Shown piece by piece: positions 1 to 64,000 of a DNA stretch of 64,000 nucleotides (its first letter is position 1; every line of letters begins with the position of its first letter). The notes under the pieces are model-generated. The model did not search any database. It had not been told where the DNA came from and worked only from the letters and a program-made list of their open reading frames with translations. A program made the translations under genes and the position numbers. The stretch comes from Erysipelotrichaceae bacterium (GTDB taxonomy: Bacteria; Bacillota_I; Bacilli_A; Erysipelotrichales; Erysipelotrichaceae), in assembly GCA_017539105.1 (NCBI GenBank), contig JAFYHQ010000040.1, positions 62,001 through 126,000 on the forward strand. The letters run 5' to 3'.

Positions 1-254
1 CCGAAAAGTTCGCGATACTGGTTCTTCGCAAATACGCTGGTATCTCCATACTGGCTTACCGTAACAAACGCGACACCGCCATATTCGCTGATCGGTTCCA
101 TATATCTTCGCAGCGCCTCTTCCTCGGCGTTGCTTAAAAGATCTTCTTCATCATCGATGATGATCTGGCCATCCGCTTTGAGAGCGCTTATTTCATTCGC
201 GCTGAACAGAGCAATACAAAGAAGCAATAATATAGCTTTACAGATCTTGCGCAT
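1..254 (-). CDS. TPM-domain (YgcG-like) exported protein, partial
   Basis: Only the first 84 codons are in the window; the gene runs off the left edge. The start at 254 has a GGAGGC ribosome site 6-7 bases upstream. Residues 1-24 are a signal peptide (KAILLLLCIALFSA). The mature part has a stretch typical of the start of TPM domains: a DDE-rich turn, LLSNAEEEALRRYMEPIS, and GGVAFVTVSQYG. TPM proteins are usually membrane-tethered and of uncertain function; some are linked to photosystem repair or phosphatase activity. It overlaps the upstream zinc-ribbon gene by 17 bases, so the two are translated from one transcript. The family call rests on the N-terminal third only. Confidence 0.6.
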   Translation of the reverse strand, partial: MRKICKAILLLLCIALFSANEISALKADGQIIIDDEEDLLSNAEEEALRRYMEPISEYGGVAFVTVSQYGDTSVFAKNQYRELF

Positions 255-1863
255 TGTCGTTGCCTCCTTTCCGGCTATAGAAGGATGGCAGAGGTCTGGT
301 CGAAGTCTCGTTGAACCTCAGGATCAGATCGATGCACATCAGCGATGCGGCCCCTAATGCGGCTAACGCACCAAGATAATACCACCAGTCCTGTACGGGC
401 TGCAGATTGGCAACGAAGAAAGCGTAGCCGATTGCCAGCAGCGTCAGGATCGCAAACAGCAGGGACCGTTTATTACGTAAGAAAATGACGACAGAGAAAG
501 TCCGGACAAAATTGATGATCTCCAGAATAGCGATCATCGTCGTCATCACCATCGCTCCGGTCTGGGAAACCAGGACATCATAGGCCGCTCCCAAAGCGAC
601 CAGGAAACCGGTACCGAATATGATCGCCAGCGTCAGGACTACGACCTTCAGAACCATGTTGTCTGATTTCAGAAACCGCTTCATTCTGAGACGGTCTCTG
701 GCTTTCGTCGACATCGGAAGTTCGTCTCCGTCCTGCAAAAGATATCCCTTATCGAACACATGGTTTTCCCTGTCTCTGATCTGTTTCAGTTCCTTGCGGT
801 ACCTGCGTCCTACCAGGTATGCCAGCAACGCCGCAAACCAGATGACGAAACGCGATGTCACTGTGATCAGCAGGCTCAGCACGACATAAATCAGAGCCGC
901 GCCCGCGAACGTATACAATGTAAACTGGCTGATATCCGCAGGCAGGTCGATATGGATCTTGCCGCTCTGTCCGTTCACGACCGCATAAGCGACACGATCG
1001 CCCTTTCTCCAAGTCAGGAACCACACCGGCAGATAGACTGCCTCCCCGCCCTCAAAACGGGCATCCAGCAGTTCCTGCTGCTTCTTCACATTGTTCGGAA
1101 TCTTCAGCGTCAGACCTCCTGCCGCTTTCCCCAGGTCTTCGACCGCCTTCTTGGTCGCTGTCTGAAGGACCTCTTCCTCATAGACATCCGCATCCACATT
1201 CGGCACATCCGCATACATTCCAGCCAGATAAGCTTCCTTATAATCCATCAGTTCTTTCCGGTTGAACGGCGCGATCTGCTCCGCGATGCTGTCATCGAAA
1301 TTACGTGACGCATCGAAAGGAACTCCATACAGTCCCTCATCCTGAATGCTGACCTTGACGTTATAAGTATCGACGTAATCGTAATTCCCCGAAGTATAAG
1401 ACTTCGTGCCTTCCACTTCAATCGGTTCCTCACGGAACTTCACATAGTACATCCAGTATGGGATATAGAAAGGGCGGAACTTTTCGATGAATTCCGGATC
1501 TTTGAATTCTTTCGGAACATAGAACTTGTTTTTGAGTTCTTTCTGATAGATCTGTTTGCACTTGCTTTTGCTGATCCTGAAAGGAATGATCTTCTTTGGT
1601 TCGTTGACTCCCTGCATGGAGGATTCCAGCAGCTGCTGAGAACCGCAGTAGTTGCAGTAGACCACCGCTTCGCTGTCATCGCAGATCAGTTCCGCTCCGC
1701 AGTTTTTACACGTATAGAACCTGGCATCCTCGAACAGGATCTCATCCGCCGCGTTGTTCTCATAGTATTCATTCACATCGAATACCGCCGAACAGTGATG
1801 GCATTTCAGTTTCTGTTCTTTGATATTGAAATACAAGGTTCCGTTACAGTTTGGACATTTCAT
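238..1863 (-). CDS. TFIIB-type zinc-ribbon membrane protein
   Basis: A 541-aa protein with two N-terminal zinc ribbons: CPNC/CHHC (residues 3-25) and CKNC/CNYC (about 53-75). A soluble middle region follows, then several hydrophobic segments in the last 220 residues (about 310-360 and 410-520), so the ribbons are probably cytoplasmic and membrane-anchored. Start chosen at 1863: ATG preceded by GGGAGG and directly followed by the ribbon; the open frame extends further upstream to 1983 but without a ribosome site. Such proteins are common in Bacillota, often labelled as zinc-ribbon or wrongly as helicase-like; no activity is established. It is coupled to the TPM gene downstream, which suggests a joint envelope function (inference). 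Confidence 0.75.
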   Translation of the reverse strand: MKCPNCNGTLYFNIKEQKLKCHHCSAVFDVNEYYENNAADEILFEDARFYTCKNCGAELICDDSEAVVYCNYCGSQQLLESSMQGVNEPKKIIPFRISKSKCKQIYQKELKNKFYVPKEFKDPEFIEKFRPFYIPYWMYYVKFREEPIEVEGTKSYTSGNYDYVDTYNVKVSIQDEGLYGVPFDASRNFDDSIAEQIAPFNRKELMDYKEAYLAGMYADVPNVDADVYEEEVLQTATKKAVEDLGKAAGGLTLKIPNNVKKQQELLDARFEGGEAVYLPVWFLTWRKGDRVAYAVVNGQSGKIHIDLPADISQFTLYTFAGAALIYVVLSLLITVTSRFVIWFAALLAYLVGRRYRKELKQIRDRENHVFDKGYLLQDGDELPMSTKARDRLRMKRFLKSDNMVLKVVVLTLAIIFGTGFLVALGAAYDVLVSQTGAMVMTTMIAILEIINFVRTFSVVIFLRNKRSLLFAILTLLAIGYAFFVANLQPVQDWWYYLGALAALGAASLMCIDLILRFNETSTRPLPSFYSRKGGNDNAQDL

Positions 1864-1991
1864 ATCAAACCTCCCGTCATACATATACAGTATAACATCA
1901 TCTTTGTTTCCCTTTATGAAGAAGGATCGTTCCGGTTTATGTATTTTTGATAACGATATTGTAGAATAGAGATAAAGAAACAAGGTGTCTT

Positions 1992-2288
1992 ATGAAAAAA
2001 ATAACTGCAGTCATTCTATCGGTATTTATGTTGCTTTCTTTGTCCGGCTGTTTCGGATACCACAGGATCAGAATCAGCGAAGGCGATGAAGATCTCGTCA
2101 AATGTCCCAGATTCGCCAAAGCAGGTGATGTCGTAGAGATTGAAACCGTCACCGTGACGGATGCCGATCTTTATGTGAATATCTCGGGCGTAGAAGTCGA
2201 ATGTGTCAGCGAGGGTCTTTACCGTTTCGTCATGCCGGATCAGGATGTCGAGATCAATATCACGATCATATCCAACGGAGGAGCGTGA
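1992..2288 (+). CDS. Small secreted lipoprotein
   Basis: 98 residues. The signal peptide ends in a lipobox (LLSLSGC, Cys at residue 19), so the product should be lipidated and held on the outer face of the membrane. The mature part is about 80 residues, beta-rich, with a repeated short pattern (DVVEIETVTVTDADLYVNIS, then VEINITII), resembling a small Ig-like or InlB-repeat-like fold; no family is recognised with certainty. It stands alone, divergent from the zinc-ribbon gene, and is followed by a terminator. Function unknown. Confidence 0.7.
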   Translation: MKKITAVILSVFMLLSLSGCFGYHRIRISEGDEDLVKCPRFAKAGDVVEIETVTVTDADLYVNISGVEVECVSEGLYRFVMPDQDVEINITIISNGGA

Positions 2289-2305
2289 TCCGTTAAGAAC
2301 ACGAC

Positions 2306-2334
2306 AAGAGTAGCTTACCGGTTACTCTTTTTTG
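2306..2334 (+). terminator. Rho-independent terminator
   Basis: Stem AAGAGTAGC / GTTACTCTT (9 pairs, one G-T) with a 6-base loop, running into TTTTTT. It separates the lipoprotein gene from the AmmeMemoRadiSam genes. Confidence 0.75.
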
Positions 2335-2353
2335 TTAAGAAGGAGGTCTTCCT

Positions 2354-3739
2354 ATGTCGCTATTGGCAGCTTTCATGGTTCCTCATCCGCCTTTGATCGT
2401 ACCGGATGTCGGTCAGGGAGAGGAAGCACAGATTCAGGAAACGACGGACGCTTATGAAGAGGTGGCCCGTCAGATCGCCCATCTGCAGCCCGATACCATC
2501 ATCATTACCAGCCCCCATTCCATCATGTATTCGGACTACTTCCATATCTCGCCCGGAAACAAGGCTTCCGGTTCTTTTGCGCGTTTCAATGCGCCTCAGG
2601 TCCGATTCAATGAGGAATATGATACGCAGCTGGTGAAACGGATCTGCGAGCTGGCTGACGAAGAAGATTTTCCTGCAGGTACTTTGGGACAGCGGGATGC
2701 TTCTTTGGATCATGGAACGATGGTTCCTTTGTATTTCATAAGAAAACATTACCAAGGCGGCAAGATCGTACGTATCGGCTTGTCCGGTCTGGATCTGATG
2801 AAGCACTACCATCTCGGCCAGCTGATCGCACAGGCAATTGATGATCTGGATCGGAACGCGGTCATCATTGCGAGCGGGGATCTTTCACATAAGCTGCAGA
2901 CTTACGGACCTTACGGTTTCAGTCCACAGGGTCCGGAATATGATAAACGCATCATGGATGTCTGTGGAAGGTCGGCATTCGATGAACTGTTTTCATTTAC
3001 AGAAGACTTCTGCGAGAAAGCGGCAGAATGCGGACACCGTTCGTTCGTGATCATGGCCGGAGCATTCGATGGTTTTTCTGTCGAAGCAAATGTATTAAGC
3101 CATCAGGATGTGACGGGGGTAGGCTACGGAATCTGTACGTTCTATCCGCAAGAGAAAGACGGGAACCGTCATTTCCTGAAACGGTATGAAGACAGCTTAA
3201 CAAATGAATTGAGAAACAGATACGATCAGGCAGACGCCTATGTAAAGCTGGCGCGTCAGACGATCGAGACTTATGTGATCAGCGGGAAACGTCCGGAGGT
3301 GCCGGATGATCTCCCGGAAGAGATGCTGATGAGGAAAGCCGGAACTTTTGTGTCCATTCACGAGAATGACAGGCTGCGGGGATGCATCGGTACGATCATG
3401 GCGACAAAGAAGAATATCGCTCAGGAGATCATCTCCAACGCCATCTCGGCTTGTTCAAGAGATCCGCGTTTCCATCCGATTCAGGCAGAAGAGCTTCCTT
3501 TTCTGGATATCAGCGTCGATGTGCTGGGCGATGCTCAAGATATTGGTTCAATGGAAGAACTGGATGTGAAACGCTATGGCGTGATCGTCTCGCAAAAAGG
3601 CCGGGTAGGCTTGCTTCTGCCGGATCTGGAAGGGGTCGATACTGTTGAGGAACAGATCCGTATCGCAGCCCAAAAGGGCGGAATCGATCTGGATGAAGAT
3701 TATCAGCTGCAACGCTTCGAGGTCATCCGTCATGCCTGA
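2354..3739 (+). CDS. AmmeMemoRadiSam system fusion protein (Memo + AMMECR1 domains)
   Basis: 461 residues with two fused parts. Residues 1-270 are a Memo-like/class III extradiol dioxygenase (LigB superfamily) domain: AFMVPHPPLIVPDVG at the N-terminus, TSPHSIMYSD, DHGTMVPLYF and ASGDLSHKL carry the usual His/Asp metal-site candidates. Residues 280-461 are an AMMECR1 domain (GTFVSIHENDRLRGCIGTI, FLDISVDVLG). The A and B parts of this system are separate in many genomes and fused in others. The start follows AAGGAGG. The 3' end overlaps the radical SAM gene by 8 bases, so the pair is translationally coupled. The biochemical role of the system is not settled; a radical protein or RNA modification has been proposed for the family. 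Confidence 0.9.
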   Translation: MSLLAAFMVPHPPLIVPDVGQGEEAQIQETTDAYEEVARQIAHLQPDTIIITSPHSIMYSDYFHISPGNKASGSFARFNAPQVRFNEEYDTQLVKRICELADEEDFPAGTLGQRDASLDHGTMVPLYFIRKHYQGGKIVRIGLSGLDLMKHYHLGQLIAQAIDDLDRNAVIIASGDLSHKLQTYGPYGFSPQGPEYDKRIMDVCGRSAFDELFSFTEDFCEKAAECGHRSFVIMAGAFDGFSVEANVLSHQDVTGVGYGICTFYPQEKDGNRHFLKRYEDSLTNELRNRYDQADAYVKLARQTIETYVISGKRPEVPDDLPEEMLMRKAGTFVSIHENDRLRGCIGTIMATKKNIAQEIISNAISACSRDPRFHPIQAEELPFLDISVDVLGDAQDIGSMEELDVKRYGVIVSQKGRVGLLLPDLEGVDTVEEQIRIAAQKGGIDLDEDYQLQRFEVIRHA

Positions 3740-4592
3740 ATGTGAAGTATGTTTTCGCCATTGCCGGCTGAATGAGGGACAGACCGGTTTCTGCGGCGTT
3801 CGCAGCTGTCATGACAATGTGATCTATCCCGATAATTATGGCAAGATCACTTCGATGGCTCTGGATCCGATCGAGAAAAAGCCTTTGCAGCGTTTCTATC
3901 CCGGCAGCAAGATCCTTTCGATCGGAAGCTACGGATGCAACCTGCGTTGTCCTTTCTGCCAGAATCATGAGATCTCCTGGTCCAAAGAAGCCTATCAGGA
4001 TACGGAACAGATCGAAACGATGGCTCCGGAAGAACTGCTGCAGATCGCTCTGGATCTTCAAAGCAGGGGAAATATCGGTATCGCCTTCACATACAACGAA
4101 CCTCTGATCGCTTATGAATATGTCCGCGATACTGCAATACTGTTTCATGAAGCAGGATTAAAGACAGTTCTTGTCAGCAACGGTACCGCCGAATCATCTA
4201 TCCTCCATGAGATACTGCCTTATATCGATGCGATGAATATCGATCTCAAAGGCTTTACCGATCGCTACTACGAAAACATTCTGCAAGGCAACCGCCGTCA
4301 GGTCATGGACTTCATCAGCGAAGCAGTCAAAGGCTGTCATGTGGAACTGACGACTTTGATTATCCCGAACGAAAACGACAGCGAAGAAGAAATGCGCGAA
4401 ATGACAGAATGGATCACTGGACTGAAAGACGCTTCAGGAAATGCGATTGGCCAGGAAATCCCTTTACACATCTCCCGTTTCTTTCCATGTTTCCATATGA
4501 CGGACCGCAAAGCGACGGATGTATCGCTGGTTTATCATCTGGCAGAAGTTGCCCGTGAACGGCTGAAATACGTCTATACCGGAAACTGTTGA
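3732..4592 (+). CDS. amrS: AmmeMemoRadiSam system radical SAM enzyme
   Basis: 286 residues. The radical SAM cluster motif is CNLRCPFC (CX3CX2C), preceded by GSYG. A Cys-rich N-terminus (CEVCFRHCRL, GFCGVR) is typical of the AmrS/PFL-activase-like group. IAFTYNEPLI and the later DAMNIDLKG match the barrel strands of these enzymes. Start at 3732 is chosen because the Cys-rich N-terminus begins there; the open frame extends upstream only inside the previous gene. It partners the fused Memo-AMMECR1 protein encoded just before it, and both end at a strong terminator. The substrate is unknown. Confidence 0.92.
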   Translation: MPECEVCFRHCRLNEGQTGFCGVRSCHDNVIYPDNYGKITSMALDPIEKKPLQRFYPGSKILSIGSYGCNLRCPFCQNHEISWSKEAYQDTEQIETMAPEELLQIALDLQSRGNIGIAFTYNEPLIAYEYVRDTAILFHEAGLKTVLVSNGTAESSILHEILPYIDAMNIDLKGFTDRYYENILQGNRRQVMDFISEAVKGCHVELTTLIIPNENDSEEEMREMTEWITGLKDASGNAIGQEIPLHISRFFPCFHMTDRKATDVSLVYHLAEVARERLKYVYTGNC

Positions 4593-4600
4593 TTCAGAAA

Positions 4601-4636
4601 AAAACAGATATGATCGCTCATATCTGTTTTTATCTT
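4601..4636. terminator. Bidirectional terminator
   Basis: A perfect 13-base stem (AAAACAGATATGA / TCATATCTGTTTT) around a TCGC loop, with A-run and T-run on either side. It serves the radical SAM gene on the plus strand and the DUF349 gene on the minus strand. Confidence 0.85.
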
Positions 4637-4650
4637 TTTTTGAATGACTG

Positions 4651-5544
4651 TTAATTGCGGTAATATTTCGCATTATCGAAATACGTCGTCATGACCTTGT
4701 TGAAGGCATCCCACAGCGTATTCTCATTCTCTCTGCCGGCATTGCCGATTTCTTTCCACTGCCTTCTGAGATCTTTCATTTCTTCGAATTCTTCATCGCT
4801 GAAGCTGGAAATCGCCAGATTCTTCTTCGCCTTTTCAATGATCTCCTGTTTGGCAGTCGTCTTCTTCGCAAACGTTTCCTTTAAACCGCTGTAGTAAGCG
4901 TTACGATTGTTGAAGAACGTCTTCCGTTCTGCTGAGAACTGTTTCCACAGATCGTCATCCTCTTTACCGGCACGGCCTGTCTTCTTCCATTCTTCCATCA
5001 AAGCATCCATCCTGTTGGCAATCTCTTTGAAATTATCCAGCGTGTTGGCTTCCTTTGCTTTCTCGATCAGTTCTTTCTTGACTTCTTTGTTGTGCTCGTA
5101 ACTTTCCTGCAGTTTCTGATAATATTCATTACGATTATCAAAGAACGTGTTTCTTACTTCTTTGAATTCGTTCCAAAGCTCATCATCCTTTTCTTTGTTG
5201 ATACGACCGGATACTTTCCACTGTTCCATGAGATCATTCATCGCTTCTGAGGCTTTCTTGAAGTTGGTCTGATTCAAGACCTCCTTTGCCTTGTCGATGA
5301 TCGCTCTCTTTCGATCCTCGATCGTACCGAAAGCTTCCGACTCTTTTGCCGATATGACATCGAGATATGCATTGAAAGACTCCTGTAGCTCCTTGTCATA
5401 CAAAGATTCTTCTTCTTCCTTTACTCTTCCCCACTTTTTCCTCAATACGCGCGCCTGCACGACCGCGTCAGCTGAATCGGGATTTTCAGCCAGTTGTTTT
5501 GCCTGTTCTAATAATTCTTCTTTTGTCATCCTTCTATCCACCAT
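4651..5544 (-). CDS. DUF349 repeat protein
   Basis: 297 residues, highly charged and helical. It consists of about four DUF349 repeats of roughly 70 residues. The last three are clear, each with a tryptophan-containing helix (LMEQWKVSGRI, LMEEWKKTGRA, LRRQWKEIGNAG) followed by a LW..F.....FF/YFDN helix (ELWNEFKEVRNTFFDNR). The first is degenerate. DUF349 proteins are widespread and mostly uncharacterised; no enzyme motif is present and there is no signal peptide, so it is cytoplasmic. The start is uncertain: ATG at 5544 lacks a good ribosome site and ATG at 5529 lies directly against AGAAGG. Confidence 0.85.
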   Translation of the reverse strand: MVDRRMTKEELLEQAKQLAENPDSADAVVQARVLRKKWGRVKEEEESLYDKELQESFNAYLDVISAKESEAFGTIEDRKRAIIDKAKEVLNQTNFKKASEAMNDLMEQWKVSGRINKEKDDELWNEFKEVRNTFFDNRNEYYQKLQESYEHNKEVKKELIEKAKEANTLDNFKEIANRMDALMEEWKKTGRAGKEDDDLWKQFSAERKTFFNNRNAYYSGLKETFAKKTTAKQEIIEKAKKNLAISSFSDEEFEEMKDLRRQWKEIGNAGRENENTLWDAFNKVMTTYFDNAKYYRN

Positions 5545-5665
5545 AGTACTATTATATAATTTTATTTTATTTTTTGTCAGTGTTTTATCTAAATAAGATA
5601 CTTATGAAACCGCTAACACATTCCCGTGTGATATTTACCTGTCTCTTCTGAAGTATTACAATATG

Positions 5666-5681
5666 GTTAGTAAATGCTAAC
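5666..5681. promoter_or_regulatory. Possible operator dyad upstream of methyltransferase gene
   Basis: GTTAG-TAAATG-CTAAC, a 5-base inverted repeat with a 6-base gap, sits 10-15 bases upstream of the ribosome site (GAGGTGGAG) of the next gene. Its position fits a repressor site, but no regulator gene is adjacent and the repeat is short. Confidence 0.3.
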
Positions 5682-5695
5682 TGAGAGGTGGAGCG

Positions 5696-6376
5696 ATGAA
5701 CAGGAAAGAGGAGATCAAGGAAGCTTACAGGAATCTGGGGAAAGCGCATAACATGTATGACAGTATCATGACGGGTTCTTCGTTTGTGGGAAGGCTGGTC
5801 GATAAGGCGGTGTGGCAGATGGATGGAGAAGATCTTCTGGAATATCAGAGCCTTCCGTTTGAGGTCATTTCTGCGGATTTCAAGGGAAAACTGCTGGAAG
5901 TCCCGGTTGGTACAGGGGTCATTTCCATGCCTGTTTTTAAGACGCTGACAAAGGCGGATATCACCTGTCTGGACTATTCCTCCAAGATGATGGAAAGCGC
6001 CAGGAAACGCGCAGAAGAGCTGCAGATCGCAAATATCGCTTTCGTTCAGGGAGATGTCGGTCGCTTGCCTTTCGAGGATGAAACATTTGATGCCGTGGTA
6101 TCGCTCAATGGATTCCATGCCTTTCCTGACAAAGAAGCAGCCTATAAAGAAACATACCGTGTCTTAAAGAGAGGCGGAACCTTCAGCGGCTGTTTCTATG
6201 TCGAAGAAGCGAACCTTCATACGGACAGAATGATCCGTCGTTTCTATATCAGGACAGGATTCTTCACACCTCCGTTTGAGACAATAGAATCTCTACAAAA
6301 CAGACTGAGCCGGATGTACGAGTCTGCCGAAGTCACCAATGTCCAAAGCATCGCTTGCTTCAGGTGTAAGAAGTAG
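5696..6376 (+). CDS. Class I SAM-dependent methyltransferase
   Basis: 226 residues with the Rossmann methyltransferase core: motif I LLEVPVGTGVIS (residues 66-77), motif II region CLDYSSKMMESA with the acidic ribose-binding residue, QGDVGRLPFEDETFDAVVS (motif III), then an LKRGGTFSGCFYV strand. The layout is that of the UbiE/Methyltransf_11 group, which methylates small molecules; the substrate cannot be read from sequence. A good ribosome site (GAGGTGGAG) supports the start. It is a single gene between the DUF349 gene (opposite strand) and the diguanylate cyclase. Confidence 0.85.
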   Translation: MNRKEEIKEAYRNLGKAHNMYDSIMTGSSFVGRLVDKAVWQMDGEDLLEYQSLPFEVISADFKGKLLEVPVGTGVISMPVFKTLTKADITCLDYSSKMMESARKRAEELQIANIAFVQGDVGRLPFEDETFDAVVSLNGFHAFPDKEAAYKETYRVLKRGGTFSGCFYVEEANLHTDRMIRRFYIRTGFFTPPFETIESLQNRLSRMYESAEVTNVQSIACFRCKK

Positions 6377-6451
6377 CTTATCATATTTTACCTTTTTATA
6401 TCACGGTTTTTGACTATTTTTTTGACTGTCCGTTTTCTATTCTAAAATCAG

Positions 6452-7240
6452 ATGAAGAATCTTTCTTTTCAACATACTTTTTATTTTCTGTTGAGCGGCA
6501 TCGTTCTATCGTGTCTGCTTCTTTTTGCGTTGGTTGCATATGGCGCCGCTTTATCGCTGCAGCTGGTCATGATTGCGGTCATTCTGGTACTGATGGTCCT
6601 GATGATTTCGTGTGTCCGTTCCCTGCTTCTGCAGCCTTTGCATAAGATCACGGAAACCGTCACAAAGGGCGAAACGCTTCCTGAACAGCGCAGCAAGGAA
6701 CTGAATGATCTTGCGGAAGCATACAATCACCTTCACATGAAGAATGCGGTCGATAGGCAGCAGCTTTCCTATGAAGCGTCCCATGATCCTTTGACCGGTC
6801 TTTATAACCGCAGGATGTTTGAAAGCATCCGCAATAATGCCGATATGACCGGCTATACCCTGATCATGGTGGATATCGATAATTTCAAAGGGATCAACGA
6901 CAGCCATGGCCACGAGACCGGCGACAAGGTCCTGCAGAAGCTTGCGCATATCCTGCAGGAAAGCTTCCGTTCCAACGACTATCCCTGCCGTCTGGGCGGA
7001 GATGAATTTGCGGTCGTTATGATCCGAAGCGATTCCCGTCTGAAGAACCTGCTGATCTCCAAGGTCAATACCATCAACAGCAAAGTCCATGATACCAGCG
7101 ATGGCCTTCCTGATTTTTCTTTAAGCTTCGGTATCGCTTTCCCTGATCGCAATGATGCGACCGGCAATATCTACAGCGATGCCGATGTGGCTTTATACAA
7201 AGCCAAAGAACAGGGCGGCAATTCGTATTATATCTATTAG
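6452..7240 (+). CDS. Membrane diguanylate cyclase (GGDEF)
   Basis: 262 residues. Two hydrophobic helices (about 8-30 and 33-58) form a membrane hairpin, followed by a short HAMP-like linker (LLLQPLHKITETV) and a GGDEF domain from residue 108. The catalytic motif is intact (RLGGDEF, GGDEF at 182-186), with the metal-binding DIDNFKGIND upstream and a product-inhibition I-site (RSND, 173-176) five residues before GGDEF. It should therefore make cyclic di-GMP from two GTP and be feedback-inhibited. There is almost no extracytoplasmic region, so the signal input is probably in the membrane. It opens the signalling block shared with the hybrid kinase downstream. No Shine-Dalgarno is visible before ATG. 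Confidence 0.92.
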   Translation: MKNLSFQHTFYFLLSGIVLSCLLLFALVAYGAALSLQLVMIAVILVLMVLMISCVRSLLLQPLHKITETVTKGETLPEQRSKELNDLAEAYNHLHMKNAVDRQQLSYEASHDPLTGLYNRRMFESIRNNADMTGYTLIMVDIDNFKGINDSHGHETGDKVLQKLAHILQESFRSNDYPCRLGGDEFAVVMIRSDSRLKNLLISKVNTINSKVHDTSDGLPDFSLSFGIAFPDRNDATGNIYSDADVALYKAKEQGGNSYYIY

Positions 7241-7319
7241 ATAAATGCTTTTTTAAGCGTTTCACGATACAATTATTTCAAGAAGAGTCTTGGCATCTTT
7301 TCAGGCGGAAAGGAGACCT

Positions 7320-9017
7320 ATGACAAGAGGTTATGCGTTAGTTACTGTCAAAGAAGAAGGACAGACGATCTTGTTTCAGACCGAATCGTTTGATGTGAAT
7401 GATCTTAGAGAGAAGATCTCTTTTTCCAAGGAGATGGAACTGTGGATCAGCGGGGATGACCAGCAATATGAGGATACCCTGAAACTGCTCAATGAGGCGA
7501 GAGAAGAGAATCAGGCGAAGGAAACATTCCTTTCCAACATGTCGCATGATATCCGTACGCCGATGAATGCGATCATCGGACTGACTTCCTTAGCAAAAAA
7601 CCATCTGGATGAAAAAGCAAGAGTCGCTGATTCACTGAATAAAATCGAGGTTGCCAGCGGACATCTGCTGAGTCTGATCAATGAAGTCCTGGATATGTCC
7701 AGGATCAATTCCGGCCGTCTGAGCATCAATGAGGAACAGTTCTGGCTGAGTGATCTTCTGCATGAGACTCTGACCGTCAGCAAGCCGCAGATGGCTGAGA
7801 AGCAGCATCATTTCACTTTCAAGACCGATAATATCTTATATGAAAGCCTTTATGGCGATACTTTGCGGCTGCGGCAGATTTTCGTCAATATCATTAATAA
7901 TTCCGTAAAATACACGCCGGATCACGGAGAGATCGAAGTCTCTTTCTCCCAAGAGATGCAGGACGAACGCTGCGTGCTCTGTTTCCGCTGTCAGGATAAC
8001 GGCATCGGCATGTCCGAGGAATTCCTGAAGAAAGTATTCGATCCGTTCGAACGGGCCAATTCCACGACGATTTCCCGTATCGAGGGTACCGGCTTAGGCA
8101 TGAGCATCGTCAAGAAGCTGGTAGAAACGATGAACGGCACGATCTCGATCCAATCCAAACTGAATGAAGGTACTACGGTAGAGATCCGTATTCCGTTACG
8201 CTATGAGAAAGCGGCCGTCAACGACAAAGCATTGAAGAACCGGAATATCCTGGTTCTGGAAAACGATAAAGAGGTTCATGACCGCATCCTCAGTTATCTG
8301 CAGGAATATGATCTTTCCTTCAAGGAAACAACAACCTTCAACGGAGCCATTTCCTTGCTGACGGATAGCGAGTTCGCAAATGAAAAGACTGATGTCTTAT
8401 TATTGGGAGAGATCGGTGAAGCGACCGGAGATCTCTTCGATGTGGCGTCCTATCTGCATAAGGCACATCCGGAGATGACGATCATTCTGGTCGGCGATCA
8501 GGACTGGAACGATATCGAGTATCGGGCAAACCGCAGCGGAATCGAGCATTTCATTCCTTTGCCTCTGTTCAGGAAATCGCTGATCAACGGTATTGCAGCT
8601 GCGCTGAAAGATGATTCGCATGATCATCTGACAGGCGGTCTGGATCTGTCCGGAAAGCGCATCCTGCTGGTGGAGGATAACTTTATCAACCGGGAGATCG
8701 CCAAAGAAATCCTGTCTTCAACCAAAGTCGATCTGGATACGGCAGAAAACGGTCAGGAAGCACTGGACAAGTATCTATCCGATACCCATTATGATGCGAT
8801 CCTGATGGATGTACAGATGCCACTCATGAACGGTTATGAAGCGACCAAGGCAATCCGTTCCTCCGGAAAAGAAGATGCAAAAACGATCAGGATCTTTGCG
8901 ATGACGGCCAATACCTTTGCAGAAGATGTCGCGAAAGCCAAAGAAGCGGGAATGGATTCCCATATCGCCAAACCGATCGATGTCCATAAACTGATGCAGA
9001 CACTGAAAACGATCTAA
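7320..9017 (+). CDS. Cytoplasmic hybrid histidine kinase/response regulator
   Basis: 565 residues, no membrane segment and only a roughly 60-residue N-terminal region, too short for a usual sensor domain. HisKA has the phospho-acceptor His76 in NMSHDIRTPMNAIIG. The HATPase region shows the N box (NIINNSVKYT), DNGIGM and GTGLGMSI. A receiver-like stretch at about 310-430 has DVLLLGE where the phospho-acceptor Asp should be, so it is probably a pseudo-receiver. The C-terminal receiver is complete (RILLVEDN, Asp497 in LMDVQMPLMNG, MTAN, KPI). Start at 7320 is set by AAAGGAG; the frame is open further upstream from a TTG at 7290. Only one base separates its stop from the next gene. Its likely downstream partner is the HPt protein encoded at 10792-11136. 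Confidence 0.93.
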   Translation: MTRGYALVTVKEEGQTILFQTESFDVNDLREKISFSKEMELWISGDDQQYEDTLKLLNEAREENQAKETFLSNMSHDIRTPMNAIIGLTSLAKNHLDEKARVADSLNKIEVASGHLLSLINEVLDMSRINSGRLSINEEQFWLSDLLHETLTVSKPQMAEKQHHFTFKTDNILYESLYGDTLRLRQIFVNIINNSVKYTPDHGEIEVSFSQEMQDERCVLCFRCQDNGIGMSEEFLKKVFDPFERANSTTISRIEGTGLGMSIVKKLVETMNGTISIQSKLNEGTTVEIRIPLRYEKAAVNDKALKNRNILVLENDKEVHDRILSYLQEYDLSFKETTTFNGAISLLTDSEFANEKTDVLLLGEIGEATGDLFDVASYLHKAHPEMTIILVGDQDWNDIEYRANRSGIEHFIPLPLFRKSLINGIAAALKDDSHDHLTGGLDLSGKRILLVEDNFINREIAKEILSSTKVDLDTAENGQEALDKYLSDTHYDAILMDVQMPLMNGYEATKAIRSSGKEDAKTIRIFAMTANTFAEDVAKAKEAGMDSHIAKPIDVHKLMQTLKTI

Positions 9018-9018
9018 G

Positions 9019-10773
9019 ATGCAAGCCTACCAGGAAAAATACATTGAAAACATCAAAGAAATCGCAGCCTTGCTGGATGTAGCCAGAGGGGGAGATCCGG
9101 AAACGGAGAAGATCCGCAGGATCGAAGCCAAAAAGAAGAGCGAGATCTTAAGAAAAGAAAATATCGATCTTCTGAATCGAAACCTTTTCACTTGTCTCGA
9201 TGAGCTGCATACCGTTTCCGAGGATGCGATCAAGGAACTGGAAGAGTTTTCCGATGTACTGATGGATTGGACGACCAACCTGGATTGCGGCATCTATCTG
9301 CTGATCCATGAAGCGTTGCTGACGCTGTATCGTTTCCGTAAAGACCGGAACAATATCATCAAAGAACTATACAAAGTCGGAATGGGTCTCTACTATCAGA
9401 ACCGTTCCGTGCAGGGAGTCGAATCTCCATTGACACATTCTTTGTATTTCGAAGCGGAAATGATGTTTTCAGAAGCGTCCTCTTATCTGAAATACTTTGC
9501 GGAAATTCCGGATGAAGAAACCAAGGGTTATATCATCCGTTCCCTGGCGAATATCGCCATCTGCACGCATGATCTCAAGAAGAAAGTCGATATCAGCCGC
9601 AAGGTCCTGCAGATCGTTCAGGATCCTTATTATCAGGAACTGGCACCGGGTCTTCCCTGGGATGTCTTCCTTCGTCGTACCCACCAGCAGATGAGTTCCA
9701 ACCGTGCCGTCATGTCCCGAGGCAATCTCTCGGCGGAAGAACTGGCTTCCGTCTTGGAATCCTGCCAGTATGTCTTCGAACCGGAAGCGCACAAGGGAGA
9801 TCCGAATGTGCGCTGGTTATGGCCTTACTACGAGATGGAATACAGCTGCGGTTTCGTCGATATCGATACGACGCTGGATCGGATGGAAAAGCTGATCAGC
9901 GATGCGGATGAGAAACAGTTCGATGCTTCTGCGATGTATGCGAACTGTCAACTGCCGATCTATTATGGAACCTTATTGAAACGGAATCAGAATATCCGGA
10001 ACCGGAAGCGTCGTCTGGATTATCTGAAAGACGCTTATGACAAAATGATGCGGGTGGCCATGGCTTATCCCGTAGATGATGGGATCGATTATTTCAGTTA
10101 TCTCATGACCCTGATCATTACGGATTACTATGAGACAAGCGGTGTCCCTTCCTACAAGGAGATTACTACAAAGCTGATCCGTAAGCTGTCGGGCGTTTCT
10201 TATCTGCGCTCGCTGGTTGCCCAGAAGATCGCTTCCTACCTCTGTGAAAGCATCCTTTCAGAAGATCCGGCCTTCTTTGATGATATTCCATTCATCGGGG
10301 AAGAAAAGGATATACAGCGCAAGAAAGAACTGCTCTGCGACTATGGAGAGAACTGTGCCTTATACTATGATTTCGGACTTCTCAAAATGAATCTGGAACG
10401 TCTGATGCGCAGCAGAAATCTGCTGGAACGGGAGTATGAGATCTATCAGCTTCATACCGTTTCCGGACATGATGACCTGGCTTCCAGGGAATCGACCGAA
10501 ATCTATGCCGACTGCACCTACGGACATCATGCCTGGTACGACGGAGTCAACGGCTATCCTGCGGAATATGTACGCAACGAATCCGTATACCGGCAGATGA
10601 CCGATGTAATCGCGCTGGTATCTTATCTGGTAGAAGCCTATGACAACGATACGACAAAGAACGTAAAAGAAATCATACAGACCGAGAAAAAAAGATTCTC
10701 TCCCGTGCTGCTGGCAATGCTGATGGATGACGAACACATGGGGAAGATACAGTCGTTACTGGAAGAACAATAA
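9019..10773 (+). CDS. Helical-repeat protein with degenerate HD-GYP domain
   Basis: 584 residues. The N-terminal 400 residues are all-helical and resemble a repeat scaffold (TPR-like by eye, not firmly assigned). The last 190 residues align with HD-GYP cyclic di-GMP phosphodiesterases: YYDFGLLKMN (449 on) sits where HDIGKIGI is expected, LEREYEIYQLH matches the LT..E...I..H segment, HHAWYDGVNGYP (503-514) matches HHERWDGSGYP, and EIIQTEKKRFSPVLLAML is the closing helix. The catalytic His of the HD pair is Tyr and the Lys of HDxGK is Leu, so catalysis is probably lost while the GYP motif remains. It may bind cyclic di-GMP or dock another domain. Translated directly after the hybrid kinase (1-base gap). 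Confidence 0.7.
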   Translation: MQAYQEKYIENIKEIAALLDVARGGDPETEKIRRIEAKKKSEILRKENIDLLNRNLFTCLDELHTVSEDAIKELEEFSDVLMDWTTNLDCGIYLLIHEALLTLYRFRKDRNNIIKELYKVGMGLYYQNRSVQGVESPLTHSLYFEAEMMFSEASSYLKYFAEIPDEETKGYIIRSLANIAICTHDLKKKVDISRKVLQIVQDPYYQELAPGLPWDVFLRRTHQQMSSNRAVMSRGNLSAEELASVLESCQYVFEPEAHKGDPNVRWLWPYYEMEYSCGFVDIDTTLDRMEKLISDADEKQFDASAMYANCQLPIYYGTLLKRNQNIRNRKRRLDYLKDAYDKMMRVAMAYPVDDGIDYFSYLMTLIITDYYETSGVPSYKEITTKLIRKLSGVSYLRSLVAQKIASYLCESILSEDPAFFDDIPFIGEEKDIQRKKELLCDYGENCALYYDFGLLKMNLERLMRSRNLLEREYEIYQLHTVSGHDDLASRESTEIYADCTYGHHAWYDGVNGYPAEYVRNESVYRQMTDVIALVSYLVEAYDNDTTKNVKEIIQTEKKRFSPVLLAMLMDDEHMGKIQSLLEEQ

Positions 10774-10794
10774 GAGCGGATATTTCCGCTCTTA
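10772..10794. terminator. Convergent hairpin between the two signalling operons
   Basis: AAGAGCGGA / TCCGCTCTT stem (9 pairs) with a TATT loop. It contains the stop codons of both converging genes. The T-tracts are weak, so it may leave some antisense read-through between the two operons. Confidence 0.55.
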
Positions 10795-11136
10795 TTCATT
10801 GATGATGTTGTCTAATTTTTCTTTCTGTTCCAGGATCTCTTTCAGCAACGGCTCGTAGTCCATCTCTTCCCTTTGACGGAGATGTTCGGTGATCTCCATT
10901 GCCGGATTCAGGATCGGCGTCAGCGACAGGTTGGCCGTGACTCCTTTCAAAGCGTGCGCCGCTTCGAATGCCGCATCCAGATCGTGCTGTTCCAGCGCTT
11001 CTTTCAGCAAGCCGAAGGATTTCTCCTCTTTGATCATATCGACCAGTTTCAGATAGAACTCTTCCGACCCGAAACAGCGTGTCAGACCATCTTCCACGTC
11101 TGCCCCATATTCTCTCAAAGCATCGATACTCAGCAT
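10792..11136 (-). CDS. HPt (histidine phosphotransfer) protein
   Basis: 114 residues, all-helical, with the HPt signature AAHALKGVTANLSL in which His61 is the phospho-acceptor. It is a stand-alone Hpt domain of usual length. Start at 11136 follows AGGAGG and overlaps the EAL gene stop by 7 bases, so it is coupled to that gene. It is the natural shuttle between the receiver of the hybrid kinase (convergent operon) and the receiver of the EAL protein; this pairing is inferred from proximity and domain logic. Confidence 0.92.
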   Translation of the reverse strand: MLSIDALREYGADVEDGLTRCFGSEEFYLKLVDMIKEEKSFGLLKEALEQHDLDAAFEAAHALKGVTANLSLTPILNPAMEITEHLRQREEMDYEPLLKEILEQKEKLDNIINE

Positions 11137-12818
11137 GTTTCCTCCTTTAATTCTTCTATATAGTGTACAAACTCTTCTTCCGCTAACGGTTTCGAGAAAT
11201 AATAACCCTGGATGATATTGCAACCCGCTTTCTTCATCGCCAGATACTGTTCCTTGTTTTCTACGCCTTCCGCGATCGTCATGACTCCAAGCATACGGGC
11301 AAATCCGATCAGGCTTTCTACCAGATGATACTGCTTCTGATCCGTATCGATCGTTCTGGCAAACTGCATATCGAACTTCAACGCATCAATCGGCATTCTT
11401 GAAAGCATATTCAAGGAAGAGAATCCGGAACCGAAGTCATCCATTTCAATCAGAAAACCTTCGTTCTGCAAGGACGCGATCACTTTCAAAGCGATATCCA
11501 TATCCTCGGCATAGGCGCTTTCGGTGATCTCCAGATGGAGATCTTTTTTCTCCAGATGATACTTCTCAATGATGTTTAACAGTTTCGTCTTGATTTCCGG
11601 ATCATAGAGATCGATACGGGAAACATTGACCGATACCGGGATCGCTCGCCGATATTTCTCTTTCCAGCCCGCGATGATCCTTGCGGTCTCTTCCCAGATA
11701 TAGTGATCCAGACGCTGTACCAGTCCGTTTCCTTCGAACAAAGGAATAAACCTTCCCGGAGATACCATTCCCAGCTCGGGATGCTGCCAGCGCACCAGGG
11801 CTTCCGCTCCTGTGATCTTCGGTTCTTCTCCTGTCACATCATATTTCGGCTGCATATAGACCTTGAACTGTTTCTCGTTCATGGCATCGTCCATGTCGTT
11901 GATCAGCTTCTCGGCATAGACTTCTTCTTCATGAAGTTTTTCGTTGTATGCCGCTATGACTTTCGTATAATTGTTGCTTAAGGTGTTGCACGCGGATTTC
12001 GCTGCCGCCGTCTTGCGTTCTTCTTCAACATCCTGGGCAACTGCCGTATAGATCCCCGCATGGACCCGGACGGTGATATCCGGAGAATAGTTGCTTAGGC
12101 GTTCCACCAGCTCCTCCAGTTCCTTCGTATCCTCCAGGTGAGTGACATACATATAGAACTGATCCGCATCCCAGCGTCCCGCGATACCCGGATGACTCTC
12201 CAGAAAATCACGGATATTGCTTCCCATGTAAGACAGGATCTCATCAGCTACGGTCTTGCCGTGGATCTCCTGGATCAGATGGAAATGTTCGACATCGAAA
12301 GCGACGGTGTCCCTGAGACTCTGGGGATCCTTCGCATCGATCTGGCTCATATATTCCAGAAAGAAGTCTTTCGTATAAAGACCGGTAAAATCATATTCCA
12401 CCGTTTCGATCAATTGCCTGTCTTCAAACAGTTCGATGATCCTCTGTATCCTGGTCAGAATGACCTCGGGATTGTCGTACGGTTTCTTGATGAAATCGAC
12501 GGCGCCCATACGGATACTCTGCACTTCCGCAGTGACTTCCGAAGTCAGTACGATGACCGGGGTTTCCTTGAGAAGATCCTCTTCCTTCAGTGTGTCCAGC
12601 AACATAAATCCATCCATTACCGGCATCATCAGATCCAGAAGGATCGCTGAAATATTCTTCCCATCTTTTCTGATGATGTCTAACGCTTCCTGGCCGTTTT
12701 CCGCATAGAGGACCTCATAGTTCTTTTCAACGATATTCCCCAGCATCATCCGGTTGATTATCTCGTCGTCGACAACCAGGACTTTACGTTTCTGCTCATT
12801 CTTTACTTTATCGAGCAT
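11130..12818 (-). CDS. Response regulator with degenerate GGDEF and EAL phosphodiesterase domains
   Basis: 562 residues. A receiver domain (VLVVDDE at 13-19, Asp62 in LLDLMMPVMDG, KKPYD) is followed by a GGDEF-like domain (about 140-265) whose active site reads RWDADQF (215-221) instead of GGDEF, so cyclase activity is lost. The EAL domain (about 310-560) keeps AEALVRW (EAL at 339-341), VNVSRIDL, EITESAY, DDFGSGFSSL and AEGVEN, all expected of an active cyclic di-GMP phosphodiesterase. The GGDEF remnant could serve as a GTP sensor, as known for some such proteins. Phosphorylation of Asp62 through the neighbouring HPt would couple the kinase to cyclic di-GMP breakdown. Start follows AAGGAG. 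Confidence 0.93.
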   Translation of the reverse strand: MLDKVKNEQKRKVLVVDDEIINRMMLGNIVEKNYEVLYAENGQEALDIIRKDGKNISAILLDLMMPVMDGFMLLDTLKEEDLLKETPVIVLTSEVTAEVQSIRMGAVDFIKKPYDNPEVILTRIQRIIELFEDRQLIETVEYDFTGLYTKDFFLEYMSQIDAKDPQSLRDTVAFDVEHFHLIQEIHGKTVADEILSYMGSNIRDFLESHPGIAGRWDADQFYMYVTHLEDTKELEELVERLSNYSPDITVRVHAGIYTAVAQDVEEERKTAAAKSACNTLSNNYTKVIAAYNEKLHEEEVYAEKLINDMDDAMNEKQFKVYMQPKYDVTGEEPKITGAEALVRWQHPELGMVSPGRFIPLFEGNGLVQRLDHYIWEETARIIAGWKEKYRRAIPVSVNVSRIDLYDPEIKTKLLNIIEKYHLEKKDLHLEITESAYAEDMDIALKVIASLQNEGFLIEMDDFGSGFSSLNMLSRMPIDALKFDMQFARTIDTDQKQYHLVESLIGFARMLGVMTIAEGVENKEQYLAMKKAGCNIIQGYYFSKPLAEEEFVHYIEELKEETC

Positions 12819-12827
12819 AAGATCTCC

Positions 12828-13301
12828 TTACCAGTTCGGCATATCGTCTTCGTCGTCATCGCGATACTGTTCCATCGCCGAATCGATCAGTTTCATCATT
12901 TCCCAGATGGAACGGAAAGACAAAGTCTTATCTTCTTCCATCCAAGTGATCCTTCCTTGCCAGGAAGAATTCTGCCGGTGCTGAACACGGATGATAAACG
13001 TACCCAGATCGCCTTTCATATCTAACAGTTCTTTGTCTTTCATAACCTTTTTTAACTCCTTATTGTTTGTTTTTGTATTCTTGGTATCCCCAAAGCTTCG
13101 TTCGTTGTTTCCGTTGAAGGGATAACGCATCTCATCGAAGAACGTCTGTATCTGATTCAGCATTTCTTCGGGAGAAGAGAAAGTAAACGGGTCTTTACTG
13201 TAAGAGTGATAGTAACGCCCTTTGTAGTCAACGCCTTTGCATCCATCGATGCAGACGACCAAGCCGTTACGTACGCCGATATAGCTCTGTGTCTTTTCCA
13301 T
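12828..13301 (-). CDS. Uncharacterised 157-aa protein of the signalling/pilus operon
   Basis: No family recognised. Two compact parts can be seen: residues 1-70 (SYIGVRNGLVVCIDGCKG, then an acidic/aromatic helix) and residues 100-150 (GTFIIRVQHRQNSSWQGRIT, then FRSIWEMMKLIDSAM), joined by a Lys/Asn-rich linker. The C-terminal part looks like a small beta-sheet domain with a closing helix. The C-terminus is very acidic. No membrane segment. It lies 2 bases after the BTAD regulator gene and 9 bases before the EAL gene, so it is certainly part of this operon and may be an accessory to the regulator or effector. Confidence 0.7.
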   Translation of the reverse strand: MEKTQSYIGVRNGLVVCIDGCKGVDYKGRYYHSYSKDPFTFSSPEEMLNQIQTFFDEMRYPFNGNNERSFGDTKNTKTNNKELKKVMKDKELLDMKGDLGTFIIRVQHRQNSSWQGRITWMEEDKTLSFRSIWEMMKLIDSAMEQYRDDDEDDMPNW

Positions 13302-13303
13302 CG

Positions 13304-14506
13304 CTATACCTCGAATACGGAGGAGACATGATACTTGACTCCGATCCGTTGCCGGTTCAGCATGAATGCCTTGTTGATACGTTTCTCAATGATCTCGCAG
13401 TCTTCCAGGGTCGTATTGGTCAAAAGGACCAGCCACTGTCCCCGACTGTAACGGTTCATCACATCGCTGGAACGGATCGACTTGTGGATCGTCTGTCCCA
13501 AACGTTCCGAGAGCTCATCCAGCTTCTTGCCCGGACCAAGGACATTACCCTTGCTGTCGACGATCGTACAAAGCATCAGATAGACCGACTGGCCGCTACG
13601 ATCCATGATACGGGAGATCGTCTGATAGATTCCCAGGAAGACCGGATAGGAACAGATGTAGCCTCCGCTTTCCGCTTTCGAATCTTCCTCCAGACGATGC
13701 TTGATATCCTCCAGCATCGCATGCGGGAATTCCAGCTGGGAACCGATCCTCTCCACCAGTTCCGACATCCTTACGCTTGGCCGTATGCCCTGTTCCTCCA
13801 GATAGGAATCGATCGTTTTCTCATAAAGATCGAAGGCTTCCTTATACTTGCCCAGGAACACATAGGCTTCCATCGTCAGCGTTTCCCAGTCGCACAACGG
13901 CTGTACCTCGGTCGCATATTTTCCCAGTTCTTCGAGAAGTTCATACTCATCCCGCTCCATCATCAGGTTGGCCGCTTTATTGACCGCTTCCGAGAACAGC
14001 TTGCGGTAGCGCCAGCTTTCCTTGGCAATCCAGGCAGTCGATACCTGATTCTCTAAGAATTCTCCGGTGTACAGGTGTATCGCTTTCAGGTATTTCTGTA
14101 TCTTTTCTTTCGGTTTCTTTTCTTTATCTGCTTCTTTGATATATTCTTCAAAGAGACGTGCATCTTCTTCGATCGGAATCTCATCGTTCCAGTAATAGAT
14201 CCCGTCTTTCTGATAGATGCAGTTGACATCCGGAATATCATATTCTTTCAGCCGTTTCTTGGCATTATAGATGACGCTCTGGGTCGCATGATGGATGTTG
14301 TTGAGGTCCTTGTGACGGAACAGCGACTGCTCCAGGACATCGCGATCGACACCCTGTTTTCCCGCATGAAGGATGATCTCCATCAGGTAGTTGAACTGCG
14401 ACTCGCTTGTCTTGTTTTTGCCGGTGATCGACTGGCCGTTATAGGTCATCATGAAATTCCCGAAGGTCTTCACATGCAGAATGTTGTCTTTGATTATTTC
14501 TGTCAT
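13304..14506 (-). CDS. BTAD (SARP-like) regulator fused to degenerate GGDEF domain
   Basis: 400 residues. Residues 8-95 are a winged-helix DNA-binding region of the OmpR/SARP type (VKTFGNFMMTYNGQSI, NLNNIHHATQ-type recognition helix region, KKRLKEY). Residues 110-260 are a bacterial transcriptional activation domain (FLENQVSTAWIAKE, YRKLFSEAV, YEKTIDSYLEEQGIRPS). The last 120 residues resemble a GGDEF fold: LSERLGQTIHKSIRSSDVMN followed by RYSRGQWLVLLTN, where R-GGDEF-vLL is expected, so the active site is gone. This could be a regulator that reads a nucleotide signal. It sits 4 bases from the pilT-like gene and 2 bases from the unknown gene, so it probably controls its own operon (inference). 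Confidence 0.75.
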   Translation of the reverse strand: MTEIIKDNILHVKTFGNFMMTYNGQSITGKNKTSESQFNYLMEIILHAGKQGVDRDVLEQSLFRHKDLNNIHHATQSVIYNAKKRLKEYDIPDVNCIYQKDGIYYWNDEIPIEEDARLFEEYIKEADKEKKPKEKIQKYLKAIHLYTGEFLENQVSTAWIAKESWRYRKLFSEAVNKAANLMMERDEYELLEELGKYATEVQPLCDWETLTMEAYVFLGKYKEAFDLYEKTIDSYLEEQGIRPSVRMSELVERIGSQLEFPHAMLEDIKHRLEEDSKAESGGYICSYPVFLGIYQTISRIMDRSGQSVYLMLCTIVDSKGNVLGPGKKLDELSERLGQTIHKSIRSSDVMNRYSRGQWLVLLTNTTLEDCEIIEKRINKAFMLNRQRIGVKYHVSSVFEV

Positions 14507-14510
14507 AATG

Positions 14511-15566
14511 CTATCCTAAACGTTTCGACATCGTTTCATAATTGTTGCAGGAGATCAGGGCGGTATCCTTGCTGATGCGTCCTTCCTTGTACAGTTTCAA
14601 CAGATCCATATCCATCGTAAACATGCCATCGGCCGCACTCTGCTGCATGGTCGCTTCCAGCTGATGGAGTTTGCCTTCCCGTATCATGTTCTGGACGGCA
14701 GGCGTGGTCTTCAGCACCTCGAAAGCCGCAACCTGCGTGCCATCGCTTCCCGGAACCAGCTGCTGACAGACGATGCCTTTCAGGATCTGCGCCAGCTGTA
14801 TCTTGACTTGCTGTTGTTGGGAAGCTGGGAAGACATCGATGATACGGTTGATCGTATTGGCTGCGCTGGATGTATGCAGGGTCGAGAACAGCAGTACGCC
14901 TGTTTCCGCTGCAGTGATCGCTGCCGAGATCGTTTCAAAATCCCGCATTTCTCCCAGCAGGATGACATCCGGAGATTCACGCAAAGCGGAACGCAATGAT
15001 TCCAGATAGCCCGGCGTATCGATGTAGATCTCGCGCTGGGTCACGATTGCCTGGTCATGACGGTGGATGTATTCGATCGGATCTTCCATGGTGATGATGT
15101 GGCATTGACGCATGTGATTGATCCTGTCGATCATGCATGCGAGTGTCGTAGATTTGCCGGAACCGGCAGATCCTGTGACCAGTACCAGACCCTTCTTGTT
15201 GTCAGCCAGAGACAGTACGTTCTCCGGGATACCCAGCTGTACCGGATCCGGCAAGCCGAAGCGGATGACTCTCAGTACGGCCGCCAAAGAACCGCGCTGA
15301 CGGAAAATATTGACCCGGAAACGGCCCAAGCCGGATAGCGAAAAGGAAAAGTCGTCATCGATTCCCTTGCTGTAATTGGTCTCATCTCTTTTCGAAATCT
15401 GATAGATCTCTTCTACCAGTTTCCTGATATCCTCCGGAAGCAGCTTCTCTTCTCCTTTTCTTTCCTGTATGCCTTTGCATTTGAATGTCACAGGCAAGCC
15501 GGCAATAAAGAAGATATCGCTCGCTTCCTTTTCGATGGCTTCTTTCAGAATCTCTTCTATACCCAT
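14511..15566 (-). CDS. pilT: PilT-type twitching ATPase
   Basis: 351 residues, the usual length for PilT. Walker A GSAGSGKST (132-140), Asp box, Walker B DVILLGEMRD and His box STLHTSSAANTINRIIDVFP are all present, and the last two are typical of PilT rather than PilB. PilT is a cytoplasmic hexameric ATPase that depolymerises pili; in reduced systems it may power both directions. Start at 15566 is supported by AAGGAGG and shares one base with the stop of the preceding gene (TGATG). No PilB-type ATPase is found in the window. Confidence 0.93.
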   Translation of the reverse strand: MGIEEILKEAIEKEASDIFFIAGLPVTFKCKGIQERKGEEKLLPEDIRKLVEEIYQISKRDETNYSKGIDDDFSFSLSGLGRFRVNIFRQRGSLAAVLRVIRFGLPDPVQLGIPENVLSLADNKKGLVLVTGSAGSGKSTTLACMIDRINHMRQCHIITMEDPIEYIHRHDQAIVTQREIYIDTPGYLESLRSALRESPDVILLGEMRDFETISAAITAAETGVLLFSTLHTSSAANTINRIIDVFPASQQQQVKIQLAQILKGIVCQQLVPGSDGTQVAAFEVLKTTPAVQNMIREGKLHQLEATMQQSAADGMFTMDMDLLKLYKEGRISKDTALISCNNYETMSKRLG

Positions 15567-15907
15567 CAGTTTCCTCCTTCCCACAGATCATCGAACTGCT
15601 CCTCCTGTTGCCAGTTCTTGTGGATCTTCCATTCGACGATCTCGTTTTCTTTGATCTCGATATGCAGCACATAATCCTCTTCGCTGCTTTCATAAGAAGC
15701 TTCCGCATCACTGCTGTGATCTTTCAGAAACTCCTGTCCTTTCTTATCCAGACGGTAACGGATCGCTACCGTTTTCGCAAAACGTTCCGCCAATGCGACA
15801 TCCGCCTGTGCCGAAGCAAACGACAGCAGAGACAGGATCGTCATCGCCAGAGCGATCAGCGCCAGCAGGATGGCCAACGGGCCCAGACGCAATGTTTTCT
15901 CTTTCAT
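15566..15907 (-). CDS. Small single-span pilus-operon membrane protein
   Basis: 113 residues. An N-terminal hydrophobic helix (GPLAILLALIALAMTILSLL, residues 9-28) is followed by ALAERFAKTVAIRYRLDKKG and a short acidic beta-rich domain. The form is that of a minor pilin or pseudopilin, but the class III cleavage site with Glu at +5 is not present. Start overlaps the upstream gene by 4 bases (ATGA), and its end is fused to the pilT start. Probably part of the assembled fibre or its membrane platform; function inferred from context. Confidence 0.7.
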   Translation of the reverse strand: MKEKTLRLGPLAILLALIALAMTILSLLSFASAQADVALAERFAKTVAIRYRLDKKGQEFLKDHSSDAEASYESSEEDYVLHIEIKENEIVEWKIHKNWQQEEQFDDLWEGGN

Positions 15908-16323
15908 CGTTCGCCTCCTTTGTACTGCGCCAGTTCCAGATCATAGATGACGGTGTCTTCGACGGAAGCATCGATGGTGGCAGTAACCATTTCGCCTTCT
16001 TCATGATAGGTAATGGTCAGATGATATCTTCCATCCTTCACCGGCTTCAGTTCTTTATCATAAGTCACAACGATCTTGTCTGCCTCACAATAGGCATTGT
16101 CGTTTTCATTCAACAATTGATACAGTTCCTCGAAAGAATCCGCTGCTTTCGTCGTTTCCGCAACGTTCTCGCTCAGACAGACCGCATTCGTCAGATCACG
16201 GGCATAAACCGTCTTTCTCGAAGACTTCACTAGAAAGGAAGACAATACGACAATCACCAGCACGAACGATACCGTTAACAGGAACGTTTCCAGATAAAAG
16301 ATGAATTTCTCTTTATTCCTCAT
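15904..16323 (-). CDS. Small single-span pilus-operon membrane protein
   Basis: 139 residues. After a short charged start (MRNKEKF) comes one membrane helix (about 8-33, LETFLLTVSFVLVIVVLSSF) and an extracytoplasmic domain of about 105 residues with two cysteines (VCLSENV, AYCEADK) and a beta-strand-rich end (YHLTITYHEEGEMVTATI). No known family. It shares 4 bases with the genes on both sides, which indicates tight stoichiometric coupling with the other small envelope proteins of the operon. Confidence 0.7.
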   Translation of the reverse strand: MRNKEKFIFYLETFLLTVSFVLVIVVLSSFLVKSSRKTVYARDLTNAVCLSENVAETTKAADSFEELYQLLNENDNAYCEADKIVVTYDKELKPVKDGRYHLTITYHEEGEMVTATIDASVEDTVIYDLELAQYKGGER

Positions 16324-16769
16324 GAAAACTTCACCTCCCTGTCCTGCAGAAAGACCTTGACCGTCCCTTCATCCGTTTCAATGATCAGCAACTGATCTTC
16401 TTTTCTGATCGTAAAGGTCTGTCCCTCAGCGATGCGGATCGCATCCTCCGGCATCAGGGAACCGTCAACCGGTCCGTAATCTTCTACCAGATAGCCTTCA
16501 TAAAGATAGATGCGCTTACCATAACCGGTGTCGCCATCCGCGATAATCAGAACGGTTCCCACGTTCTCTTTGTTTATGAACAGATCGGATGCCCGATCGG
16601 TCGTAAGAGAAGTGGAAAGATAAGAAAGACTGGAACGCAGTTCGTTGTTCGAAGACTGGACGGCAGAAATATTGCGGTAGGTGGTTGCACCAAACACTAC
16701 CAGCAATAAAAATCCTCCCAGAAACATGGCGCTGATTCCCAACGCATAAATGCTTCTCGTCGTTTTCAT
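16320..16769 (-). CDS. DUF4860-like pilus-operon membrane protein
   Basis: 149 residues: one N-terminal membrane helix (about 8-30, GISAMFLGGFLLLVVFG) followed by ATTYRNISAVQSSNNELRSSLSYLSTSL and a beta-rich outer domain (GKRIYLYEGYLVEDYG, KEDQLLIIETDEGTVKVFLQ). The pattern fits small DUF4860-type proteins found in pilus gene clusters of Clostridia; the assignment is by resemblance only. The canonical prepilin site is absent. Overlaps both neighbours by 4 bases. Confidence 0.65.
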   Translation of the reverse strand: MKTTRSIYALGISAMFLGGFLLLVVFGATTYRNISAVQSSNNELRSSLSYLSTSLTTDRASDLFINKENVGTVLIIADGDTGYGKRIYLYEGYLVEDYGPVDGSLMPEDAIRIAEGQTFTIRKEDQLLIIETDEGTVKVFLQDREVKFS

Positions 16770-17086
16770 TTCTCCGCCTTCTTTCTTGGAATGACCCGGA
16801 TCTCCGGCGGAAGATTCTCCGCGAAGATCTCGTAGTCGATATAATAATCCTTGCTGTTGACGGTCAGGCCGTAGTTCTCTTTCAGATAATCCAGATCAGG
16901 CGGATAGACGCCTTCGACCACATAGCATTGCAAAGCGCTGCGCTGTATCGCTTCTTTCAGCGATCTGGTCGTTTCTTCCGTGTTGTCCTTTCCTGATACA
17001 GACAATGATTCAAACAATAGAAAAGCAACGACAGCCAGAACCGTCAGGATCAGGAATACAGGCAGCTTTTTTTGATCCCGATACAT
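16766..17086 (-). CDS. Small pseudopilin-like protein
   Basis: 106 residues with one N-terminal membrane helix (about 9-27, LPVFLILTVLAVVAFLLF) and a short periplasmic-type domain. The stretch SLKEAIQRSALQCYVVEGVYPPDLDYLKENYGL resembles the region of type II/IV pseudopilins in which a helix is followed by a YP.SLD-like turn, so it is the most pilin-like of the four small proteins. It lacks the Gly/Glu prepilin peptidase motif. Located 13 bases after pilC. Confidence 0.65.
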   Translation of the reverse strand: MYRDQKKLPVFLILTVLAVVAFLLFESLSVSGKDNTEETTRSLKEAIQRSALQCYVVEGVYPPDLDYLKENYGLTVNSKDYYIDYEIFAENLPPEIRVIPRKKAEK

Positions 17087-17099
17087 TGCGCCTTCCTTT

Positions 17100-18140
17100 C
17101 TATCCGATCGAATTCATGATGCCAATCAGAGGCAGCATCAGCGAAAGCAGTACGATAGCGATCGATATCATCAGCACGCCTGAAAGCAGAGGTTCCAGGG
17201 TATTCACGATTTTCGCTACGGAAACCGCGGAATCTTCTCTTAACAAATCGACCAGCCTCTGCAGGATGGACTCGATATTGCCGCTTCGTTCTCCCGGAAT
17301 CAGCATCCTTCCGTAGACGCCCTCATAGAGTTCTTCTTCATACGCGGACTGGGCAAATCCATGTCCTTCTTCCATGCGCTTGGAGATACGCTGCAGCTTC
17401 TCTTCTACCGGTTTGGAATCTGCCATCGGCAGCGAATTCAGCAGCGCCTCATCCTGCATCTCACCGCTGGAAAGATACATGTCATAAGAAGCGGTAAAGC
17501 GCAAGATCGCCAGCGTATCAAACAGAGATGCGCAGATCGGTATCTTGCGTAAAAGCTTTTCGATCGCTTCCTTCCTGCCATTGTTCCATAGCAGCAGTCC
17601 GATCAGTACCGCAGCTACCAGCACGACCATTACGATCAGCAGCACGCGGCACAACGTATAGGAGAAACCGATATAACTGTAGGAAGAACTTGCCAGATCG
17701 CCGGTTAGGTTGTCATAGACGCTGCGGAATACCGGCAGAACCATTTTCAGCATGATGCATAAGATCACAATGATCATGACGATCATGCTGATCGGATAAA
17801 TGATCGCGGAACGGATGTTCTCCTTCATGTTCTTTTCGTTCTTGTAGTAATCCGAAAGATGGAACATCACGCTTTCCAGACGTCCTGTTTTCTGTCCTGC
17901 CTTGACCATGGATACGGCATATTCCGGAAAGACGCCCGTTTCTTCCATCGCTGTCGACAGATCCGTTCCTTCCTCGACCTTTTCTGCCATCTGCTCCAAA
18001 GCCTCACTCAATACGCCATTCTGCGCATGGCTTGGCTTCAGCAACGTGATCGCTTCATCGATCCCGATTCCGGCCTGTATCATCATACCCATGCTTTCCG
18101 CAAAAGCACTGACACCCAGATAATCCAACTGTTTCTTCAT
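17100..18140 (-). CDS. pilC: Type IV pilus/type II secretion inner-membrane platform protein (PilC/GspF)
   Basis: 346 residues, with two T2SSF domains: residues about 10-130 (FAESMGMMIQAGIGIDEAI, YAVSMVKAGQKTGRLESVM) and about 210-330 (ILRFTASYDMYLSSGEMQ, MLIPGERSGNIESILQRL), each ending in hydrophobic helices near 115-140, 160-190 and 315-340. PilC is the membrane platform on which pilins are assembled and which contacts the ATPase. It is shorter than the 400 residues of Gram-negative PilC. It follows the transglutaminase-like gene by 18 bases. Confidence 0.92.
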   Translation of the reverse strand: MKKQLDYLGVSAFAESMGMMIQAGIGIDEAITLLKPSHAQNGVLSEALEQMAEKVEEGTDLSTAMEETGVFPEYAVSMVKAGQKTGRLESVMFHLSDYYKNEKNMKENIRSAIIYPISMIVMIIVILCIMLKMVLPVFRSVYDNLTGDLASSSYSYIGFSYTLCRVLLIVMVVLVAAVLIGLLLWNNGRKEAIEKLLRKIPICASLFDTLAILRFTASYDMYLSSGEMQDEALLNSLPMADSKPVEEKLQRISKRMEEGHGFAQSAYEEELYEGVYGRMLIPGERSGNIESILQRLVDLLREDSAVSVAKIVNTLEPLLSGVLMISIAIVLLSLMLPLIGIMNSIG

Positions 18141-18158
18141 AATGATTTCCTCTTCTTC

Positions 18159-19091
18159 CTAATACTGATACAAATCGGTATAATTCTCTCCATTTCCGAT
18201 ATACTCTTCATTGACTCCGTTCGCTGAGAACGTCATATCGATACGTGTCCACTCCCTGCTGTTGACCTTGAATTCCGCCGTCACCCAGCCGGTCTCTTCC
18301 GTATAAAACATATTCCAGGCATGGCTCAATTCCTTCGGCGATACCTTCCCGGTAATCAGTTTCGCAGGAATTCCTACGCTCCGAAGCATCGAAGCAGCCA
18401 ACGCCGCATAATCGAAACAGATCCCTTTTCCTGTCTGCAAGGTTTCATCAGGTACAGGCAGATAAGATTTCGGAACCGTTTCTGCTTTTTCATAGTCATA
18501 TACGACATTCCCTATGATATACTCGTAGATCTTGGCAACCACTTCGATCGGCGTCGATGCCTGCGATGCCAGTTCCCGCGCCTTATCCGCACAGGCAGAA
18601 TCCTGCTGATAGTTCACGATCTGATTCGGACGCAGATAAGGATCGAACGAATCTTTCAGAACGACATCATGACGCTCTTTGTAGAGTTCGCTGTATTTCG
18701 TATCGACAATATTCTTGTAGACATAGAAAATGTATTCGCCATCGCCCAGCTGCAAAGGATAGAACGTCACGGTACCATCCTTAGGCAGATCGTAGTTATA
18801 TTTCTCCTCATCATGAACGACCCGAAATTTCAGACGCATATCCGATACGGCAGAAACGGCGATATAGCCATCCTCCATATGCGAACTGTCGATATGAACC
18901 TCATCAAGACGCTCCGCAACCGTTCCATTGAATTCGACCGTCCTGAATTCCGGAACGACATAAGGAACGAAAGGTTCTTCCTCTACCGGTTCGTCGACAG
19001 TTTCAGGTTCCGCTCCTTCTCCGCCACAGGCAAAAAGACTGATTCCCAGCAATATTATGATGATGATCCGTAATGATCTTTTCCTTGACAT
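18159..19091 (-). CDS. Transglutaminase-like lipoprotein
   Basis: 310 residues. The signal peptide ends in a lipobox (LFACGG). The transglutaminase-like core has the nucleophile in TGKGICFDYAALAASMLRSVGIPAK, the His in LSHAWNMFY and a following acidic position (RIDMTF). Such domains act as proteases, cross-linkers or deglycosylating enzymes; the activity cannot be told. It is the first gene of the leftward pilus-like operon and would sit on the outer face of the membrane, so it may process or cross-link an exported subunit. Start at 19091 (AGGA upstream) rather than 19121. Confidence 0.85.
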   Translation of the reverse strand: MSRKRSLRIIIIILLGISLFACGGEGAEPETVDEPVEEEPFVPYVVPEFRTVEFNGTVAERLDEVHIDSSHMEDGYIAVSAVSDMRLKFRVVHDEEKYNYDLPKDGTVTFYPLQLGDGEYIFYVYKNIVDTKYSELYKERHDVVLKDSFDPYLRPNQIVNYQQDSACADKARELASQASTPIEVVAKIYEYIIGNVVYDYEKAETVPKSYLPVPDETLQTGKGICFDYAALAASMLRSVGIPAKLITGKVSPKELSHAWNMFYTEETGWVTAEFKVNSREWTRIDMTFSANGVNEEYIGNGENYTDLYQY

Positions 19092-19164
19092 CTTTATCCT
19101 GCGTATAATCAAAAAATCCACTTTTATTGTACCAATTACTGATTTTTTTTGATAGTGTTTTTAT

Positions 19165-19188
19165 ACAAAAAAGGTCTTGCGACCTTTC
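19165..19188 (-). terminator. Rho-independent terminator of the flavin redox operon
   Basis: On the minus strand, AAAGGTC-GCAA-GACCTTT with a GCAA tetraloop and a T-run, directly after the nitroreductase stop. It isolates that operon from the pilus-like operon. Confidence 0.85.
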
Positions 19189-19189
19189 T

Positions 19190-19714
19190 TTATTCGACCC
19201 AGTAGACTCTGTTTTCTTTCCGAGGCTTGGCTTCCGGGATTTCTCCATCGATGTAGCCTACGGCGCAATGTCCGATGCCTTCATATTCACCTTCGACGCC
19301 AAGATCTTTCAGAAGCTGTTTCCACTCTTCTTCTTCAAATTCCTGCTTTGCCCGATGGATCCAGATGCCTCCCAGACCCAAAGCATGCGTCGCCAGCAGC
19401 AGGTTTCCCATGACCAGACTTCCGTCATAGACATGGTTCGCTTCCTCTTTCGGAGCCAGAACCACCAGGATCGCAGGCGCTCCATAAAACGGATCCCTGT
19501 CTTCCATGTTCATGACCTTCTGATTGGCCTTCATCAGCCTGTCTCTGACATCCTTGTTGGTGATGGCGACAACGATTGCCGACTGCTTTCCCATCCCGCT
19601 TGCCGCATATAATCCCGCTTCAATGATCTGCTCGAGTTCTTCTTTCTTAGGCATCTGAGCTTTAAAACTGCGGATGCTTCTTCTCTCCTTGATTGCTTTG
19701 ATCACTTCATTCAT
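19190..19714 (-). CDS. Nitroreductase family FMN protein
   Basis: 174 residues of the nitroreductase fold: IKERRSIRSFKAQMP at the N-terminus (FMN phosphate contacts), AGLYAASGMGKQSAIVVAI, and LALGLGGIWIHRA in the core, GIGHCAVGYIDGE near the end. The proteins reduce small oxidised compounds with NAD(P)H through FMN; the substrate is not predictable. Start follows AAGGAGG. Last gene of a five-gene redox operon. Confidence 0.88.
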   Translation of the reverse strand: MNEVIKAIKERRSIRSFKAQMPKKEELEQIIEAGLYAASGMGKQSAIVVAITNKDVRDRLMKANQKVMNMEDRDPFYGAPAILVVLAPKEEANHVYDGSLVMGNLLLATHALGLGGIWIHRAKQEFEEEEWKQLLKDLGVEGEYEGIGHCAVGYIDGEIPEAKPRKENRVYWVE

Positions 19715-19729
19715 GTTGTTTCCTCCTTA

Positions 19730-20380
19730 TCAATGATCATCTGCCTTCAATATCCGGATATCCTGAAACCTGTATACTTCTTCATCCGCTTCCGAAGTAT
19801 CCTGTTCAAGGACCGATCCTTTAAATCCAATTGTATACAATCCGGCTGCTTTCGCCGATCGGATTCCATAATAAGCATCTTCGATCGCAATGATCTCTTC
19901 TTTCGGTAGTCCCAGTTTTTTTACCGCAACCTCATAGATCTCCGGATCCGGCTTCGATCTGCTGATGTCATCCCCGGATACGATCACAGAGAAGAAGTCC
20001 TCGACTTTAAACAGTCTCAGCTTGTGCAAGACATATTCCATGGGAGAACTGCTGGCAACAGCCATTTTTATCCCCTTGGCGTGCTGTTCCTTCACAAAGT
20101 CCACAAACCCATCCATAGGTTCGAGATCATCGCTCATCAGAAACTGATATACATAACGGATGTGTTCCTCCAGAAACTCATCCAGTGTTTTATCGATCCG
20201 CGGATTCTTCTCCAGAATGATGCGGCAGGTTTCTCTCAATGTCGTTCCGATGACTTCCGCTTTGTCATGCATATGGATCGGAAAACCATAAGACGCTTTC
20301 TGCGCTTCAAACGCCTTGGTAAACAGCGGCTCCGAATCCAGGATCACGCCATCACAGTCAAATACGATCGCTTTAACCAT
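19730..20380 (-). CDS. HAD-superfamily phosphatase (beta-phosphoglucomutase-like)
   Basis: 216 residues. HAD motifs in order: FDCDGVILDSEPLF (nucleophile Asp8, general acid Asp10), AVASSSPMEYV (motif II Ser), SRSKPDPEIY (motif III Lys) and AIEDAYYGIRSAKAAG (motif IV). The DxDxV/I start and an alpha-helical cap match the sugar-phosphate/phosphoglycolate phosphatase and phosphoglucomutase subgroup. Substrate not predictable. It starts 1 base after the stop of the upstream gene. Confidence 0.9.
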   Translation of the reverse strand: MVKAIVFDCDGVILDSEPLFTKAFEAQKASYGFPIHMHDKAEVIGTTLRETCRIILEKNPRIDKTLDEFLEEHIRYVYQFLMSDDLEPMDGFVDFVKEQHAKGIKMAVASSSPMEYVLHKLRLFKVEDFFSVIVSGDDISRSKPDPEIYEVAVKKLGLPKEEIIAIEDAYYGIRSAKAAGLYTIGFKGSVLEQDTSEADEEVYRFQDIRILKADDH

Positions 20381-20381
20381 A

Positions 20382-21023
20382 TCAGATGTTATACATATAG
20401 TCTCTGATCAGTTTCGTTGTTTCCTCTTTACCGATCATCTTGCTTAAACCGTCGACCGCCATGCCGCCTTCGGCAATCAGCCGATCGACATACTTTCTGA
20501 CTTCCTCTTTCTTCGCTTCCGGATCACAATCAAGAGCTTTCTCTAAAAGATCCAGATACGCTATCAGACAGTCTTCCAGCATTCCGTTTCCTTCTGCCAT
20601 GATCTTCTTTCCCTTCTTGCCGATCGATGAAGAAAGACGTACGCTGTCATACCAGTGTTCTCCTCCGTCGTATTCAGGAAGGTCTTTATACTTTTCTTTG
20701 ATCGGTTCAAACACGGAAAGATCCTCATCATGCAAAGAAGTCTTATACATCTCAAACAGGCACATGTCGTTTCCCATGGCCTGTACGGTATCAATGTTGC
20801 AGAAAGAAAGATCCTTGCTGAAAGGCGTGATGACATACGTTTCCATCTTCATCGCACCCAGCATCGCCTTCATGTTCATCAGGAACAGATTTCCTACTCC
20901 CTCGATCTCATAGGTATCGCAATCGATGTTCGTCGTTCCTTTCTTGATCTTCTGCAGACCCTGCATATCTTTCTGTGTCAATGTGTAACGCTTCTTTAAT
21001 TCTTCCAGTATTTTCTCTTTCAT
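20382..21023 (-). CDS. Unrecognised 213-aa protein of the flavin redox operon
   Basis: No family identified with confidence. Helical N-terminus (LEELKKRYTLTQKDMQGLQKI), a central beta-rich part (METYVITPFSKDLSFCNIDT, NDMCLFEMYKT) and a long helical C-terminus ending in GKEETTKLIRDYMYNI. The order of elements (iTPFSkDLsF.niD strand pair, central helix bundle, closing G.E....yi..y segment) is reminiscent of ferredoxin-dependent bilin reductases, but the similarity is faint. Neighbours are a flavodoxin and two nitroreductases. Start set at 21023 behind GAGGTG. Confidence 0.6.
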   Translation of the reverse strand: MKEKILEELKKRYTLTQKDMQGLQKIKKGTTNIDCDTYEIEGVGNLFLMNMKAMLGAMKMETYVITPFSKDLSFCNIDTVQAMGNDMCLFEMYKTSLHDEDLSVFEPIKEKYKDLPEYDGGEHWYDSVRLSSSIGKKGKKIMAEGNGMLEDCLIAYLDLLEKALDCDPEAKKEEVRKYVDRLIAEGGMAVDGLSKMIGKEETTKLIRDYMYNI

Positions 21024-21037
21024 CTGAATCACCTCAT

Positions 21038-21505
21038 CTATATGACATCTTGAAATCTGCTGCAAGTCTCGCTGATCTTTTTATAAAACGCCAAAGCGTT
21101 CCTGATATCCTCCTCATCCGGATGTCCCTTTGAAGTTCCTCCAATCAGCTTGAAAGGACCAAACGTATTATATCCGAAACAGGAATACTTTCCAAGCACA
21201 TCAGGATCCTTCCCATTCAACGCTTCTTTCATCGAAGCAGAGAAGTCCCTGTTCATGGCGCTGGTTGAAAGAAAGAAGATCTTTTTGTTTACAGGAAGAT
21301 TGTTTTTCGCAAACTGCCGGATCGATGGATGAAACTTTCCTGCATAGATCCCTGAAGCGAAGCCGATAAGATCGTACTTCGAAAGATCTTTCTCCTTCAC
21401 ACCTGTCGCATCGACGGTTTCAACGCCATATTCTTTCGCGATCGCATCAACGATCTTCCTGGTATTCCCGTGATGCGTTGAAGCATAAACGATGATCGGC
21501 TTCAT
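21038..21505 (-). CDS. Flavodoxin
   Basis: 155 residues, flavodoxin fold with the FMN phosphate loop YASTHHGNTRKI near the start, then LIGFASGIYAGKFHP and FFLSTSAMNRD for the isoalloxazine-binding loops. The form is that of the flavodoxin/protoporphyrinogen-oxidase-like (HemG-type) group. Acts as a low-potential one-electron carrier in the cytoplasm. Start at 21505 (GGGAGG upstream) overlaps the preceding nitroreductase stop by 4 bases. Candidate electron donor for the unrecognised protein encoded next. Confidence 0.88.
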   Translation of the reverse strand: MKPIIVYASTHHGNTRKIVDAIAKEYGVETVDATGVKEKDLSKYDLIGFASGIYAGKFHPSIRQFAKNNLPVNKKIFFLSTSAMNRDFSASMKEALNGKDPDVLGKYSCFGYNTFGPFKLIGGTSKGHPDEEDIRNALAFYKKISETCSRFQDVI

Positions 21506-22158
21506 TTCTGATTCCTCCCGGCTCCGATATCGAAGTGACATTTCACGATTCCCAGATCGACCTGGCTGAATGGACCTTTGCGATCGATGAAATCGACCGT
21601 GTCGTCATCATTGAGGCGAATCACAAATTTCTGCTGGTTGATCGCAGTCGGCGCCAGCAACGCCATTCTGACTCCTTCGATAAACCAGTCCGGACGTTCC
21701 GCTTTTCCTTCCGTCACCTGTTCGATCGTCCTGGAACGGTGCTGTCTTCCCTGGTCTCTGCCATAGCCCGTGGCGATCGTGATGACCAGACGTTCGTCTT
21801 CTTTAATTTCTGCAGCGATCGCTTTTTTGTTGAATAGTCCTGCCCAGCAGGTATTCAAACCCAGAGTCTGCAGATACAGGACCAGTTTCTCGCCATAATA
21901 GCCGATCTTCTGTTCCAGACCCTCTTCTTCTTTGCCCACGCAAGCGATCACGCTTGGCGCCGTGCGCAAGCCCATGGTCTTATTCATGAATCTGTCATAA
22001 GTATTCCCTGCATCGGAAATAAACTGAAAATGCAGGCCGGATCTTTCATTCAGTTCCCTGATCTTATCCTCGATCAGCAGGACGGTTTCCCGATCGATCT
22101 GCTTATCCAGATAGTTTCTTACCGCATGCCGTTCCAGGATCGCTTCTTTCTCTGTCAT
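21502..22158 (-). CDS. Nitroreductase family FMN protein
   Basis: 218 residues. RHAVRNYLDKQIDRE is the FMN-contact region; LYLQTLGLNTCWAGLFNK and LVITIATGYGRDQG follow the usual nitroreductase order, with LLAPTAINQQKFVIRL near the end resembling the TM1586-type variant of the family. First gene of the redox operon. Start at ATG 22158 (TGGAG upstream); a GTG at 22170 is an alternative. Confidence 0.85.
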   Translation of the reverse strand: MTEKEAILERHAVRNYLDKQIDRETVLLIEDKIRELNERSGLHFQFISDAGNTYDRFMNKTMGLRTAPSVIACVGKEEEGLEQKIGYYGEKLVLYLQTLGLNTCWAGLFNKKAIAAEIKEDERLVITIATGYGRDQGRQHRSRTIEQVTEGKAERPDWFIEGVRMALLAPTAINQQKFVIRLNDDDTVDFIDRKGPFSQVDLGIVKCHFDIGAGRNQK

Positions 22159-22232
22159 CGCATTCTCCACTCCTATAATTAAATATTACTGTATTTTTAA
22201 TCATTATATATATGAAGTGCCCATGAACCACA

Positions 22233-22264
22233 CAAAAAGCACGGAACTTTCACATCCCGTGCTT
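22233..22264 (-). terminator. Terminator of the giant adhesin gene
   Basis: Minus strand: GAAGCACGG-(12-base loop)-CCGTGCTTTTTG. It lies 21 bases after the adhesin stop codon. Confidence 0.75.
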
Positions 22265-22284
22265 CTGTAATGATTGGTGTTTCT

Positions 22285-25200
22285 TTATTTCGTTCTCTTC
22301 TGCAGCAGCATCGCCGCAACGATCATGCATGCGCCTGTAATGTAGAAGAAGGAACGTCCCGTACCGCCTGACGCAGGAAGCTCATAACCGGTAGAGTTGT
22401 AGATGGAGATCTCCCAGACATCATTTCTGTTGCTGTCTTTGACCTTCTTGCAGGTCAGCTGCTGTCCGTTCAATGAAGCTTTGACCGTCAGCGTGTTGTT
22501 GCTACGGATCGCCGTCACAATGACCGGTCCGCTCAGCAGCTGGTAGCCAGGAAGCGTTTCGGTTTCATACAGATAATAACTTGTATTATCCTCTACGCCG
22601 CCAAGAATGAGGATTCCGTCTGCGGCAGTTGCTCCGCTGACCCTAGGAACCTCGCCAGGTTTCGGCTTACCATTCGCGATCTGGGTTTCATCATAGTAAT
22701 CAAACTTGATGCCTTCCAGATATACGGTATTGTTGCCGCTGGTTCCTGCTTTCATCTTCCTGATCCTGACCGGATCATTCGGCTTATTGTAAATCGTGAT
22801 CAGGCAGGTGTTGCCTTCGTCCGATTCCGTAAACTCTTTTTTCGCAATGCTTGAACTGATCGGACTGATCGTCCACGATCCGCCGCTGGAACCAGGACGT
22901 TTCGCTCCTTCGATCGTCACATTGCCGGTACTTGAGATCGTGATCCTTATATCGACTCCAAGCGGATTATAACCGGTTGGTGTCACTTCTCTCAGGTAAT
23001 AGGTTCCGGCCTTCAATCCATCAAAGAATTCCGTCTGTTCGTACGAGATTCCCTCGATCAAACCATCCGGACCGGAAACGATATCTTCATATCCTTTGAC
23101 CGGAACATAATCAGGCATCGGATTTCCTGTTCCGACTTCGTACACTTCTTTATACAGCGCGAAATGTACTCCAGGCAATGGCTGACCGGAATAAGAATCG
23201 ATCTTGACCGCCTTCAATTCATACGGCTTATTCTTGATCGTCACAGACGGCATATTATCCATCGTCGGCGCCTCATCCGTCACCTGATGAATGAAATAGT
23301 AGCCATCTTCCGGATCTGTAGCCTCGCCATTCACATACAAGGTAACGATTCCTGTTTCAGAATCGATCTGAATCTTGATCGTGACCTGATTGTTATTGAT
23401 CAAGGACAGGTATCCTTCCGGTGTAGAGATTTCCGTCAACGTATACTCCTTGCCCGGCTTCAGATAAGCCATGGCAATCAGTCCATTCTCATCCGAAGTG
23501 AACTCTTTCGTCTCTTCGCCGACCTTTGACAACGTAAATACCGCACCCTGCAAAGCGCCTTGCTGCGGATGATCAGGATCGCTGCTCATATCCGTCTTGA
23601 TCAGCTTGATGCCAGGTCTCGAGTTGTAAACGGTATCCTCTCTTGCGATCGCGCTCAAAGAAACCTTTTCTCTGCTGTATCCTACCGTATACGTGGTATC
23701 AGCAGAATAACCCTGTTCGCTGGACGTGCCGCCAACCTGTATCGTATCGCCTTCTTCTTTTCTGATGACTGCGCTGTAACCGCTCACGACACCTGTCGTC
23801 GGATTCACCGTGATCGTGCCACCCTCAGGAACCGTAAGATCAACCTCAAAGATATGATAGTTGTTGACAGAGATTCCATCCGGAAGCTCTTCAAAGAACC
23901 AGGTGATGGACGTATATGGATCCACCAATGCACGAACGGAGTTCGCCAGTGGCGTCGCGCTGTAAGAAACCGGATCCAGATTCTCATCCAGCGTACATTC
24001 ATAGATCGCATAATAGACAACATCATGCGACGCCATGAATTCCGCATCGGACCAGATCTTGTTGACTCTCAGACCGTAGCCGTGCTGGTTGTGAACGAAG
24101 ATCTCTTCTTTCTGTCTATCGCCATAGATGATTCCCGTACCATCGCAATCGACCGGAGCAGTGTAATCTTCTCCATCGTAATATCTGTAGGTATAACCGA
24201 GCAGATTGTAACCGGTAGGAATTTCATCGCTACGTTCCATGACCTGATATGCCATTCCACTAAGCAATTCAGGAATCTCAACGGTATAACCGGCTTTGAT
24301 CTCATCGATTGCGCCGCCCGGAGAAGTATAGAAGCTAGCCAGCTCATAATCGCTCTTGTAAGGCTCATCCGCAGGAACGTTTTTATCCAAATCCTCGATA
24401 TCCGTTACGCCGTTGCCGTAATTATATTGTTTACCGTCGAGACCGATATGGGAACCGGTGAATTTCACGAATCCCAATACCTCATCATGGTAACAGTAAT
24501 AACCGTCCGGATCCTTGACATAGTACTTGCCGGTATTGTAAGCCACATATTTGTTGTCGGCATCTTTGCCGATGAAGATACGATACTTGAACTGCGTACC
24601 GTTTTCACTGGCACTGATCGGACCTGTCTTATTGGCAAACTTCCAAAGCTTCTTGGTGATATTCAGAGACTTCAGAGCTTCCTTTTTGACATGGTTTTCA
24701 AAAACGACTTTCTTACGGGCTTTTACCGTTGTTATCGGTGTCCAGTAGTCATAGAATAACGTGCTGTGCTCGGCATCTTCATCCGCAATCTCGATATTCG
24801 TATGATTGATCGAACCTTCTCCCGCTCTTCCTGTTTCCGGATCCGGAACGACAGCCGCATCCGGAGTCACCGTCGGAACGCCAAAGGTCGCATCATCCAC
24901 AAGACATTCTTTAATGTAGTACTTCGTATCTTCGCTTGGCAGCTGTATCAGAACCGTCTGACCCGCCGACAGCAGGAAGACGTTGTGATAAGTCATGCCA
25001 TCAATGGTATAAGAGGACTGCATCGGTAAGCGCACCTTTGTCTTGGCATCGATGACCGTGACAGGATAACCTTCTTTGCCGGCCAGATCCATGACATGGT
25101 TGGTTGGATCTTCATACCAGACCTGGAACGGGAACGGCATCGTGATGCTGTCGGAACCGGTTACCACTTTTTCAAGTTCTACTGCGCCTTCCTGGTAAGG

Positions 25201-28200
25201 AGCCAGATTGAAGCGCATGTGCAGGTTGGACGCACCGCAGCCACGTTCCATATAGAACATCTTCATCGTATGACCGGAATAATCTTTGAATACCGTACCG
25301 GTATTGCTTCCGTCATCCTTAAAGATCTCATTCAGATATGCATCGACAGTCGCCTGATAATCTTCCTGCGACACGCCGCTGGCTTTCGGATTCTTTTCCT
25401 TATATGCCAGTTCATAAAGCGCTCTCAGGTTGGTTGTTTCCATTTCGTTCTGGCTCTTGGTATACTTGACAACGCCTGTACGGAAGTTGATGCTTCCATC
25501 CAGTGCGGAGTGAATACCGCCAAGGTCAAGAATGAGAACGCCATCGACATAGAACCAGAAGTCATCATCGCCTGAGAATTCAAAGATCAAGTCATGACCC
25601 CATGCGTCCAAGCCACTTTCGCTCTGCATGAAGCTGGCAGACATTTCCATACCAAAGAAGTGATCCAGGATCTGCGCTTTGTTCGGATCGTTCTGATAGT
25701 GAGATCCCGCATAGGTCTTACCTGCGATCGACTGGCCTTTCACATACTGAACCGCATACAGTTTCTCGCCTTTACGCGGATCCAGTGAAGACAGAGGATT
25801 CGCGTGGATATCCGTGTTGTTTGTCCAAGTGACATATTGTCCTTCCACCAGATCATTGAACGGGAAGAACTGGCCATGCTCACGGGTAGCGCCGCCATCG
25901 GTCGTTGTACCGATCTGATCGTAAATGACGAAGTCGCCTTTTTCATACGCTTTTCCTGATGGGCTGGTCTGGCCGATCCATGGGTCGTCATCCTGCCAGA
26001 TCAGGTGAGCGAAATTCTGCGTACTGTCATATTCGAAATAACCTGTTTCATTATAGGTATTCAGCAGGAACTGCTGACCGATCGTGATCATTCTGTCCGA
26101 ATCATACAGTTCATGCAACGAATGCTGCGCCGATGTACCGGTGATATTTTTGTTTGTCAGAGGATAGCCGTCATCTTCCAGGTTTCTGCGTAGCAGGTTC
26201 TTGGTTCCATACCACTGTACATACGGAGTATCTCCCAAGACATCCAGCTGTTCCTGCGAACGGTTCTTCGACTGATTGATACGTTCATAGTCCTGTATCT
26301 TTAACGTGATGCCATAAGAGCTGTGATCGATCGTAGCGACAGGAGTCAGCGTATCCGTGCTGGTTTCTACCGTAACCTTTGCGAAATAAACAGGGATCGC
26401 CTGCGACATCGGTCTAGGCACCAGACGCCAGTTACCGGTCTGCTTGATCGCCAGCGTTCCATAATCGTATGCCGAAGCATCCCACGCCAGCATCGTGCTG
26501 TAGTATTCCAGATAACGTCTGCCATTCAGGTTGACACCGATGGTTCCATCGCCGATCACCGTATCGCCCTTTGCTTTCGGAACGATATATTTCTTTGAAT
26601 AATCATTCTGGAACTCATAGTAATAGTTCGGGACTTTCGCCGTAAACGGCTGTTCCGGCTTAGCAGTCACCATTTCTCCATCCGAATTCAGGAAAGTGCC
26701 GGAAGTAAATGTCTTGGTACTCTTGTATTCGGTGAAGACCCAAGACGTCGTATCGCGCTTGCTTCCGACCCAGGAGATCGTATCGCCGCTTTCGTATGCC
26801 TTGACAAGAACGCCATCGTAGTCGAATACATAGTAATCATACTTCGTACCGTTCCAGATACGGGTATATAAGACGACCAGGTCGCCGTCATTGACGTCAT
26901 AGTTGACATAAGTGCCATTATCCAGCAATGTACTCTTTTCCGTCGGAGTCGTGGTAATCGTGCCGGAAATGCCGACTTTCATTGCGGTATAAGGCTGGAA
27001 ATCATCATCATTCAGGTTCGACAGTTCAGCGAAATCCATCCAGACGGACGCATCGTTTGTGGATGTGCCTGCGCGCTCGAATTTCGAGCCATTCAGTTTC
27101 AGCACGCCGTGATCGGTGCTCAGCTTGAACTTGCCGCTGCTGTTTCTGGTGATCTTGATCTTGCAGTCTTCCGATGAACCCGCATCGCTCACAAGAGAGA
27201 TTCCCGAACTGCTGATCTGCAGATATTTCAACGCGACATTGCTTCCGCTGCCCGTAACGGTCGTGATATAGAAACGGTTATCTCCCGTACCGGCATCTTT
27301 CAATGTCCACATCGTGATATTGGAGTTCGCTGCAACATATACCATGGAAAGACGGTCTATTGTATTGATGCGTACCGTCGTCGTCTTTCCTGAAAGTTTG
27401 GTATTGCTGTCGGTTGCCGAATTCATCATGGCGATACCGGAAGGCGAACTTCCGTCTTTCGTATTCATGATGCCGTAGCTGTTTCCATCCAACTCGGAAA
27501 CGCTGCTGATCTGAACGACCGCATACACGGAGAAACCATCCGTTTCAAAAACGATCGCAGATTCCATATCCTCATTCTCTGTATCCGTTACTTCCGAATC
27601 CAGTTTTTCTGTCTCTTCTCCAAAGTGGATCGCCTCGGCATAGCTGTTCAAGCCTTCCGCCAGTTCGATTCTTACATTCACCGGAGCCTTCGGCTGAATC
27701 TCTTCGCCATCCTTCAGGATGCTGATATCAAAGAATCTCGCATACTCGATATCGCCGTTTTCAACCTCAAGATTCTCTGCCGTCAGATCGATATATTCTT
27801 CATAAGCTTCTGTTCCGCTCTCGATTTCCGACACACTCAGAACAGCACCCTCCGGAATCTCTGCTTCCGGTCCATAGGTGACGCTGATCAGATACGTCTC
27901 GCCATCTGCGGTCAGATATTCTGCCGTGATCGTTTCCGTATCGACAACTGCATACACGGAGAAACCATCCGTTTCAAATTCGACAGACGTCACTTCTTCT
28001 TCTGTGCTTAACTCGACATCGATCAGATCCAGTTCGCCATCTTCATTGAAATGCACGGCATTATGATTCAGTTCATCATTCTTCTCATAATCCTGAAGCG
28101 CGATCTTAACATTGACATCGTTCTCTGGCTGAATCTTGTTTCCATCTTCATCGATGATCGAAATATCAAAAAGTCTGAGATATCTGATCTCATCCGTAAT

Positions 28201-29094
28201 CGTTTCTTTCAATTCGTTGCAGTAGCTATAGAATTCTTCGTCTTCGCTGGTGATCTCACGGACATCCAGTACCGCGTTGGCAGGAATGTTCGAGTTCTCG
28301 TCATACGTGACGGTGACCTTGTAAGTTTCGCCTTCGCTGTCGATATAGAACGTCTCGATGATGACGATCGCATAAGTGGAGAATTCTTTCGATTCGAAAA
28401 TGACCTCGTCATTCTGAGATTCTTCCTGCGACTGTTCCACCAGCGTTCCTTCGCCATTGTCATCGATATGAACGATCTGCGCTTCCCTGGATTCCTTGAT
28501 CATATCCGAAACCAGAGAGACCTTGATCTCGCAGGCAGGCTCTATTTCGTTGCCGTCCTTATCAAAGAAAGTGATATCGACAGCTACGACTCTGCGGATC
28601 GTCGTTTCCGCATCCAAAGTATTGCTGACGGCATCCAGGACTTCTTCCGACTCGATCGGCGTAACGACCATGGTCGTTCCTTCCGGGAATGCTTCCAGAG
28701 GAGCTTCCACGTAAACGGTGATATCGGTGGAATCATCAAAGAAAGTGATGACCTCGTTCTTCTCTTCGGCGTCTGCTTCCTCGTCTACCGTTTCCGTCGT
28801 TTCCGGATCTGCCTGCTGGCCGATTTCCTCTTCCCGTTCCTCTTCGACTGTGAAAGGATCGTATCCGGCATCCGTTCCATCGGATGTTTCTTCCTGCTCC
28901 TGTTCCACAGACAAAGTGTCCTCATCGAGAACGATCGCAGGATCCTCTACCGCCGAATTCTTGCTGATGGCGACAGCCGGAAGCGTCATCATGTATGACG
29001 TGATAAATACGACAAAGACCGCCAGACAGATTACGGCTTTACGCAGATATATCGACAGTTGTTTTGCTTTTTCTGAGTACTTCTTTTTATTCAT
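22285..29094 (-). CDS. Giant cell-wall-anchored Cna-B/fibro-slime adhesin
   Basis: 2269 residues. Signal peptide at 1-42 (LRKAVICLAVFVVFITS, cut near LPAVA). An acidic linker (45-110) leads to tandem domains of about 140 residues (about 115-535) that each end in FSTYAIV or FSVYAVV. Around residue 1180 is a fibro-slime domain (FSGDDDFWFYVDGVLILDLG). Cna-B/SpaA-type repeats follow near 1825-1900, 1960-2040 and 2110-2200 (GALQGAVFTLSKVG, LPGVHFALYKE, YLYETETLPGYQLL), with the E box Glu of isopeptide-forming folds. The C-terminus is a sortase signal: ELPASGG (about 2237), a hydrophobic helix and KRTK. It should be displayed on the wall as an adhesin or fibre. Monocistronic with its own terminator. 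Confidence 0.92.
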   Translation of the reverse strand: MNKKKYSEKAKQLSIYLRKAVICLAVFVVFITSYMMTLPAVAISKNSAVEDPAIVLDEDTLSVEQEQEETSDGTDAGYDPFTVEEEREEEIGQQADPETTETVDEEADAEEKNEVITFFDDSTDITVYVEAPLEAFPEGTTMVVTPIESEEVLDAVSNTLDAETTIRRVVAVDITFFDKDGNEIEPACEIKVSLVSDMIKESREAQIVHIDDNGEGTLVEQSQEESQNDEVIFESKEFSTYAIVIIETFYIDSEGETYKVTVTYDENSNIPANAVLDVREITSEDEEFYSYCNELKETITDEIRYLRLFDISIIDEDGNKIQPENDVNVKIALQDYEKNDELNHNAVHFNEDGELDLIDVELSTEEEVTSVEFETDGFSVYAVVDTETITAEYLTADGETYLISVTYGPEAEIPEGAVLSVSEIESGTEAYEEYIDLTAENLEVENGDIEYARFFDISILKDGEEIQPKAPVNVRIELAEGLNSYAEAIHFGEETEKLDSEVTDTENEDMESAIVFETDGFSVYAVVQISSVSELDGNSYGIMNTKDGSSPSGIAMMNSATDSNTKLSGKTTTVRINTIDRLSMVYVAANSNITMWTLKDAGTGDNRFYITTVTGSGSNVALKYLQISSSGISLVSDAGSSEDCKIKITRNSSGKFKLSTDHGVLKLNGSKFERAGTSTNDASVWMDFAELSNLNDDDFQPYTAMKVGISGTITTTPTEKSTLLDNGTYVNYDVNDGDLVVLYTRIWNGTKYDYYVFDYDGVLVKAYESGDTISWVGSKRDTTSWVFTEYKSTKTFTSGTFLNSDGEMVTAKPEQPFTAKVPNYYYEFQNDYSKKYIVPKAKGDTVIGDGTIGVNLNGRRYLEYYSTMLAWDASAYDYGTLAIKQTGNWRLVPRPMSQAIPVYFAKVTVETSTDTLTPVATIDHSSYGITLKIQDYERINQSKNRSQEQLDVLGDTPYVQWYGTKNLLRRNLEDDGYPLTNKNITGTSAQHSLHELYDSDRMITIGQQFLLNTYNETGYFEYDSTQNFAHLIWQDDDPWIGQTSPSGKAYEKGDFVIYDQIGTTTDGGATREHGQFFPFNDLVEGQYVTWTNNTDIHANPLSSLDPRKGEKLYAVQYVKGQSIAGKTYAGSHYQNDPNKAQILDHFFGMEMSASFMQSESGLDAWGHDLIFEFSGDDDFWFYVDGVLILDLGGIHSALDGSINFRTGVVKYTKSQNEMETTNLRALYELAYKEKNPKASGVSQEDYQATVDAYLNEIFKDDGSNTGTVFKDYSGHTMKMFYMERGCGASNLHMRFNLAPYQEGAVELEKVVTGSDSITMPFPFQVWYEDPTNHVMDLAGKEGYPVTVIDAKTKVRLPMQSSYTIDGMTYHNVFLLSAGQTVLIQLPSEDTKYYIKECLVDDATFGVPTVTPDAAVVPDPETGRAGEGSINHTNIEIADEDAEHSTLFYDYWTPITTVKARKKVVFENHVKKEALKSLNITKKLWKFANKTGPISASENGTQFKYRIFIGKDADNKYVAYNTGKYYVKDPDGYYCYHDEVLGFVKFTGSHIGLDGKQYNYGNGVTDIEDLDKNVPADEPYKSDYELASFYTSPGGAIDEIKAGYTVEIPELLSGMAYQVMERSDEIPTGYNLLGYTYRYYDGEDYTAPVDCDGTGIIYGDRQKEEIFVHNQHGYGLRVNKIWSDAEFMASHDVVYYAIYECTLDENLDPVSYSATPLANSVRALVDPYTSITWFFEELPDGISVNNYHIFEVDLTVPEGGTITVNPTTGVVSGYSAVIRKEEGDTIQVGGTSSEQGYSADTTYTVGYSREKVSLSAIAREDTVYNSRPGIKLIKTDMSSDPDHPQQGALQGAVFTLSKVGEETKEFTSDENGLIAMAYLKPGKEYTLTEISTPEGYLSLINNNQVTIKIQIDSETGIVTLYVNGEATDPEDGYYFIHQVTDEAPTMDNMPSVTIKNKPYELKAVKIDSYSGQPLPGVHFALYKEVYEVGTGNPMPDYVPVKGYEDIVSGPDGLIEGISYEQTEFFDGLKAGTYYLREVTPTGYNPLGVDIRITISSTGNVTIEGAKRPGSSGGSWTISPISSSIAKKEFTESDEGNTCLITIYNKPNDPVRIRKMKAGTSGNNTVYLEGIKFDYYDETQIANGKPKPGEVPRVSGATAADGILILGGVEDNTSYYLYETETLPGYQLLSGPVIVTAIRSNNTLTVKASLNGQQLTCKKVKDSNRNDVWEISIYNSTGYELPASGGTGRSFFYITGACMIVAAMLLQKRTK
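27521..27978. repeat. Near-identical DNA repeat inside adhesin gene
   Basis: The same 29-base string (beginning GCATACACGGAGAAACC) occurs at 27521-27549 and 27950-27978, 429 bases (143 codons) apart and in frame. It encodes the end of two tandem N-terminal domains (GFSVYAVV). A third, more diverged copy (FSTYAIV) lies about 140 codons further toward the N-terminus. This fits domain duplication or gene conversion. Confidence 0.8.
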
Positions 29095-29407
29095 AATGTG
29101 ATAACTCTAAATCGGTCTTAAAAACATAAGCGGCGATGTTCTGCCAATATATATTTTAATATATAATTTTCAAGTTTTGGTACCTTTTACCTACGAAATA
29201 TGCCGTTTTTGACGCTTTTTTAGTTATTTTTGCATGAAAAAAGGGGTTTTTCAGCCCTGTCTGATGATCGCAAGCCCGGATCCTTAAATATTTTATAGAT
29301 TTTTATTAAAGAAAATCCCGGTTTGCGAGGCATTGGATGAATCAAAGAAAACAAGGTACTATCCTTTTTATATATAATATTTTGACATATTATATCCATA
29401 AATGAAT
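29095..29407. other. Intergenic region with structured leader upstream of adhesin
   Basis: 313 AT-rich bases without a gene between divergent genes. Arms at 29268-29280 and 29316-29328 (TCGCAAGCCCGGA / TCCCGGTTTGCGA) pair across 35 bases, and an inner stem (CTTAAATA / TATTAAAG) extends the structure. Read toward the adhesin (minus strand), it is followed by AGGG-loop-CCCT and a T-run at 29237-29258, like an attenuator about 140 bases before the start codon. No known riboswitch class could be matched. Pairing is slightly better on the plus strand (a G-T pair instead of A-C). Confidence 0.45.
29237..29258 (-). terminator. Possible attenuator terminator in adhesin leader
   Basis: Minus strand AGGG-CTGAAAAAC-CCCT followed by TTTTT. 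The stem is only 4-5 pairs, so it is weak alone, but it directly follows the larger hairpin at 29268-29328. Confidence 0.35.
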
Positions 29408-29415
29408 GGTATAAT
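29408..29415 (+). promoter_or_regulatory. Extended -10 promoter of MFS/esterase operon
   Basis: TGGTATAAT (TGnTATAAT) at 29407-29415, with the expected start of transcription near 29422 and a GAGGAA ribosome site about 10 bases before ATG 29437. The leader would be only about 15 bases. No good -35 is seen at 17 bases, as is usual for extended -10 promoters. Confidence 0.6.
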
Positions 29416-29436
29416 TTGATCGTCGAGGAAGAAGAT

Positions 29437-30771
29437 ATGCATAATGAAAACACCAAAGATATAATCAAAAAACAAGGGGTATATTACCTTGGCTTGCTGG
29501 CAGTTTTGACTGTCATTTATATTGTCGATGAGATCGCTTCGGCGATGAACGGCTCGATGCAGCCTTATGTCCTGATCGATCTGTTCAAGGTTCCGGAAGG
29601 GAACATCCTTTCGCCGGAATATGCCAAAGCAGTCGCGACAGCGACCCTGCTATCGATTCCCGGCTACTGCTTCATGTTCCTGACACCCTTCTACAAATCC
29701 CTGACTGACCGCTTCGGCAGAAAGCTCTTTCTGATCCTGAATACGGTCATTATGGGACTTGGACTTCTGATCTGTTTCCTGACTCCCGATTACTACATCT
29801 ATGTCGCGGGCATTCTGATGGTCACCTTCGTGCAAACCAACGATATGCAAGTCATGTATATCATGGAAACTGCGCCTGAGCAGCACCGCGCCAAGCTGTG
29901 CTCCATCACCAAGGCCATCGCTCTGGCAGGGGTATCGCTGATCGGCGTCTGCCGCAAACTGTTCTATGATCCTTCCGTTCTTTCTTCCTGGCGCAAGGTG
30001 TTCCTCATTCCTGCGCTGCTTGGCATCGTCGTCGGCTTGCTATCGATCCCTTATGTCAAGGAAACGCCGGTCTTTCTGAATCGCAAGAAAAAGGAAGAAA
30101 TCAAGGAAGAACCCGTAAACAACGGCGGTGTCTTGCCAGCTTTCAGATACATCTTCAGAAACAGGCAGATGCGTTCCGTCTGTTTTGCAGGCTTCGTCTT
30201 CTGCCTGGCAACCGGCATCACCAGCTACTATACGACTATCACGGGTGCCGCGGTATCGACCGGCGCACTGACGGAAGCGGATCTGAACTTCTTCATGATC
30301 CTCTATCCTTTCGTAAATGCTTTTGTGACCTTCTTTTCCGGCTTCTTCTCGGATAAACTTGGCCGCAAGAAGGCAAGCCTTCTTCTATCGGGATTCGCTG
30401 CACTGGGCCTGTTTGTCTTTGTACTGGGTGCCAGATACGGATGGAACGCATTGCTGATCGCATTAGGCTATGGCGTGTTCATCGGCGGATTATGGTCCGT
30501 TTCCGATACGATGATCCTGGTCATGACCGGGGAAAGCACGCCGACGGAATTAAGAGCTTCCGTCTATGGAGCGAACGGAATGATCTCCGGAATAGGCATG
30601 TTGCTGGGGATCGTCGTCATGGTACTGGGAATCAACCTGGTCGGTTCAGAGAATGTGGGGCTTTTGTCGCTGCTGACGACGCTGCCGTTTGTTCTGCTGG
30701 CCATGGTGCTGCTGATGAAGAATGTCAAAGAAACCAGCGGACAAGATCTGAATGATGTGGAGGTAAACTGA
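29437..30771 (+). CDS. Major facilitator superfamily transporter
   Basis: 444 residues, about 12 membrane helices. The MFS loop 2-3 motif is present (KSLTDRFGRKLFL, residues 80-92) and repeated in the second half (SGFFSDKLGRKKASLLLSG), with the charged central loop (RKKKEEIKEEPVNN) between halves. The drug or sugar family cannot be separated by eye; ESTPTELRASVYG resembles sugar-porter-like or DHA1-type members. Start at 29437 (GAGGAA upstream). It shares one base with the esterase gene, so the two are co-translated and perhaps move and hydrolyse the same ester or acetylated compound (inference). Confidence 0.85.
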   Translation: MHNENTKDIIKKQGVYYLGLLAVLTVIYIVDEIASAMNGSMQPYVLIDLFKVPEGNILSPEYAKAVATATLLSIPGYCFMFLTPFYKSLTDRFGRKLFLILNTVIMGLGLLICFLTPDYYIYVAGILMVTFVQTNDMQVMYIMETAPEQHRAKLCSITKAIALAGVSLIGVCRKLFYDPSVLSSWRKVFLIPALLGIVVGLLSIPYVKETPVFLNRKKKEEIKEEPVNNGGVLPAFRYIFRNRQMRSVCFAGFVFCLATGITSYYTTITGAAVSTGALTEADLNFFMILYPFVNAFVTFFSGFFSDKLGRKKASLLLSGFAALGLFVFVLGARYGWNALLIALGYGVFIGGLWSVSDTMILVMTGESTPTELRASVYGANGMISGIGMLLGIVVMVLGINLVGSENVGLLSLLTTLPFVLLAMVLLMKNVKETSGQDLNDVEVN

Positions 30772-31655
30772 TGTCAAGAGAAAATGTGGAAAGGATTCGT
30801 CGCGAATGGAAAGAAGGCGACACCAGACGGGATGCGGGCCTGACGATCCCGGAAGATATCCAAAGATTTGTTGATCTGAAGTATGGCCCTTATGATGATA
30901 ATCTCCTGGATGTTTATGTTCCAAAGGATACAAAAAACCAGCTTCCGGCGATCATTTCGATCCATGGCGGAGGTTGGGTCTATGGCGATAAGGAACTCTA
31001 TTCCCATTACTGCATGAGACTTGCGCAAAGAGGCTTCGCAGTCGTGAACTTCACTTACCGTCTTGCCCCTGAGCATCGTTATCCAAGTGCCCTTGAGGAC
31101 TGTTTTCAGGTCTTCTCCTGGGTCAAAGAACACCACGATGAATATTATATCGATGATAACAATCTCTTCGTATTAGGCGATTCTGCAGGCGGACAATTGA
31201 CGCACCAATGCATGACCATCCTGACCAATCCGGAATACCGGAAACTCTTTGATCTGAAAGTGCCGGAAGATTTCAAAGTCAATGCCTGCGCATTGAACTG
31301 CGGAGTCTATTCCTTTGGAGTGAACCGTTTTATCAAGCCAAACGATGCCTCCATGATGACAGACTATCTTCCCGAGAACTACAAGGATTATCTGAAACAG
31401 TATGCGGTCACAAAGAATATGACCAGAGACTTCCCGCCGGCTTTTGTGATGACGGCCTATCATGATTTCCTGAAGTTCATGGCAAAGCCTTTATACAACA
31501 GACTGAAGAGGCTCGGTGTCGAAGCGGAGTATCACATCTACGGAAGCAAGGAGCAGAAAGAAATCGGACACGTCTTCCATCTGAATTGCCGCTCTGAGCT
31601 GGCAGACCGATGCAACGACGAAGAATGCGAATTCTTCAGGAAGCATCTCAAATAA
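30771..31655 (+). CDS. Alpha/beta-hydrolase esterase (HSL-like)
   Basis: 294 residues, with the oxyanion-hole motif ISIHGGGWVYGDK and the nucleophile elbow LGDSAGG (Ser near residue 142) characteristic of the hormone-sensitive-lipase/acetyl esterase family. NFTYRLAPEHRYPSALED matches the conserved stretch after HGGG. The acid and His of the triad are likely in TAYHDFL and IGHVFHL. No signal peptide; cytoplasmic. Its ATG overlaps the stop of the MFS gene (TGATG). Confidence 0.88.
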   Translation: MSRENVERIRREWKEGDTRRDAGLTIPEDIQRFVDLKYGPYDDNLLDVYVPKDTKNQLPAIISIHGGGWVYGDKELYSHYCMRLAQRGFAVVNFTYRLAPEHRYPSALEDCFQVFSWVKEHHDEYYIDDNNLFVLGDSAGGQLTHQCMTILTNPEYRKLFDLKVPEDFKVNACALNCGVYSFGVNRFIKPNDASMMTDYLPENYKDYLKQYAVTKNMTRDFPPAFVMTAYHDFLKFMAKPLYNRLKRLGVEAEYHIYGSKEQKEIGHVFHLNCRSELADRCNDEECEFFRKHLK

Positions 31656-31674
31656 AACGATACAGAAGCACACA

Positions 31675-31703
31675 AAAAGCAGGTTCAGATCGAACCTGCT
31701 TTT
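31675..31703. terminator. Bidirectional terminator
   Basis: Stem AAAAGCAGGTTC / GAACCTGCTTTT (12 pairs, loop AGATC). It ends the MFS/esterase operon and the convergent pcp operon. Confidence 0.85.
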
Positions 31704-31723
31704 CAAATGATTCAAAGTCTTAA

Positions 31724-32335
31724 TCAAGCTAAAGAATCAATGATCGCTTCCAAGGAAGCTTCGATTCCCTTGACGACATCCTCTTTGGACAAGGAAGCCG
31801 TCTCTTTCTTATTCATGACCTGTTCATGAAGATACGGAACATGCATGAATCCGCCGATCATGTTCGGGAATTCCTTATCCAGATAATAGAGAACTCCATA
31901 CATCAGATGGTTGCATACATAGGTGCCAGCGCTGTTCGATATTGCGGCAGGCACATTTGCGGCTTTCATATATTCCACCATCTTCTTGATCGGAAGCGTG
32001 GAGAAATATGCGGCAGGTCCATCAGCCCTAACAGGTTGATCAACCGGTTGATTGCCTTCGTTATCAGGAATCCTTCCATCATCACAGTTGATTCCGATCC
32101 TCTCCGGCGTGATCTCGTATCTTCCGCCAGCCTGACCGATCAGCAGGACCGCATCAAAGTCATCTTTCTTCAGCGCTTCATGCACGGTATCGATCGCTTT
32201 TCCGAAAACGACCGGTACGTAACATTTCACGATCTGAGCGCCTTTGATTTCATCTTTGACCAGCTGAACAGCCTCCTGGGCAGGGTTGATCGTTTCACCG
32301 CCGAATGGCTCGAAACCTGTTAACAGTATTTTCAT
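31724..32335 (-). CDS. pcp: Pyroglutamyl-peptidase I
   Basis: 203 residues, the normal length. TGFEPFGGETINPA at the N-terminus, the Glu region GGRYEITPERIGIN, the nucleophile Cys in SAGTYVCNHLMYGVLY and the His in GGFMHVPYL give the complete C15 peptidase triad. It removes N-terminal pyroglutamate (5-oxoproline) from peptides in the cytoplasm. Last gene of an operon with two membrane proteins of families DUF979 and DUF969, a context seen in many Bacillota. Confidence 0.95.
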   Translation of the reverse strand: MKILLTGFEPFGGETINPAQEAVQLVKDEIKGAQIVKCYVPVVFGKAIDTVHEALKKDDFDAVLLIGQAGGRYEITPERIGINCDDGRIPDNEGNQPVDQPVRADGPAAYFSTLPIKKMVEYMKAANVPAAISNSAGTYVCNHLMYGVLYYLDKEFPNMIGGFMHVPYLHEQVMNKKETASLSKEDVVKGIEASLEAIIDSLA

Positions 32336-32348
32336 GTTACTCCTTTAA

Positions 32349-33290
32349 TTAGAATGCCAGAACAAGCAGCAGTGCGACATGGATCAGCAGCATGCATACC
32401 GCGAACGGGATCTGCGAAGCGATGACTGAATACTTATTCTTCGTTTCAAGCAGAGCCGCCGGAACGATATTGAAGTTTGCAGCCATCGGCGTGCACAGCG
32501 TGCCACAGTAAGCAGCCGTAAGACCTAATGCGCCGACGATGATCGGATCTGCACCCTGATTGATCAGGAACGGTACACCGATACCAGTCATGATAACGGT
32601 AAATGCAGCGAAGCCGTTGCCCATGATCATTGTGAACAGAGCCATGCCTAAGCAGTAGATGAAGCAGGCAACCAGGATGTTGTTCTCAGGAACGACCATC
32701 GAGACATAGTAGGAAACCGCTTCACCGACACCGGCAGCCGTAAACAGAGCGCCTAACGCAGACAGCAGCTGCGGCAGGATACCTGTCGTAGAGACGTTGT
32801 CCATCAGTCTTGCGCCATCGATTGCTGCATACTTCGGAGAAGCCTTGGTCAGCAACAGTACTGCCAGTAATGCTACCGCACCGGACAGACCGATCGCGTT
32901 GTTTGCCGTCAGCCATGACAGTGCAGGAACCTTGGTACCCAAGGTAGCGCCGACAACAGCGACAAAAGCGATACACAATGCAGGAATGAAGATCTTGTAT
33001 CCGAGTTCATCCGCATGTTTACGGACTTCCACAGGATCCGGTACATCATTCTTGGACTGAACGACGCCGCCGATCGCAGTCAGGCAAGCCATGACGACGA
33101 TTGCAGCACCTACCAGCCATTTCGGGACCCATGGTCCGGCGATGAATGTAAACGCAAGCAGGAACCAGAAAGCGGCAGTGGTCACTTTCTTCGTGCAGCC
33201 TTCATCTTTTAATGCCTTGACACCGACAAGAATGAAGACCAAACCGATAATGCAATAGAATACTTCACCTAAAATCTGAGCCGCAGTCAT
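32349..33290 (-). CDS. DUF979 family membrane protein
   Basis: 313 residues, mostly hydrophobic, with about nine membrane helices and short loops. Stretches such as GNGFAAFTVIMTGIGVPFLINQGADP and LTAAYCGTLCTPMAANFNIVPAALLE match the DUF979 family, whose members are almost always encoded with DUF969 proteins and often with pcp. Thought to be a two-part transporter; substrate unproven, pyroglutamate or a peptide is plausible from context. The start shares one base with the stop of the DUF969 gene (TAATG). Confidence 0.85.
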   Translation of the reverse strand: MTAAQILGEVFYCIIGLVFILVGVKALKDEGCTKKVTTAAFWFLLAFTFIAGPWVPKWLVGAAIVVMACLTAIGGVVQSKNDVPDPVEVRKHADELGYKIFIPALCIAFVAVVGATLGTKVPALSWLTANNAIGLSGAVALLAVLLLTKASPKYAAIDGARLMDNVSTTGILPQLLSALGALFTAAGVGEAVSYYVSMVVPENNILVACFIYCLGMALFTMIMGNGFAAFTVIMTGIGVPFLINQGADPIIVGALGLTAAYCGTLCTPMAANFNIVPAALLETKNKYSVIASQIPFAVCMLLIHVALLLVLAF

Positions 33291-33979
33291 TATTTCTTAC
33301 CTCCTTTGCTTGCATGATCCAGCTGTTTGTCAAGCCACAGGTTTCTGATGATACCCAGAACCATGGAGATGACAGCAACCGGGATCGACCATTTCGCAAC
33401 CTGCAAAGCGATTGCACCGGTCTCGCCTAAACCTAAGGTTTCAGCCAGGAATCCGGCAATCAGCAGGGTTCCGGAAGAACCCATGAAGCAGTTCTGCGCG
33501 AAGAAGTTGCCATAGTTTTCCGCACCGGCAGATCCGCCCTTGATGATATCAGACATCTCGTCATTCAGTTCGCCATACTTGGCGACAGCAGCACCTTCTG
33601 CCATAGGAACGACGACAGGACGTACGAACTGCGGGTGACCGCCCAATCTGATCGAGAAGGCAGCAGCCAGCGTTCTGATGGCTTCGTAAACGATAATGAC
33701 TCTACCGGCAGTCGCAGACTTGATCGAACGGATAAAGTCGATTGCCTTTTCTTTCAATCCGTATCTTTCACAGATACCGATTGCAGGTAAAGTAAGGACA
33801 AAGAGTGTAGCTGTTCTCTGAGAAACGAAAGAGTTGCCCAGAGTAGTCAGAATGTCCATGATGCTCATGCCACCGACCAGACCGGTTACAAGACCGGCAA
33901 GGACAACGGTAGCGATCGTATCAAACTTCAAGACTAATCCGACGACAACGATTGCCACACCAATTAATCTGATAAGCAT
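33290..33979 (-). CDS. DUF969 family membrane protein
   Basis: 229 residues, five or six membrane helices; RIGGHPQFVRPVV-type loop (IRLGGHPQFVRPVVVPMAEG) and FAQNCFMGSSGTLLIAGFL match DUF969. Start at 33979 behind AGGGGG; the frame is open to 34009 without a ribosome site. First gene of the DUF969-DUF979-pcp operon, driven by the promoter at 34009-34037. Confidence 0.85.
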   Translation of the reverse strand: MLIRLIGVAIVVVGLVLKFDTIATVVLAGLVTGLVGGMSIMDILTTLGNSFVSQRTATLFVLTLPAIGICERYGLKEKAIDFIRSIKSATAGRVIIVYEAIRTLAAAFSIRLGGHPQFVRPVVVPMAEGAAVAKYGELNDEMSDIIKGGSAGAENYGNFFAQNCFMGSSGTLLIAGFLAETLGLGETGAIALQVAKWSIPVAVISMVLGIIRNLWLDKQLDHASKGGKK

Positions 33980-34008
33980 AATCACATACCCCCTTATGTA
34001 ATACAACA

Positions 34009-34037
34009 ATTATAAATGAAAAAAACATTTTATGCAA
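34009..34037 (-). promoter_or_regulatory. Sigma-A promoter of the DUF969-DUF979-pcp operon
   Basis: Minus strand: -35 TTGCAT (34032-34037), 17-base spacer, -10 TATAAT (34009-34014). The transcription start would lie about 20-25 bases before ATG 33979. The spacer is inside the terminator hairpin of the upstream gene. Confidence 0.7.
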
Positions 34038-34043
34038 ATGTTT
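34017..34043 (-). terminator. Terminator of the small membrane-protein gene
   Basis: Minus strand AAACATTT-GCATA-AAATGTTT followed by TTTT. It overlaps the -35 element of the next operon. Confidence 0.6.
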
Positions 34044-34080
34044 CCAAAAGTCATGAAAATGTTTTCAGTATTGTTACATT

Positions 34081-34470
34081 TTATTCAATGATGTTTTTGT
34101 CATCGACGATGAAGGATGCTTCCAGGACATGGGAGATGATATTCTCGGTCTCCTTGCGGTCTTTTCCGGTCATCTGCATCAGTTCTTCGATCTTCCATGT
34201 GTGCTTCTCCATCAGTTTCTTCGGATAGATCCTGAGCTCATCCAAAAGCTGCTTAAAGAGATAGGCGATCATGATCAGCGGGATACCGATCAGCACTCTT
34301 GGCAAAGTGAATTCAATCGCAAACTTCCCATCATGGATAAACAAAAGAAAGAACAGCCCCATCATCAGCATGCTTAATATAAAAGAATAAAAGATGATAT
34401 CAAAACGCGGACTCTTGTAGCTGATGATTTTGATCGGTTTATTGAAATCATATCTTGTCGGTTTTTTCAT
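34081..34470 (-). CDS. Small two-span membrane protein
   Basis: 129 residues. Two membrane helices (about 28-48 and 60-80; FYSFILSMLMMGLFFLLFI and VLIGIPLIMIAYLF) are followed by a cytoplasmic C-terminal region of about 50 residues (KKLMEKHTWKIEELMQMTGK, ETENIISHVLEASFIVDD) that looks like a small helical or winged-helix unit. No family recognised. Start at 34470 with AAAGGAC upstream; divergent from the aminopeptidase gene. Confidence 0.65.
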   Translation of the reverse strand: MKKPTRYDFNKPIKIISYKSPRFDIIFYSFILSMLMMGLFFLLFIHDGKFAIEFTLPRVLIGIPLIMIAYLFKQLLDELRIYPKKLMEKHTWKIEELMQMTGKDRKETENIISHVLEASFIVDDKNIIE

Positions 34471-34515
34471 AATCGGTCCTTTTATAGTAAGATTGTAACA
34501 TAAGGGTGAAAGTTT

Positions 34516-35487
34516 ATGATCAATATCGACAAAGGCGTATCCATAATCCTGCATGACTGGCTGAATGTGAAGAAAGATGAACTGGTTCATTTCATCACGG
34601 ATGAGAAACATCTGAAGGAGGCGGAAGCGATCGCGCGCTGGGCGGATGGAGCGGATGCGGTGCTGAAAACCACGGTGCTGTCTTCGCATGTGATACAGGA
34701 TGGCGAAGTCATCGAAAAGATGGTAGGGATCCTGTCAAATGAAAACGTCATCATCGGAGCAACCAATTATTCTTTCATTACCACCAACGCCATCAAGACG
34801 GCCGTCAGCAACGGTGCACGTTTTCTGTCGATCCCGTTGTCCTGCACCGATGGAACATCCTTGCTGGAGAATGATTTCATTCTGATGAATATCAACGAAG
34901 CCAAACGGAATGCCAGGAAGCTGATTTCCTATATCAATGGTGCGGAACGGATCCGGGTGACCACGAAGCTAGGCACCGATCTTTCCTTATCCATCAAAGG
35001 CAGAAGACCTGGTTCCTTCTACGGACAGGCACGCAAACCGAAAGAAACGGCCTCGGCTTCCTTTGAGGTCTATGTCGCTCCTATCGAAGATTCCATGAAC
35101 GGCGTGCTTTATCTGGATGCGTCGATCGGTTATGTAGGTCTTGTGCATCATCCAATCAAAATCACTTATAAAGACGGAACGATGGTTAGCGCCGAATCCG
35201 AAGGCGATGACGCAAAGAAACTGCTGAATTATATCGATTCCTTCCATGATGAAACCATGTACAAGCCGGGGGAATTCGGCATCGGCTTGAATAAACGCTC
35301 CCAGGTAAGAGGTGTCTGCTACATCGAGGATGAATCCACCTATTCGACCTTCCACATCGGTATGGGCCGCAATATCGCTTTAGGAGGTGTCCAGGAAGCG
35401 GCAGGGCACTTCGACATCGTCACGCATAAACCGAACATTTATGTTGATGACATGCTGATCATGAAAGAAGGGGAAATCTTTATCTGA
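34516..35487 (+). CDS. M29-like aminopeptidase
   Basis: 323 residues, slightly short for aminopeptidase T. The pattern RVTTKLGTDLSLSIKGRRPG followed by FEVYVAPIEDSMNGVLYLD (metal-binding Glu region) and GEFGIGLN, with His in TFHIGMGRNIALGG, matches the M29/COG2309 leucyl aminopeptidase family. These are metal-dependent exopeptidases in the cytoplasm. Ribosome site AAGGGTGA supports the start. Single gene ending at a strong terminator. Confidence 0.8.
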   Translation: MINIDKGVSIILHDWLNVKKDELVHFITDEKHLKEAEAIARWADGADAVLKTTVLSSHVIQDGEVIEKMVGILSNENVIIGATNYSFITTNAIKTAVSNGARFLSIPLSCTDGTSLLENDFILMNINEAKRNARKLISYINGAERIRVTTKLGTDLSLSIKGRRPGSFYGQARKPKETASASFEVYVAPIEDSMNGVLYLDASIGYVGLVHHPIKITYKDGTMVSAESEGDDAKKLLNYIDSFHDETMYKPGEFGIGLNKRSQVRGVCYIEDESTYSTFHIGMGRNIALGGVQEAAGHFDIVTHKPNIYVDDMLIMKEGEIFI

Positions 35488-35508
35488 CAGCCTGATGGCT
35501 GTCTTTTT
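35486..35508 (+). terminator. Rho-independent terminator
   Basis: GACAGCC-TGAT-GGCTGTC followed by TTTTT, overlapping the stop codon of the aminopeptidase gene. Confidence 0.85.
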
Positions 35509-35523
35509 ATACCTTAAATATTT

Positions 35524-35576
35524 TCGTACCATTTATTTTATCTGTTTCGTACGATATAATGGAATCAATCGTATGA
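35524..35576 (+). promoter_or_regulatory. Toxin-antitoxin promoter with three operator-like sites
   Basis: TCGTACCA (35524), TCGTACGA (35547, a perfect palindrome) and TCGTATGA (35569) are spaced 23 and 22 bases apart, about two helical turns. The middle site abuts the -10 element TATAAT (35555-35560), and the outer ones flank the promoter. This layout suits autorepression by an antitoxin such as the Phd-type protein encoded just downstream. Confidence 0.6.
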
Positions 35577-35592
35577 TTTTTGGAGGGGCATT

Positions 35593-35811
35593 ATGACGCT
35601 TATCACCATGACGGAATTAAAGAAAGATCTGAAGAAATATACGCATCTGGCAAAGCAAGAGGATGTATATATCACAAAAAACGGGAAGCCATACGTAAAG
35701 ATCGTTGATGTTGCAAGAGATAAAAGAGGTGCATTAAGAGAATTGGCTGGTTGCATCCGTTTAGAAAAATCCTATGAGGAACTGATGGATGAGAGGTACG
35801 CTTCACTTTGA
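35593..35811 (+). CDS. Phd/YefM-type antitoxin
   Basis: 72 residues. The N-terminal 50 residues (MTELKKDLKKYTHLAKQEDV, ITKNGKPYVKIV) are the Phd/YefM DNA-binding dimer fold; the C-terminal 20 residues (LEKSYEELMDERYASL) are the flexible toxin-binding tail. It should neutralise the PIN toxin and repress its own promoter at the three sites upstream. Ribosome site GGAGGGG. Overlaps the toxin gene by 4 bases. Confidence 0.88.
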   Translation: MTLITMTELKKDLKKYTHLAKQEDVYITKNGKPYVKIVDVARDKRGALRELAGCIRLEKSYEELMDERYASL

Positions 35812-36245
35812 GAGTCTATATTGATACCAATGTCATCATTGATCTGCTTGCCCAAAGAGAACCTTTTTATAAAGATGTTTTTAAGCTTTTTGAAAAGATT
35901 GCTGATAACCATCTGATCGGTTATACATCAGTCAAATCTCTTTCTGATGTCTATTATGTTCTTCACAGAACGATGCATAGCCATGAAGAAGCCGGTCGAA
36001 TGATTGTCCGAACGATGACGCTGCTTCAGGTTGCTGATAACACGGACTTCGATCTGCTTAGAACCTTCTCATGTAAAACGAATGATTTCGAAGATAATCT
36101 GATTACTCAACTATCCTCAAGATTAATGCTTGATTATATCGTAAGCAGAAATGTGAAAGATTTTGATCCATCTTTTGTCAAAGCGATCACTCCGAAAGAG
36201 TGTCTCGATATTTTGGAGCTTTCACAGTTGTCTGCCGAACAATAA
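35808..36245 (+). CDS. PIN-domain toxin (VapC-like)
   Basis: 145 residues. PIN acidic residues are visible: YIDTNVIIDLL (first Asp), the SLSDVYY region, NDFEDNLI (third acidic cluster) and SRNVKDF (last Asp), giving the usual four-acid metal site for ribonuclease action. Starts with TTG at 35808, which overlaps the antitoxin stop (TTGA) with GAGAGG nine bases upstream. The TTG start would keep toxin level below antitoxin. Confidence 0.88.
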   Translation: MRVYIDTNVIIDLLAQREPFYKDVFKLFEKIADNHLIGYTSVKSLSDVYYVLHRTMHSHEEAGRMIVRTMTLLQVADNTDFDLLRTFSCKTNDFEDNLITQLSSRLMLDYIVSRNVKDFDPSFVKAITPKECLDILELSQLSAEQ

Positions 36246-36256
36246 GAATCGCTCAT

Positions 36257-37705
36257 ATGAATCAAAAACTCATGAAGAAACAAGTCTTTAATCCCTACCT
36301 TCCCAGCTACGAATACATTCCCGACGGAGAGCCGCATGTCTTTGGGGACAGGCTCTATGTCTTTGGTTCCCACGATTGTTTCGGGGCTTCTTTTTTCTGT
36401 GACAATGACTATGTCCTGTGGAGTGCGCCTGTAGAAGATCTGTCAGATTGGACCTTCCACGGAGTCATCTATAGAAAAGATCAGGACCCGTTAAACAGGA
36501 AGGAATACAACCCATTGTTTGCACCGGATGTCTGTCAGGGAATGGATGGCAGATATTATCTGTACTACTGTCCCTGCAACACGAAATCGATTGGCGTTGC
36601 TGTTTGCGATACGCCCTACGGTCATTACGAGTTTCTGGGGCATGTATGCGATAGAAATGATCAGCTGATCGGACAAAGAGAAAACGATCCTTATCCGTTC
36701 GATCCCGCGATCCTGATCGATGAGGGAAGAATCTTTCTTTATATCGGATTCTCTCCTGATCTGAACTGGGATTTCATGGAAAAGGAATTCGGCAGCACAT
36801 CTCTGCAGTCCGGTCCATTCGTGATCGAACTTGCTGACGATATGCATACAATCGTAGCAGACCCGAAGAAGATCATCATCACAGACTGTCCTGATCCGGG
36901 CCATGATTTCTTTGAAGCTTCTTCGATCCGCAAGATCAACGGCCTGTATTATTTCATCTATTCTTCCTGGAACTCCCACGAACTGTGCTATGCGATCAGT
37001 GCTGATCCGAAAGGTCCTTTCACCTACAAAGGCATCCTTCATGACAATGGGGATATCGGCATCGTCGATGAAGATCACAGGGTATCCTATACCGGAAACA
37101 ACCACGGTTCCCTGGTCGAGGTGAATGGACAATGGTATATCTTCGGTCACCGTCAGACCTTCTGGTGTTCCTATGCCCGCCAGGGCGTGGCAGAGAAGGT
37201 GTATCTCAACAGCGATGGAACATTCAATCAGGCAGAAATGACCAGCTGCGGCCTGAATGATGGATATCTGCTTCCGGAAGGAAGCTATGGCGCTTACATC
37301 GCCTGCCACCTGACCGCAAAGGATGGAGCAATCCATTATGTCGACCTCTGTGACAATGAAGTCAGAAAGCATCATCCCGCTTTCGTTCAGGACGGAGAAG
37401 ACCGTGAATCTGATCCGGATCAGCACATCGCCAACATGCAGGATGGCTCCGTTGCCGGTTTCAAGTATTTTTCTTACAGAAACGGATTTAAGCTATCTGT
37501 AAAGACCAGAGGGGACGAAGGCCTGTTTGAGTTAAGAACCGGTCTCGATGGGGAAATCATCGCTGAACTGCCGCTGACTGCTTCGAAAGACTATATCGAA
37601 AGCGAAACGGCATCTTGCGTGATTCCGTCTTGCGAGAAATTTGCCTTGTATTTTACCTATAAAGGCAAGGGCAGGATCGATTTCTATGAATTTTCTTTCC
37701 ACTAA
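36257..37705 (+). CDS. Glycoside hydrolase family 43-like enzyme
   Basis: 482 residues, no signal peptide, so it acts on imported oligosaccharides. The five-bladed propeller N-terminus begins FNPYLPSYEYIPDGEPHVFG with the likely catalytic base Asp in YIPDGEP; YPFDPAILIDEG carries the second Asp and FFEASSIRKINGLYYFIYSS the general acid Glu. A C-terminal beta-domain (about 370-482) follows. GH43 enzymes are mostly beta-xylosidases or arabinofuranosidases. Start is uncertain (36257 or 36272); neither has a good ribosome site. It follows the toxin gene by 11 bases, so it may be read from the same transcript. Confidence 0.85.
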   Translation: MNQKLMKKQVFNPYLPSYEYIPDGEPHVFGDRLYVFGSHDCFGASFFCDNDYVLWSAPVEDLSDWTFHGVIYRKDQDPLNRKEYNPLFAPDVCQGMDGRYYLYYCPCNTKSIGVAVCDTPYGHYEFLGHVCDRNDQLIGQRENDPYPFDPAILIDEGRIFLYIGFSPDLNWDFMEKEFGSTSLQSGPFVIELADDMHTIVADPKKIIITDCPDPGHDFFEASSIRKINGLYYFIYSSWNSHELCYAISADPKGPFTYKGILHDNGDIGIVDEDHRVSYTGNNHGSLVEVNGQWYIFGHRQTFWCSYARQGVAEKVYLNSDGTFNQAEMTSCGLNDGYLLPEGSYGAYIACHLTAKDGAIHYVDLCDNEVRKHHPAFVQDGEDRESDPDQHIANMQDGSVAGFKYFSYRNGFKLSVKTRGDEGLFELRTGLDGEIIAELPLTASKDYIESETASCVIPSCEKFALYFTYKGKGRIDFYEFSFH

Positions 37706-37737
37706 ATATATTTAAATCTATTACTTATTCTGTATTT

Positions 37738-38748
37738 ATGAACATCATCGATGAAACATTCTCCCGTTACCAGCCTGATTTCAAGAAGCTGAAAGCCTAC
37801 GGTTTTTGTATAGAAAACGGATCTTTCATTTACGAAAAAGAAATCATGGATGGCGCTTTCCTTGCGAAGCTGCGTATCGATGAGGACGGTCAGATCGAAG
37901 GAAAACTGATCGATCTTGATCTGAACGAAGAATATACCGGCATCTATGCATCGCATTACGGTGCCTATGTCTCCGTTGTCCAGGAAGCCTACATCGCTCT
38001 GCTGGAGGAGATCCGGGATCGCTGCTTCGTGAAACAGTTTTTCGTTTCCGCGCAAAGCCGAAGGACCGCTGCCTACATAAAGAAAGAATATGAGACAAAA
38101 CCGGAATTCATCTTCAAGAAATATCCGGATTATGCGGTGTTTCGAAACAACGGAAAATGGTTCGCTGTCATCATGAATATCGCAGGCAAAAAGATCGGCA
38201 CCGACGCGGAAGAAGTCGAGATCATCGATGTCCGTTCGGATCCTTACATCACCGCATCTTTGAAGAACGAAAAAGGTTTTCACGAAGCCTATCACATGAA
38301 CAAGGACAACTGGATCACGATCGAACTGAATGACAGTGTCGACGACGAGATCATCTTTTCCATGATCGATGCATCCCATATGAAAACCGAACGCTCCGAT
38401 GCCTGGCTTGTCCCGGCGAACCCGAAATACTACGATGTCATCGGAGAATTCGATGCCAAAGACGAGATCCTCTGGAAACAGTCCAGCGATATCCATGTCG
38501 GAGATATCGTCTATCTCTATGTCGGAGCGCCTTATTCCGCTGTCTTATACAAAAGCGAAGTCATGGAAACCGATATTCCCTATGAATACAAAGGAAAAGA
38601 ACTTTCCATCAGCAGGCTCATGCGGATCAGGAAACTGAAACGCTACCCGGAAGGAAAATATACGTTTGAATATCTCAATCAGCTGGGGATCCGGGCAGTC
38701 CGCGGTCCGAGAAGGATCAGCGAGACGATATCCGAAAAATTCGGATGA
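37738..38748 (+). CDS. MmcQ/YjbR-EVE domain fusion protein
   Basis: 336 residues with three parts. Residues 1-100 form a YjbR-associated N-terminal domain. Residues 105-210 are an MmcQ/YjbR (CyaY-like) domain: YPDYAVFRNNGKWFAVIM, IDVRSDPY, HEAYHMNKDNWITIEL. Residues 215-330 resemble a PUA-like EVE/ASCH domain (DAWLVPANPKYYD, DIHVGDIVYLYVGAPYSAVLY). YjbR proteins bind DNA weakly or have unknown roles; PUA-like domains often bind modified bases. Function unknown. No clear ribosome site is visible; the gene is 32 bases after GH43. Confidence 0.75.
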   Translation: MNIIDETFSRYQPDFKKLKAYGFCIENGSFIYEKEIMDGAFLAKLRIDEDGQIEGKLIDLDLNEEYTGIYASHYGAYVSVVQEAYIALLEEIRDRCFVKQFFVSAQSRRTAAYIKKEYETKPEFIFKKYPDYAVFRNNGKWFAVIMNIAGKKIGTDAEEVEIIDVRSDPYITASLKNEKGFHEAYHMNKDNWITIELNDSVDDEIIFSMIDASHMKTERSDAWLVPANPKYYDVIGEFDAKDEILWKQSSDIHVGDIVYLYVGAPYSAVLYKSEVMETDIPYEYKGKELSISRLMRIRKLKRYPEGKYTFEYLNQLGIRAVRGPRRISETISEKFG

Positions 38749-38765
38749 TATATCTGGATGCATAT

Positions 38766-38796
38766 AAAAAGATCGTTCGTTGGAATCGATCTTTTG
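38766..38796. terminator. Terminator-like hairpin
   Basis: AAAAGATCG / CGATCTTTT (9 pairs) with an 11-base loop, flanked by A- and T-rich sequence. It lies 18 bases after the YjbR-EVE gene. Confidence 0.6.
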
Positions 38797-38804
38797 GTTT
38801 GACT

Positions 38805-39032
38805 TTATTGTCTGACAGGTTTCAGGCAGATGTTTTCCGCATCCTCCGCGTTCTTTCCTACATAGAGCGTCACCTCTTCAGGAATGGACATCTGTCCTTT
38901 CTGTCTATCATAGAGACGCAAAGCGTGTTTCGGAATCGTAATACGGCACTCCTTGTCTTCGCCTGCTTTCAGGAAGATCCGTTTGAATTCTTTCAGAAGC
39001 TTGTGCGGTTTTCCTTCGATGCTTTTTTGTGT
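38805..39032 (-). pseudogene. Glycoside hydrolase family 3 C-terminal (Fn3-like) remnant
   Basis: A 75-codon reading stretch with no start codon, opened only by a TGA just upstream at 39033-39035. It encodes KPHKLLKEFKRIFLKAGEDK, ITIPKHALRLYD, IPEEVTLYVGKNAED, which follows the Fn3-like C-terminal domain of GH3 beta-glucosidases (RPvKeLKgFerv-L-pGEsktv...). The catalytic domains are missing. It sits directly after the lipoprotein gene on the same strand. A GH43 gene is nearby, so this may be a decayed sugar-degradation locus. Confidence 0.6.
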
Positions 39033-39040
39033 TCAAATGA

Positions 39041-40804
39041 TCAGTCTGCGGAGAATTCGAAATTGACCAACGCATCATCCGGGAAGTAATCAATACCCAC
39101 ATACATGCTCAGATCTTCGTTGGCGATCGCGATCGCTTTCAGGGATCCGACATTTTCCGGATTGACCCGGTCGAATCCTGCTTCGTTCAAGGCTGTCTCA
39201 TAGGCATCCAGGAATGCTTCCGCTTCTTCCGCGCTTTCGAATGTCTGGCTGACCGTGATATAGGCTTTCATGTCCGTGCCATAGCGTATCTTCCTGAACA
39301 GAACCAGATCGCGGCAGGTAATCGGGTCATGCAGATCGATCTTCGGGAATCCTGCTTCAACGATCATCGTTTTCGCTTCTTCCGCACTGATGTATTTTTC
39401 TGACTTGAATAACAGGTTGAGAACATTGTCGTCCGTAAAACTGTAACGGAAACTGTAAAAGCCGTTTTCAGACTGATAGTATTCCGCTTCTTCTTCCTCG
39501 TCTTCGCCTCCCTTGTTCGGAGTAAAACCGTTATCCAGAAGCGTTTCTTCATAGGCTTTCAGATAAGCTTCCGTTTCCGCTTTATCATTAAACCCGATAT
39601 CGGCATACAATCCCAGATCATAATGGAAGAAATACAGCCAGGATTCGGTCATTTCGTTCGCCCGATCGATTCCGTGATAAGAAGTGAAATTCTCGGAATC
39701 CGGTAGTGCCGGATAGCCAATCTTTGCGATCGCTTCGTTTATTTCATCCAACATATCGTATTCCGGACAATCGTAGTATTTCTTTGCGGTCAGATTGACG
39801 CCGTTGTCATATTCCAGTTCGATGGAGGAGTAGCAGTCAAACGCTTCTCTGAGCATCTTTCTGTAGCAGGTCTTTACCGCGCCGTCTTCCGCAGTCTCTT
39901 TGACCTCGCTGAATCCGTTCTGAAGCAGCTTGCTGACATAATCCGCCATATCCTGTTCGCTTGCGTGCGAATCGCGGATGCTGACCTCGTCATCCCAGAC
40001 GAAATTCTCGCCATCTACCATCAATGCATAGCTCGCAAAATCAGGGAACGGGATCGCCTCCAGACCATATTCCGGCAGGAAGACGGAATTGAAGATGAAC
40101 TCATCCGTATCATTCCATGCGGATCTTGCTTCCGGATAGACCGGATCCTTCATCCAGGCATCCGCCAGAGGATTGCTTGAGGTTTTACCGAACTTGATTT
40201 CCACATCGACATCATCATAGCTGACGCGCGCAACCAGGTCCTCGTCCATTTCCGCCTGTATCCTGGCGGTAGTCGGGTTTTCTTTATCCAGAACCAGATA
40301 GACTTCATGCATCAACCTTAAGGCGTTGTCACTGTATCCCACAAGCGAAATCACGCTCTGTTTCAGAACATCGTCATAGGATACGAACTTCAAAGGATCC
40401 TCCTGGATGTTGTAGAAAAGATTCCAGATGTTGCCATCTGCCAGATCCAGCCAGCCGTTCGGAAGCTTACTTCCGGCAGCTTCAAGTGCCGTACCTTCTC
40501 CAAGGAATTTCACATCTTCCAGCTGATCTCCATTCAGAAAACCCTGGAATACTTCGTCATTCACGCTCATGGCAACGAAATCGTTATAGATGTCTTCGAC
40601 ATATTCAAATGTGACCTGGTCTTTGGAAGATGCGGTGGCCTTCAGATAATCCTTGACCTCCAGCGTATAGTTTCCTTCATCAAGCTTCTTAAGGAAATTG
40701 TTCATCGCTTCTTCGCTATCGACCTCTTTCGGGCTTGTCTGACATCCGGCAAGGATGAGACACAGTGCCAGTAAGGCAGCCAGTACAATCTTTTTCGCTT
40801 TCAT
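39041..40804 (-). CDS. Large lipoprotein of unknown function
   Basis: 587 residues. The signal peptide ends in a lipobox (LILAGC, Cys21), so the product is lipid-anchored outside. The rest is soluble and acidic. A motif of the type A/E-Y-L-x-A-Y-E-x-x-L-x-x-x-G-F recurs (AYLKAYEETLLDNGFTPN, AFLDAYETALNEAGFDRVN, and VSKLLQNGFSEV), indicating three or more copies of a small alpha/beta domain. No enzyme motif and no family recognised. Divergent from the beta-CASP gene; an inverted repeat (TATGGAAG/CTTCCATA, 40814-40841) lies in its upstream region. Confidence 0.75.
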   Translation of the reverse strand: MKAKKIVLAALLALCLILAGCQTSPKEVDSEEAMNNFLKKLDEGNYTLEVKDYLKATASSKDQVTFEYVEDIYNDFVAMSVNDEVFQGFLNGDQLEDVKFLGEGTALEAAGSKLPNGWLDLADGNIWNLFYNIQEDPLKFVSYDDVLKQSVISLVGYSDNALRLMHEVYLVLDKENPTTARIQAEMDEDLVARVSYDDVDVEIKFGKTSSNPLADAWMKDPVYPEARSAWNDTDEFIFNSVFLPEYGLEAIPFPDFASYALMVDGENFVWDDEVSIRDSHASEQDMADYVSKLLQNGFSEVKETAEDGAVKTCYRKMLREAFDCYSSIELEYDNGVNLTAKKYYDCPEYDMLDEINEAIAKIGYPALPDSENFTSYHGIDRANEMTESWLYFFHYDLGLYADIGFNDKAETEAYLKAYEETLLDNGFTPNKGGEDEEEEAEYYQSENGFYSFRYSFTDDNVLNLLFKSEKYISAEEAKTMIVEAGFPKIDLHDPITCRDLVLFRKIRYGTDMKAYITVSQTFESAEEAEAFLDAYETALNEAGFDRVNPENVGSLKAIAIANEDLSMYVGIDYFPDDALVNFEFSAD

Positions 40805-40974
40805 AACATCACCTCGCTATGGAAGACAATCAGCTTTCTTCCATACCATGAGAATACCACAACATGATTCTTTGATATATATTTTTTACTTTATCAAATA
40901 AAAACAACGTATTTGATCGATGTATTTCATATAATTGAAATGAAGAGAGAAACGGATCATCAAGAGGTGGATAT

Positions 40975-42609
40975 ATGAAACTGTACTTTATCGGAGCCGA
41001 TCACGAAGTGACCGGAAGCTGTCATATCATTGAAAACGACGGACAATACATCATGATGGACTGCGGAATGGAGCAGGGGAAGGATGTCTATGTGAACGAA
41101 GAACTCCCGGTTCCTGCTTCCCAGATCGATACGGTCCTGCTTTCGCATGCGCATATCGATCATTCCGGACTCTTGCCGAAGCTGGTGAAAGACGGTTTTC
41201 AGGGAAACATCTGGTGCACCGAAGCGACCAGGCAGCTTTGCGAAGTGATGTTGAAGGATTCGGCGCACATTCAAGAGAGCGAAACGGACTGGTCCAACCG
41301 GAAAGCCAAGAGAAGCGGAAAGAAGCAGAAGAAACCGCTGTTTACCTTGGATGACGCGGAAGAAGCGATGTGCCATTTCCGTACCGTTGAATACGGGGAA
41401 GAATTCGAACCCGCAAAAGGTGTCGTTGCCAGATACGAGGATGGCGGACATATCCTGGGAAGCGCAATCATATATCTGACGCTGACAGAGGGAGGCGAAC
41501 GCAAGGCTCTGGCTTATACCGGGGATCTGGGAAATATCGATATGCCAATCGTCAATGATCCGAGACCAAGAGAAAGCACGGACTATGTCATCACGGAAAG
41601 CACTTACGGGGACCGCCTCCACAACAAAGCAAATGATCCCATGAAACAGCTTGCCGGCATCATGGAACGGACTTTCGCCAGAGGAGGCAACGTCATCGTT
41701 CCTGCGTTTGCCGTAGGAAGGACGCAGGAGATCCTTTATTTCATCCGTGAGATCCTGGAACGGGATATGGTTTCTTACAAAGATTTCGATGTCTACGTGG
41801 ATAGCCCGATGGCCGAAGAAGCCACAGCGATCTTTGAAGACAACACTTTCGGATACTATGACGAAGAAGCGATGAAAATCATTCACGAAGGAAACAAGCC
41901 GCTGGTGTTTCCGAACCTGAAAATATCCGTCACTCAGGAGGATTCAAAGCAGATCAACGCTTCTTCCAACCCTTCTGTCATCATTTCCGCTTCCGGCATG
42001 TGTACCGATGGGCGTATCAAGCATCATCTGAAGCATAATCTCTGGAGAGCGGAATGCACGGTGGCACTTGCGGGATATCAGGCGGAAGGAACTTTGGGCA
42101 GAAAGCTTGTGGATGGCGAGAAGGATATCAGGATCTTCCAGGAAGATATCCATGTAGCTGCGGAAATCGTCCAGCTGCAGGATGTCAGCGCGCACGCCGA
42201 TCAGGAAGGACTGGTCCGCTGGCTGACTGATAATCCCGAGAAACCGGACAAAGTCTTTGTCGTACATGGGGGTGAAGAGGCTTGTACGGCTTATGTGGAT
42301 CTTTTGAAGAAGGAACACGATTACAAGGCTTCCGCGCCTTATTCCGGATTCGTATTCGATCTGCTGATGAACGATTACATCAGGACCAGCAAGCCGGAGC
42401 GGGTGCTGTCGGAAGCAGAAAAGAAAGAAAAGATCCAGGAGGATCTAGACAGAGAACAGGATACTTACACCCAGAACAAGATCTATAACGAACTGATGGA
42501 GAAAGGCAAGAAACTTCTGCGTCTGATCGAAAAGAGAAAAGACGCCAGAAACAGCGAACTGAAGAAATTCCTGAAAGAAGTCGACAAGCTTGTGGATCGT
42601 TGGGACTGA
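40975..42609 (+). CDS. Metallo-beta-lactamase/beta-CASP ribonuclease
   Basis: 544 residues. The metal motif HAHIDHSG is followed by an ESTYGDR motif, HILGSAI, the beta-CASP Zn residues around SASGMCTDGRIKHHL and HADQEGLVRWL, and a C-terminal helical tail (RVLSEAEKKEKIQEDLDR, KKLLRLIEKRKDARN). This is the CPSF73-like/COG1236 group: bacterial RNA-processing nucleases with endo- and 5' exonuclease activity in some members. Ribosome site AGAGGTGG supports the start. The gene is monocistronic with a terminator after it. Confidence 0.9.
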   Translation: MKLYFIGADHEVTGSCHIIENDGQYIMMDCGMEQGKDVYVNEELPVPASQIDTVLLSHAHIDHSGLLPKLVKDGFQGNIWCTEATRQLCEVMLKDSAHIQESETDWSNRKAKRSGKKQKKPLFTLDDAEEAMCHFRTVEYGEEFEPAKGVVARYEDGGHILGSAIIYLTLTEGGERKALAYTGDLGNIDMPIVNDPRPRESTDYVITESTYGDRLHNKANDPMKQLAGIMERTFARGGNVIVPAFAVGRTQEILYFIREILERDMVSYKDFDVYVDSPMAEEATAIFEDNTFGYYDEEAMKIIHEGNKPLVFPNLKISVTQEDSKQINASSNPSVIISASGMCTDGRIKHHLKHNLWRAECTVALAGYQAEGTLGRKLVDGEKDIRIFQEDIHVAAEIVQLQDVSAHADQEGLVRWLTDNPEKPDKVFVVHGGEEACTAYVDLLKKEHDYKASAPYSGFVFDLLMNDYIRTSKPERVLSEAEKKEKIQEDLDREQDTYTQNKIYNELMEKGKKLLRLIEKRKDARNSELKKFLKEVDKLVDRWD

Positions 42610-42613
42610 TATA

Positions 42614-42642
42614 CAGGGTCTGAAGAAGACCCTTTATTTTTG
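42614..42642 (+). terminator. Rho-independent terminator
   Basis: AGGGTCT-GAAGA-AGACCCT followed by a T-rich run, eight bases after the beta-CASP stop codon. Confidence 0.75.
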
Positions 42643-42685
42643 GGAATATTTCATGAAATAATAAAAACAATAAGGCGGAATATTT

Positions 42686-43333
42686 ATGAACTCATTTCAT
42701 TATGAATGGCTTTTAAGAATCATATGCTCGATACTGTTTGCGACGCTTATCGGTTATGAGCGGCATCGCAGTTTCAAGGAAGCAGGTGTCCGTACCCATG
42801 TCCTGGTGGCGCTGTCGACCTGTCTGTTGATGATCGTATCAAAATATGGATTTGCGGATGTAGAAAAGGTCGATGCATCACGTATCGCGGCAGGCGTCGT
42901 CTCCGGCATTTCCTTCCTGGGAGCAGGAATCATATTCGAGCGCCGGGGCAAGATCGAAGGTCTGACGACCGCTGCAGGCGTATTCGCTACCGGAGCGATC
43001 GGCATGTGCTTCGGAGCAGGTCTGTATCTTCTGGGAGTGTTCTCCGGTTTTCTGACGCTTCTTATCGTTCTGCTTTCGCCGGTCTTCAACTATAACCGTC
43101 CAAGCAACATCGTGAAGATCAGTGTCCACATGGACGCAGACGGGCTGCCGGAAAACATCGACAAATGTCTGTTAAGGCTTCAGTGCTACCACACCGAGAA
43201 TCATATCCGTTCCGATGAAGGAAACGGGTGGTATCTGGAAACTGAAATCGTTACGCATGACAACATCGTTCCGAAGGATCTGATCGCCGAACTGGAAAAG
43301 GTCAATTCCGTCCTTGATGTGAAAATCAAATGA
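42686..43333 (+). CDS. MgtC/SapB family membrane protein
   Basis: 215 residues. Four or five membrane helices in the first 140 residues contain the MgtC signatures GYERHRSFKEAGVRTHVLV and SGISFLGAGIIF, with GLTTAAGVFATGAIGMCFG in the last helices. The C-terminal 75 residues form an ACT-like cytoplasmic domain. MgtC proteins are linked to magnesium homeostasis and intracellular stress, not to transport in a simple way. Ribosome site GGCGG; the next gene starts 15 bases downstream. Confidence 0.92.
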   Translation: MNSFHYEWLLRIICSILFATLIGYERHRSFKEAGVRTHVLVALSTCLLMIVSKYGFADVEKVDASRIAAGVVSGISFLGAGIIFERRGKIEGLTTAAGVFATGAIGMCFGAGLYLLGVFSGFLTLLIVLLSPVFNYNRPSNIVKISVHMDADGLPENIDKCLLRLQCYHTENHIRSDEGNGWYLETEIVTHDNIVPKDLIAELEKVNSVLDVKIK

Positions 43334-43348
43334 TCTGTTTGAGGTAGA

Positions 43349-44191
43349 ATGATGAAAATCACTTTTTTTGGCACGACAACGCTTCTGTTCGATGATGGCA
43401 AGGATCAGATCCTGTTTGATGCCCATCTGACCCGGCCTTCATTGACGAAATACATATTCGGGAGCGAAGCAAGCGACACCGCTCTGATCGATGAAAAACT
43501 GGATCTGCATCACATCGATCGTCTGAAAGCGATCTTTGTTTCACATTCCCATCATGATCACGTGATGGATGCGCCTTATATCGCAAACCGATGCAAAGCG
43601 GCGATCTATGGAAGCTCTTCCGCATTGAATGTCGCAAGAGGCGGAAACGTTCCGGAAGAACAGCTGATCGAATTCAAAGCTGACAAAACCTATACGGTAG
43701 GAAAATATAAAATTACCGTCATTTCTTCCATCCATTCCAAACCCACGATCCTAAACAATGATCTCGGTCAGACCATCGATGAGCCGCTGGTTCAGCCTGC
43801 GCGATTGCGGGATTATAAAGAGGGCGGTTCTTATGACTTTTATGTGGAAACGGCGGATAAGACGTATATGATCCGTCCGAGTTTCAATTATATCAAGGGA
43901 CAGATGGACGGATACAAGGCAGACGTCCTGTTCCTGGGGGTTGCGGGCCTGCAGAAAGCGGATGCGGAGACGGAGAAGACTTTCTTTGAAGAAACGATCG
44001 CCAGACTCAAACCGAAGGTCGTCATTCCTTTGCATTGGGATAATTTCTTTTCTCGTTTGGATCAGCCGGTCACAGGCATGCCTCGGTTTGTGGAGAAAAC
44101 GGAAGTCGTGTTCTATAAGCTGGCACAGTACTGCGAGAAACACGATATCGATCTGATCGTCCAGGTTCCATTGACTTCCATCACGTTATAA
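43349..44191 (+). CDS. UlaG-like metallo-beta-lactamase-fold hydrolase
   Basis: 280 residues. The metal motif HSHHDHVMDA matches HxHxDH; later histidines (SIHSKPT, PLHWDNFF) complete the site. The proteins of this L-type branch act as phosphodiesterases or lactonases; substrate unknown. ATG codons at 43349 and 43352 are both possible, with GAGGTAGA just upstream. It lies 15 bases after the MgtC-like gene and ends at a terminator. Confidence 0.85.
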   Translation: MMKITFFGTTTLLFDDGKDQILFDAHLTRPSLTKYIFGSEASDTALIDEKLDLHHIDRLKAIFVSHSHHDHVMDAPYIANRCKAAIYGSSSALNVARGGNVPEEQLIEFKADKTYTVGKYKITVISSIHSKPTILNNDLGQTIDEPLVQPARLRDYKEGGSYDFYVETADKTYMIRPSFNYIKGQMDGYKADVLFLGVAGLQKADAETEKTFFEETIARLKPKVVIPLHWDNFFSRLDQPVTGMPRFVEKTEVVFYKLAQYCEKHDIDLIVQVPLTSITL

Positions 44192-44215
44192 GATCGTTTG
44201 AAATCAAAGCTGATA

Positions 44216-44246
44216 AAAGCTTCCGTAAGGAAGCTTTGTTTATGGT
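44216..44246 (+). terminator. Rho-independent terminator
   Basis: AAAGCTTCC-GTAA-GGAAGCTTT with a T-rich tail. A 97-base gene-free stretch follows up to the dehydrogenase stop codon, in which no clear feature is seen. Confidence 0.75.
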
Positions 44247-44343
44247 TGTTTTACTGCCTGTTGTTCTGATCCTTTAAGGCCCTTCTTTAAAACCTCGCCG
44301 GAAGTGAATTTATCATCAGACGGTCGTGCTTTTCTTGCCGTTA

Positions 44344-45390
44344 CTAATCAAATGTTACTACGACTCTGAATTTGTCTCCCTTGATCGCGGATTCAAACGC
44401 ATCCTTTACCTGTTCGACAGGATAGATTTCGCTGACAAACGGCTTCATGTCTACCGTTCCCTGAGAAATCATTCTGGTTGCGGTCATGAAGTCATGCGAA
44501 TTCGAGTTTGCTGTACCCATGATCCTGACGGCAGACTTATGCAGCCAGTCAGGACTGAATTCGATCGGCACATCCGGATAGAAAGAACTGTAAAGAATCA
44601 ACTTGCCGTTGTTTGCCAGACAAGCCATAGCATCCTTGACGACGGAGGCGATCGGTGTCGTATCGAATACGACCTGGGCTTTTACGCCACCGGTGATTTC
44701 TTTGATTCTCTCAACAAGATCTTCTTTGGCAGGGTTTATTCTGTATTTTGCCCCTAAATCAAGTGCCAATTGCGTACGCTCTTCATTGATATCAGAGACA
44801 ACAACCATAGCACCCTTTCTCTGAGCCAGGATGACATGCAACAGGCCCATGATACCGCAGCCGATCACGACAACGACATCACCCAGTTGAATACCACCTG
44901 TTTCAATGCTTCTTGTGACACAAGACAACGGTTCGGTGATCGTCGCTTCCACAGAAGACACATTGTCAAACTTGAAAACATTCCTCTGATTGACAACGAT
45001 ATGGGAACACAGGCCACCCATTCCGACATATGGCAGACCCTTGATCGGGGCGCTGTGATTGAAATGTTCGCAGCTCTGCTCGTTTCCCGTCTTGCATTGG
45101 TAGCATTCGTGGCAAGCCAGCATCACGCCTACCGCGACACGGTCACCGATATGATGCTCGGCCGTATTGACTTTGTCGCCCATGGCAACGATCTTGCCAA
45201 CCATCTCATGTCCGCCTACGAAAGGAAAACTGACCTTCTTGACACCGGTATAGACTCTCTGCTCCCAGGTACAGATCGCGCAAGCATCGATTTTGACTAA
45301 CACTTCTTCGTCTGTTACTTCAGGAATATCGAATTCTTCGATATGCACGTCTTTGATTCCTGAAAAGACGACAACTCTCATTTTTTCCAT
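44344..45390 (-). CDS. Zinc-dependent MDR alcohol/polyol dehydrogenase
   Basis: 348 residues of the medium-chain dehydrogenase family. Catalytic zinc residues are in DACAICTWEQ and GGHEMVG; structural zinc cysteines form CHECYQC (plus a later Cys in EQSCEH). The NAD(P) Rossmann motif is VVVIGCGIMGLLHVI, followed by VVSDINEERTQLA, where the Asp suggests NAD preference. Substrate probably a polyol, threonine or sugar phosphate (sorbitol/galactitol dehydrogenase-like). It is divergent from a class II aldolase, so a joint sugar-alcohol pathway is possible (inference). Confidence 0.88.
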   Translation of the reverse strand: MEKMRVVVFSGIKDVHIEEFDIPEVTDEEVLVKIDACAICTWEQRVYTGVKKVSFPFVGGHEMVGKIVAMGDKVNTAEHHIGDRVAVGVMLACHECYQCKTGNEQSCEHFNHSAPIKGLPYVGMGGLCSHIVVNQRNVFKFDNVSSVEATITEPLSCVTRSIETGGIQLGDVVVVIGCGIMGLLHVILAQRKGAMVVVSDINEERTQLALDLGAKYRINPAKEDLVERIKEITGGVKAQVVFDTTPIASVVKDAMACLANNGKLILYSSFYPDVPIEFSPDWLHKSAVRIMGTANSNSHDFMTATRMISQGTVDMKPFVSEIYPVEQVKDAFESAIKGDKFRVVVTFD

Positions 45391-45501
45391 AGCGATTATT
45401 CTCTTTCACCTCTTTGAGGATTATATAAAACGCAGCCTTACAAGCAAATTATATTTTATATATTGAGCTTATTCAATAACTCCTGTGATAGTGTTTCCAT
45501 A

Positions 45502-45510
45502 TGTTATAAT
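45502..45510 (+). promoter_or_regulatory. Extended -10 promoter of the aldolase gene
   Basis: TGTTATAAT (TGnTATAAT), 25 bases before the ATG at 45535. The rest of the 144-base divergent region with the dehydrogenase gene (45391-45534) is AT-rich with no clear operator. Confidence 0.55.
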
Positions 45511-45534
45511 TTCTTTATCGGGGGATCAACAATA

Positions 45535-46416
45535 ATGCTTGTTACACTTACAGAAATACTTGCCGAAGCAAAGAAGGGCAAATATGCGGTAGGAGCTTTT
45601 AATGTGCCTAATTTAGAGTCTTTGGAAGCTACGATCGCTGCTGCGGAAGAACTGAATGTTCCGGTCATCATCCAGCACGCCGAGGTTCATGAAGATATGA
45701 TTCATCTCGAGGAAATCGGGCCGATCATGGTCGATGCCGCAAAGAGAGCCAAGGTTCCGGTATGCGTCCATTACGATCATGGCGCAACCTTCGATCTGTG
45801 CGTCAAAGCCATTCAGCTGGGTTTCACCGGCATCATGAACGATGCTTCCACGAAGCCTTATGAAGATAACGTCAGAGAGACGGCCGAACTGGTCAAAATC
45901 GCTCATGCGGTCGGAGTCGGTGTCGAGGCGGAACTGGGACAGATGTTCAACTCCTCGGTTGGCGGCGGTGAAGGAAGAAGCGCGGTACAGCTCGAGAATT
46001 TCGCATCCGAAGATGACTGCTACACCAATCCTTTGCAGGCAAAAGATTTCGTTGAACGGACAGGTGTCGACTGCCTGGCTATCGCGTTCGGTACATCCCA
46101 TGGTGTATATCTGACAAAACCGGTTCTTGACCTGAACCGTATCGCGCAGATCAAGGAAGCCATCGATATTCCATTCGTCATGCATGGCGGTTCCGGCGTT
46201 TCCGATGAAGACTTCAAGGTCGCCATCAACAACGGCATCTGCAAGATCAACTATTACACTTACGGCGCAATGGCCGGTGCGGAAGCCGTCAGGAAGATGA
46301 TGGAAGAAAAAGGCGATCAGAAAGTGTTCTATCACGACATCGTTGCTGCCGGAAAAGAAGGCATCAAAGAAAACGTCAAACACGCGATGGAAGTCTTCTG
46401 TTCTCCGATTTTGTAA
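45535..46416 (+). CDS. Class II fructose-bisphosphate/ketose-phosphate aldolase
   Basis: 293 residues. Zn ligands: VHYDHGAT (His), GTSHGVY (His), FVMHGGSG (His) in the order of FbaA/GatY/KbaY enzymes. The phosphate-binding GGSGVSDEDF, the Asp in the NDASTKPYEDN segment and VGVEAELGQMF fit this family. Catalyses a zinc-dependent retro-aldol cleavage of a ketose phosphate; fructose-, tagatose- or another sugar phosphate cannot be separated. Start at 45535 is preferred over 45463 because residues before it lack the fold and a ribosome-like GGGGG lies just upstream. Confidence 0.9.
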   Translation: MLVTLTEILAEAKKGKYAVGAFNVPNLESLEATIAAAEELNVPVIIQHAEVHEDMIHLEEIGPIMVDAAKRAKVPVCVHYDHGATFDLCVKAIQLGFTGIMNDASTKPYEDNVRETAELVKIAHAVGVGVEAELGQMFNSSVGGGEGRSAVQLENFASEDDCYTNPLQAKDFVERTGVDCLAIAFGTSHGVYLTKPVLDLNRIAQIKEAIDIPFVMHGGSGVSDEDFKVAINNGICKINYYTYGAMAGAEAVRKMMEEKGDQKVFYHDIVAAGKEGIKENVKHAMEVFCSPIL

Positions 46417-46440
46417 CAGACAAGTCATTTCAGCGATACA

Positions 46441-46474
46441 AAAAAAGAAAGAAGCCGCTTCTTTCTTTTTTTAT
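46441..46474. terminator. Bidirectional terminator
   Basis: A 14-base stem (AAAAAAGAAAGAAG / CTTCTTTCTTTTTT) with a CCG loop between the aldolase gene and the convergent reductase gene. Confidence 0.85.
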
Positions 46475-46490
46475 CGTTATGTTTCTGTTT

Positions 46491-47693
46491 TTATTCCAAG
46501 CCTTCGCAGTTGATCATGATCTTGCAGTCGGAACATGGGAAGCTGCAGCATGGATGGATGTATCCCGCTGTCCTGTCGTATTGGCGTCTGTGCTCCGTGA
46601 TTTCCGGCGTATAGACTTCTCCGGAAACCAGTCTGGATCTGCACCAACCGCATTCGCCGCTTCGGCATTTCGACGGAGCTTTGATCCCCGCCCGTTCGAT
46701 CGCGACCAGGATCGGTTCATCGCAACGCATCGGAATCGTGTGTGTGAGACCGTCGTTGGTCACAACCGTCAGTTCATAGACCTTCCCCTGATGTGCTGTC
46801 AGATATTCCGCATCGCGGTCCGTCAGCCTGTATTCTCCATATGCATCGAAACGGAAGTTCTTTCTGGACAGACCCAGCTTCTCCATTTCTTTCCAGATAT
46901 AGTCATACATTCCCTGTGATCCGCACACGAATACAGAGGTATCGTTGTCCACATACTCGCTGATCAGTTCTGCGCTGATGAAACCGTGGCGGTATCCTTC
47001 TTTTTCTTCATCTGACAGGACATGGATCACATGGATCCTGCCGCATCGGTTCTGCAGTTCCTCGAGTTCTTCCTTGAACAGGATCTCTTCTTCGGTTCTG
47101 CTTCCGTAAAGAAGCGTCAGCTCGAAATCTTCCGTTCCGTCTGCGATTGCTTTGGCGAATGACAGGAATGGAGCGATTCCGCTGCCTCCCGCGATTCCTA
47201 CGATTTTCTTTGCGTCTCTGAGAGGTTCGTAGCAGAACGTCCCTTCCGGAGCCGAGATATCTATCTTCGTTCCCGCAGCAAAATTTTCATTGATATATGC
47301 GGAAGCAAATCCGTTTTTCATCGTCTTAACAACGATCTGATATTCTCCCTTCAGTGCCTGGGAAGGAGAAGAACATAGCGAATAAGGTCTTGTGAGCAGC
47401 GAATCGCCGATCTTCAGTTCCAGGCTGATATACTGGCCTGCCTGAAAATATGCCAGAGATTCTGTACCCTTTTCAGGATCCGCACGGAACGTAAACAGCT
47501 TCGCTCCATTCAGTTCTTTCACATCCGTTACAACAGTGTGCTGGACCTTCGGATGAAGATTCTTTGCGAGCCGGTTGGCGTTGTATTCATATTCAGGAAA
47601 TTCTGCCGAAGCGCTTTCGATAATCCTTCTCCGGTTGGGAATGAGCTGCGCGAATTTCTCCAATGGAACGCTTTCTAAAAATTCCTTCTTCAT
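46491..47693 (-). CDS. Ferredoxin reductase-like flavoprotein with C-terminal 2Fe-2S domain
   Basis: 400 residues. An N-terminal region of about 60 residues leads to a ferredoxin-NADP reductase-type FAD domain (RPYSLCSSPSQ, residues about 120-135) and an NAD(P) domain (KIVGIAGGSGIAPFLS, FVCGSQGMYDYI). A plant-type 2Fe-2S ferredoxin domain is at 310-400 with CRSGECGWC (CX4CX2C) and a later Cys in the HPCCSFPCSDC stretch. It moves electrons from NAD(P)H to a partner. The start at 47693 follows AGGAGG and overlaps the upstream CrtI-like gene by 4 bases, so the partner is probably that flavoprotein. Confidence 0.9.
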   Translation of the reverse strand: MKKEFLESVPLEKFAQLIPNRRRIIESASAEFPEYEYNANRLAKNLHPKVQHTVVTDVKELNGAKLFTFRADPEKGTESLAYFQAGQYISLELKIGDSLLTRPYSLCSSPSQALKGEYQIVVKTMKNGFASAYINENFAAGTKIDISAPEGTFCYEPLRDAKKIVGIAGGSGIAPFLSFAKAIADGTEDFELTLLYGSRTEEEILFKEELEELQNRCGRIHVIHVLSDEEKEGYRHGFISAELISEYVDNDTSVFVCGSQGMYDYIWKEMEKLGLSRKNFRFDAYGEYRLTDRDAEYLTAHQGKVYELTVVTNDGLTHTIPMRCDEPILVAIERAGIKAPSKCRSGECGWCRSRLVSGEVYTPEITEHRRQYDRTAGYIHPCCSFPCSDCKIMINCEGLE

Positions 47694-49228
47694 CTGCTGC
47701 CTCCTTTCACATAACCCATGATCTGGAATGCCGTCGTGTTCCCGGAAGAATACGTCGGGAAATAACCGGACAGCGAAGAACCGTGTCCTCCCACAAAGAA
47801 CAGGCCCGGAATGGTCTGCTCCATGCCGGCAGCCAGCGTCCTGGAAGACATGCCGTCCCATTTCAAGGAAGCATAGCCATAGATCGATCCCTGCGGCGAA
47901 CCCATGTATCTGGCAAACGTGACAGGGCTGGCGATCTCGATCTCCTCGATATGCTCGCGGATCTTGTAGCCCATGGCTTCTTCCGCGTTCCTGATCAGCT
48001 GATCGGCAACCTCTCGTTTTGCCTTGACATAGTCTTCTTCGCTGACGTCTGCCCAAGCATCGCCGGTATAGGAAATGGTCAGCACAAGGATCGTCGTTCC
48101 TTCCGGACTGCAGTCCGGGACAGCCATATTCAGGCAGCAGGCATCCTGCGCATATTCTTTGCCGGACCTGGTCTTTGATTCCTCGCAGATGACTTTGGAA
48201 TCTTTGGTCGAACTGATGAATGTCGTATAATCCTTGATTCCGATCTCTTCGGGCGAAGCATCCAGTCCCAGAAAAACGCTGAAAGCTCTGAAGCCGTATT
48301 CTCTGGCGTTGATCTTTTTCAATTCGAATGGCGGAACCAGTGATTTATCATCAAGCAGTTTGCCATAGACGATCTCCGGATAAGCGTTGGAAGCGATAGC
48401 GGTTGTTTCGAATCTTCTTCCGTCATCCAGTTTCACTCCGCAGATCCTGCCGTTTTCCGTCAGTACCTTTGTCACTTCTTTGTTGTAGAGGAAGGCGCAA
48501 CCCAGTTCCGCTGCCCTGTTGGCGATAGCTACGGACAGAGAGTGCGATCTTGCCTTTGGCACGAAAGCGCCATTGACGAAGTATCCGTTCACCATCATCA
48601 GATATCTGCTCGCATCCACCGTATACATATCCGTTCCCTGGTAAGGCCAGTAGGCAGACAGGATATCGATGCACTTCTGACTCATGCCGAGCGCCTCAAG
48701 GAAATCGCCCGCGGACAGAGACATGATCCTCATGAAATTGGGATGTTCATTCCTTAAGACCTCAGGATCGATCTTTCCTCTGCAGGAACCGAGATATCCG
48801 ATACCTCTGGACATGTCTTTGGCAGCCGCAAAGAACCTCTCCATCGCCTCGACATCGTCCGGACAGATTTCTGAAATGAGCTGCATGACTTTTTCTTTTC
48901 CATGAGGGAAGGTGACATCCAGTTCCTTGACGCCATCTTTCTGTACCACATAGCGGAACGCATCCTTTACTGGAAGCATCTCTACCTCGATCCCCAGTTC
49001 ATCAAAAAGATGGCCCAGTTCCCCTCTGGCTTCTCCTTCACCGAAATCAGGAATCTCGTGCAGGGAAGCATCGAACTCGAATCTTCCCCTGACAAAACTG
49101 GTCGCGGCCCCTCCCGGGAGATTGTGTTTCTCTACGACCAGAACCTTCAGACCCAGCTGTGATGCCCGGCAGGCAGTCATCAGACCTCCGTTTCCGGCGC
49201 CGATCACAATGAGATCATATTTTTCCAT
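47690..49228 (-). CDS. CrtI/RetSat-type FAD oxidoreductase
   Basis: 512 residues. The FAD Rossmann motif is IVIGAGNGGLMTACRASQLG, followed by LPGGAATSF and a C-terminal FAD region (GLFFVGGHGSSLSGYFPT, SSGNTTAFQIMG), as in phytoene desaturase, carotenoid isomerase and retinol saturase relatives. These act on polyenes or other conjugated lipids, often needing reducing equivalents. Here a reductase-ferredoxin gene is coupled directly (ATGA), pointing to a reductive reaction. There are no other carotenoid genes in the window. Substrate unknown. It follows the Hsp70-like gene by 29 bases. Confidence 0.88.
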   Translation of the reverse strand: MEKYDLIVIGAGNGGLMTACRASQLGLKVLVVEKHNLPGGAATSFVRGRFEFDASLHEIPDFGEGEARGELGHLFDELGIEVEMLPVKDAFRYVVQKDGVKELDVTFPHGKEKVMQLISEICPDDVEAMERFFAAAKDMSRGIGYLGSCRGKIDPEVLRNEHPNFMRIMSLSAGDFLEALGMSQKCIDILSAYWPYQGTDMYTVDASRYLMMVNGYFVNGAFVPKARSHSLSVAIANRAAELGCAFLYNKEVTKVLTENGRICGVKLDDGRRFETTAIASNAYPEIVYGKLLDDKSLVPPFELKKINAREYGFRAFSVFLGLDASPEEIGIKDYTTFISSTKDSKVICEESKTRSGKEYAQDACCLNMAVPDCSPEGTTILVLTISYTGDAWADVSEEDYVKAKREVADQLIRNAEEAMGYKIREHIEEIEIASPVTFARYMGSPQGSIYGYASLKWDGMSSRTLAAGMEQTIPGLFFVGGHGSSLSGYFPTYSSGNTTAFQIMGYVKGGSR

Positions 49229-49257
49229 CAGACAGTTCTCCTTATATGTCTTGTTTA

Positions 49258-51171
49258 TTAACCCAACGGGATCTCTACGACTTCCGCCATCTTGGCCAGA
49301 CAGCTTTCGATCTGAACAGAAATCTCTTTCGCCAGACGCTGGCTGATTTCTTGACTCTTTTCCTGTTCAAGTTTCTCATAGAGATTTTCTTTTACCTGTT
49401 TGGAAATGAAATCAATCCTCGCTTTCAAATAGCTTTTCGGAATGACTTTCCTGACAGGATTCGGAATATTGGAATTGAGAAGCATCTCCTGCATCTTGTC
49501 CTTGCCTAATGCCAGGATCAGCAAGGATACCACAGCACCCGCAACGATGCCCGGCAATCCGTTGGCGATCAAAGCGATGCCGCCTCCTCCGCAAAGAAGG
49601 GCAACAACGATAGAGATGGTCGCATCGATCAGCCAGGTGATCTCTTTGACCGCAAACAGGTTTTTCGCTTCCACATTGATTTCAATATCGCTCATCGATA
49701 AGAAAGAATTCAAAGATAAAGAGGAATACGGCACATTATGTCTGACACAGATCGGCATCGTATATTCTTCCAGTTCAAAAGAAACGGTCTTCAGCCATTT
49801 GGCGACCGGCTTCATCAGCAGCGCTCTTGCCTCGTTGGTATGCAGCCAGGTATCGATCTCCTCCTGCATGACCGGGTCGATGTCGGACAGTTTCTCGATC
49901 TCGCCGTTGCGCCATCTCTCGCTGATTGGCAAAGCGACATATTCCAGGATCGGCTCCACCATCGTCTCTACCGCATCGCGATAGAGATCGCTGATATGCT
50001 TCTCCACGATCTGCTCCACTGTACTGGAATCGATCAAAGCGCTGACTTCTTCCTTGAAGCCTTTCAGTTCATCATCGATCTTTCCGCACCATGCCAGACC
50101 GGAAGCGACCGAGAATTCCGGTTCCGCACAAGTAATGACAACCGCATCCTCAAACACTTCCTGACACCAGCTGCGGATGATCGCCATCTTCGAGACTCCT
50201 CCGGTCAGGAAGACCAGTTCCGGCTGTTTCTCTTTGATCGCGGCTTTCGCCTGGACCAGGCTTTCCATAAAGACTTCCTTGAAGGACCTGTCGGATAACC
50301 GTTCGACTTTCTGGTTCAATAACTGATCCGCAATCTCAGGATCGATCTTCAATACCAGCTTGATCGGTATCAGACCCTGACGGATCGAAACCGACTGGCT
50401 GCAGTCGTTCGTGCTCCAGTATTCTTCATCTGAAAAATACTTTTCTTTCAGTCTTCTTGCGGCAAAATCGCAATAGCTTCGCCAAGCTTCGCTTTCTTCG
50501 AAGATCTTACGGATCTTGCTTTCGTTCGGTGATGCTTTCAGGGATTCCTCCAGCAGGATCTCATCCATCACGCCTCCACCCAAAAAGACTTCTCCGCCTG
50601 TTTTCAGTTCCACTTCCTTGCCGCCCATGATATAGGCAAAGTCGGTCGTTGAAGATCCGATATCGACGACCAGTACCGGCTTGTTCAGGATATCGTAACC
50701 GACCTGCAGATGCTTGGACTGACATGCGGACACCAGAGCCGCTCTCGATTCGGAAATGATCTTTGTCGGTGGATATCCGGTCTTCTCAAAAATGCTTCGA
50801 TATTCCTCGCGGGCGATCTTGTCCCAGCCTGCCGGACAGCCGATATAGAAGCAGCAGTCGTCTCCTTTGATCAGTTCTCCATTCAGATACAGTTCCCCCA
50901 GCACGCCCGAGGCAAAACTTTTCACATCTTTGGCTGCTTCCGGATCCGTCAGGAAACGGCTCTTGAAACGTTCCTTCCTTTTTGTCGCATCCGGCGCGTA
51001 GCAGGCCCCTTCACCGATCAGGAGCTTTCCATCCCGAAGCAAGGCATAGGCCGTAATAAAACTCTTTGCTTCATTGATCGGAAGCACGACGGGTACAAGG
51101 TCCTTTGTCTTATCAAAGCGGGTGACCGCGCTTTCGGCATCACCCAAATCAAACCCATAGAATCGATCCAT
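49258..51171 (-). CDS. Membrane-anchored Hsp70-like ATPase
   Basis: About 637 residues. The actin/Hsp70 ATPase fold is seen in FYGFDLGDAESA (phosphate 1), PVLVVDIGSSTTDFAYIMG (phosphate 2) and LVFLTGGVSKMAIIRSW (adenosine/connect), with IGCPAGWD. A DnaK-type peptide-binding domain is not visible. Instead the C-terminal third has a hydrophobic hairpin (about 510-550, ATISIVVALLCGGGGIALIANG, LPGIVAGAVVSLLILAL) and a helical tail, so it is probably anchored. ATG at 51177 is an alternative start. Encoded right after the gene with a GrpE-like tail; the pair could be a dedicated chaperone and exchange factor. Confidence 0.8.
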   Translation of the reverse strand: MDRFYGFDLGDAESAVTRFDKTKDLVPVVLPINEAKSFITAYALLRDGKLLIGEGACYAPDATKRKERFKSRFLTDPEAAKDVKSFASGVLGELYLNGELIKGDDCCFYIGCPAGWDKIAREEYRSIFEKTGYPPTKIISESRAALVSACQSKHLQVGYDILNKPVLVVDIGSSTTDFAYIMGGKEVELKTGGEVFLGGGVMDEILLEESLKASPNESKIRKIFEESEAWRSYCDFAARRLKEKYFSDEEYWSTNDCSQSVSIRQGLIPIKLVLKIDPEIADQLLNQKVERLSDRSFKEVFMESLVQAKAAIKEKQPELVFLTGGVSKMAIIRSWCQEVFEDAVVITCAEPEFSVASGLAWCGKIDDELKGFKEEVSALIDSSTVEQIVEKHISDLYRDAVETMVEPILEYVALPISERWRNGEIEKLSDIDPVMQEEIDTWLHTNEARALLMKPVAKWLKTVSFELEEYTMPICVRHNVPYSSLSLNSFLSMSDIEINVEAKNLFAVKEITWLIDATISIVVALLCGGGGIALIANGLPGIVAGAVVSLLILALGKDKMQEMLLNSNIPNPVRKVIPKSYLKARIDFISKQVKENLYEKLEQEKSQEISQRLAKEISVQIESCLAKMAEVVEIPLG

Positions 51172-51173
51172 CG

Positions 51174-52046
51174 TCATTCTCCTGCCGCCAGGCCTTTACG
51201 TAATACGGTCCCTGCAATCACCAGAGCAGGCCGTATCGTTCCTGCGCTTTCGGAAGGCATCAGTTCAAAATATGTCCGGTTGCTTCCATCGTAATCCACA
51301 ACATCGATATTCTTGCGATGCAGATAGAATCTGATCTCAGAAACGATCTGCTTGCTGTATTCGTTATCTTCGCCATAGGCCGATTCCAGCAGATCGGACA
51401 AGAGCTGGACATCTTCCTTCTTCAGTCTGTCCTTTTCTTCCATCAGCGCCTTCTTCTCTTCCAGCAGTTCCTCATTCCTGACCTGCTCCAGGATCCGATC
51501 CATCGTCAGTACGCTGTTAAGCAGGATATGATAAGTCTTCTCTCCATCCGGGATCGTTTCGGCATAGAGTTCCTGCTTGTTTTCTTCTTTCTTTCTGGCG
51601 GAAAAGATCCCGGAAAGGAAAAGGAAAAACGCCGCTGCTGCCGCAACCGCCAGTCCGATAATCATCTCGTTGCTTGGCGGAAAAGAATCCGTCAGATAGA
51701 TCAGCTCCGCACCCGCTCCCGCAAGAGCCAGGATCCCCAGAAACAGGAATATCCCGAACCAGACCGATCTCTTCGGTTTGCTGATACCGGGACGGTACTG
51801 CGATTTCGACCAGATGGTCGACTCGCCGTCACAATTCAAAAAACCGGCATTGGAAGTCAGCGCTTCCGTCAGATATACCGCGGTATTCCTGACACGTTCG
51901 CTTTCTTCTTTCTCGTTGTATGCGGAAAGGATGCGACTGAGCTGTTCCTCTACGGTCGCAACCGATTCTGCCGACGATTTCGCTGCCGCCATATTATTTA
52001 AAAAACGTTCTTTATCTCTTTCAAGAAGTGCCTGCATCGTTGCCAT
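51174..52046 (-). CDS. Two-span membrane protein with GrpE-like C-terminus
   Basis: 290 residues. A coiled-coil N-terminal region (LSRILSAYNEKEESERVRNT) precedes two membrane helices (about 95-115 and 128-150: FGIFLFLGILALAGAGAELI, IIGLAVAAAAAFFLFLSGIF). A second coiled coil follows (EELLEEKKALMEEKDRLKKE). The last 60 residues (FYLHRKNIDVVDYDGSNRTYFELM, SAGTIRPALVIAGTVLRKGLA) resemble the C-terminal beta-domain of GrpE-type exchange factors, including a G-TIRPALV--G--L-KG pattern. The pairing with an Hsp70-like ATPase gene supports this reading. Ribosome site GGAGGAG. Confidence 0.65.
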   Translation of the reverse strand: MATMQALLERDKERFLNNMAAAKSSAESVATVEEQLSRILSAYNEKEESERVRNTAVYLTEALTSNAGFLNCDGESTIWSKSQYRPGISKPKRSVWFGIFLFLGILALAGAGAELIYLTDSFPPSNEMIIGLAVAAAAAFFLFLSGIFSARKKEENKQELYAETIPDGEKTYHILLNSVLTMDRILEQVRNEELLEEKKALMEEKDRLKKEDVQLLSDLLESAYGEDNEYSKQIVSEIRFYLHRKNIDVVDYDGSNRTYFELMPSESAGTIRPALVIAGTVLRKGLAAGE

Positions 52047-52096
52047 AAAGCTACTCCTCCTGCTAATTGAATTCTAACACAAAGCGACCCATTGAT

Positions 52097-52122
52097 AAAA
52101 AGCATGTTTCCATGCTTTTTTG
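52097..52122. terminator. Bidirectional terminator
   Basis: AAAAGCATG-TTTC-CATGCTTTTTT. On the minus strand it has a GAAA loop and ends the hydrolase transcript 50 bases after its stop. Confidence 0.8.
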
Positions 52123-52171
52123 TTTATTGACGGCTCTTGCCATGCGTTTCCTTGTGATGATTCAGAGACAG

Positions 52172-52981
52172 CTAGAAACAGCTTAGAACGAATTCGGCCG
52201 TCTGATCCACCAGTTCTTCCGACTGTTTTGGATGATCGTCCCACAGACCGAATCCGTGGTTTGCGTTTTCCACCACAACAAGCTTTTTCTTTTTCTCTGT
52301 CGTCAGTATCTGATAAGCCCGTTTTCCGACCGATACATCGACCGTAATATCCGCGTCCCCATGTACGACGACGACATTTCCTTCATAACGCTTCACGCAA
52401 TCCAGCGTGTCATAGCGCATCAGGTCTTCAAAGAATTCTCTGCTCAACGGAAGGATCTTCCCATCAAAGAAATTCAGGAAGTCGGCATGACCTTTTTCTT
52501 TCGCTTCTTCGTAATATAGGTGTCCGTCCGCTGCGCTTACGAAATTCGTCAGTTCTTCAAACGGCATGATTGCTGCAGCCCAGAGACCCAGCACCTGAAA
52601 ACGCGGATCTCTTTCCATAACATACACGGAAGCGATCCTGCCACCCATGCTGTATCCGACCATGACCATCTTGTCCGTATCAATATCATAATGTTCCATC
52701 ATATAAGAGACACAGCTGTCGATATCATCCATGCTGTTACGCATGCAGTAATGCTCGAATCCTTCTGTGCTTTCTCCGCAACCGGACTGATCCATCATGA
52801 TGCTATTGAATCCATGCTTTGAGAGGATCTCCGCAACCTGTTCAAAACGTCCTCCTTCGGTACGTTCGGCACAGAATCCATGAACGAATACTGCCAGTCC
52901 CGGATGTGGATCTTCTGCGGTCAATATCGTGCAAGGGATCTCTGTGTTTCTTACGGAAGGAATCGTTGCTGTCTGTTTCAT
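52172..52981 (-). CDS. Alpha/beta-hydrolase (S33/BAAT-like)
   Basis: 269 residues. The nucleophile elbow is VGYSMGGRIAS (Ser near 118), preceded by FVHGFCAERTEGG and followed by VVHGDADITVDVSVG (acid) and VENANHGFGLWDD (His). Family of lysophospholipase-like serine hydrolases; substrate unknown, esterase or thioesterase likely. No signal peptide. It is a monocistronic gene between two terminators. Confidence 0.85.
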   Translation of the reverse strand: MKQTATIPSVRNTEIPCTILTAEDPHPGLAVFVHGFCAERTEGGRFEQVAEILSKHGFNSIMMDQSGCGESTEGFEHYCMRNSMDDIDSCVSYMMEHYDIDTDKMVMVGYSMGGRIASVYVMERDPRFQVLGLWAAAIMPFEELTNFVSAADGHLYYEEAKEKGHADFLNFFDGKILPLSREFFEDLMRYDTLDCVKRYEGNVVVVHGDADITVDVSVGKRAYQILTTEKKKKLVVVENANHGFGLWDDHPKQSEELVDQTAEFVLSCF

Positions 52982-53051
52982 ACTGTCTTCTTTCTACGGC
53001 ATAGCCGATCTTCGTTTTCATCATAACAGGTTTCTATCGTTTTTCACAGGA

Positions 53052-53077
53052 TAGAAAAAGCAGCCTGTGCTGCTTTT
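53052..53077 (-). terminator. Terminator of the nucleoside operon
   Basis: AAAAGCAGC-CTGT-GCTGCTTTT immediately after the nucleoside hydrolase stop codon. Confidence 0.8.
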
Positions 53078-53085
53078 CAAATTAA

Positions 53086-54021
53086 CTACTGATATCTTTT
53101 ATCCAGGATATCCAGGGCTTCAAAGAGGGTCTGAATAAACTCTTCTCTTTTCACATCCCACAGTACCGTTGCCGGATGGATGAGGTCCTCTGTTTTCGCC
53201 AGATCCACGACTGTCATGCCGCGGGTATATTCTCCATTCAGTTCGACATGGACTTCATATTCCTTTGTTTCAAACAGTTCCGGTCTCAACAGATAGATCA
53301 GCGGCGTCATATCGAAGATCGCCGTACGGTCCCAGCCCCGATCTACCGCATATCTGCCGTAGAACTTCATAAGATCATAGAACAGCTGCGAAGCTCTGCC
53401 TCTGCCGTTGGCTTCTTCCGCTTCCGACAGAAGGATGCTGCCCGCATAACAGACTTCCAGGCCCGCCATAATGACCTTTGCCCCGGAACCGAAAACGATC
53501 TTCGCTGCTTCCGGATCATGATAGATATTGAACTCGGACTTCAGCTGGATATTGCCACCGTTTACCGCTCCGCCCATGATGGCGATCGCCTGGATCTTTT
53601 CTTTCAGATGCGGATACGTTTTCAGAAACAAGGCCATATTGGTCAATGGACCGATGCACAGGAAGGTCACTTTCTCTGAAGAGTTCTCCAGTGTTTCCTT
53701 CATGAACTCAATCGCATGAAGTCCGGTCACGGTACGCTTTGCCTCAGGGAGGATCGGACCATCCAGACCGCTTTCTCCATGTGCCTTCGGCTGTACTTCC
53801 AATGCTTTGATGATCGGAGCATCATATCCCATACTGACAGGATAATCCGTTTCCAGCAGGGTCTGTACTCTCAAGAGGTTGTTTGTGACTTTCTCCAATG
53901 TCTGGTTTCCGGCGACGGTCGTGAACCCAAGGATATCAAACGTTTCCGGATGCGCCATGGCAACCATGGAAGCGATGATATCGTCGTGTCCCGGATCGCA
54001 GTCGATGATCAGATGATACAT
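53086..54021 (-). CDS. Inosine-uridine-preferring nucleoside hydrolase
   Basis: 311 residues. Metal-binding N-terminus IIDCDPGHDDIIAS (DCDPGxDD), then TVAGNQTLEKVTNN and AIMGGAVNGGNIQLKSEFNIYHDPEAAKIV carry the ribose-binding Asn, Glu and Asp. It cleaves the N-glycosidic bond of ribonucleosides to free base and ribose in the cytoplasm. Last gene of the operon; its start shares a base with the stop of the permease gene upstream. Confidence 0.95.
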   Translation of the reverse strand: MYHLIIDCDPGHDDIIASMVAMAHPETFDILGFTTVAGNQTLEKVTNNLLRVQTLLETDYPVSMGYDAPIIKALEVQPKAHGESGLDGPILPEAKRTVTGLHAIEFMKETLENSSEKVTFLCIGPLTNMALFLKTYPHLKEKIQAIAIMGGAVNGGNIQLKSEFNIYHDPEAAKIVFGSGAKVIMAGLEVCYAGSILLSEAEEANGRGRASQLFYDLMKFYGRYAVDRGWDRTAIFDMTPLIYLLRPELFETKEYEVHVELNGEYTRGMTVVDLAKTEDLIHPATVLWDVKREEFIQTLFEALDILDKRYQ

Positions 54022-54959
54022 TACTGTTCCTCGACCTTGCCGTGCTTGATACGGTAGTAATTAATGATGCTGGCTGCCGTAACAAAGACGAAGACGGCAA
54101 AATACGGAATCGTTCCAACCAGGTCGGTCGGGAAGATCGTGGATGTATTGAACACGATCGATACGGCACGGAATGCCGCAAAGATCAGCGAGCTTATCAG
54201 CAATGCCCCGTAGTTTCCGTTTGCGATACCGTTTGCCGCGATACCCATCCAGCCCTGTCCTGCGACCATTCCTTTTGAGAAGATCTTCAGATAGTTCAAA
54301 GACAGATACATGCCGCCCAGTGCCGCAAAGAAACCGGACAGAATCAGAGACAGCACCTGCAGAACCTGCACGTTGATGCCTGCCGTTTTTGCCGCATCTG
54401 CATTCAATCCGCAAGCCCGCATACGCATGCCTAACGGCGTCTTATAAACAAGGATATACAGAACGATCAGAATGATCCAGCACAGATAAGTCAGAAGATA
54501 CTGACCGCTGATGATTTCTCCCAGGATCGGAATCGAAGAGATTCCCGGAATATCCACTGCCGGAAGGATCGGCGTCATCAGCGAAGCGCTGGTTCCTTTT
54601 TCTCCCGCGATCTGATACAGGAAGAAGATCGCCAGAGAATCCGCGAACGTATTCAACGCGATACCGACGAAAATCGCATCCGCGCCCATTTTCATCGAGA
54701 AGAACGCAATCAGCAGCGCCGTCAGGATACCGATCAGCAAGCCGATCAGGCATCCCAGATAGGCATTCTGTGTGATGTAGCTTCCTAAAATACCGGCCAA
54801 AGCGCTGAATGTCATGATCGATTCGATCGCGATATTGACGATACCGGTCGAGCTCGAAATGAAGGCAGCGATCGATGCCAGCAGGATCGGCGTCGAAAGA
54901 CGCACGATCGACAGCAGGAACTTCATTGTGAACAATGATTCAAAAATGGTTTTAAGCAT
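54021..54959 (-). CDS. Nucleoside ABC transporter permease (NupQ-like)
   Basis: 312 residues with about nine membrane helices. SSSTGIVNIAIESIMTFSAL near the N-terminus and TPLGMRMRACGLNADAAKTAGI carry the conserved signature of the BMP-type sugar/nucleoside permeases (branched-chain-like family). It is one of two permeases of the transporter. It overlaps the larger permease gene by 8 bases. Confidence 0.93.
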   Translation of the reverse strand: MLKTIFESLFTMKFLLSIVRLSTPILLASIAAFISSSTGIVNIAIESIMTFSALAGILGSYITQNAYLGCLIGLLIGILTALLIAFFSMKMGADAIFVGIALNTFADSLAIFFLYQIAGEKGTSASLMTPILPAVDIPGISSIPILGEIISGQYLLTYLCWIILIVLYILVYKTPLGMRMRACGLNADAAKTAGINVQVLQVLSLILSGFFAALGGMYLSLNYLKIFSKGMVAGQGWMGIAANGIANGNYGALLISSLIFAAFRAVSIVFNTSTIFPTDLVGTIPYFAVFVFVTAASIINYYRIKHGKVEEQ

Positions 54960-56058
54960 CTTTCTTTAAGCCCTCCTGTAACAGTTTCTTTTCTCTGAAT
55001 CCACGCAGGAAGTACTGGGAGGAAATCAGAAGGATGACGATACCTTCAACGATCGCGACGATTTCCGAAGGAACCGCCCTGTCAACGAAATAAAGGACCT
55101 GTGTACCCTGTTCCAGATACTTGATCAGGAACGCGGAAATGACAATACCGATCGGATTGTTCCGTCCAAGCATGGACAGCAGCATTCCGGAGAAGCCGAT
55201 GCCCGTAAGGGATTTATCCGGCTGATAGAAGCTCGTCTGCGTCAGCAGCTGACATGCCGCTCCCATACCCGCCAGCACACCGGCGATCGCCGAAGTGATC
55301 AGCGCCAGCTTGAAGGAATTGATACCGGAATATTCCGAGAACTTCGGGTTGCTTCCGCTGAGGCGGATCTGGTAGCCGAGCTTGGTTTTAAACATGATGA
55401 TATACAGAACGACGGTGCATACGATCAGCAGGATCAAACACGCGGAAATACGCAGCGGTTCATACAGATAGCCGATCTTTGCGGTTTCCAGGTAATCCTT
55501 GGAACCGACCGTGTTGGTCGTAGTCGTTAACAGGTAGTTACGGATGATAAACATCGAAATACCGGAGTAGATCGAGTTCAGCATCAGCGAGACAACCATT
55601 TCATTCGTCCCGAATTTCGCTTTCAGGAACGAAGGAATGACCATCAGGATCCCTCCCGTGAGAGCACCCGCCAGGATGCACAATACGGAATGCAGGAACG
55701 GATTGGTCGTGATCGGGTTGCATGCGACTGCCGCAACCGAAACGCCGGAAATGATGAAGATGCCTTCCGCACCCAGGTTGAACGCGCCCGACTTGAACAG
55801 GATGCCGGCAGCCAGACCTGCGAAAGCATAAGCGATGAAGCTTTCAATGACCGAACCGAGATAACGCGTCTTGCGGAACGGGCCGGTCAGTATCGTTACC
55901 AAAGCGTTGACCGGGTCCTCGCTAATCAGGCAAAGGATCACAAACGTAATGATAAAAGCAATGCAGATGGAAATGAGAATCTTGACTGTATCGAATACCT
56001 TGGAATTTGTAATCGAAAGCATGTTTCTCGCTTCACGTTCCTTCTTGGTATCAGGCAT
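54952..56058 (-). CDS. Nucleoside ABC transporter permease (NupP-like)
   Basis: 368 residues, nine or ten membrane helices. FKSGAFNLGAEGIFIISGVS and FKTKLGYQIRLSGSNPKFSEYSGI match the YufP/NupP branch, and AGMGAACQLLTQTSFYQPD is typical near the last helices. Pairs with the smaller permease. Start at 56058 follows GGAGGT and overlaps the ATPase stop by 8 bases. Confidence 0.93.
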   Translation of the reverse strand: MPDTKKEREARNMLSITNSKVFDTVKILISICIAFIITFVILCLISEDPVNALVTILTGPFRKTRYLGSVIESFIAYAFAGLAAGILFKSGAFNLGAEGIFIISGVSVAAVACNPITTNPFLHSVLCILAGALTGGILMVIPSFLKAKFGTNEMVVSLMLNSIYSGISMFIIRNYLLTTTTNTVGSKDYLETAKIGYLYEPLRISACLILLIVCTVVLYIIMFKTKLGYQIRLSGSNPKFSEYSGINSFKLALITSAIAGVLAGMGAACQLLTQTSFYQPDKSLTGIGFSGMLLSMLGRNNPIGIVISAFLIKYLEQGTQVLYFVDRAVPSEIVAIVEGIVILLISSQYFLRGFREKKLLQEGLKKDA

Positions 56059-57613
56059 TCAAAGCACCTCCAATCTCTTCTTCGCTCTGATGTCTCGCAC
56101 CGAGCATATACAGACCCAGCTCCTGGTCATTCGTCTTGCTGGCGTCCGGGAAGTATCCTGCAATCTGCCCGTCGAACATGACGATGATGCGGTCGGACAG
56201 ATCCAGGACCTCATTCAGGTCTGCCGAGACAAGCAGGATGCCCGCGCCCTGGTTTCTGAGCTCCAGAAGCTTGTGGTGAACCAGCTCCGCCGAACCGATA
56301 TCGATGCCGTGCGTCGGCTGTTCCGCAATCATCAGATCCGGGATCGTGTTGTATTCTCTGGCGACGACGACCTTCTGTACGTTACCTCCGGAAAGGCTGC
56401 CGACTGCCGTCTTGTTGTCCTGAGTCTTGACCGTAAATGTATCGATCAGATCATCCGCGACCTTGTTGATGGCTTTCTGATTCATAAAGAACTTGCCATT
56501 GATATCTTCCCTGTCATAATAAGTGGAAATGATATTATCGGAAATCGGCAGCGATGCCGCGATGCCATCACCCATTCGATCCTCCGGAATATACGCCATG
56601 CCAAGCTCTCTTCTCTGTTTGACATTCATCTCCAGAGCATCCTTGTCACAGACCGTGATCTTGCCCTCATACGCCGTCTTCTCCAGACCGGTCAGACACT
56701 TGACCAGCTCCTGCTGTCCGTTGCCCTCAACTCCGGCAACACCCAGGATCTCGCCCTTCTTCACCGCAAACGACATATGATTCAGAACCGGCTTGCCATT
56801 GCGTTCCATATACAGATCTTCCACTTTCAATACCTTCTCATCATGGAAATCTTCATGGGTCTTGAATTGATCGAAATCTTTCTCCAGATCTCTTCCGATA
56901 ATCAGATTGGTCAGCTGTTCCATCGTCAGTTCTTCATTCTTATAGGTACCCTTCGATACGCCATTACGAATGACAGAAATCCGGTCGCTGATCTTCTTCA
57001 CTTCTTCCAGTTTGTGAGAAATGAAAAGGATCGTGTGCCCCTGTTCCTTGAACTGACGCAGCTGTTCAAACAGTTTTTCCGTTTCCTGCGGCGTCAGCAC
57101 GGATGTCGGTTCATCAAGAATGATGAGCTCGGCATTCCGGTACAGGGTCTTCAGGATCTCGACCTTCTGCCTCTTCGCAACCGACAATGTCGATACCTTG
57201 GCAATAACATCAAGTTCGAAATGATACTTATCCGAAAGCTCCTGCGTCCTTCGGACAGCTTCCTTGCGATCGATGAAAATACCGCTCTTCGGTTCGGAAC
57301 CCAAGATGATATTGTCAACGACGCTGAAAGACGGAATCAACATGAAGTGCTGATGCACCATTCCGATCCCGGCCTCAATCGCATCCATGGATCCATTGAA
57401 ATGGACTTCCTTCCCTTTGTAGGTAACCGTTCCGCTGGATGGAGCCTCGATCCCGAAAATGATCTTCATAAGCGTAGACTTTCCGGCACCGTTCTCACCG
57501 ACGATCGAATGAATCTCACCTTTTTCGAACTCCATGTTAATGTCACGATTCGCCACGGTTCCATTCGGATAAACCTTGGTTACATTATCGAGTTTCAATA
57601 TGGTTTCTTTCAT
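56051..57613 (-). CDS. Nucleoside ABC transporter ATPase with two nucleotide-binding domains
   Basis: 520 residues, a tandem ATPase of the RbsA/NupO type. First domain: Walker A GENGAGKST, signature LSVAKRQKVEIL (variant of LSGGQ), Walker B LIILDEPTSVL. Second domain: weak Walker A GVEGNGQQEL, signature LSGGNVQKVVVAREY, AEQPTHGID. The lack of a normal second Walker A is usual for this family. Ribosome site TAGGAG. Powers import with the two permeases and the upstream lipoprotein. Confidence 0.94.
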   Translation of the reverse strand: MKETILKLDNVTKVYPNGTVANRDINMEFEKGEIHSIVGENGAGKSTLMKIIFGIEAPSSGTVTYKGKEVHFNGSMDAIEAGIGMVHQHFMLIPSFSVVDNIILGSEPKSGIFIDRKEAVRRTQELSDKYHFELDVIAKVSTLSVAKRQKVEILKTLYRNAELIILDEPTSVLTPQETEKLFEQLRQFKEQGHTILFISHKLEEVKKISDRISVIRNGVSKGTYKNEELTMEQLTNLIIGRDLEKDFDQFKTHEDFHDEKVLKVEDLYMERNGKPVLNHMSFAVKKGEILGVAGVEGNGQQELVKCLTGLEKTAYEGKITVCDKDALEMNVKQRRELGMAYIPEDRMGDGIAASLPISDNIISTYYDREDINGKFFMNQKAINKVADDLIDTFTVKTQDNKTAVGSLSGGNVQKVVVAREYNTIPDLMIAEQPTHGIDIGSAELVHHKLLELRNQGAGILLVSADLNEVLDLSDRIIVMFDGQIAGYFPDASKTNDQELGLYMLGARHQSEEEIGGALNA

Positions 57614-57628
57614 AACTGCTCCTATCTT

Positions 57629-57668
57629 GATAAAAAGTTATGCTCTATACAGAGATAGAGCATAACTT
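57629..57668 (-). terminator. Intra-operon terminator after substrate-binding protein gene
   Basis: AAGTTATGCTCTAT / ATAGAGCATAACTT, a 14-pair stem with a 6-base loop, followed on the minus strand by TTTTTATC. It lies between the substrate-binding protein gene and the ATPase gene and should let only part of transcripts continue. Confidence 0.75.
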
Positions 57669-57694
57669 GAAACTACTATAAACGGATGAACTGA

Positions 57695-58816
57695 TTAGTC
57701 AATTCTGTTGCCGTCTCTTAATGCCGGCCAGTTGACTTCGTACTCTTCAGCAGTCCAGTCGAGGCAGTCGATGACTTCGACTTCACCGGAAGCGACTTTT
57801 GCCAGAGTAGCAGCGACTTCATTTCTGATTTCTTCCGGGCAGTTTGCCAGATAGAAATCATTTTCAGCCAGACCGACACCATTCAGAGCGATACCCCAAG
57901 CTTCTGCCTTGCCTAATTTCTCGCTATAAGTGCCATTCTTGACCATGTCACATACTGCCTTGAACGCAACGTTCGTGTTCTTTAAAGCAGAAGTTAAAAT
58001 CGTATTTGCCCAAGCCTCGTTCGTGTCCTTGAACTGTAAGTACTGGTCCTGGTCAACACCGATGCACCATACATCGTCATGCTCGGAGCAAGCGTCGATG
58101 ACACCGTTGCCTAAGCCGCCGGCAACCTGCCAGATGACATCCGCACCCTTCTGGATCATGGCTTCGGTCGTTTCTTTACCTAAAGCGGTATCCGTGAAGG
58201 AGTTCGGATAAGAGATCGCATACTTGACGCCTTTTTCCGTCAGAACCTGGCAATAGCCGGAGATGAACTGGTTCATCGCAGCGAAGTCCATACCGACAAC
58301 GACACCGACCGTACCGGTCTTTGTCATAGCTGCAGATAATGCACCGACGACATAGCCTAAGTCATCCAATGCCCAGTTGACACAGTAGCAGTTTGCTGGA
58401 ACACCTGTTTCAGGAGTTGCAGAGTAGTCGAAGTTGTAGAACAGCTGATCCGGATACTTTTCACAAGCTTTGTATAAGAAGCCTTCATAAGTGTTGTTTC
58501 CGGAAACGACCAGGTCATACTGACCGTCTTCACATACATTGTCGAACCAACCCATCCAGTTGGATTCTTCCGCAGCACCGCTTGGGTCGCATTCGAAGAT
58601 CTCGACAGAGATGCCGTTATCGTCTGCATCTACTTCTCTGGCAGCCTGAGCCAGCGTATCGAAGTAAGACTGGTCGCCCGTGAACGGTAACAGAACAGCG
58701 ATGTTGATGCCTGTCTTGTCTTCCGTCGGTTCAGGTTCATTACCGCCGCCGTTGCCACAAGCAGCCAAACCAAGAACCATTAACAGTGACAATAAGATGG
58801 TTAATAATTTTTTCAT
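57695..58816 (-). CDS. BMP-family nucleoside-binding lipoprotein
   Basis: 373 residues. The signal peptide ends in LGLAACGN (lipobox). The mature protein is a BMP (basic membrane protein)-type solute receptor: INIAVLLPFTGDQSYFDTL, VGVVVGMDFAAMNQFISGY, GADVIWQVAGGLGNGVIDAC and IGVDQDQYLQF match the purine-nucleoside-binding group. Start at 58816 follows AAGGAG. It delivers nucleosides to the permease pair and, from its position, is expressed in excess over the rest. Confidence 0.93.
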   Translation of the reverse strand: MKKLLTILLSLLMVLGLAACGNGGGNEPEPTEDKTGINIAVLLPFTGDQSYFDTLAQAAREVDADDNGISVEIFECDPSGAAEESNWMGWFDNVCEDGQYDLVVSGNNTYEGFLYKACEKYPDQLFYNFDYSATPETGVPANCYCVNWALDDLGYVVGALSAAMTKTGTVGVVVGMDFAAMNQFISGYCQVLTEKGVKYAISYPNSFTDTALGKETTEAMIQKGADVIWQVAGGLGNGVIDACSEHDDVWCIGVDQDQYLQFKDTNEAWANTILTSALKNTNVAFKAVCDMVKNGTYSEKLGKAEAWGIALNGVGLAENDFYLANCPEEIRNEVAATLAKVASGEVEVIDCLDWTAEEYEVNWPALRDGNRID

Positions 58817-58844
58817 GTCTTCTCCTTTTCTAAAAAGATCTATT

Positions 58845-60845
58845 TTAAGCTCCACCACAGAACTTAAAACCAAGGATTTCCGCACTGCCTTTGCCGTTCA
58901 GACAGATTCCGACAGCGCCTTTTACAGCCATATCAAACGGAAGATCATATCTCTCTCCATTTAAATACAAATGAATTATATCATCAGAAAATATTACTTT
59001 TATAGAAAACTTCAAAGGTTTTACGCTTTTTATTTCACATTCCGACAAAACGATATCATTTTGATTTGTTTTTCTGATCAGCGCCAGATGATCATCCCGG
59101 ATCCCCAGACTGTAATAGTCCATGAATCCATGAAAACCGAACACCAATTCCGGACAGATAGAAGCATTCTCTGCTTCGATTTCCATCTCTTTCAACAAGG
59201 TATCCAAAGAGCCGGTCGTGATCAGCGCGTGGTCTTCTGACATCACGTACAAGGCGCCGGTTTCCAGACTCCATTTCCCACTGTGACAGCAGAACGCCCG
59301 GATATTGTACAGGGTATCTCCTTCGTATCTCGGTCCGTAGCCATCATAGGGATAATCGCGGAAATCAACAGTCACCTTCGGATGAGAAATGATCCGGTAA
59401 TCCACGAGACATGCGTCATGATCGCATTCCAGATAGAACGTGTGAACGACACGGTTTGTTTCGGGAGGAACATCCAGAAAGATCGTCTGTTCCCCGGATA
59501 TGTCGTGTGTTATGGAGTAATCGGTTCCGTCCGCGAACTCCGCGCCTGTTGTGACGGTGCAGCTTTCAGAAGAACGGATAGAGAAAGAAATCGTATCACC
59601 CGGATAGACGATCGGCGAAAACGACGGATCGTATCTCGCATCATAGAGGTCTTTTGGCAGATAGTAAGAATAATGATAGACCTTTTTCTGTTTTGGAAGC
59701 TGCAGTCCGTTTTCGTTCACAGTTAAAACATGGTCTTTGCAACGGAATCCTTCCGTGGCGTATGGAAGGACGAAATGAGAAAAGTCCGGTTCAGGATATC
59801 CCTGCAGTTTCATCGCATAGCGGGCAAATTTCTGCGCGCTCATGGAGATGCTCTGCATATTCAGACAGCCGATGCAACTGGAAGCGTTCACGATATCATT
59901 GATCGGCACAATCCACTTCGGATCGATCCCTTCCAGCCCCGTCAAAGCACCCATGATACTTCCGACATTCCCGCAGTTGCAGTCCGTGTCCCATCCGCTC
60001 TGTGCCAGCATGCTTATCGTTTTCGAAAAATCGTTTTCTCCATAGCACATCGCCATCATCATAAGCGCGCTGTTTGGAATGATGTGACAGGTACCGGGAT
60101 ACCTGTCGTATCCGTAATGAGCGTGGATATAAGAAAGACACTCGCGCCAGTCATCCGGATGCGTTTCATGATAATCCATGATATCTTTCATGACCCGGTA
60201 ATATTCCATCTTCGGATCGAGATACTTCAGTGTTTCCTTAAGGACTTCATGGATATCATCCGACTGGTAAGCCAGACAGATGGCAACCGCCACAAACGTC
60301 GCCCCTTCCATTCCGTTTCCATCGTGTGTCACGCTGGCCGCTTTGCGGGCAAGGTCTTTTGCGATCTTTGAATCATATCCGCTCACATAACCCCAGCAAT
60401 CCGAGAAGATCTGTCCCCCGATCTGTTCGGCGATCATCTCGCCATTCGTTTTTTTTGAACCGCTTTCTGGTGCATGTATTCCGTTTTTCAGGTTTTCATA
60501 TGCGGTATGTTCGCTGGAAACGCCGACACCTCCCCACCAGAAAAAACCTTTGTATTCCTGCATGACATTCAAAAACACATTCCCGATCTCTTCCGCGCTT
60601 GGATCGCCGGTGTGTTCCAATGCATCTGCAAAGAAAAGAGGACCGTTGGAATCGTCGTCGGCAGCAAAGATATCGTAATCTACAAGATATCCCTGGATAG
60701 CCGGATACTTCTCCATGATCTGTTCATAAGTCCATCCCTCGATCGGAGCGCCGAGACGGATCCCGATGTTTTTTCCCAGCCAGGACGCATAGGTTTTATT
60801 GAGATATTCCTGATAGGTTTCCAGTGTCAGTTTTTTCAATTCCAT
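58845..60845 (-). CDS. ADP-ribosylglycohydrolase-family protein
   Basis: 666 residues. The N-terminal 360 residues are an ARH fold: LGKNIGIRLGAP at the start, FAADDDSNGPLFFADALEHTG (metal Asp cluster), VTHDGNGMEGATFVA, and GWDTDCNCGNVGSIMGAL (the second Asp/Thr metal motif with Cys in the usual T-x-G place). The C-terminal 300 residues are beta-rich and may be a carbohydrate- or substrate-binding region. ARH enzymes hydrolyse N- or O-glycosidic bonds of ADP-ribose; members of this subgroup may act on nucleosides or sugars. First gene of the nucleoside import operon (28 bases before the lipoprotein). Ribosome site GGGAGGGAG. Confidence 0.85.
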   Translation of the reverse strand: MELKKLTLETYQEYLNKTYASWLGKNIGIRLGAPIEGWTYEQIMEKYPAIQGYLVDYDIFAADDDSNGPLFFADALEHTGDPSAEEIGNVFLNVMQEYKGFFWWGGVGVSSEHTAYENLKNGIHAPESGSKKTNGEMIAEQIGGQIFSDCWGYVSGYDSKIAKDLARKAASVTHDGNGMEGATFVAVAICLAYQSDDIHEVLKETLKYLDPKMEYYRVMKDIMDYHETHPDDWRECLSYIHAHYGYDRYPGTCHIIPNSALMMMAMCYGENDFSKTISMLAQSGWDTDCNCGNVGSIMGALTGLEGIDPKWIVPINDIVNASSCIGCLNMQSISMSAQKFARYAMKLQGYPEPDFSHFVLPYATEGFRCKDHVLTVNENGLQLPKQKKVYHYSYYLPKDLYDARYDPSFSPIVYPGDTISFSIRSSESCTVTTGAEFADGTDYSITHDISGEQTIFLDVPPETNRVVHTFYLECDHDACLVDYRIISHPKVTVDFRDYPYDGYGPRYEGDTLYNIRAFCCHSGKWSLETGALYVMSEDHALITTGSLDTLLKEMEIEAENASICPELVFGFHGFMDYYSLGIRDDHLALIRKTNQNDIVLSECEIKSVKPLKFSIKVIFSDDIIHLYLNGERYDLPFDMAVKGAVGICLNGKGSAEILGFKFCGGA

Positions 60846-60979
60846 TTCTCCCTCCCGGGTTTTTTGTTTCTTGCCGATATCGTTTTTTCTTTTCTGTTTC
60901 TTCAGATTGGCCGTTTCCGGTAAAGCGACAGATATTAATTCATTTGCGAATATTATATTATTACTGATAATATTATTAC

Positions 60980-62992
60980 ATGAGCAGTAAAGTAGTACAC
61001 AACATCATCAATAATTACAGCAAGATAAACGGCCATATTCCAGGCATCAGTCTACTTATAACGCTTCTGTTGCTGTCGTGGATCAGCCCCGTCAGTGCTG
61101 CCGGAAGCAAAACCGTACAGGTCGAAACCAAAGCAGGCACATATGAAAATGTCGTGACAGAGACGGAAACAGAAACCCTGGAAGACGCCACGGTCACTAC
61201 AGGAAAGGCCGAATCCTATGTCACGGCAAGCGGCATGACTGTCAGTTATGAGAGCGAAGAAAAGACATATGAAAACGGCAGCAGCCAGTTGAATGAACAT
61301 TACACTGTCACAGGAAAAGATTCCTATAAAGCCGAAGGATGGCACGAGGTTGCAGAAAGCACCGACCCGGCGGCTGTGTCCGTTCATATCAACATCGCTT
61401 CTGTCGATGAATCTCCCGTAGTATATCAGGGAGACGAAGCCGGTACGCAGAAAACAAGCGGAGATATCAAAACCTCCGAAAATGACGGCACATACGACTA
61501 TTACATCGATACCGTACTTGAACAGGGACAGACAGCGATCCGTACGACATCGGTCTCCATCTCTTCCGAACAGATCAACGTCGAAGAAGAAGACATGACC
61601 TATATCCACAATGACACGATTGCCGACAATCTTGATGAAATGATTATCGGCGAAGAGCCTGTTGTCATACCCGACGAACCAAGCATCGCCCCGGGTTACG
61701 GATATGAATATCTCGGTTCCGATCAGTACAGTATCTACTATCCTGCCTGGGTACTGAAAACGCCTAACCCTGCCAGTGAAACGCCGATCTATACCGACGA
61801 GGATACGAACGAATCCTACTATGTCCAATACAACCACTCGACCTTGATAAACCGCAATCTGATCGTTCCAAAACTGTTCCTCAAGAACAAGACGGTCGAT
61901 GGCGAATTCCTTGCGCGCTGGTCTTCCATCGAACAGTTTACGATCACCGATGTCAAGAGAGATAGGATTTCCGCTTACTGCGTCGATGTCACTACCCCGG
62001 CAAGGGAAGGGTTCTCTTATAAGATAAGCAACCTCGAGGACTCGCACTATTATACCGAGGAAGAAGCGGCCATGATCCGAGCCATTTCCGGCTTTGGTTA
62101 CTGGGGTACGTTAAACGAACATTACGGCAGCCTGGACACATTCAAGGAAAACCTCCTGGATTCAGGAAAGTTTTCTCAGGAAGAAGTCGATCGGGTAACG
62201 GACGGCATTGCGCTTACCGCCATGCAGCAGGCGATCTGGCATTTCAGCAACTACATGGATGGATACGTATTCGTAAACAACTACAAAACATCAACCGAAT
62301 ATATCTCCACCGTAACCGAAACGATGGATCAGGATATTGCTGCTCTTATCTACAAGATCTTCTATCACCTGCTTGATCTGAGTCCTTCCTACATCCCTGA
62401 AGAAGACAAGGATATAGGAAACACGGTCGTCAATGAAAAGAACTGTTTCGATGAAGTCAGCTTTACCCTCAGAAACAACAATGACAGAAGCAGCGATTAT
62501 CTCGCTGATTTCAACTTTTCATTCAAAATCAAACCTACCGACAGCAACAGCGACGATCTGGTCGTGATGGTGCTTGATGAAAACGACGAAACCATCGCAA
62601 TCGGGCGTATCATCGGGGAACTTCAGGAAGGTGAGGTACAGATGGAAGCCGAGAGCGATGGAAGCTTCACTTTGAAAGATGTTCCATTAAGCGAGGGCGA
62701 ACAGTCGATGGGCTTCGTAGTCAACGGCGAACAGATCCTTGCACACAACGTGTATATGCTTGAATCGGAAGTCAAAGAAAACGAACAGAACAAGACTTCC
62801 CAGACCTTTATTTGTGTCACCAGCGGCAAGCACCATGTGAATGTCAGACTCAGCTTGAGTTTTGAACTGGAAACCGAAGGCGAACTGCATCGCAGGGAAC
62901 ATTTCAAGAGAGTCGAGACAAACGTTCCTTCGGAAGATCCTCCTGGTGATGACACTCCTCCGTTTACGGTACCAAAAACAGGTGTTGAATAA
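60980..62992 (+). CDS. Thioester-domain surface protein with truncated sorting signal
   Basis: 670 residues. A signal peptide (about 26-42, ISLLITLLLLSWISPVSAAG) is followed by a Thr/Glu-rich region. The thioester adhesin domain (TQXA) has the Cys in SAYCVDV (Cys334) and the Gln in ALTAMQQAIWHF (Gln416), a spacing typical of an internal Cys-Gln bond that couples to host surface amines. A C-terminal immunoglobulin-like region follows. The protein ends in VPKTGVE: an LPxTG-like motif with no hydrophobic helix or charged tail behind it. So it is either secreted or a truncated anchor. No ribosome site is seen before ATG. Confidence 0.85.
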   Translation: MSSKVVHNIINNYSKINGHIPGISLLITLLLLSWISPVSAAGSKTVQVETKAGTYENVVTETETETLEDATVTTGKAESYVTASGMTVSYESEEKTYENGSSQLNEHYTVTGKDSYKAEGWHEVAESTDPAAVSVHINIASVDESPVVYQGDEAGTQKTSGDIKTSENDGTYDYYIDTVLEQGQTAIRTTSVSISSEQINVEEEDMTYIHNDTIADNLDEMIIGEEPVVIPDEPSIAPGYGYEYLGSDQYSIYYPAWVLKTPNPASETPIYTDEDTNESYYVQYNHSTLINRNLIVPKLFLKNKTVDGEFLARWSSIEQFTITDVKRDRISAYCVDVTTPAREGFSYKISNLEDSHYYTEEEAAMIRAISGFGYWGTLNEHYGSLDTFKENLLDSGKFSQEEVDRVTDGIALTAMQQAIWHFSNYMDGYVFVNNYKTSTEYISTVTETMDQDIAALIYKIFYHLLDLSPSYIPEEDKDIGNTVVNEKNCFDEVSFTLRNNNDRSSDYLADFNFSFKIKPTDSNSDDLVVMVLDENDETIAIGRIIGELQEGEVQMEAESDGSFTLKDVPLSEGEQSMGFVVNGEQILAHNVYMLESEVKENEQNKTSQTFICVTSGKHHVNVRLSLSFELETEGELHRREHFKRVETNVPSEDPPGDDTPPFTVPKTGVE

Positions 62993-63035
62993 TAAAAGCA
63001 TTTTCAATTGTTTCTCTAAAAGATTCAACTTCTAT

Positions 63036-63061
63036 AAAAAACAGGCACAGACCTGTTTTTT
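63036..63061. terminator. Bidirectional terminator
   Basis: AAAAAACAGG-CACAGA-CCTGTTTTTT between the thioester adhesin and the MBOAT gene. Confidence 0.8.
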
Positions 63062-63093
63062 GATTATTGTTAGTTTCACGGGATCAGCGATAT

Positions 63094-64000
63094 CTAGAAA
63101 CGGAAATAAATGAACGGGTTGAACGTTTCACCCACCAGGAACATGATGCAGATGATAAACATACCTATCATAATGACGTCGTGCGCAACCGCAAACGCCT
63201 GCTTGTCTTTTGTGTATGGCCCGAACCATTTCTTTATCAGGTCCGCGATCCATTTTCCGATCGGTGTTGAAATCAGGATACCCGCAAACAGATAAATCAT
63301 ATTAGCATTCAACCCTAATGCCGAAACCGAGAATGGATAAACCACGCCTGTCTGCGAAAACAGCCTTCTGATTCTTGAAACCATATAATGAAGACTGTTC
63401 GTATCCCACATGAACAGCGTCCAGCCAATCACCGTAACGAAGAAAGTATAGATCCACGCTATGAATTTAGGACATTTCTTTAAGATCCTGCTCAGAAACA
63501 GCTTTTCAGCCATCAGCAGGATCGCGTAATACAGTCCCCATGCCACAAAATTCCAGTTTGCGCCATGCCAAAGACCTGTAATAGCCCACACGATCAGTAT
63601 ATTGAGCATCCTCCGAAGCTTGCCCTTTCTGCTTCCGCCTAGAGGAATGTAGATGTAGTCTCTGAAAAACGAACCCATGGAAATATGCCATCTTCTCCAG
63701 AAATCCGTAACGGACAACGAATGATATGGCGAATCGAAATTCTCATTGAATTCAAATCCAAAAATCTTTCCCAGCCCTATTGCCATATCCGAGTATCCGG
63801 AAAAATCAAAATACAGCTGTATCGTAAACGCAACAGAAGCCAGCCACATGATCGGAGTGCTGACTCGGCTGAAATCCGTTGCAGCGATCTGATTTACGAT
63901 ATATCCGATCTGGTTGGCAATGATCACTTTCTTTGCCAGCCCGATGATAAATCTTTTTGTGCCATCCTTAATTTTATCCCAGTCTTCATTTGACGAGCGT
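63094..64000 (-). CDS. MBOAT-family membrane O-acyltransferase, partial (AlgI-like)
   Basis: The last 302 codons are in the window; the start lies beyond the right edge, and the reading frame stays open to base 64000 (GTKRFIIGLAKKVIIANQ). Many membrane helices; LYFDFSGYSDMAIGLGKIFGF, FWRRWHISMGSFFRDYIYIPLGG and GLWHGANWNFVAWGLYY carry the AlgI/DltB signatures with the conserved catalytic His in the LWHG motif. It transfers acyl (usually acetyl) groups to a cell-surface polysaccharide or glycan. The partner enzyme of the locus would lie to the right. Confidence 0.92.
   Translation of the reverse strand, partial: RSSNEDWDKIKDGTKRFIIGLAKKVIIANQIGYIVNQIAATDFSRVSTPIMWLASVAFTIQLYFDFSGYSDMAIGLGKIFGFEFNENFDSPYHSLSVTDFWRRWHISMGSFFRDYIYIPLGGSRKGKLRRMLNILIVWAITGLWHGANWNFVAWGLYYAILLMAEKLFLSRILKKCPKFIAWIYTFFVTVIGWTLFMWDTNSLHYMVSRIRRLFSQTGVVYPFSVSALGLNANMIYLFAGILISTPIGKWIADLIKKWFGPYTKDKQAFAVAHDVIMIGMFIICIMFLVGETFNPFIYFRF

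Follow-up and report, generated by a model that had tools for sequence, protein, structure and literature searches.

Within the window, the 64,000-nucleotide stretch of DNA that was analysed, two minus-strand genes encode membrane proteins that we call G and H (Table 1). G comes first in the order of reading, and its stop codon overlaps the start codon of H by 4 nt (ATGA). With this order and overlap, translational coupling of the two genes is therefore likely on the sequence. The closest relatives of the pair (proteins about 91 to 95% identical) lie on contigs from goat and buffalo gut Erysipelotrichaceae assemblies. Between the upstream hydrolase gene and the pair lies a terminator-like hairpin, although it is weak evidence alone, with five such sites in the region against a mean of 2.8 in shuffled sequence. 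An RNA family search returned no match. The adjoining stretch (52172-57613 of the window) carries a nucleoside hydrolase-like gene, a hydrolase gene, and ABC transporter genes for one ATPase and two permeases. This is likely a nucleoside uptake operon; its gene order is kept in the sister genome, where the pair does not lie beside it.

Table 1. Genes and features of the G-H locus in window coordinates.
Feature	Position	Strand	Description or basis
Gene G	51174..52046	-	290-aa two-helix membrane protein; AGGAGG ribosome site; predicted GrpE-like C-terminal domain
Shine-Dalgarno AGGAGG preceding G	52056..52061	-	Sequence reading
G N-terminal helices, residues 4-65, predicted cytosolic	51852..52037	-	AlphaFold model, pLDDT about 91-97
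G transmembrane helix 1, residues 95-118	51693..51764	-	Hydropathy and model
G transmembrane helix 2, residues 126-149	51600..51671	-	Hydropathy, model and positive-inside charges
G region GrpE-like in predicted shape, residues 157-290	51177..51578	-	Model and full-length alignment to 1dkg_A, 8gb3_E and 4ani_A
G small beta domain, residues 245-290	51177..51314	-	Most conserved segment of G
Gene H	49258..51177	-	639-aa membrane Hsp70-type ATPase; 80 homologues at 55-95% identity
H nucleotide-binding domain, residues 1-371	50065..51177	-	Hsp70 structures at Z 29-32; invariant catalytic residues
H helical domain, residues 372-495	49693..50064	-	Model helices; replaces linker and beta-sandwich
H membrane hairpin, residues 506-560	49498..49662	-	Hydropathy; mean identity 64.5%; model confidence low here
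H C-terminal tail, residues 621-639, MAEVVEIPL	49261..49317	-	78% mean identity
Terminator-like hairpin, 10-bp, between upstream hydrolase gene and G-H pair	52097..52120		

H belongs to the Hsp70 superfamily as a divergent member. The Pfam HSP70 family (PF00012) matches it at 31.5 bits (cut-off 20.6) over residues 112-367, that is, over the ATPase part only, while MreB_Mbl (PF06723) reaches 19.9 bits and stays below its cut-off of 27. In the AlphaFold model (pLDDT 78.8, pTM 0.72), residues 2-371 match Hsp70 nucleotide-binding domains at Z 29-32 by structure comparison. Ssz1 is the top fold match in that comparison. Foldseek matches have E values of about 1e-13, and ranks 1-35 are all Hsp70s. 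Mean column identity across an alignment of 46 homologues is 69%, and eight residues (D10, K72, P115, R123, E143, D172, T177, and D179) are invariant in all 46. By profile alignment, which places K72 within one position, we take their DnaK counterparts to be D8, K70, P143, R151, E171, D194, T199, and D201, respectively. P115 and R123 are thus the Hsp70 proline-switch pair, invariant in 46/46. The first phosphate motif of H, FDLGDAES, departs from the Hsp70 form DLGTTxS. Of the PROSITE signatures, neither HSP70_1 nor HSP70_2 occurs in any of the 46 homologues, and HSP70_3 occurs in 20 of them.

The part of H that follows the ATPase domain bears out the suggestion of the earlier note that this Hsp70-type ATPase has no clear peptide-binding domain and carries a membrane hairpin instead. 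The model has no beta strand beyond residue 349, and there is therefore no beta-sandwich substrate-binding domain; the hydrophobic interdomain linker motif of Hsp70s was found in 0/46 homologues. Model helices at residues 353-383, 386-423, 430-445, and 448-479 are followed by the hairpin and C-terminal helices. Hydropathy places a single hydrophobic hairpin at about residues 507-562, and the tail motif MAEVVEIPL is present in all 46 homologues. On its predicted structure, H is an Hsp70 engine without a client-binding domain.

The two membrane helices that had been read in G are likewise seen both by hydropathy (about residues 93-119 and 125-151) and in the AlphaFold model (pLDDT 87.7, pTM 0.62). 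Across 46 homologues, the loop between the helices is nearly uncharged and the flanks carry about 4.4 K/R each; this charge distribution would place the two termini of G in the cytosol, making it a predicted N-in, C-in hairpin. Computation thus gives an ATPase fold with its catalytic residues but no substrate-binding domain in H, and membrane segments in both proteins. Beyond its helices, the model of G has a 40-residue helix (168-207), two shorter helices (210-225 and 229-244), and six short strands within residues 248-288, and the protein ends in TIRPALV..G.VLRKGLA. Mean pairwise identity is 47% for residues 245-290, against 12-31% before residue 210, and F260, P264, P273, A274, and G285 of the beta domain are invariant. 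Outside residues 210-290, the rate of evolution of G is much higher than that of H. The conservation of this C-terminal part is what would be expected if it docks on H, a constrained partner that changes slowly.

The proposal that the C-terminus of G resembles GrpE divides along the line between structure and sequence. GrpE is built from a coiled-coil stalk helix, bundle helices, and a beta domain, in that order (PMC4753570), and residues 157-290 of the AlphaFold model of G have the same order of elements. Alignment with the GrpEs of E. coli, M. tuberculosis, and Geobacillus runs end to end, starting at the long helix and reaching the final residue. It covers 130 residues for 1dkg_A (Z 7.6), 124 residues for 8gb3_E (Z 6.8), and 127 residues for 4ani_A (Z 6.8), and these three separate GrpE entries stand within the top 40 of the 954 chains compared. 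These Z scores (6.8-7.6) fall in the range that the tool calls possibly common arrangements and are accompanied by rmsd values of 9-10 A, of which a bent long helix in the model could be the source. The resemblance is thus suggestive, and we place moderate confidence in a GrpE-like fold as predicted for the G C-terminus. A Foldseek search of G against the PDB gave no match below E 0.4.

None of the sequence comparisons supported the GrpE reading. The GrpE family PF01025 did not match the G of the window at E up to 1, and it is absent among the Pfam families listed for the 46 G members, although a single weak match might rank below those listed. The PROSITE GRPE signature was found in 0/46 G proteins, using a pattern that finds only 17 of 30 true GrpEs of relatives. 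HHalign of the G family against 7 and then 30 GrpE sequences gave a probability of about 1%. Profile searches between G and GrpE were null in both directions (the best match with a GrpE profile built here had E 0.13 and 3.2 bits), and phmmer and hmmsearch on the PDB found no sequence route from G to GrpE. The stretch TIRPALV..G..L.KGLA, which the earlier note took as a GrpE motif, does hold up as a conserved end of G. However, its segments are in reversed order, GrpE having QKGY and then RPAMV where G reads RPALV and then KKGL, and the motif is therefore not a simple colinear match to GrpE. Common descent of the two domains would mean that the final two segments have switched places in G; otherwise, the motif would be coincidental. 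Because all sequence tests fail, we call G “GrpE-like in predicted shape” and not GrpE.

A canonical GrpE is encoded separately in the same genome as the pair, in a gene (G000:C19:13815-14264) that is reported with one TAA within the matched stretch. When 368 genomes centred on a Lachnospiraceae genome were searched with PF01025, canonical GrpEs were also among the matches listed. A 385-aa GrpE at locus L162 was considered as a link between G and GrpE and rejected, as it belongs to a kinase/phosphatase/vWA operon. This operon (L162 926-5829) encodes a vWA-like protein, a PP2C-like phosphatase, a protein kinase-like product, the 385-aa GrpE-domain protein (PF01025 at 43.8 bits), and an Hsp70-like ATPase, and it resembles the themes of GrpE/HSP70 conflict systems. 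Matches of the G profile in other Bacilli were dismissed because they centre on the transmembrane region.

We show that the pairing of G with H is obligate. Relatives of H were found in 141 stretches of one genome collection, 80 of which were examined. Among the 75 loci with more than 900 bp upstream of H, G lies directly upstream on the same strand in 74, mostly within 50 nt, and overlaps H by exactly 4 nt (-4 spacing) in 16. At the one exception (L113), the G gene is on another contig of its genome; the assembly is metagenomic, and the split could be due to rearrangement or binning. G and H are also present in the same 17 of 147 related genomes. Conservation of the two genes together, on which the earlier reading of the pair depended, is thus borne out. 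Distances among G proteins track those among H proteins (r = 0.88, against at most 0.32 under permutation), a correlation that partly reflects shared ancestry. No other conserved neighbour accompanies G and H in the 80 loci, and the module contains no J-protein. PADLOC and Pfam scans of 92 neighbours showed everyday genes of metabolism and transport and no common theme, with isolated matches to defence models here and there.

The pair moves as a two-gene unit. In a sister genome (G005), the closest relative, the homologous block corresponds to window positions 49262-52083 only and lies at another locus, beside a ribosomal protein gene. Both flanking genes of the window are found on another contig of that genome without the pair, with an oxidoreductase-type operon between them. 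Since DNA similarity is confined to the two genes, the unit relocates as two genes, and since other genes are inserted between the same flankers, the site itself (window 49228-49258 and 52046-52172) is variable. No transposase is visible with the relocated unit. The G005 contig (L233 2953-11230) has several genes between the flankers of the pair, some of which resemble indolepyruvate ferredoxin oxidoreductase.

Diverged pairs extend the distribution of this architecture. A conjugative plasmid of Calothrix brevissima (AP018209.1) carries one between phage-type integrases, and no other plasmid carriage of the pair was found. Its H is 25.9% identical over 97% and scores 336 bits against the H profile. 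The G-like gene that precedes it aligns with G over 240 columns (HHalign E 1e-4), and its last segment (NYFDFEPS...TLAPALLKGDRLLRRGR) lies in a shifted frame. The annotated gene (L172 7997-8980; AP018209.1 9838-10821) ends early, with the conserved C-terminal segment in another frame. The frame change could stem from an error in sequencing, from decay of the gene, or from a frameshift. In a second diverged pair (L171), the H-like protein has 669 aa (88 bits), and the gene before it encodes a membrane protein of 349 aa that ends in RPIIISGEVRKKGLV. The assignment of this membrane protein as G rests on position, membrane helices, and that short motif. Both diverged pairs keep gene order and architecture.

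More distant relatives of H were also seen. A Blautia sp. locus on a second contig (L161 390-2666) encodes a distant 758-aa paralogue of H that scores 108 bits with the H profile and has a more extended hydrophobic region; no G gene was seen there, and the paralogue is directly followed by an unknown 334-aa protein and a 1176-aa HerA-like ATPase. A phage or viral origin of the pair was rejected, as three queries found no relative in viral contigs. A partial relative of the H ATPase domain (28% identity, E 1e-5) is present in a 636-kb uncultured phage (LR756504.1 389219-389932).

The explanation that we favour, with a probability of about 0.52, is that H is a mobile, membrane-bound Hsp70-type ATPase with G as its dedicated exchange-factor-like membrane partner. 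The nucleotide-binding domain of H would lie in the cytosol, tied to the membrane by the C-terminal hairpin, and ATP hydrolysis would be coupled through the helical domain to the hairpin and tail, in place of a peptide-binding beta-sandwich. G would be anchored by its two helices, and its cytosolic helix-plus-beta domain would dock on the nucleotide-binding domain of H as GrpE does on DnaK. There, the beta domain would promote the release of ADP, so that H would cycle only at the membrane surface. A possible output is the remodelling or clustering of membrane proteins. We infer both the contact between G and H and nucleotide exchange by G. Against this explanation stand the failure of every sequence test to tie G to GrpE, the structural scores of G within the range of common arrangements, the lack of a J-domain partner in the module, and the departure of the first phosphate motif of H from that of Hsp70. 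The broader form of this proposal is a mobile system, present in Firmicutes and on a cyanobacterial plasmid, in which a membrane Hsp70-type ATPase without a client domain is driven by its own membrane exchange factor, a second bacterial family of such factors with a GrpE-like fold that sequence does not reveal. We offer it tentatively, at somewhat under even odds.

The main rival keeps the membrane ATPase but removes the exchange factor. H could instead work at the inner membrane as a scaffold or an actin-like ATPase, in the style of MreB, FtsA, or ParM, assembling there via its hairpin, with G as a membrane adaptor or regulator whose GrpE-like shape is coincidental. The weak match of PF06723 to H is consistent with this, as are MreB5 at rank 36 of the Foldseek list with a similar E value, the partition protein phrog_691, which matches three family members, and the absence of both a substrate-binding domain in H and a sequence link between G and GrpE. 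However, Hsp70 structures, not MreB, fill Foldseek ranks 1-35 and lead the VIA list for H, HSP70 lies above its Pfam cut-off where MreB lies below, the proline-switch residues specific to Hsp70 are invariant in H, and three GrpE structures are in the top 40/954 chains for G. We therefore regard a scaffold as unlikely, though still a serious competitor. Far less room is left for H as a true folding chaperone that binds clients by its helical domain, with G as its ordinary GrpE. An Hsp70 nucleotide-binding domain beside a GrpE-like partner would invite that reading, but H has neither beta-sandwich nor linker motif, the module has no J-protein, and G fails the GrpE sequence tests in a genome that encodes a canonical GrpE elsewhere; we consider it very improbable.

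The mobility of the pair invites a different interpretation, in which it is a stand-alone conflict or membrane-stress system (e.g., anti-phage abortive infection), with G sensing an event at the membrane and releasing the activity of H. Its patchy presence (17/147 relatives), its relocation as a unit, and the copy between integrases on a conjugative plasmid all point this way. Predicted conflict systems also include Hsp70 and GrpE genes (PMC7159879), and the distant Blautia relative of H adjoins a HerA-like ATPase. Nevertheless, PADLOC gives no meaningful score for G or H, the 92 neighbours are everyday genes whose matches to defence models are single and scattered, viral contigs hold no copies, and neither protein has an effector-like domain. 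This makes a conflict role improbable in our estimation.

If G does reload H, it would represent a second kind of bacterial Hsp70 exchange factor, beside GrpE. Such a pair, with the client domain lost from the ATPase and a partner resembling an exchange factor, would be a case of the Hsp70 ATPase cycle put to new use in a machine of the membrane. The G-H pair is small, self-contained, and movable, and it is carried by some gut bacteria.

The system closest in outline is DnaK-GrpE (1DKG, 8GB3, 4ANI), with which the pair shares the nucleotide-binding domain of H and, in the prediction for G, one long and two short helices ahead of a six-stranded beta domain. In contrast to DnaK-GrpE, H lacks the substrate-binding domain and linker, both proteins are membrane-anchored, G has no detectable sequence similarity to GrpE, and the module includes no DnaJ. 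H also shares its ATPase domain with Ssz1 of the RAC complex and with other Hsp70 relatives that are not classical chaperones. To our knowledge, Ssz1 is not a membrane-hairpin protein and is not paired with a GrpE-like membrane protein. The actin-like ATPases MreB, FtsA, and ParM have the superfamily fold and roles at the membrane or in partition in common with H, but fold and motif ranking favour Hsp70.

Among exchange factors, the yeast protein Snl1 offers the nearest parallel to the role proposed for G. This ER-anchored BAG-domain protein was described in 2014 as the only known membrane-associated exchange factor for Hsp70 (PMC3962485), and it is tethered to the membrane with its active domain in the cytosol, as we propose for G. 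Unlike G, it uses a BAG domain, spans the membrane through a single N-terminal region, and serves soluble Hsp70s of the cytosol. A literature search of incomplete coverage found no description of a bacterial membrane pair like G-H.

Conflict systems with GAP1-N2 GTPases include HSP70-GrpE themes, among them an HSP70 domain without the peptide-binding domain (PMC7159879). They resemble G-H in combining such an Hsp70-type ATPase with a GrpE-type protein in Firmicutes. Their neighbourhoods, however, contain the GTPase, DnaJ or TPR proteins, and a recognisable GrpE, whereas G-H consists of two genes only, both encoding membrane-bound proteins, none of the GTPase, FNIII/DnaJ, or TPR genes is a conserved neighbour in the 80 loci, and no GTPase theme appears among the top families of the 92 neighbours. 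We provisionally consider the G-H pair to be novel, with G forming an uncatalogued family whose action may resemble that of GrpE.
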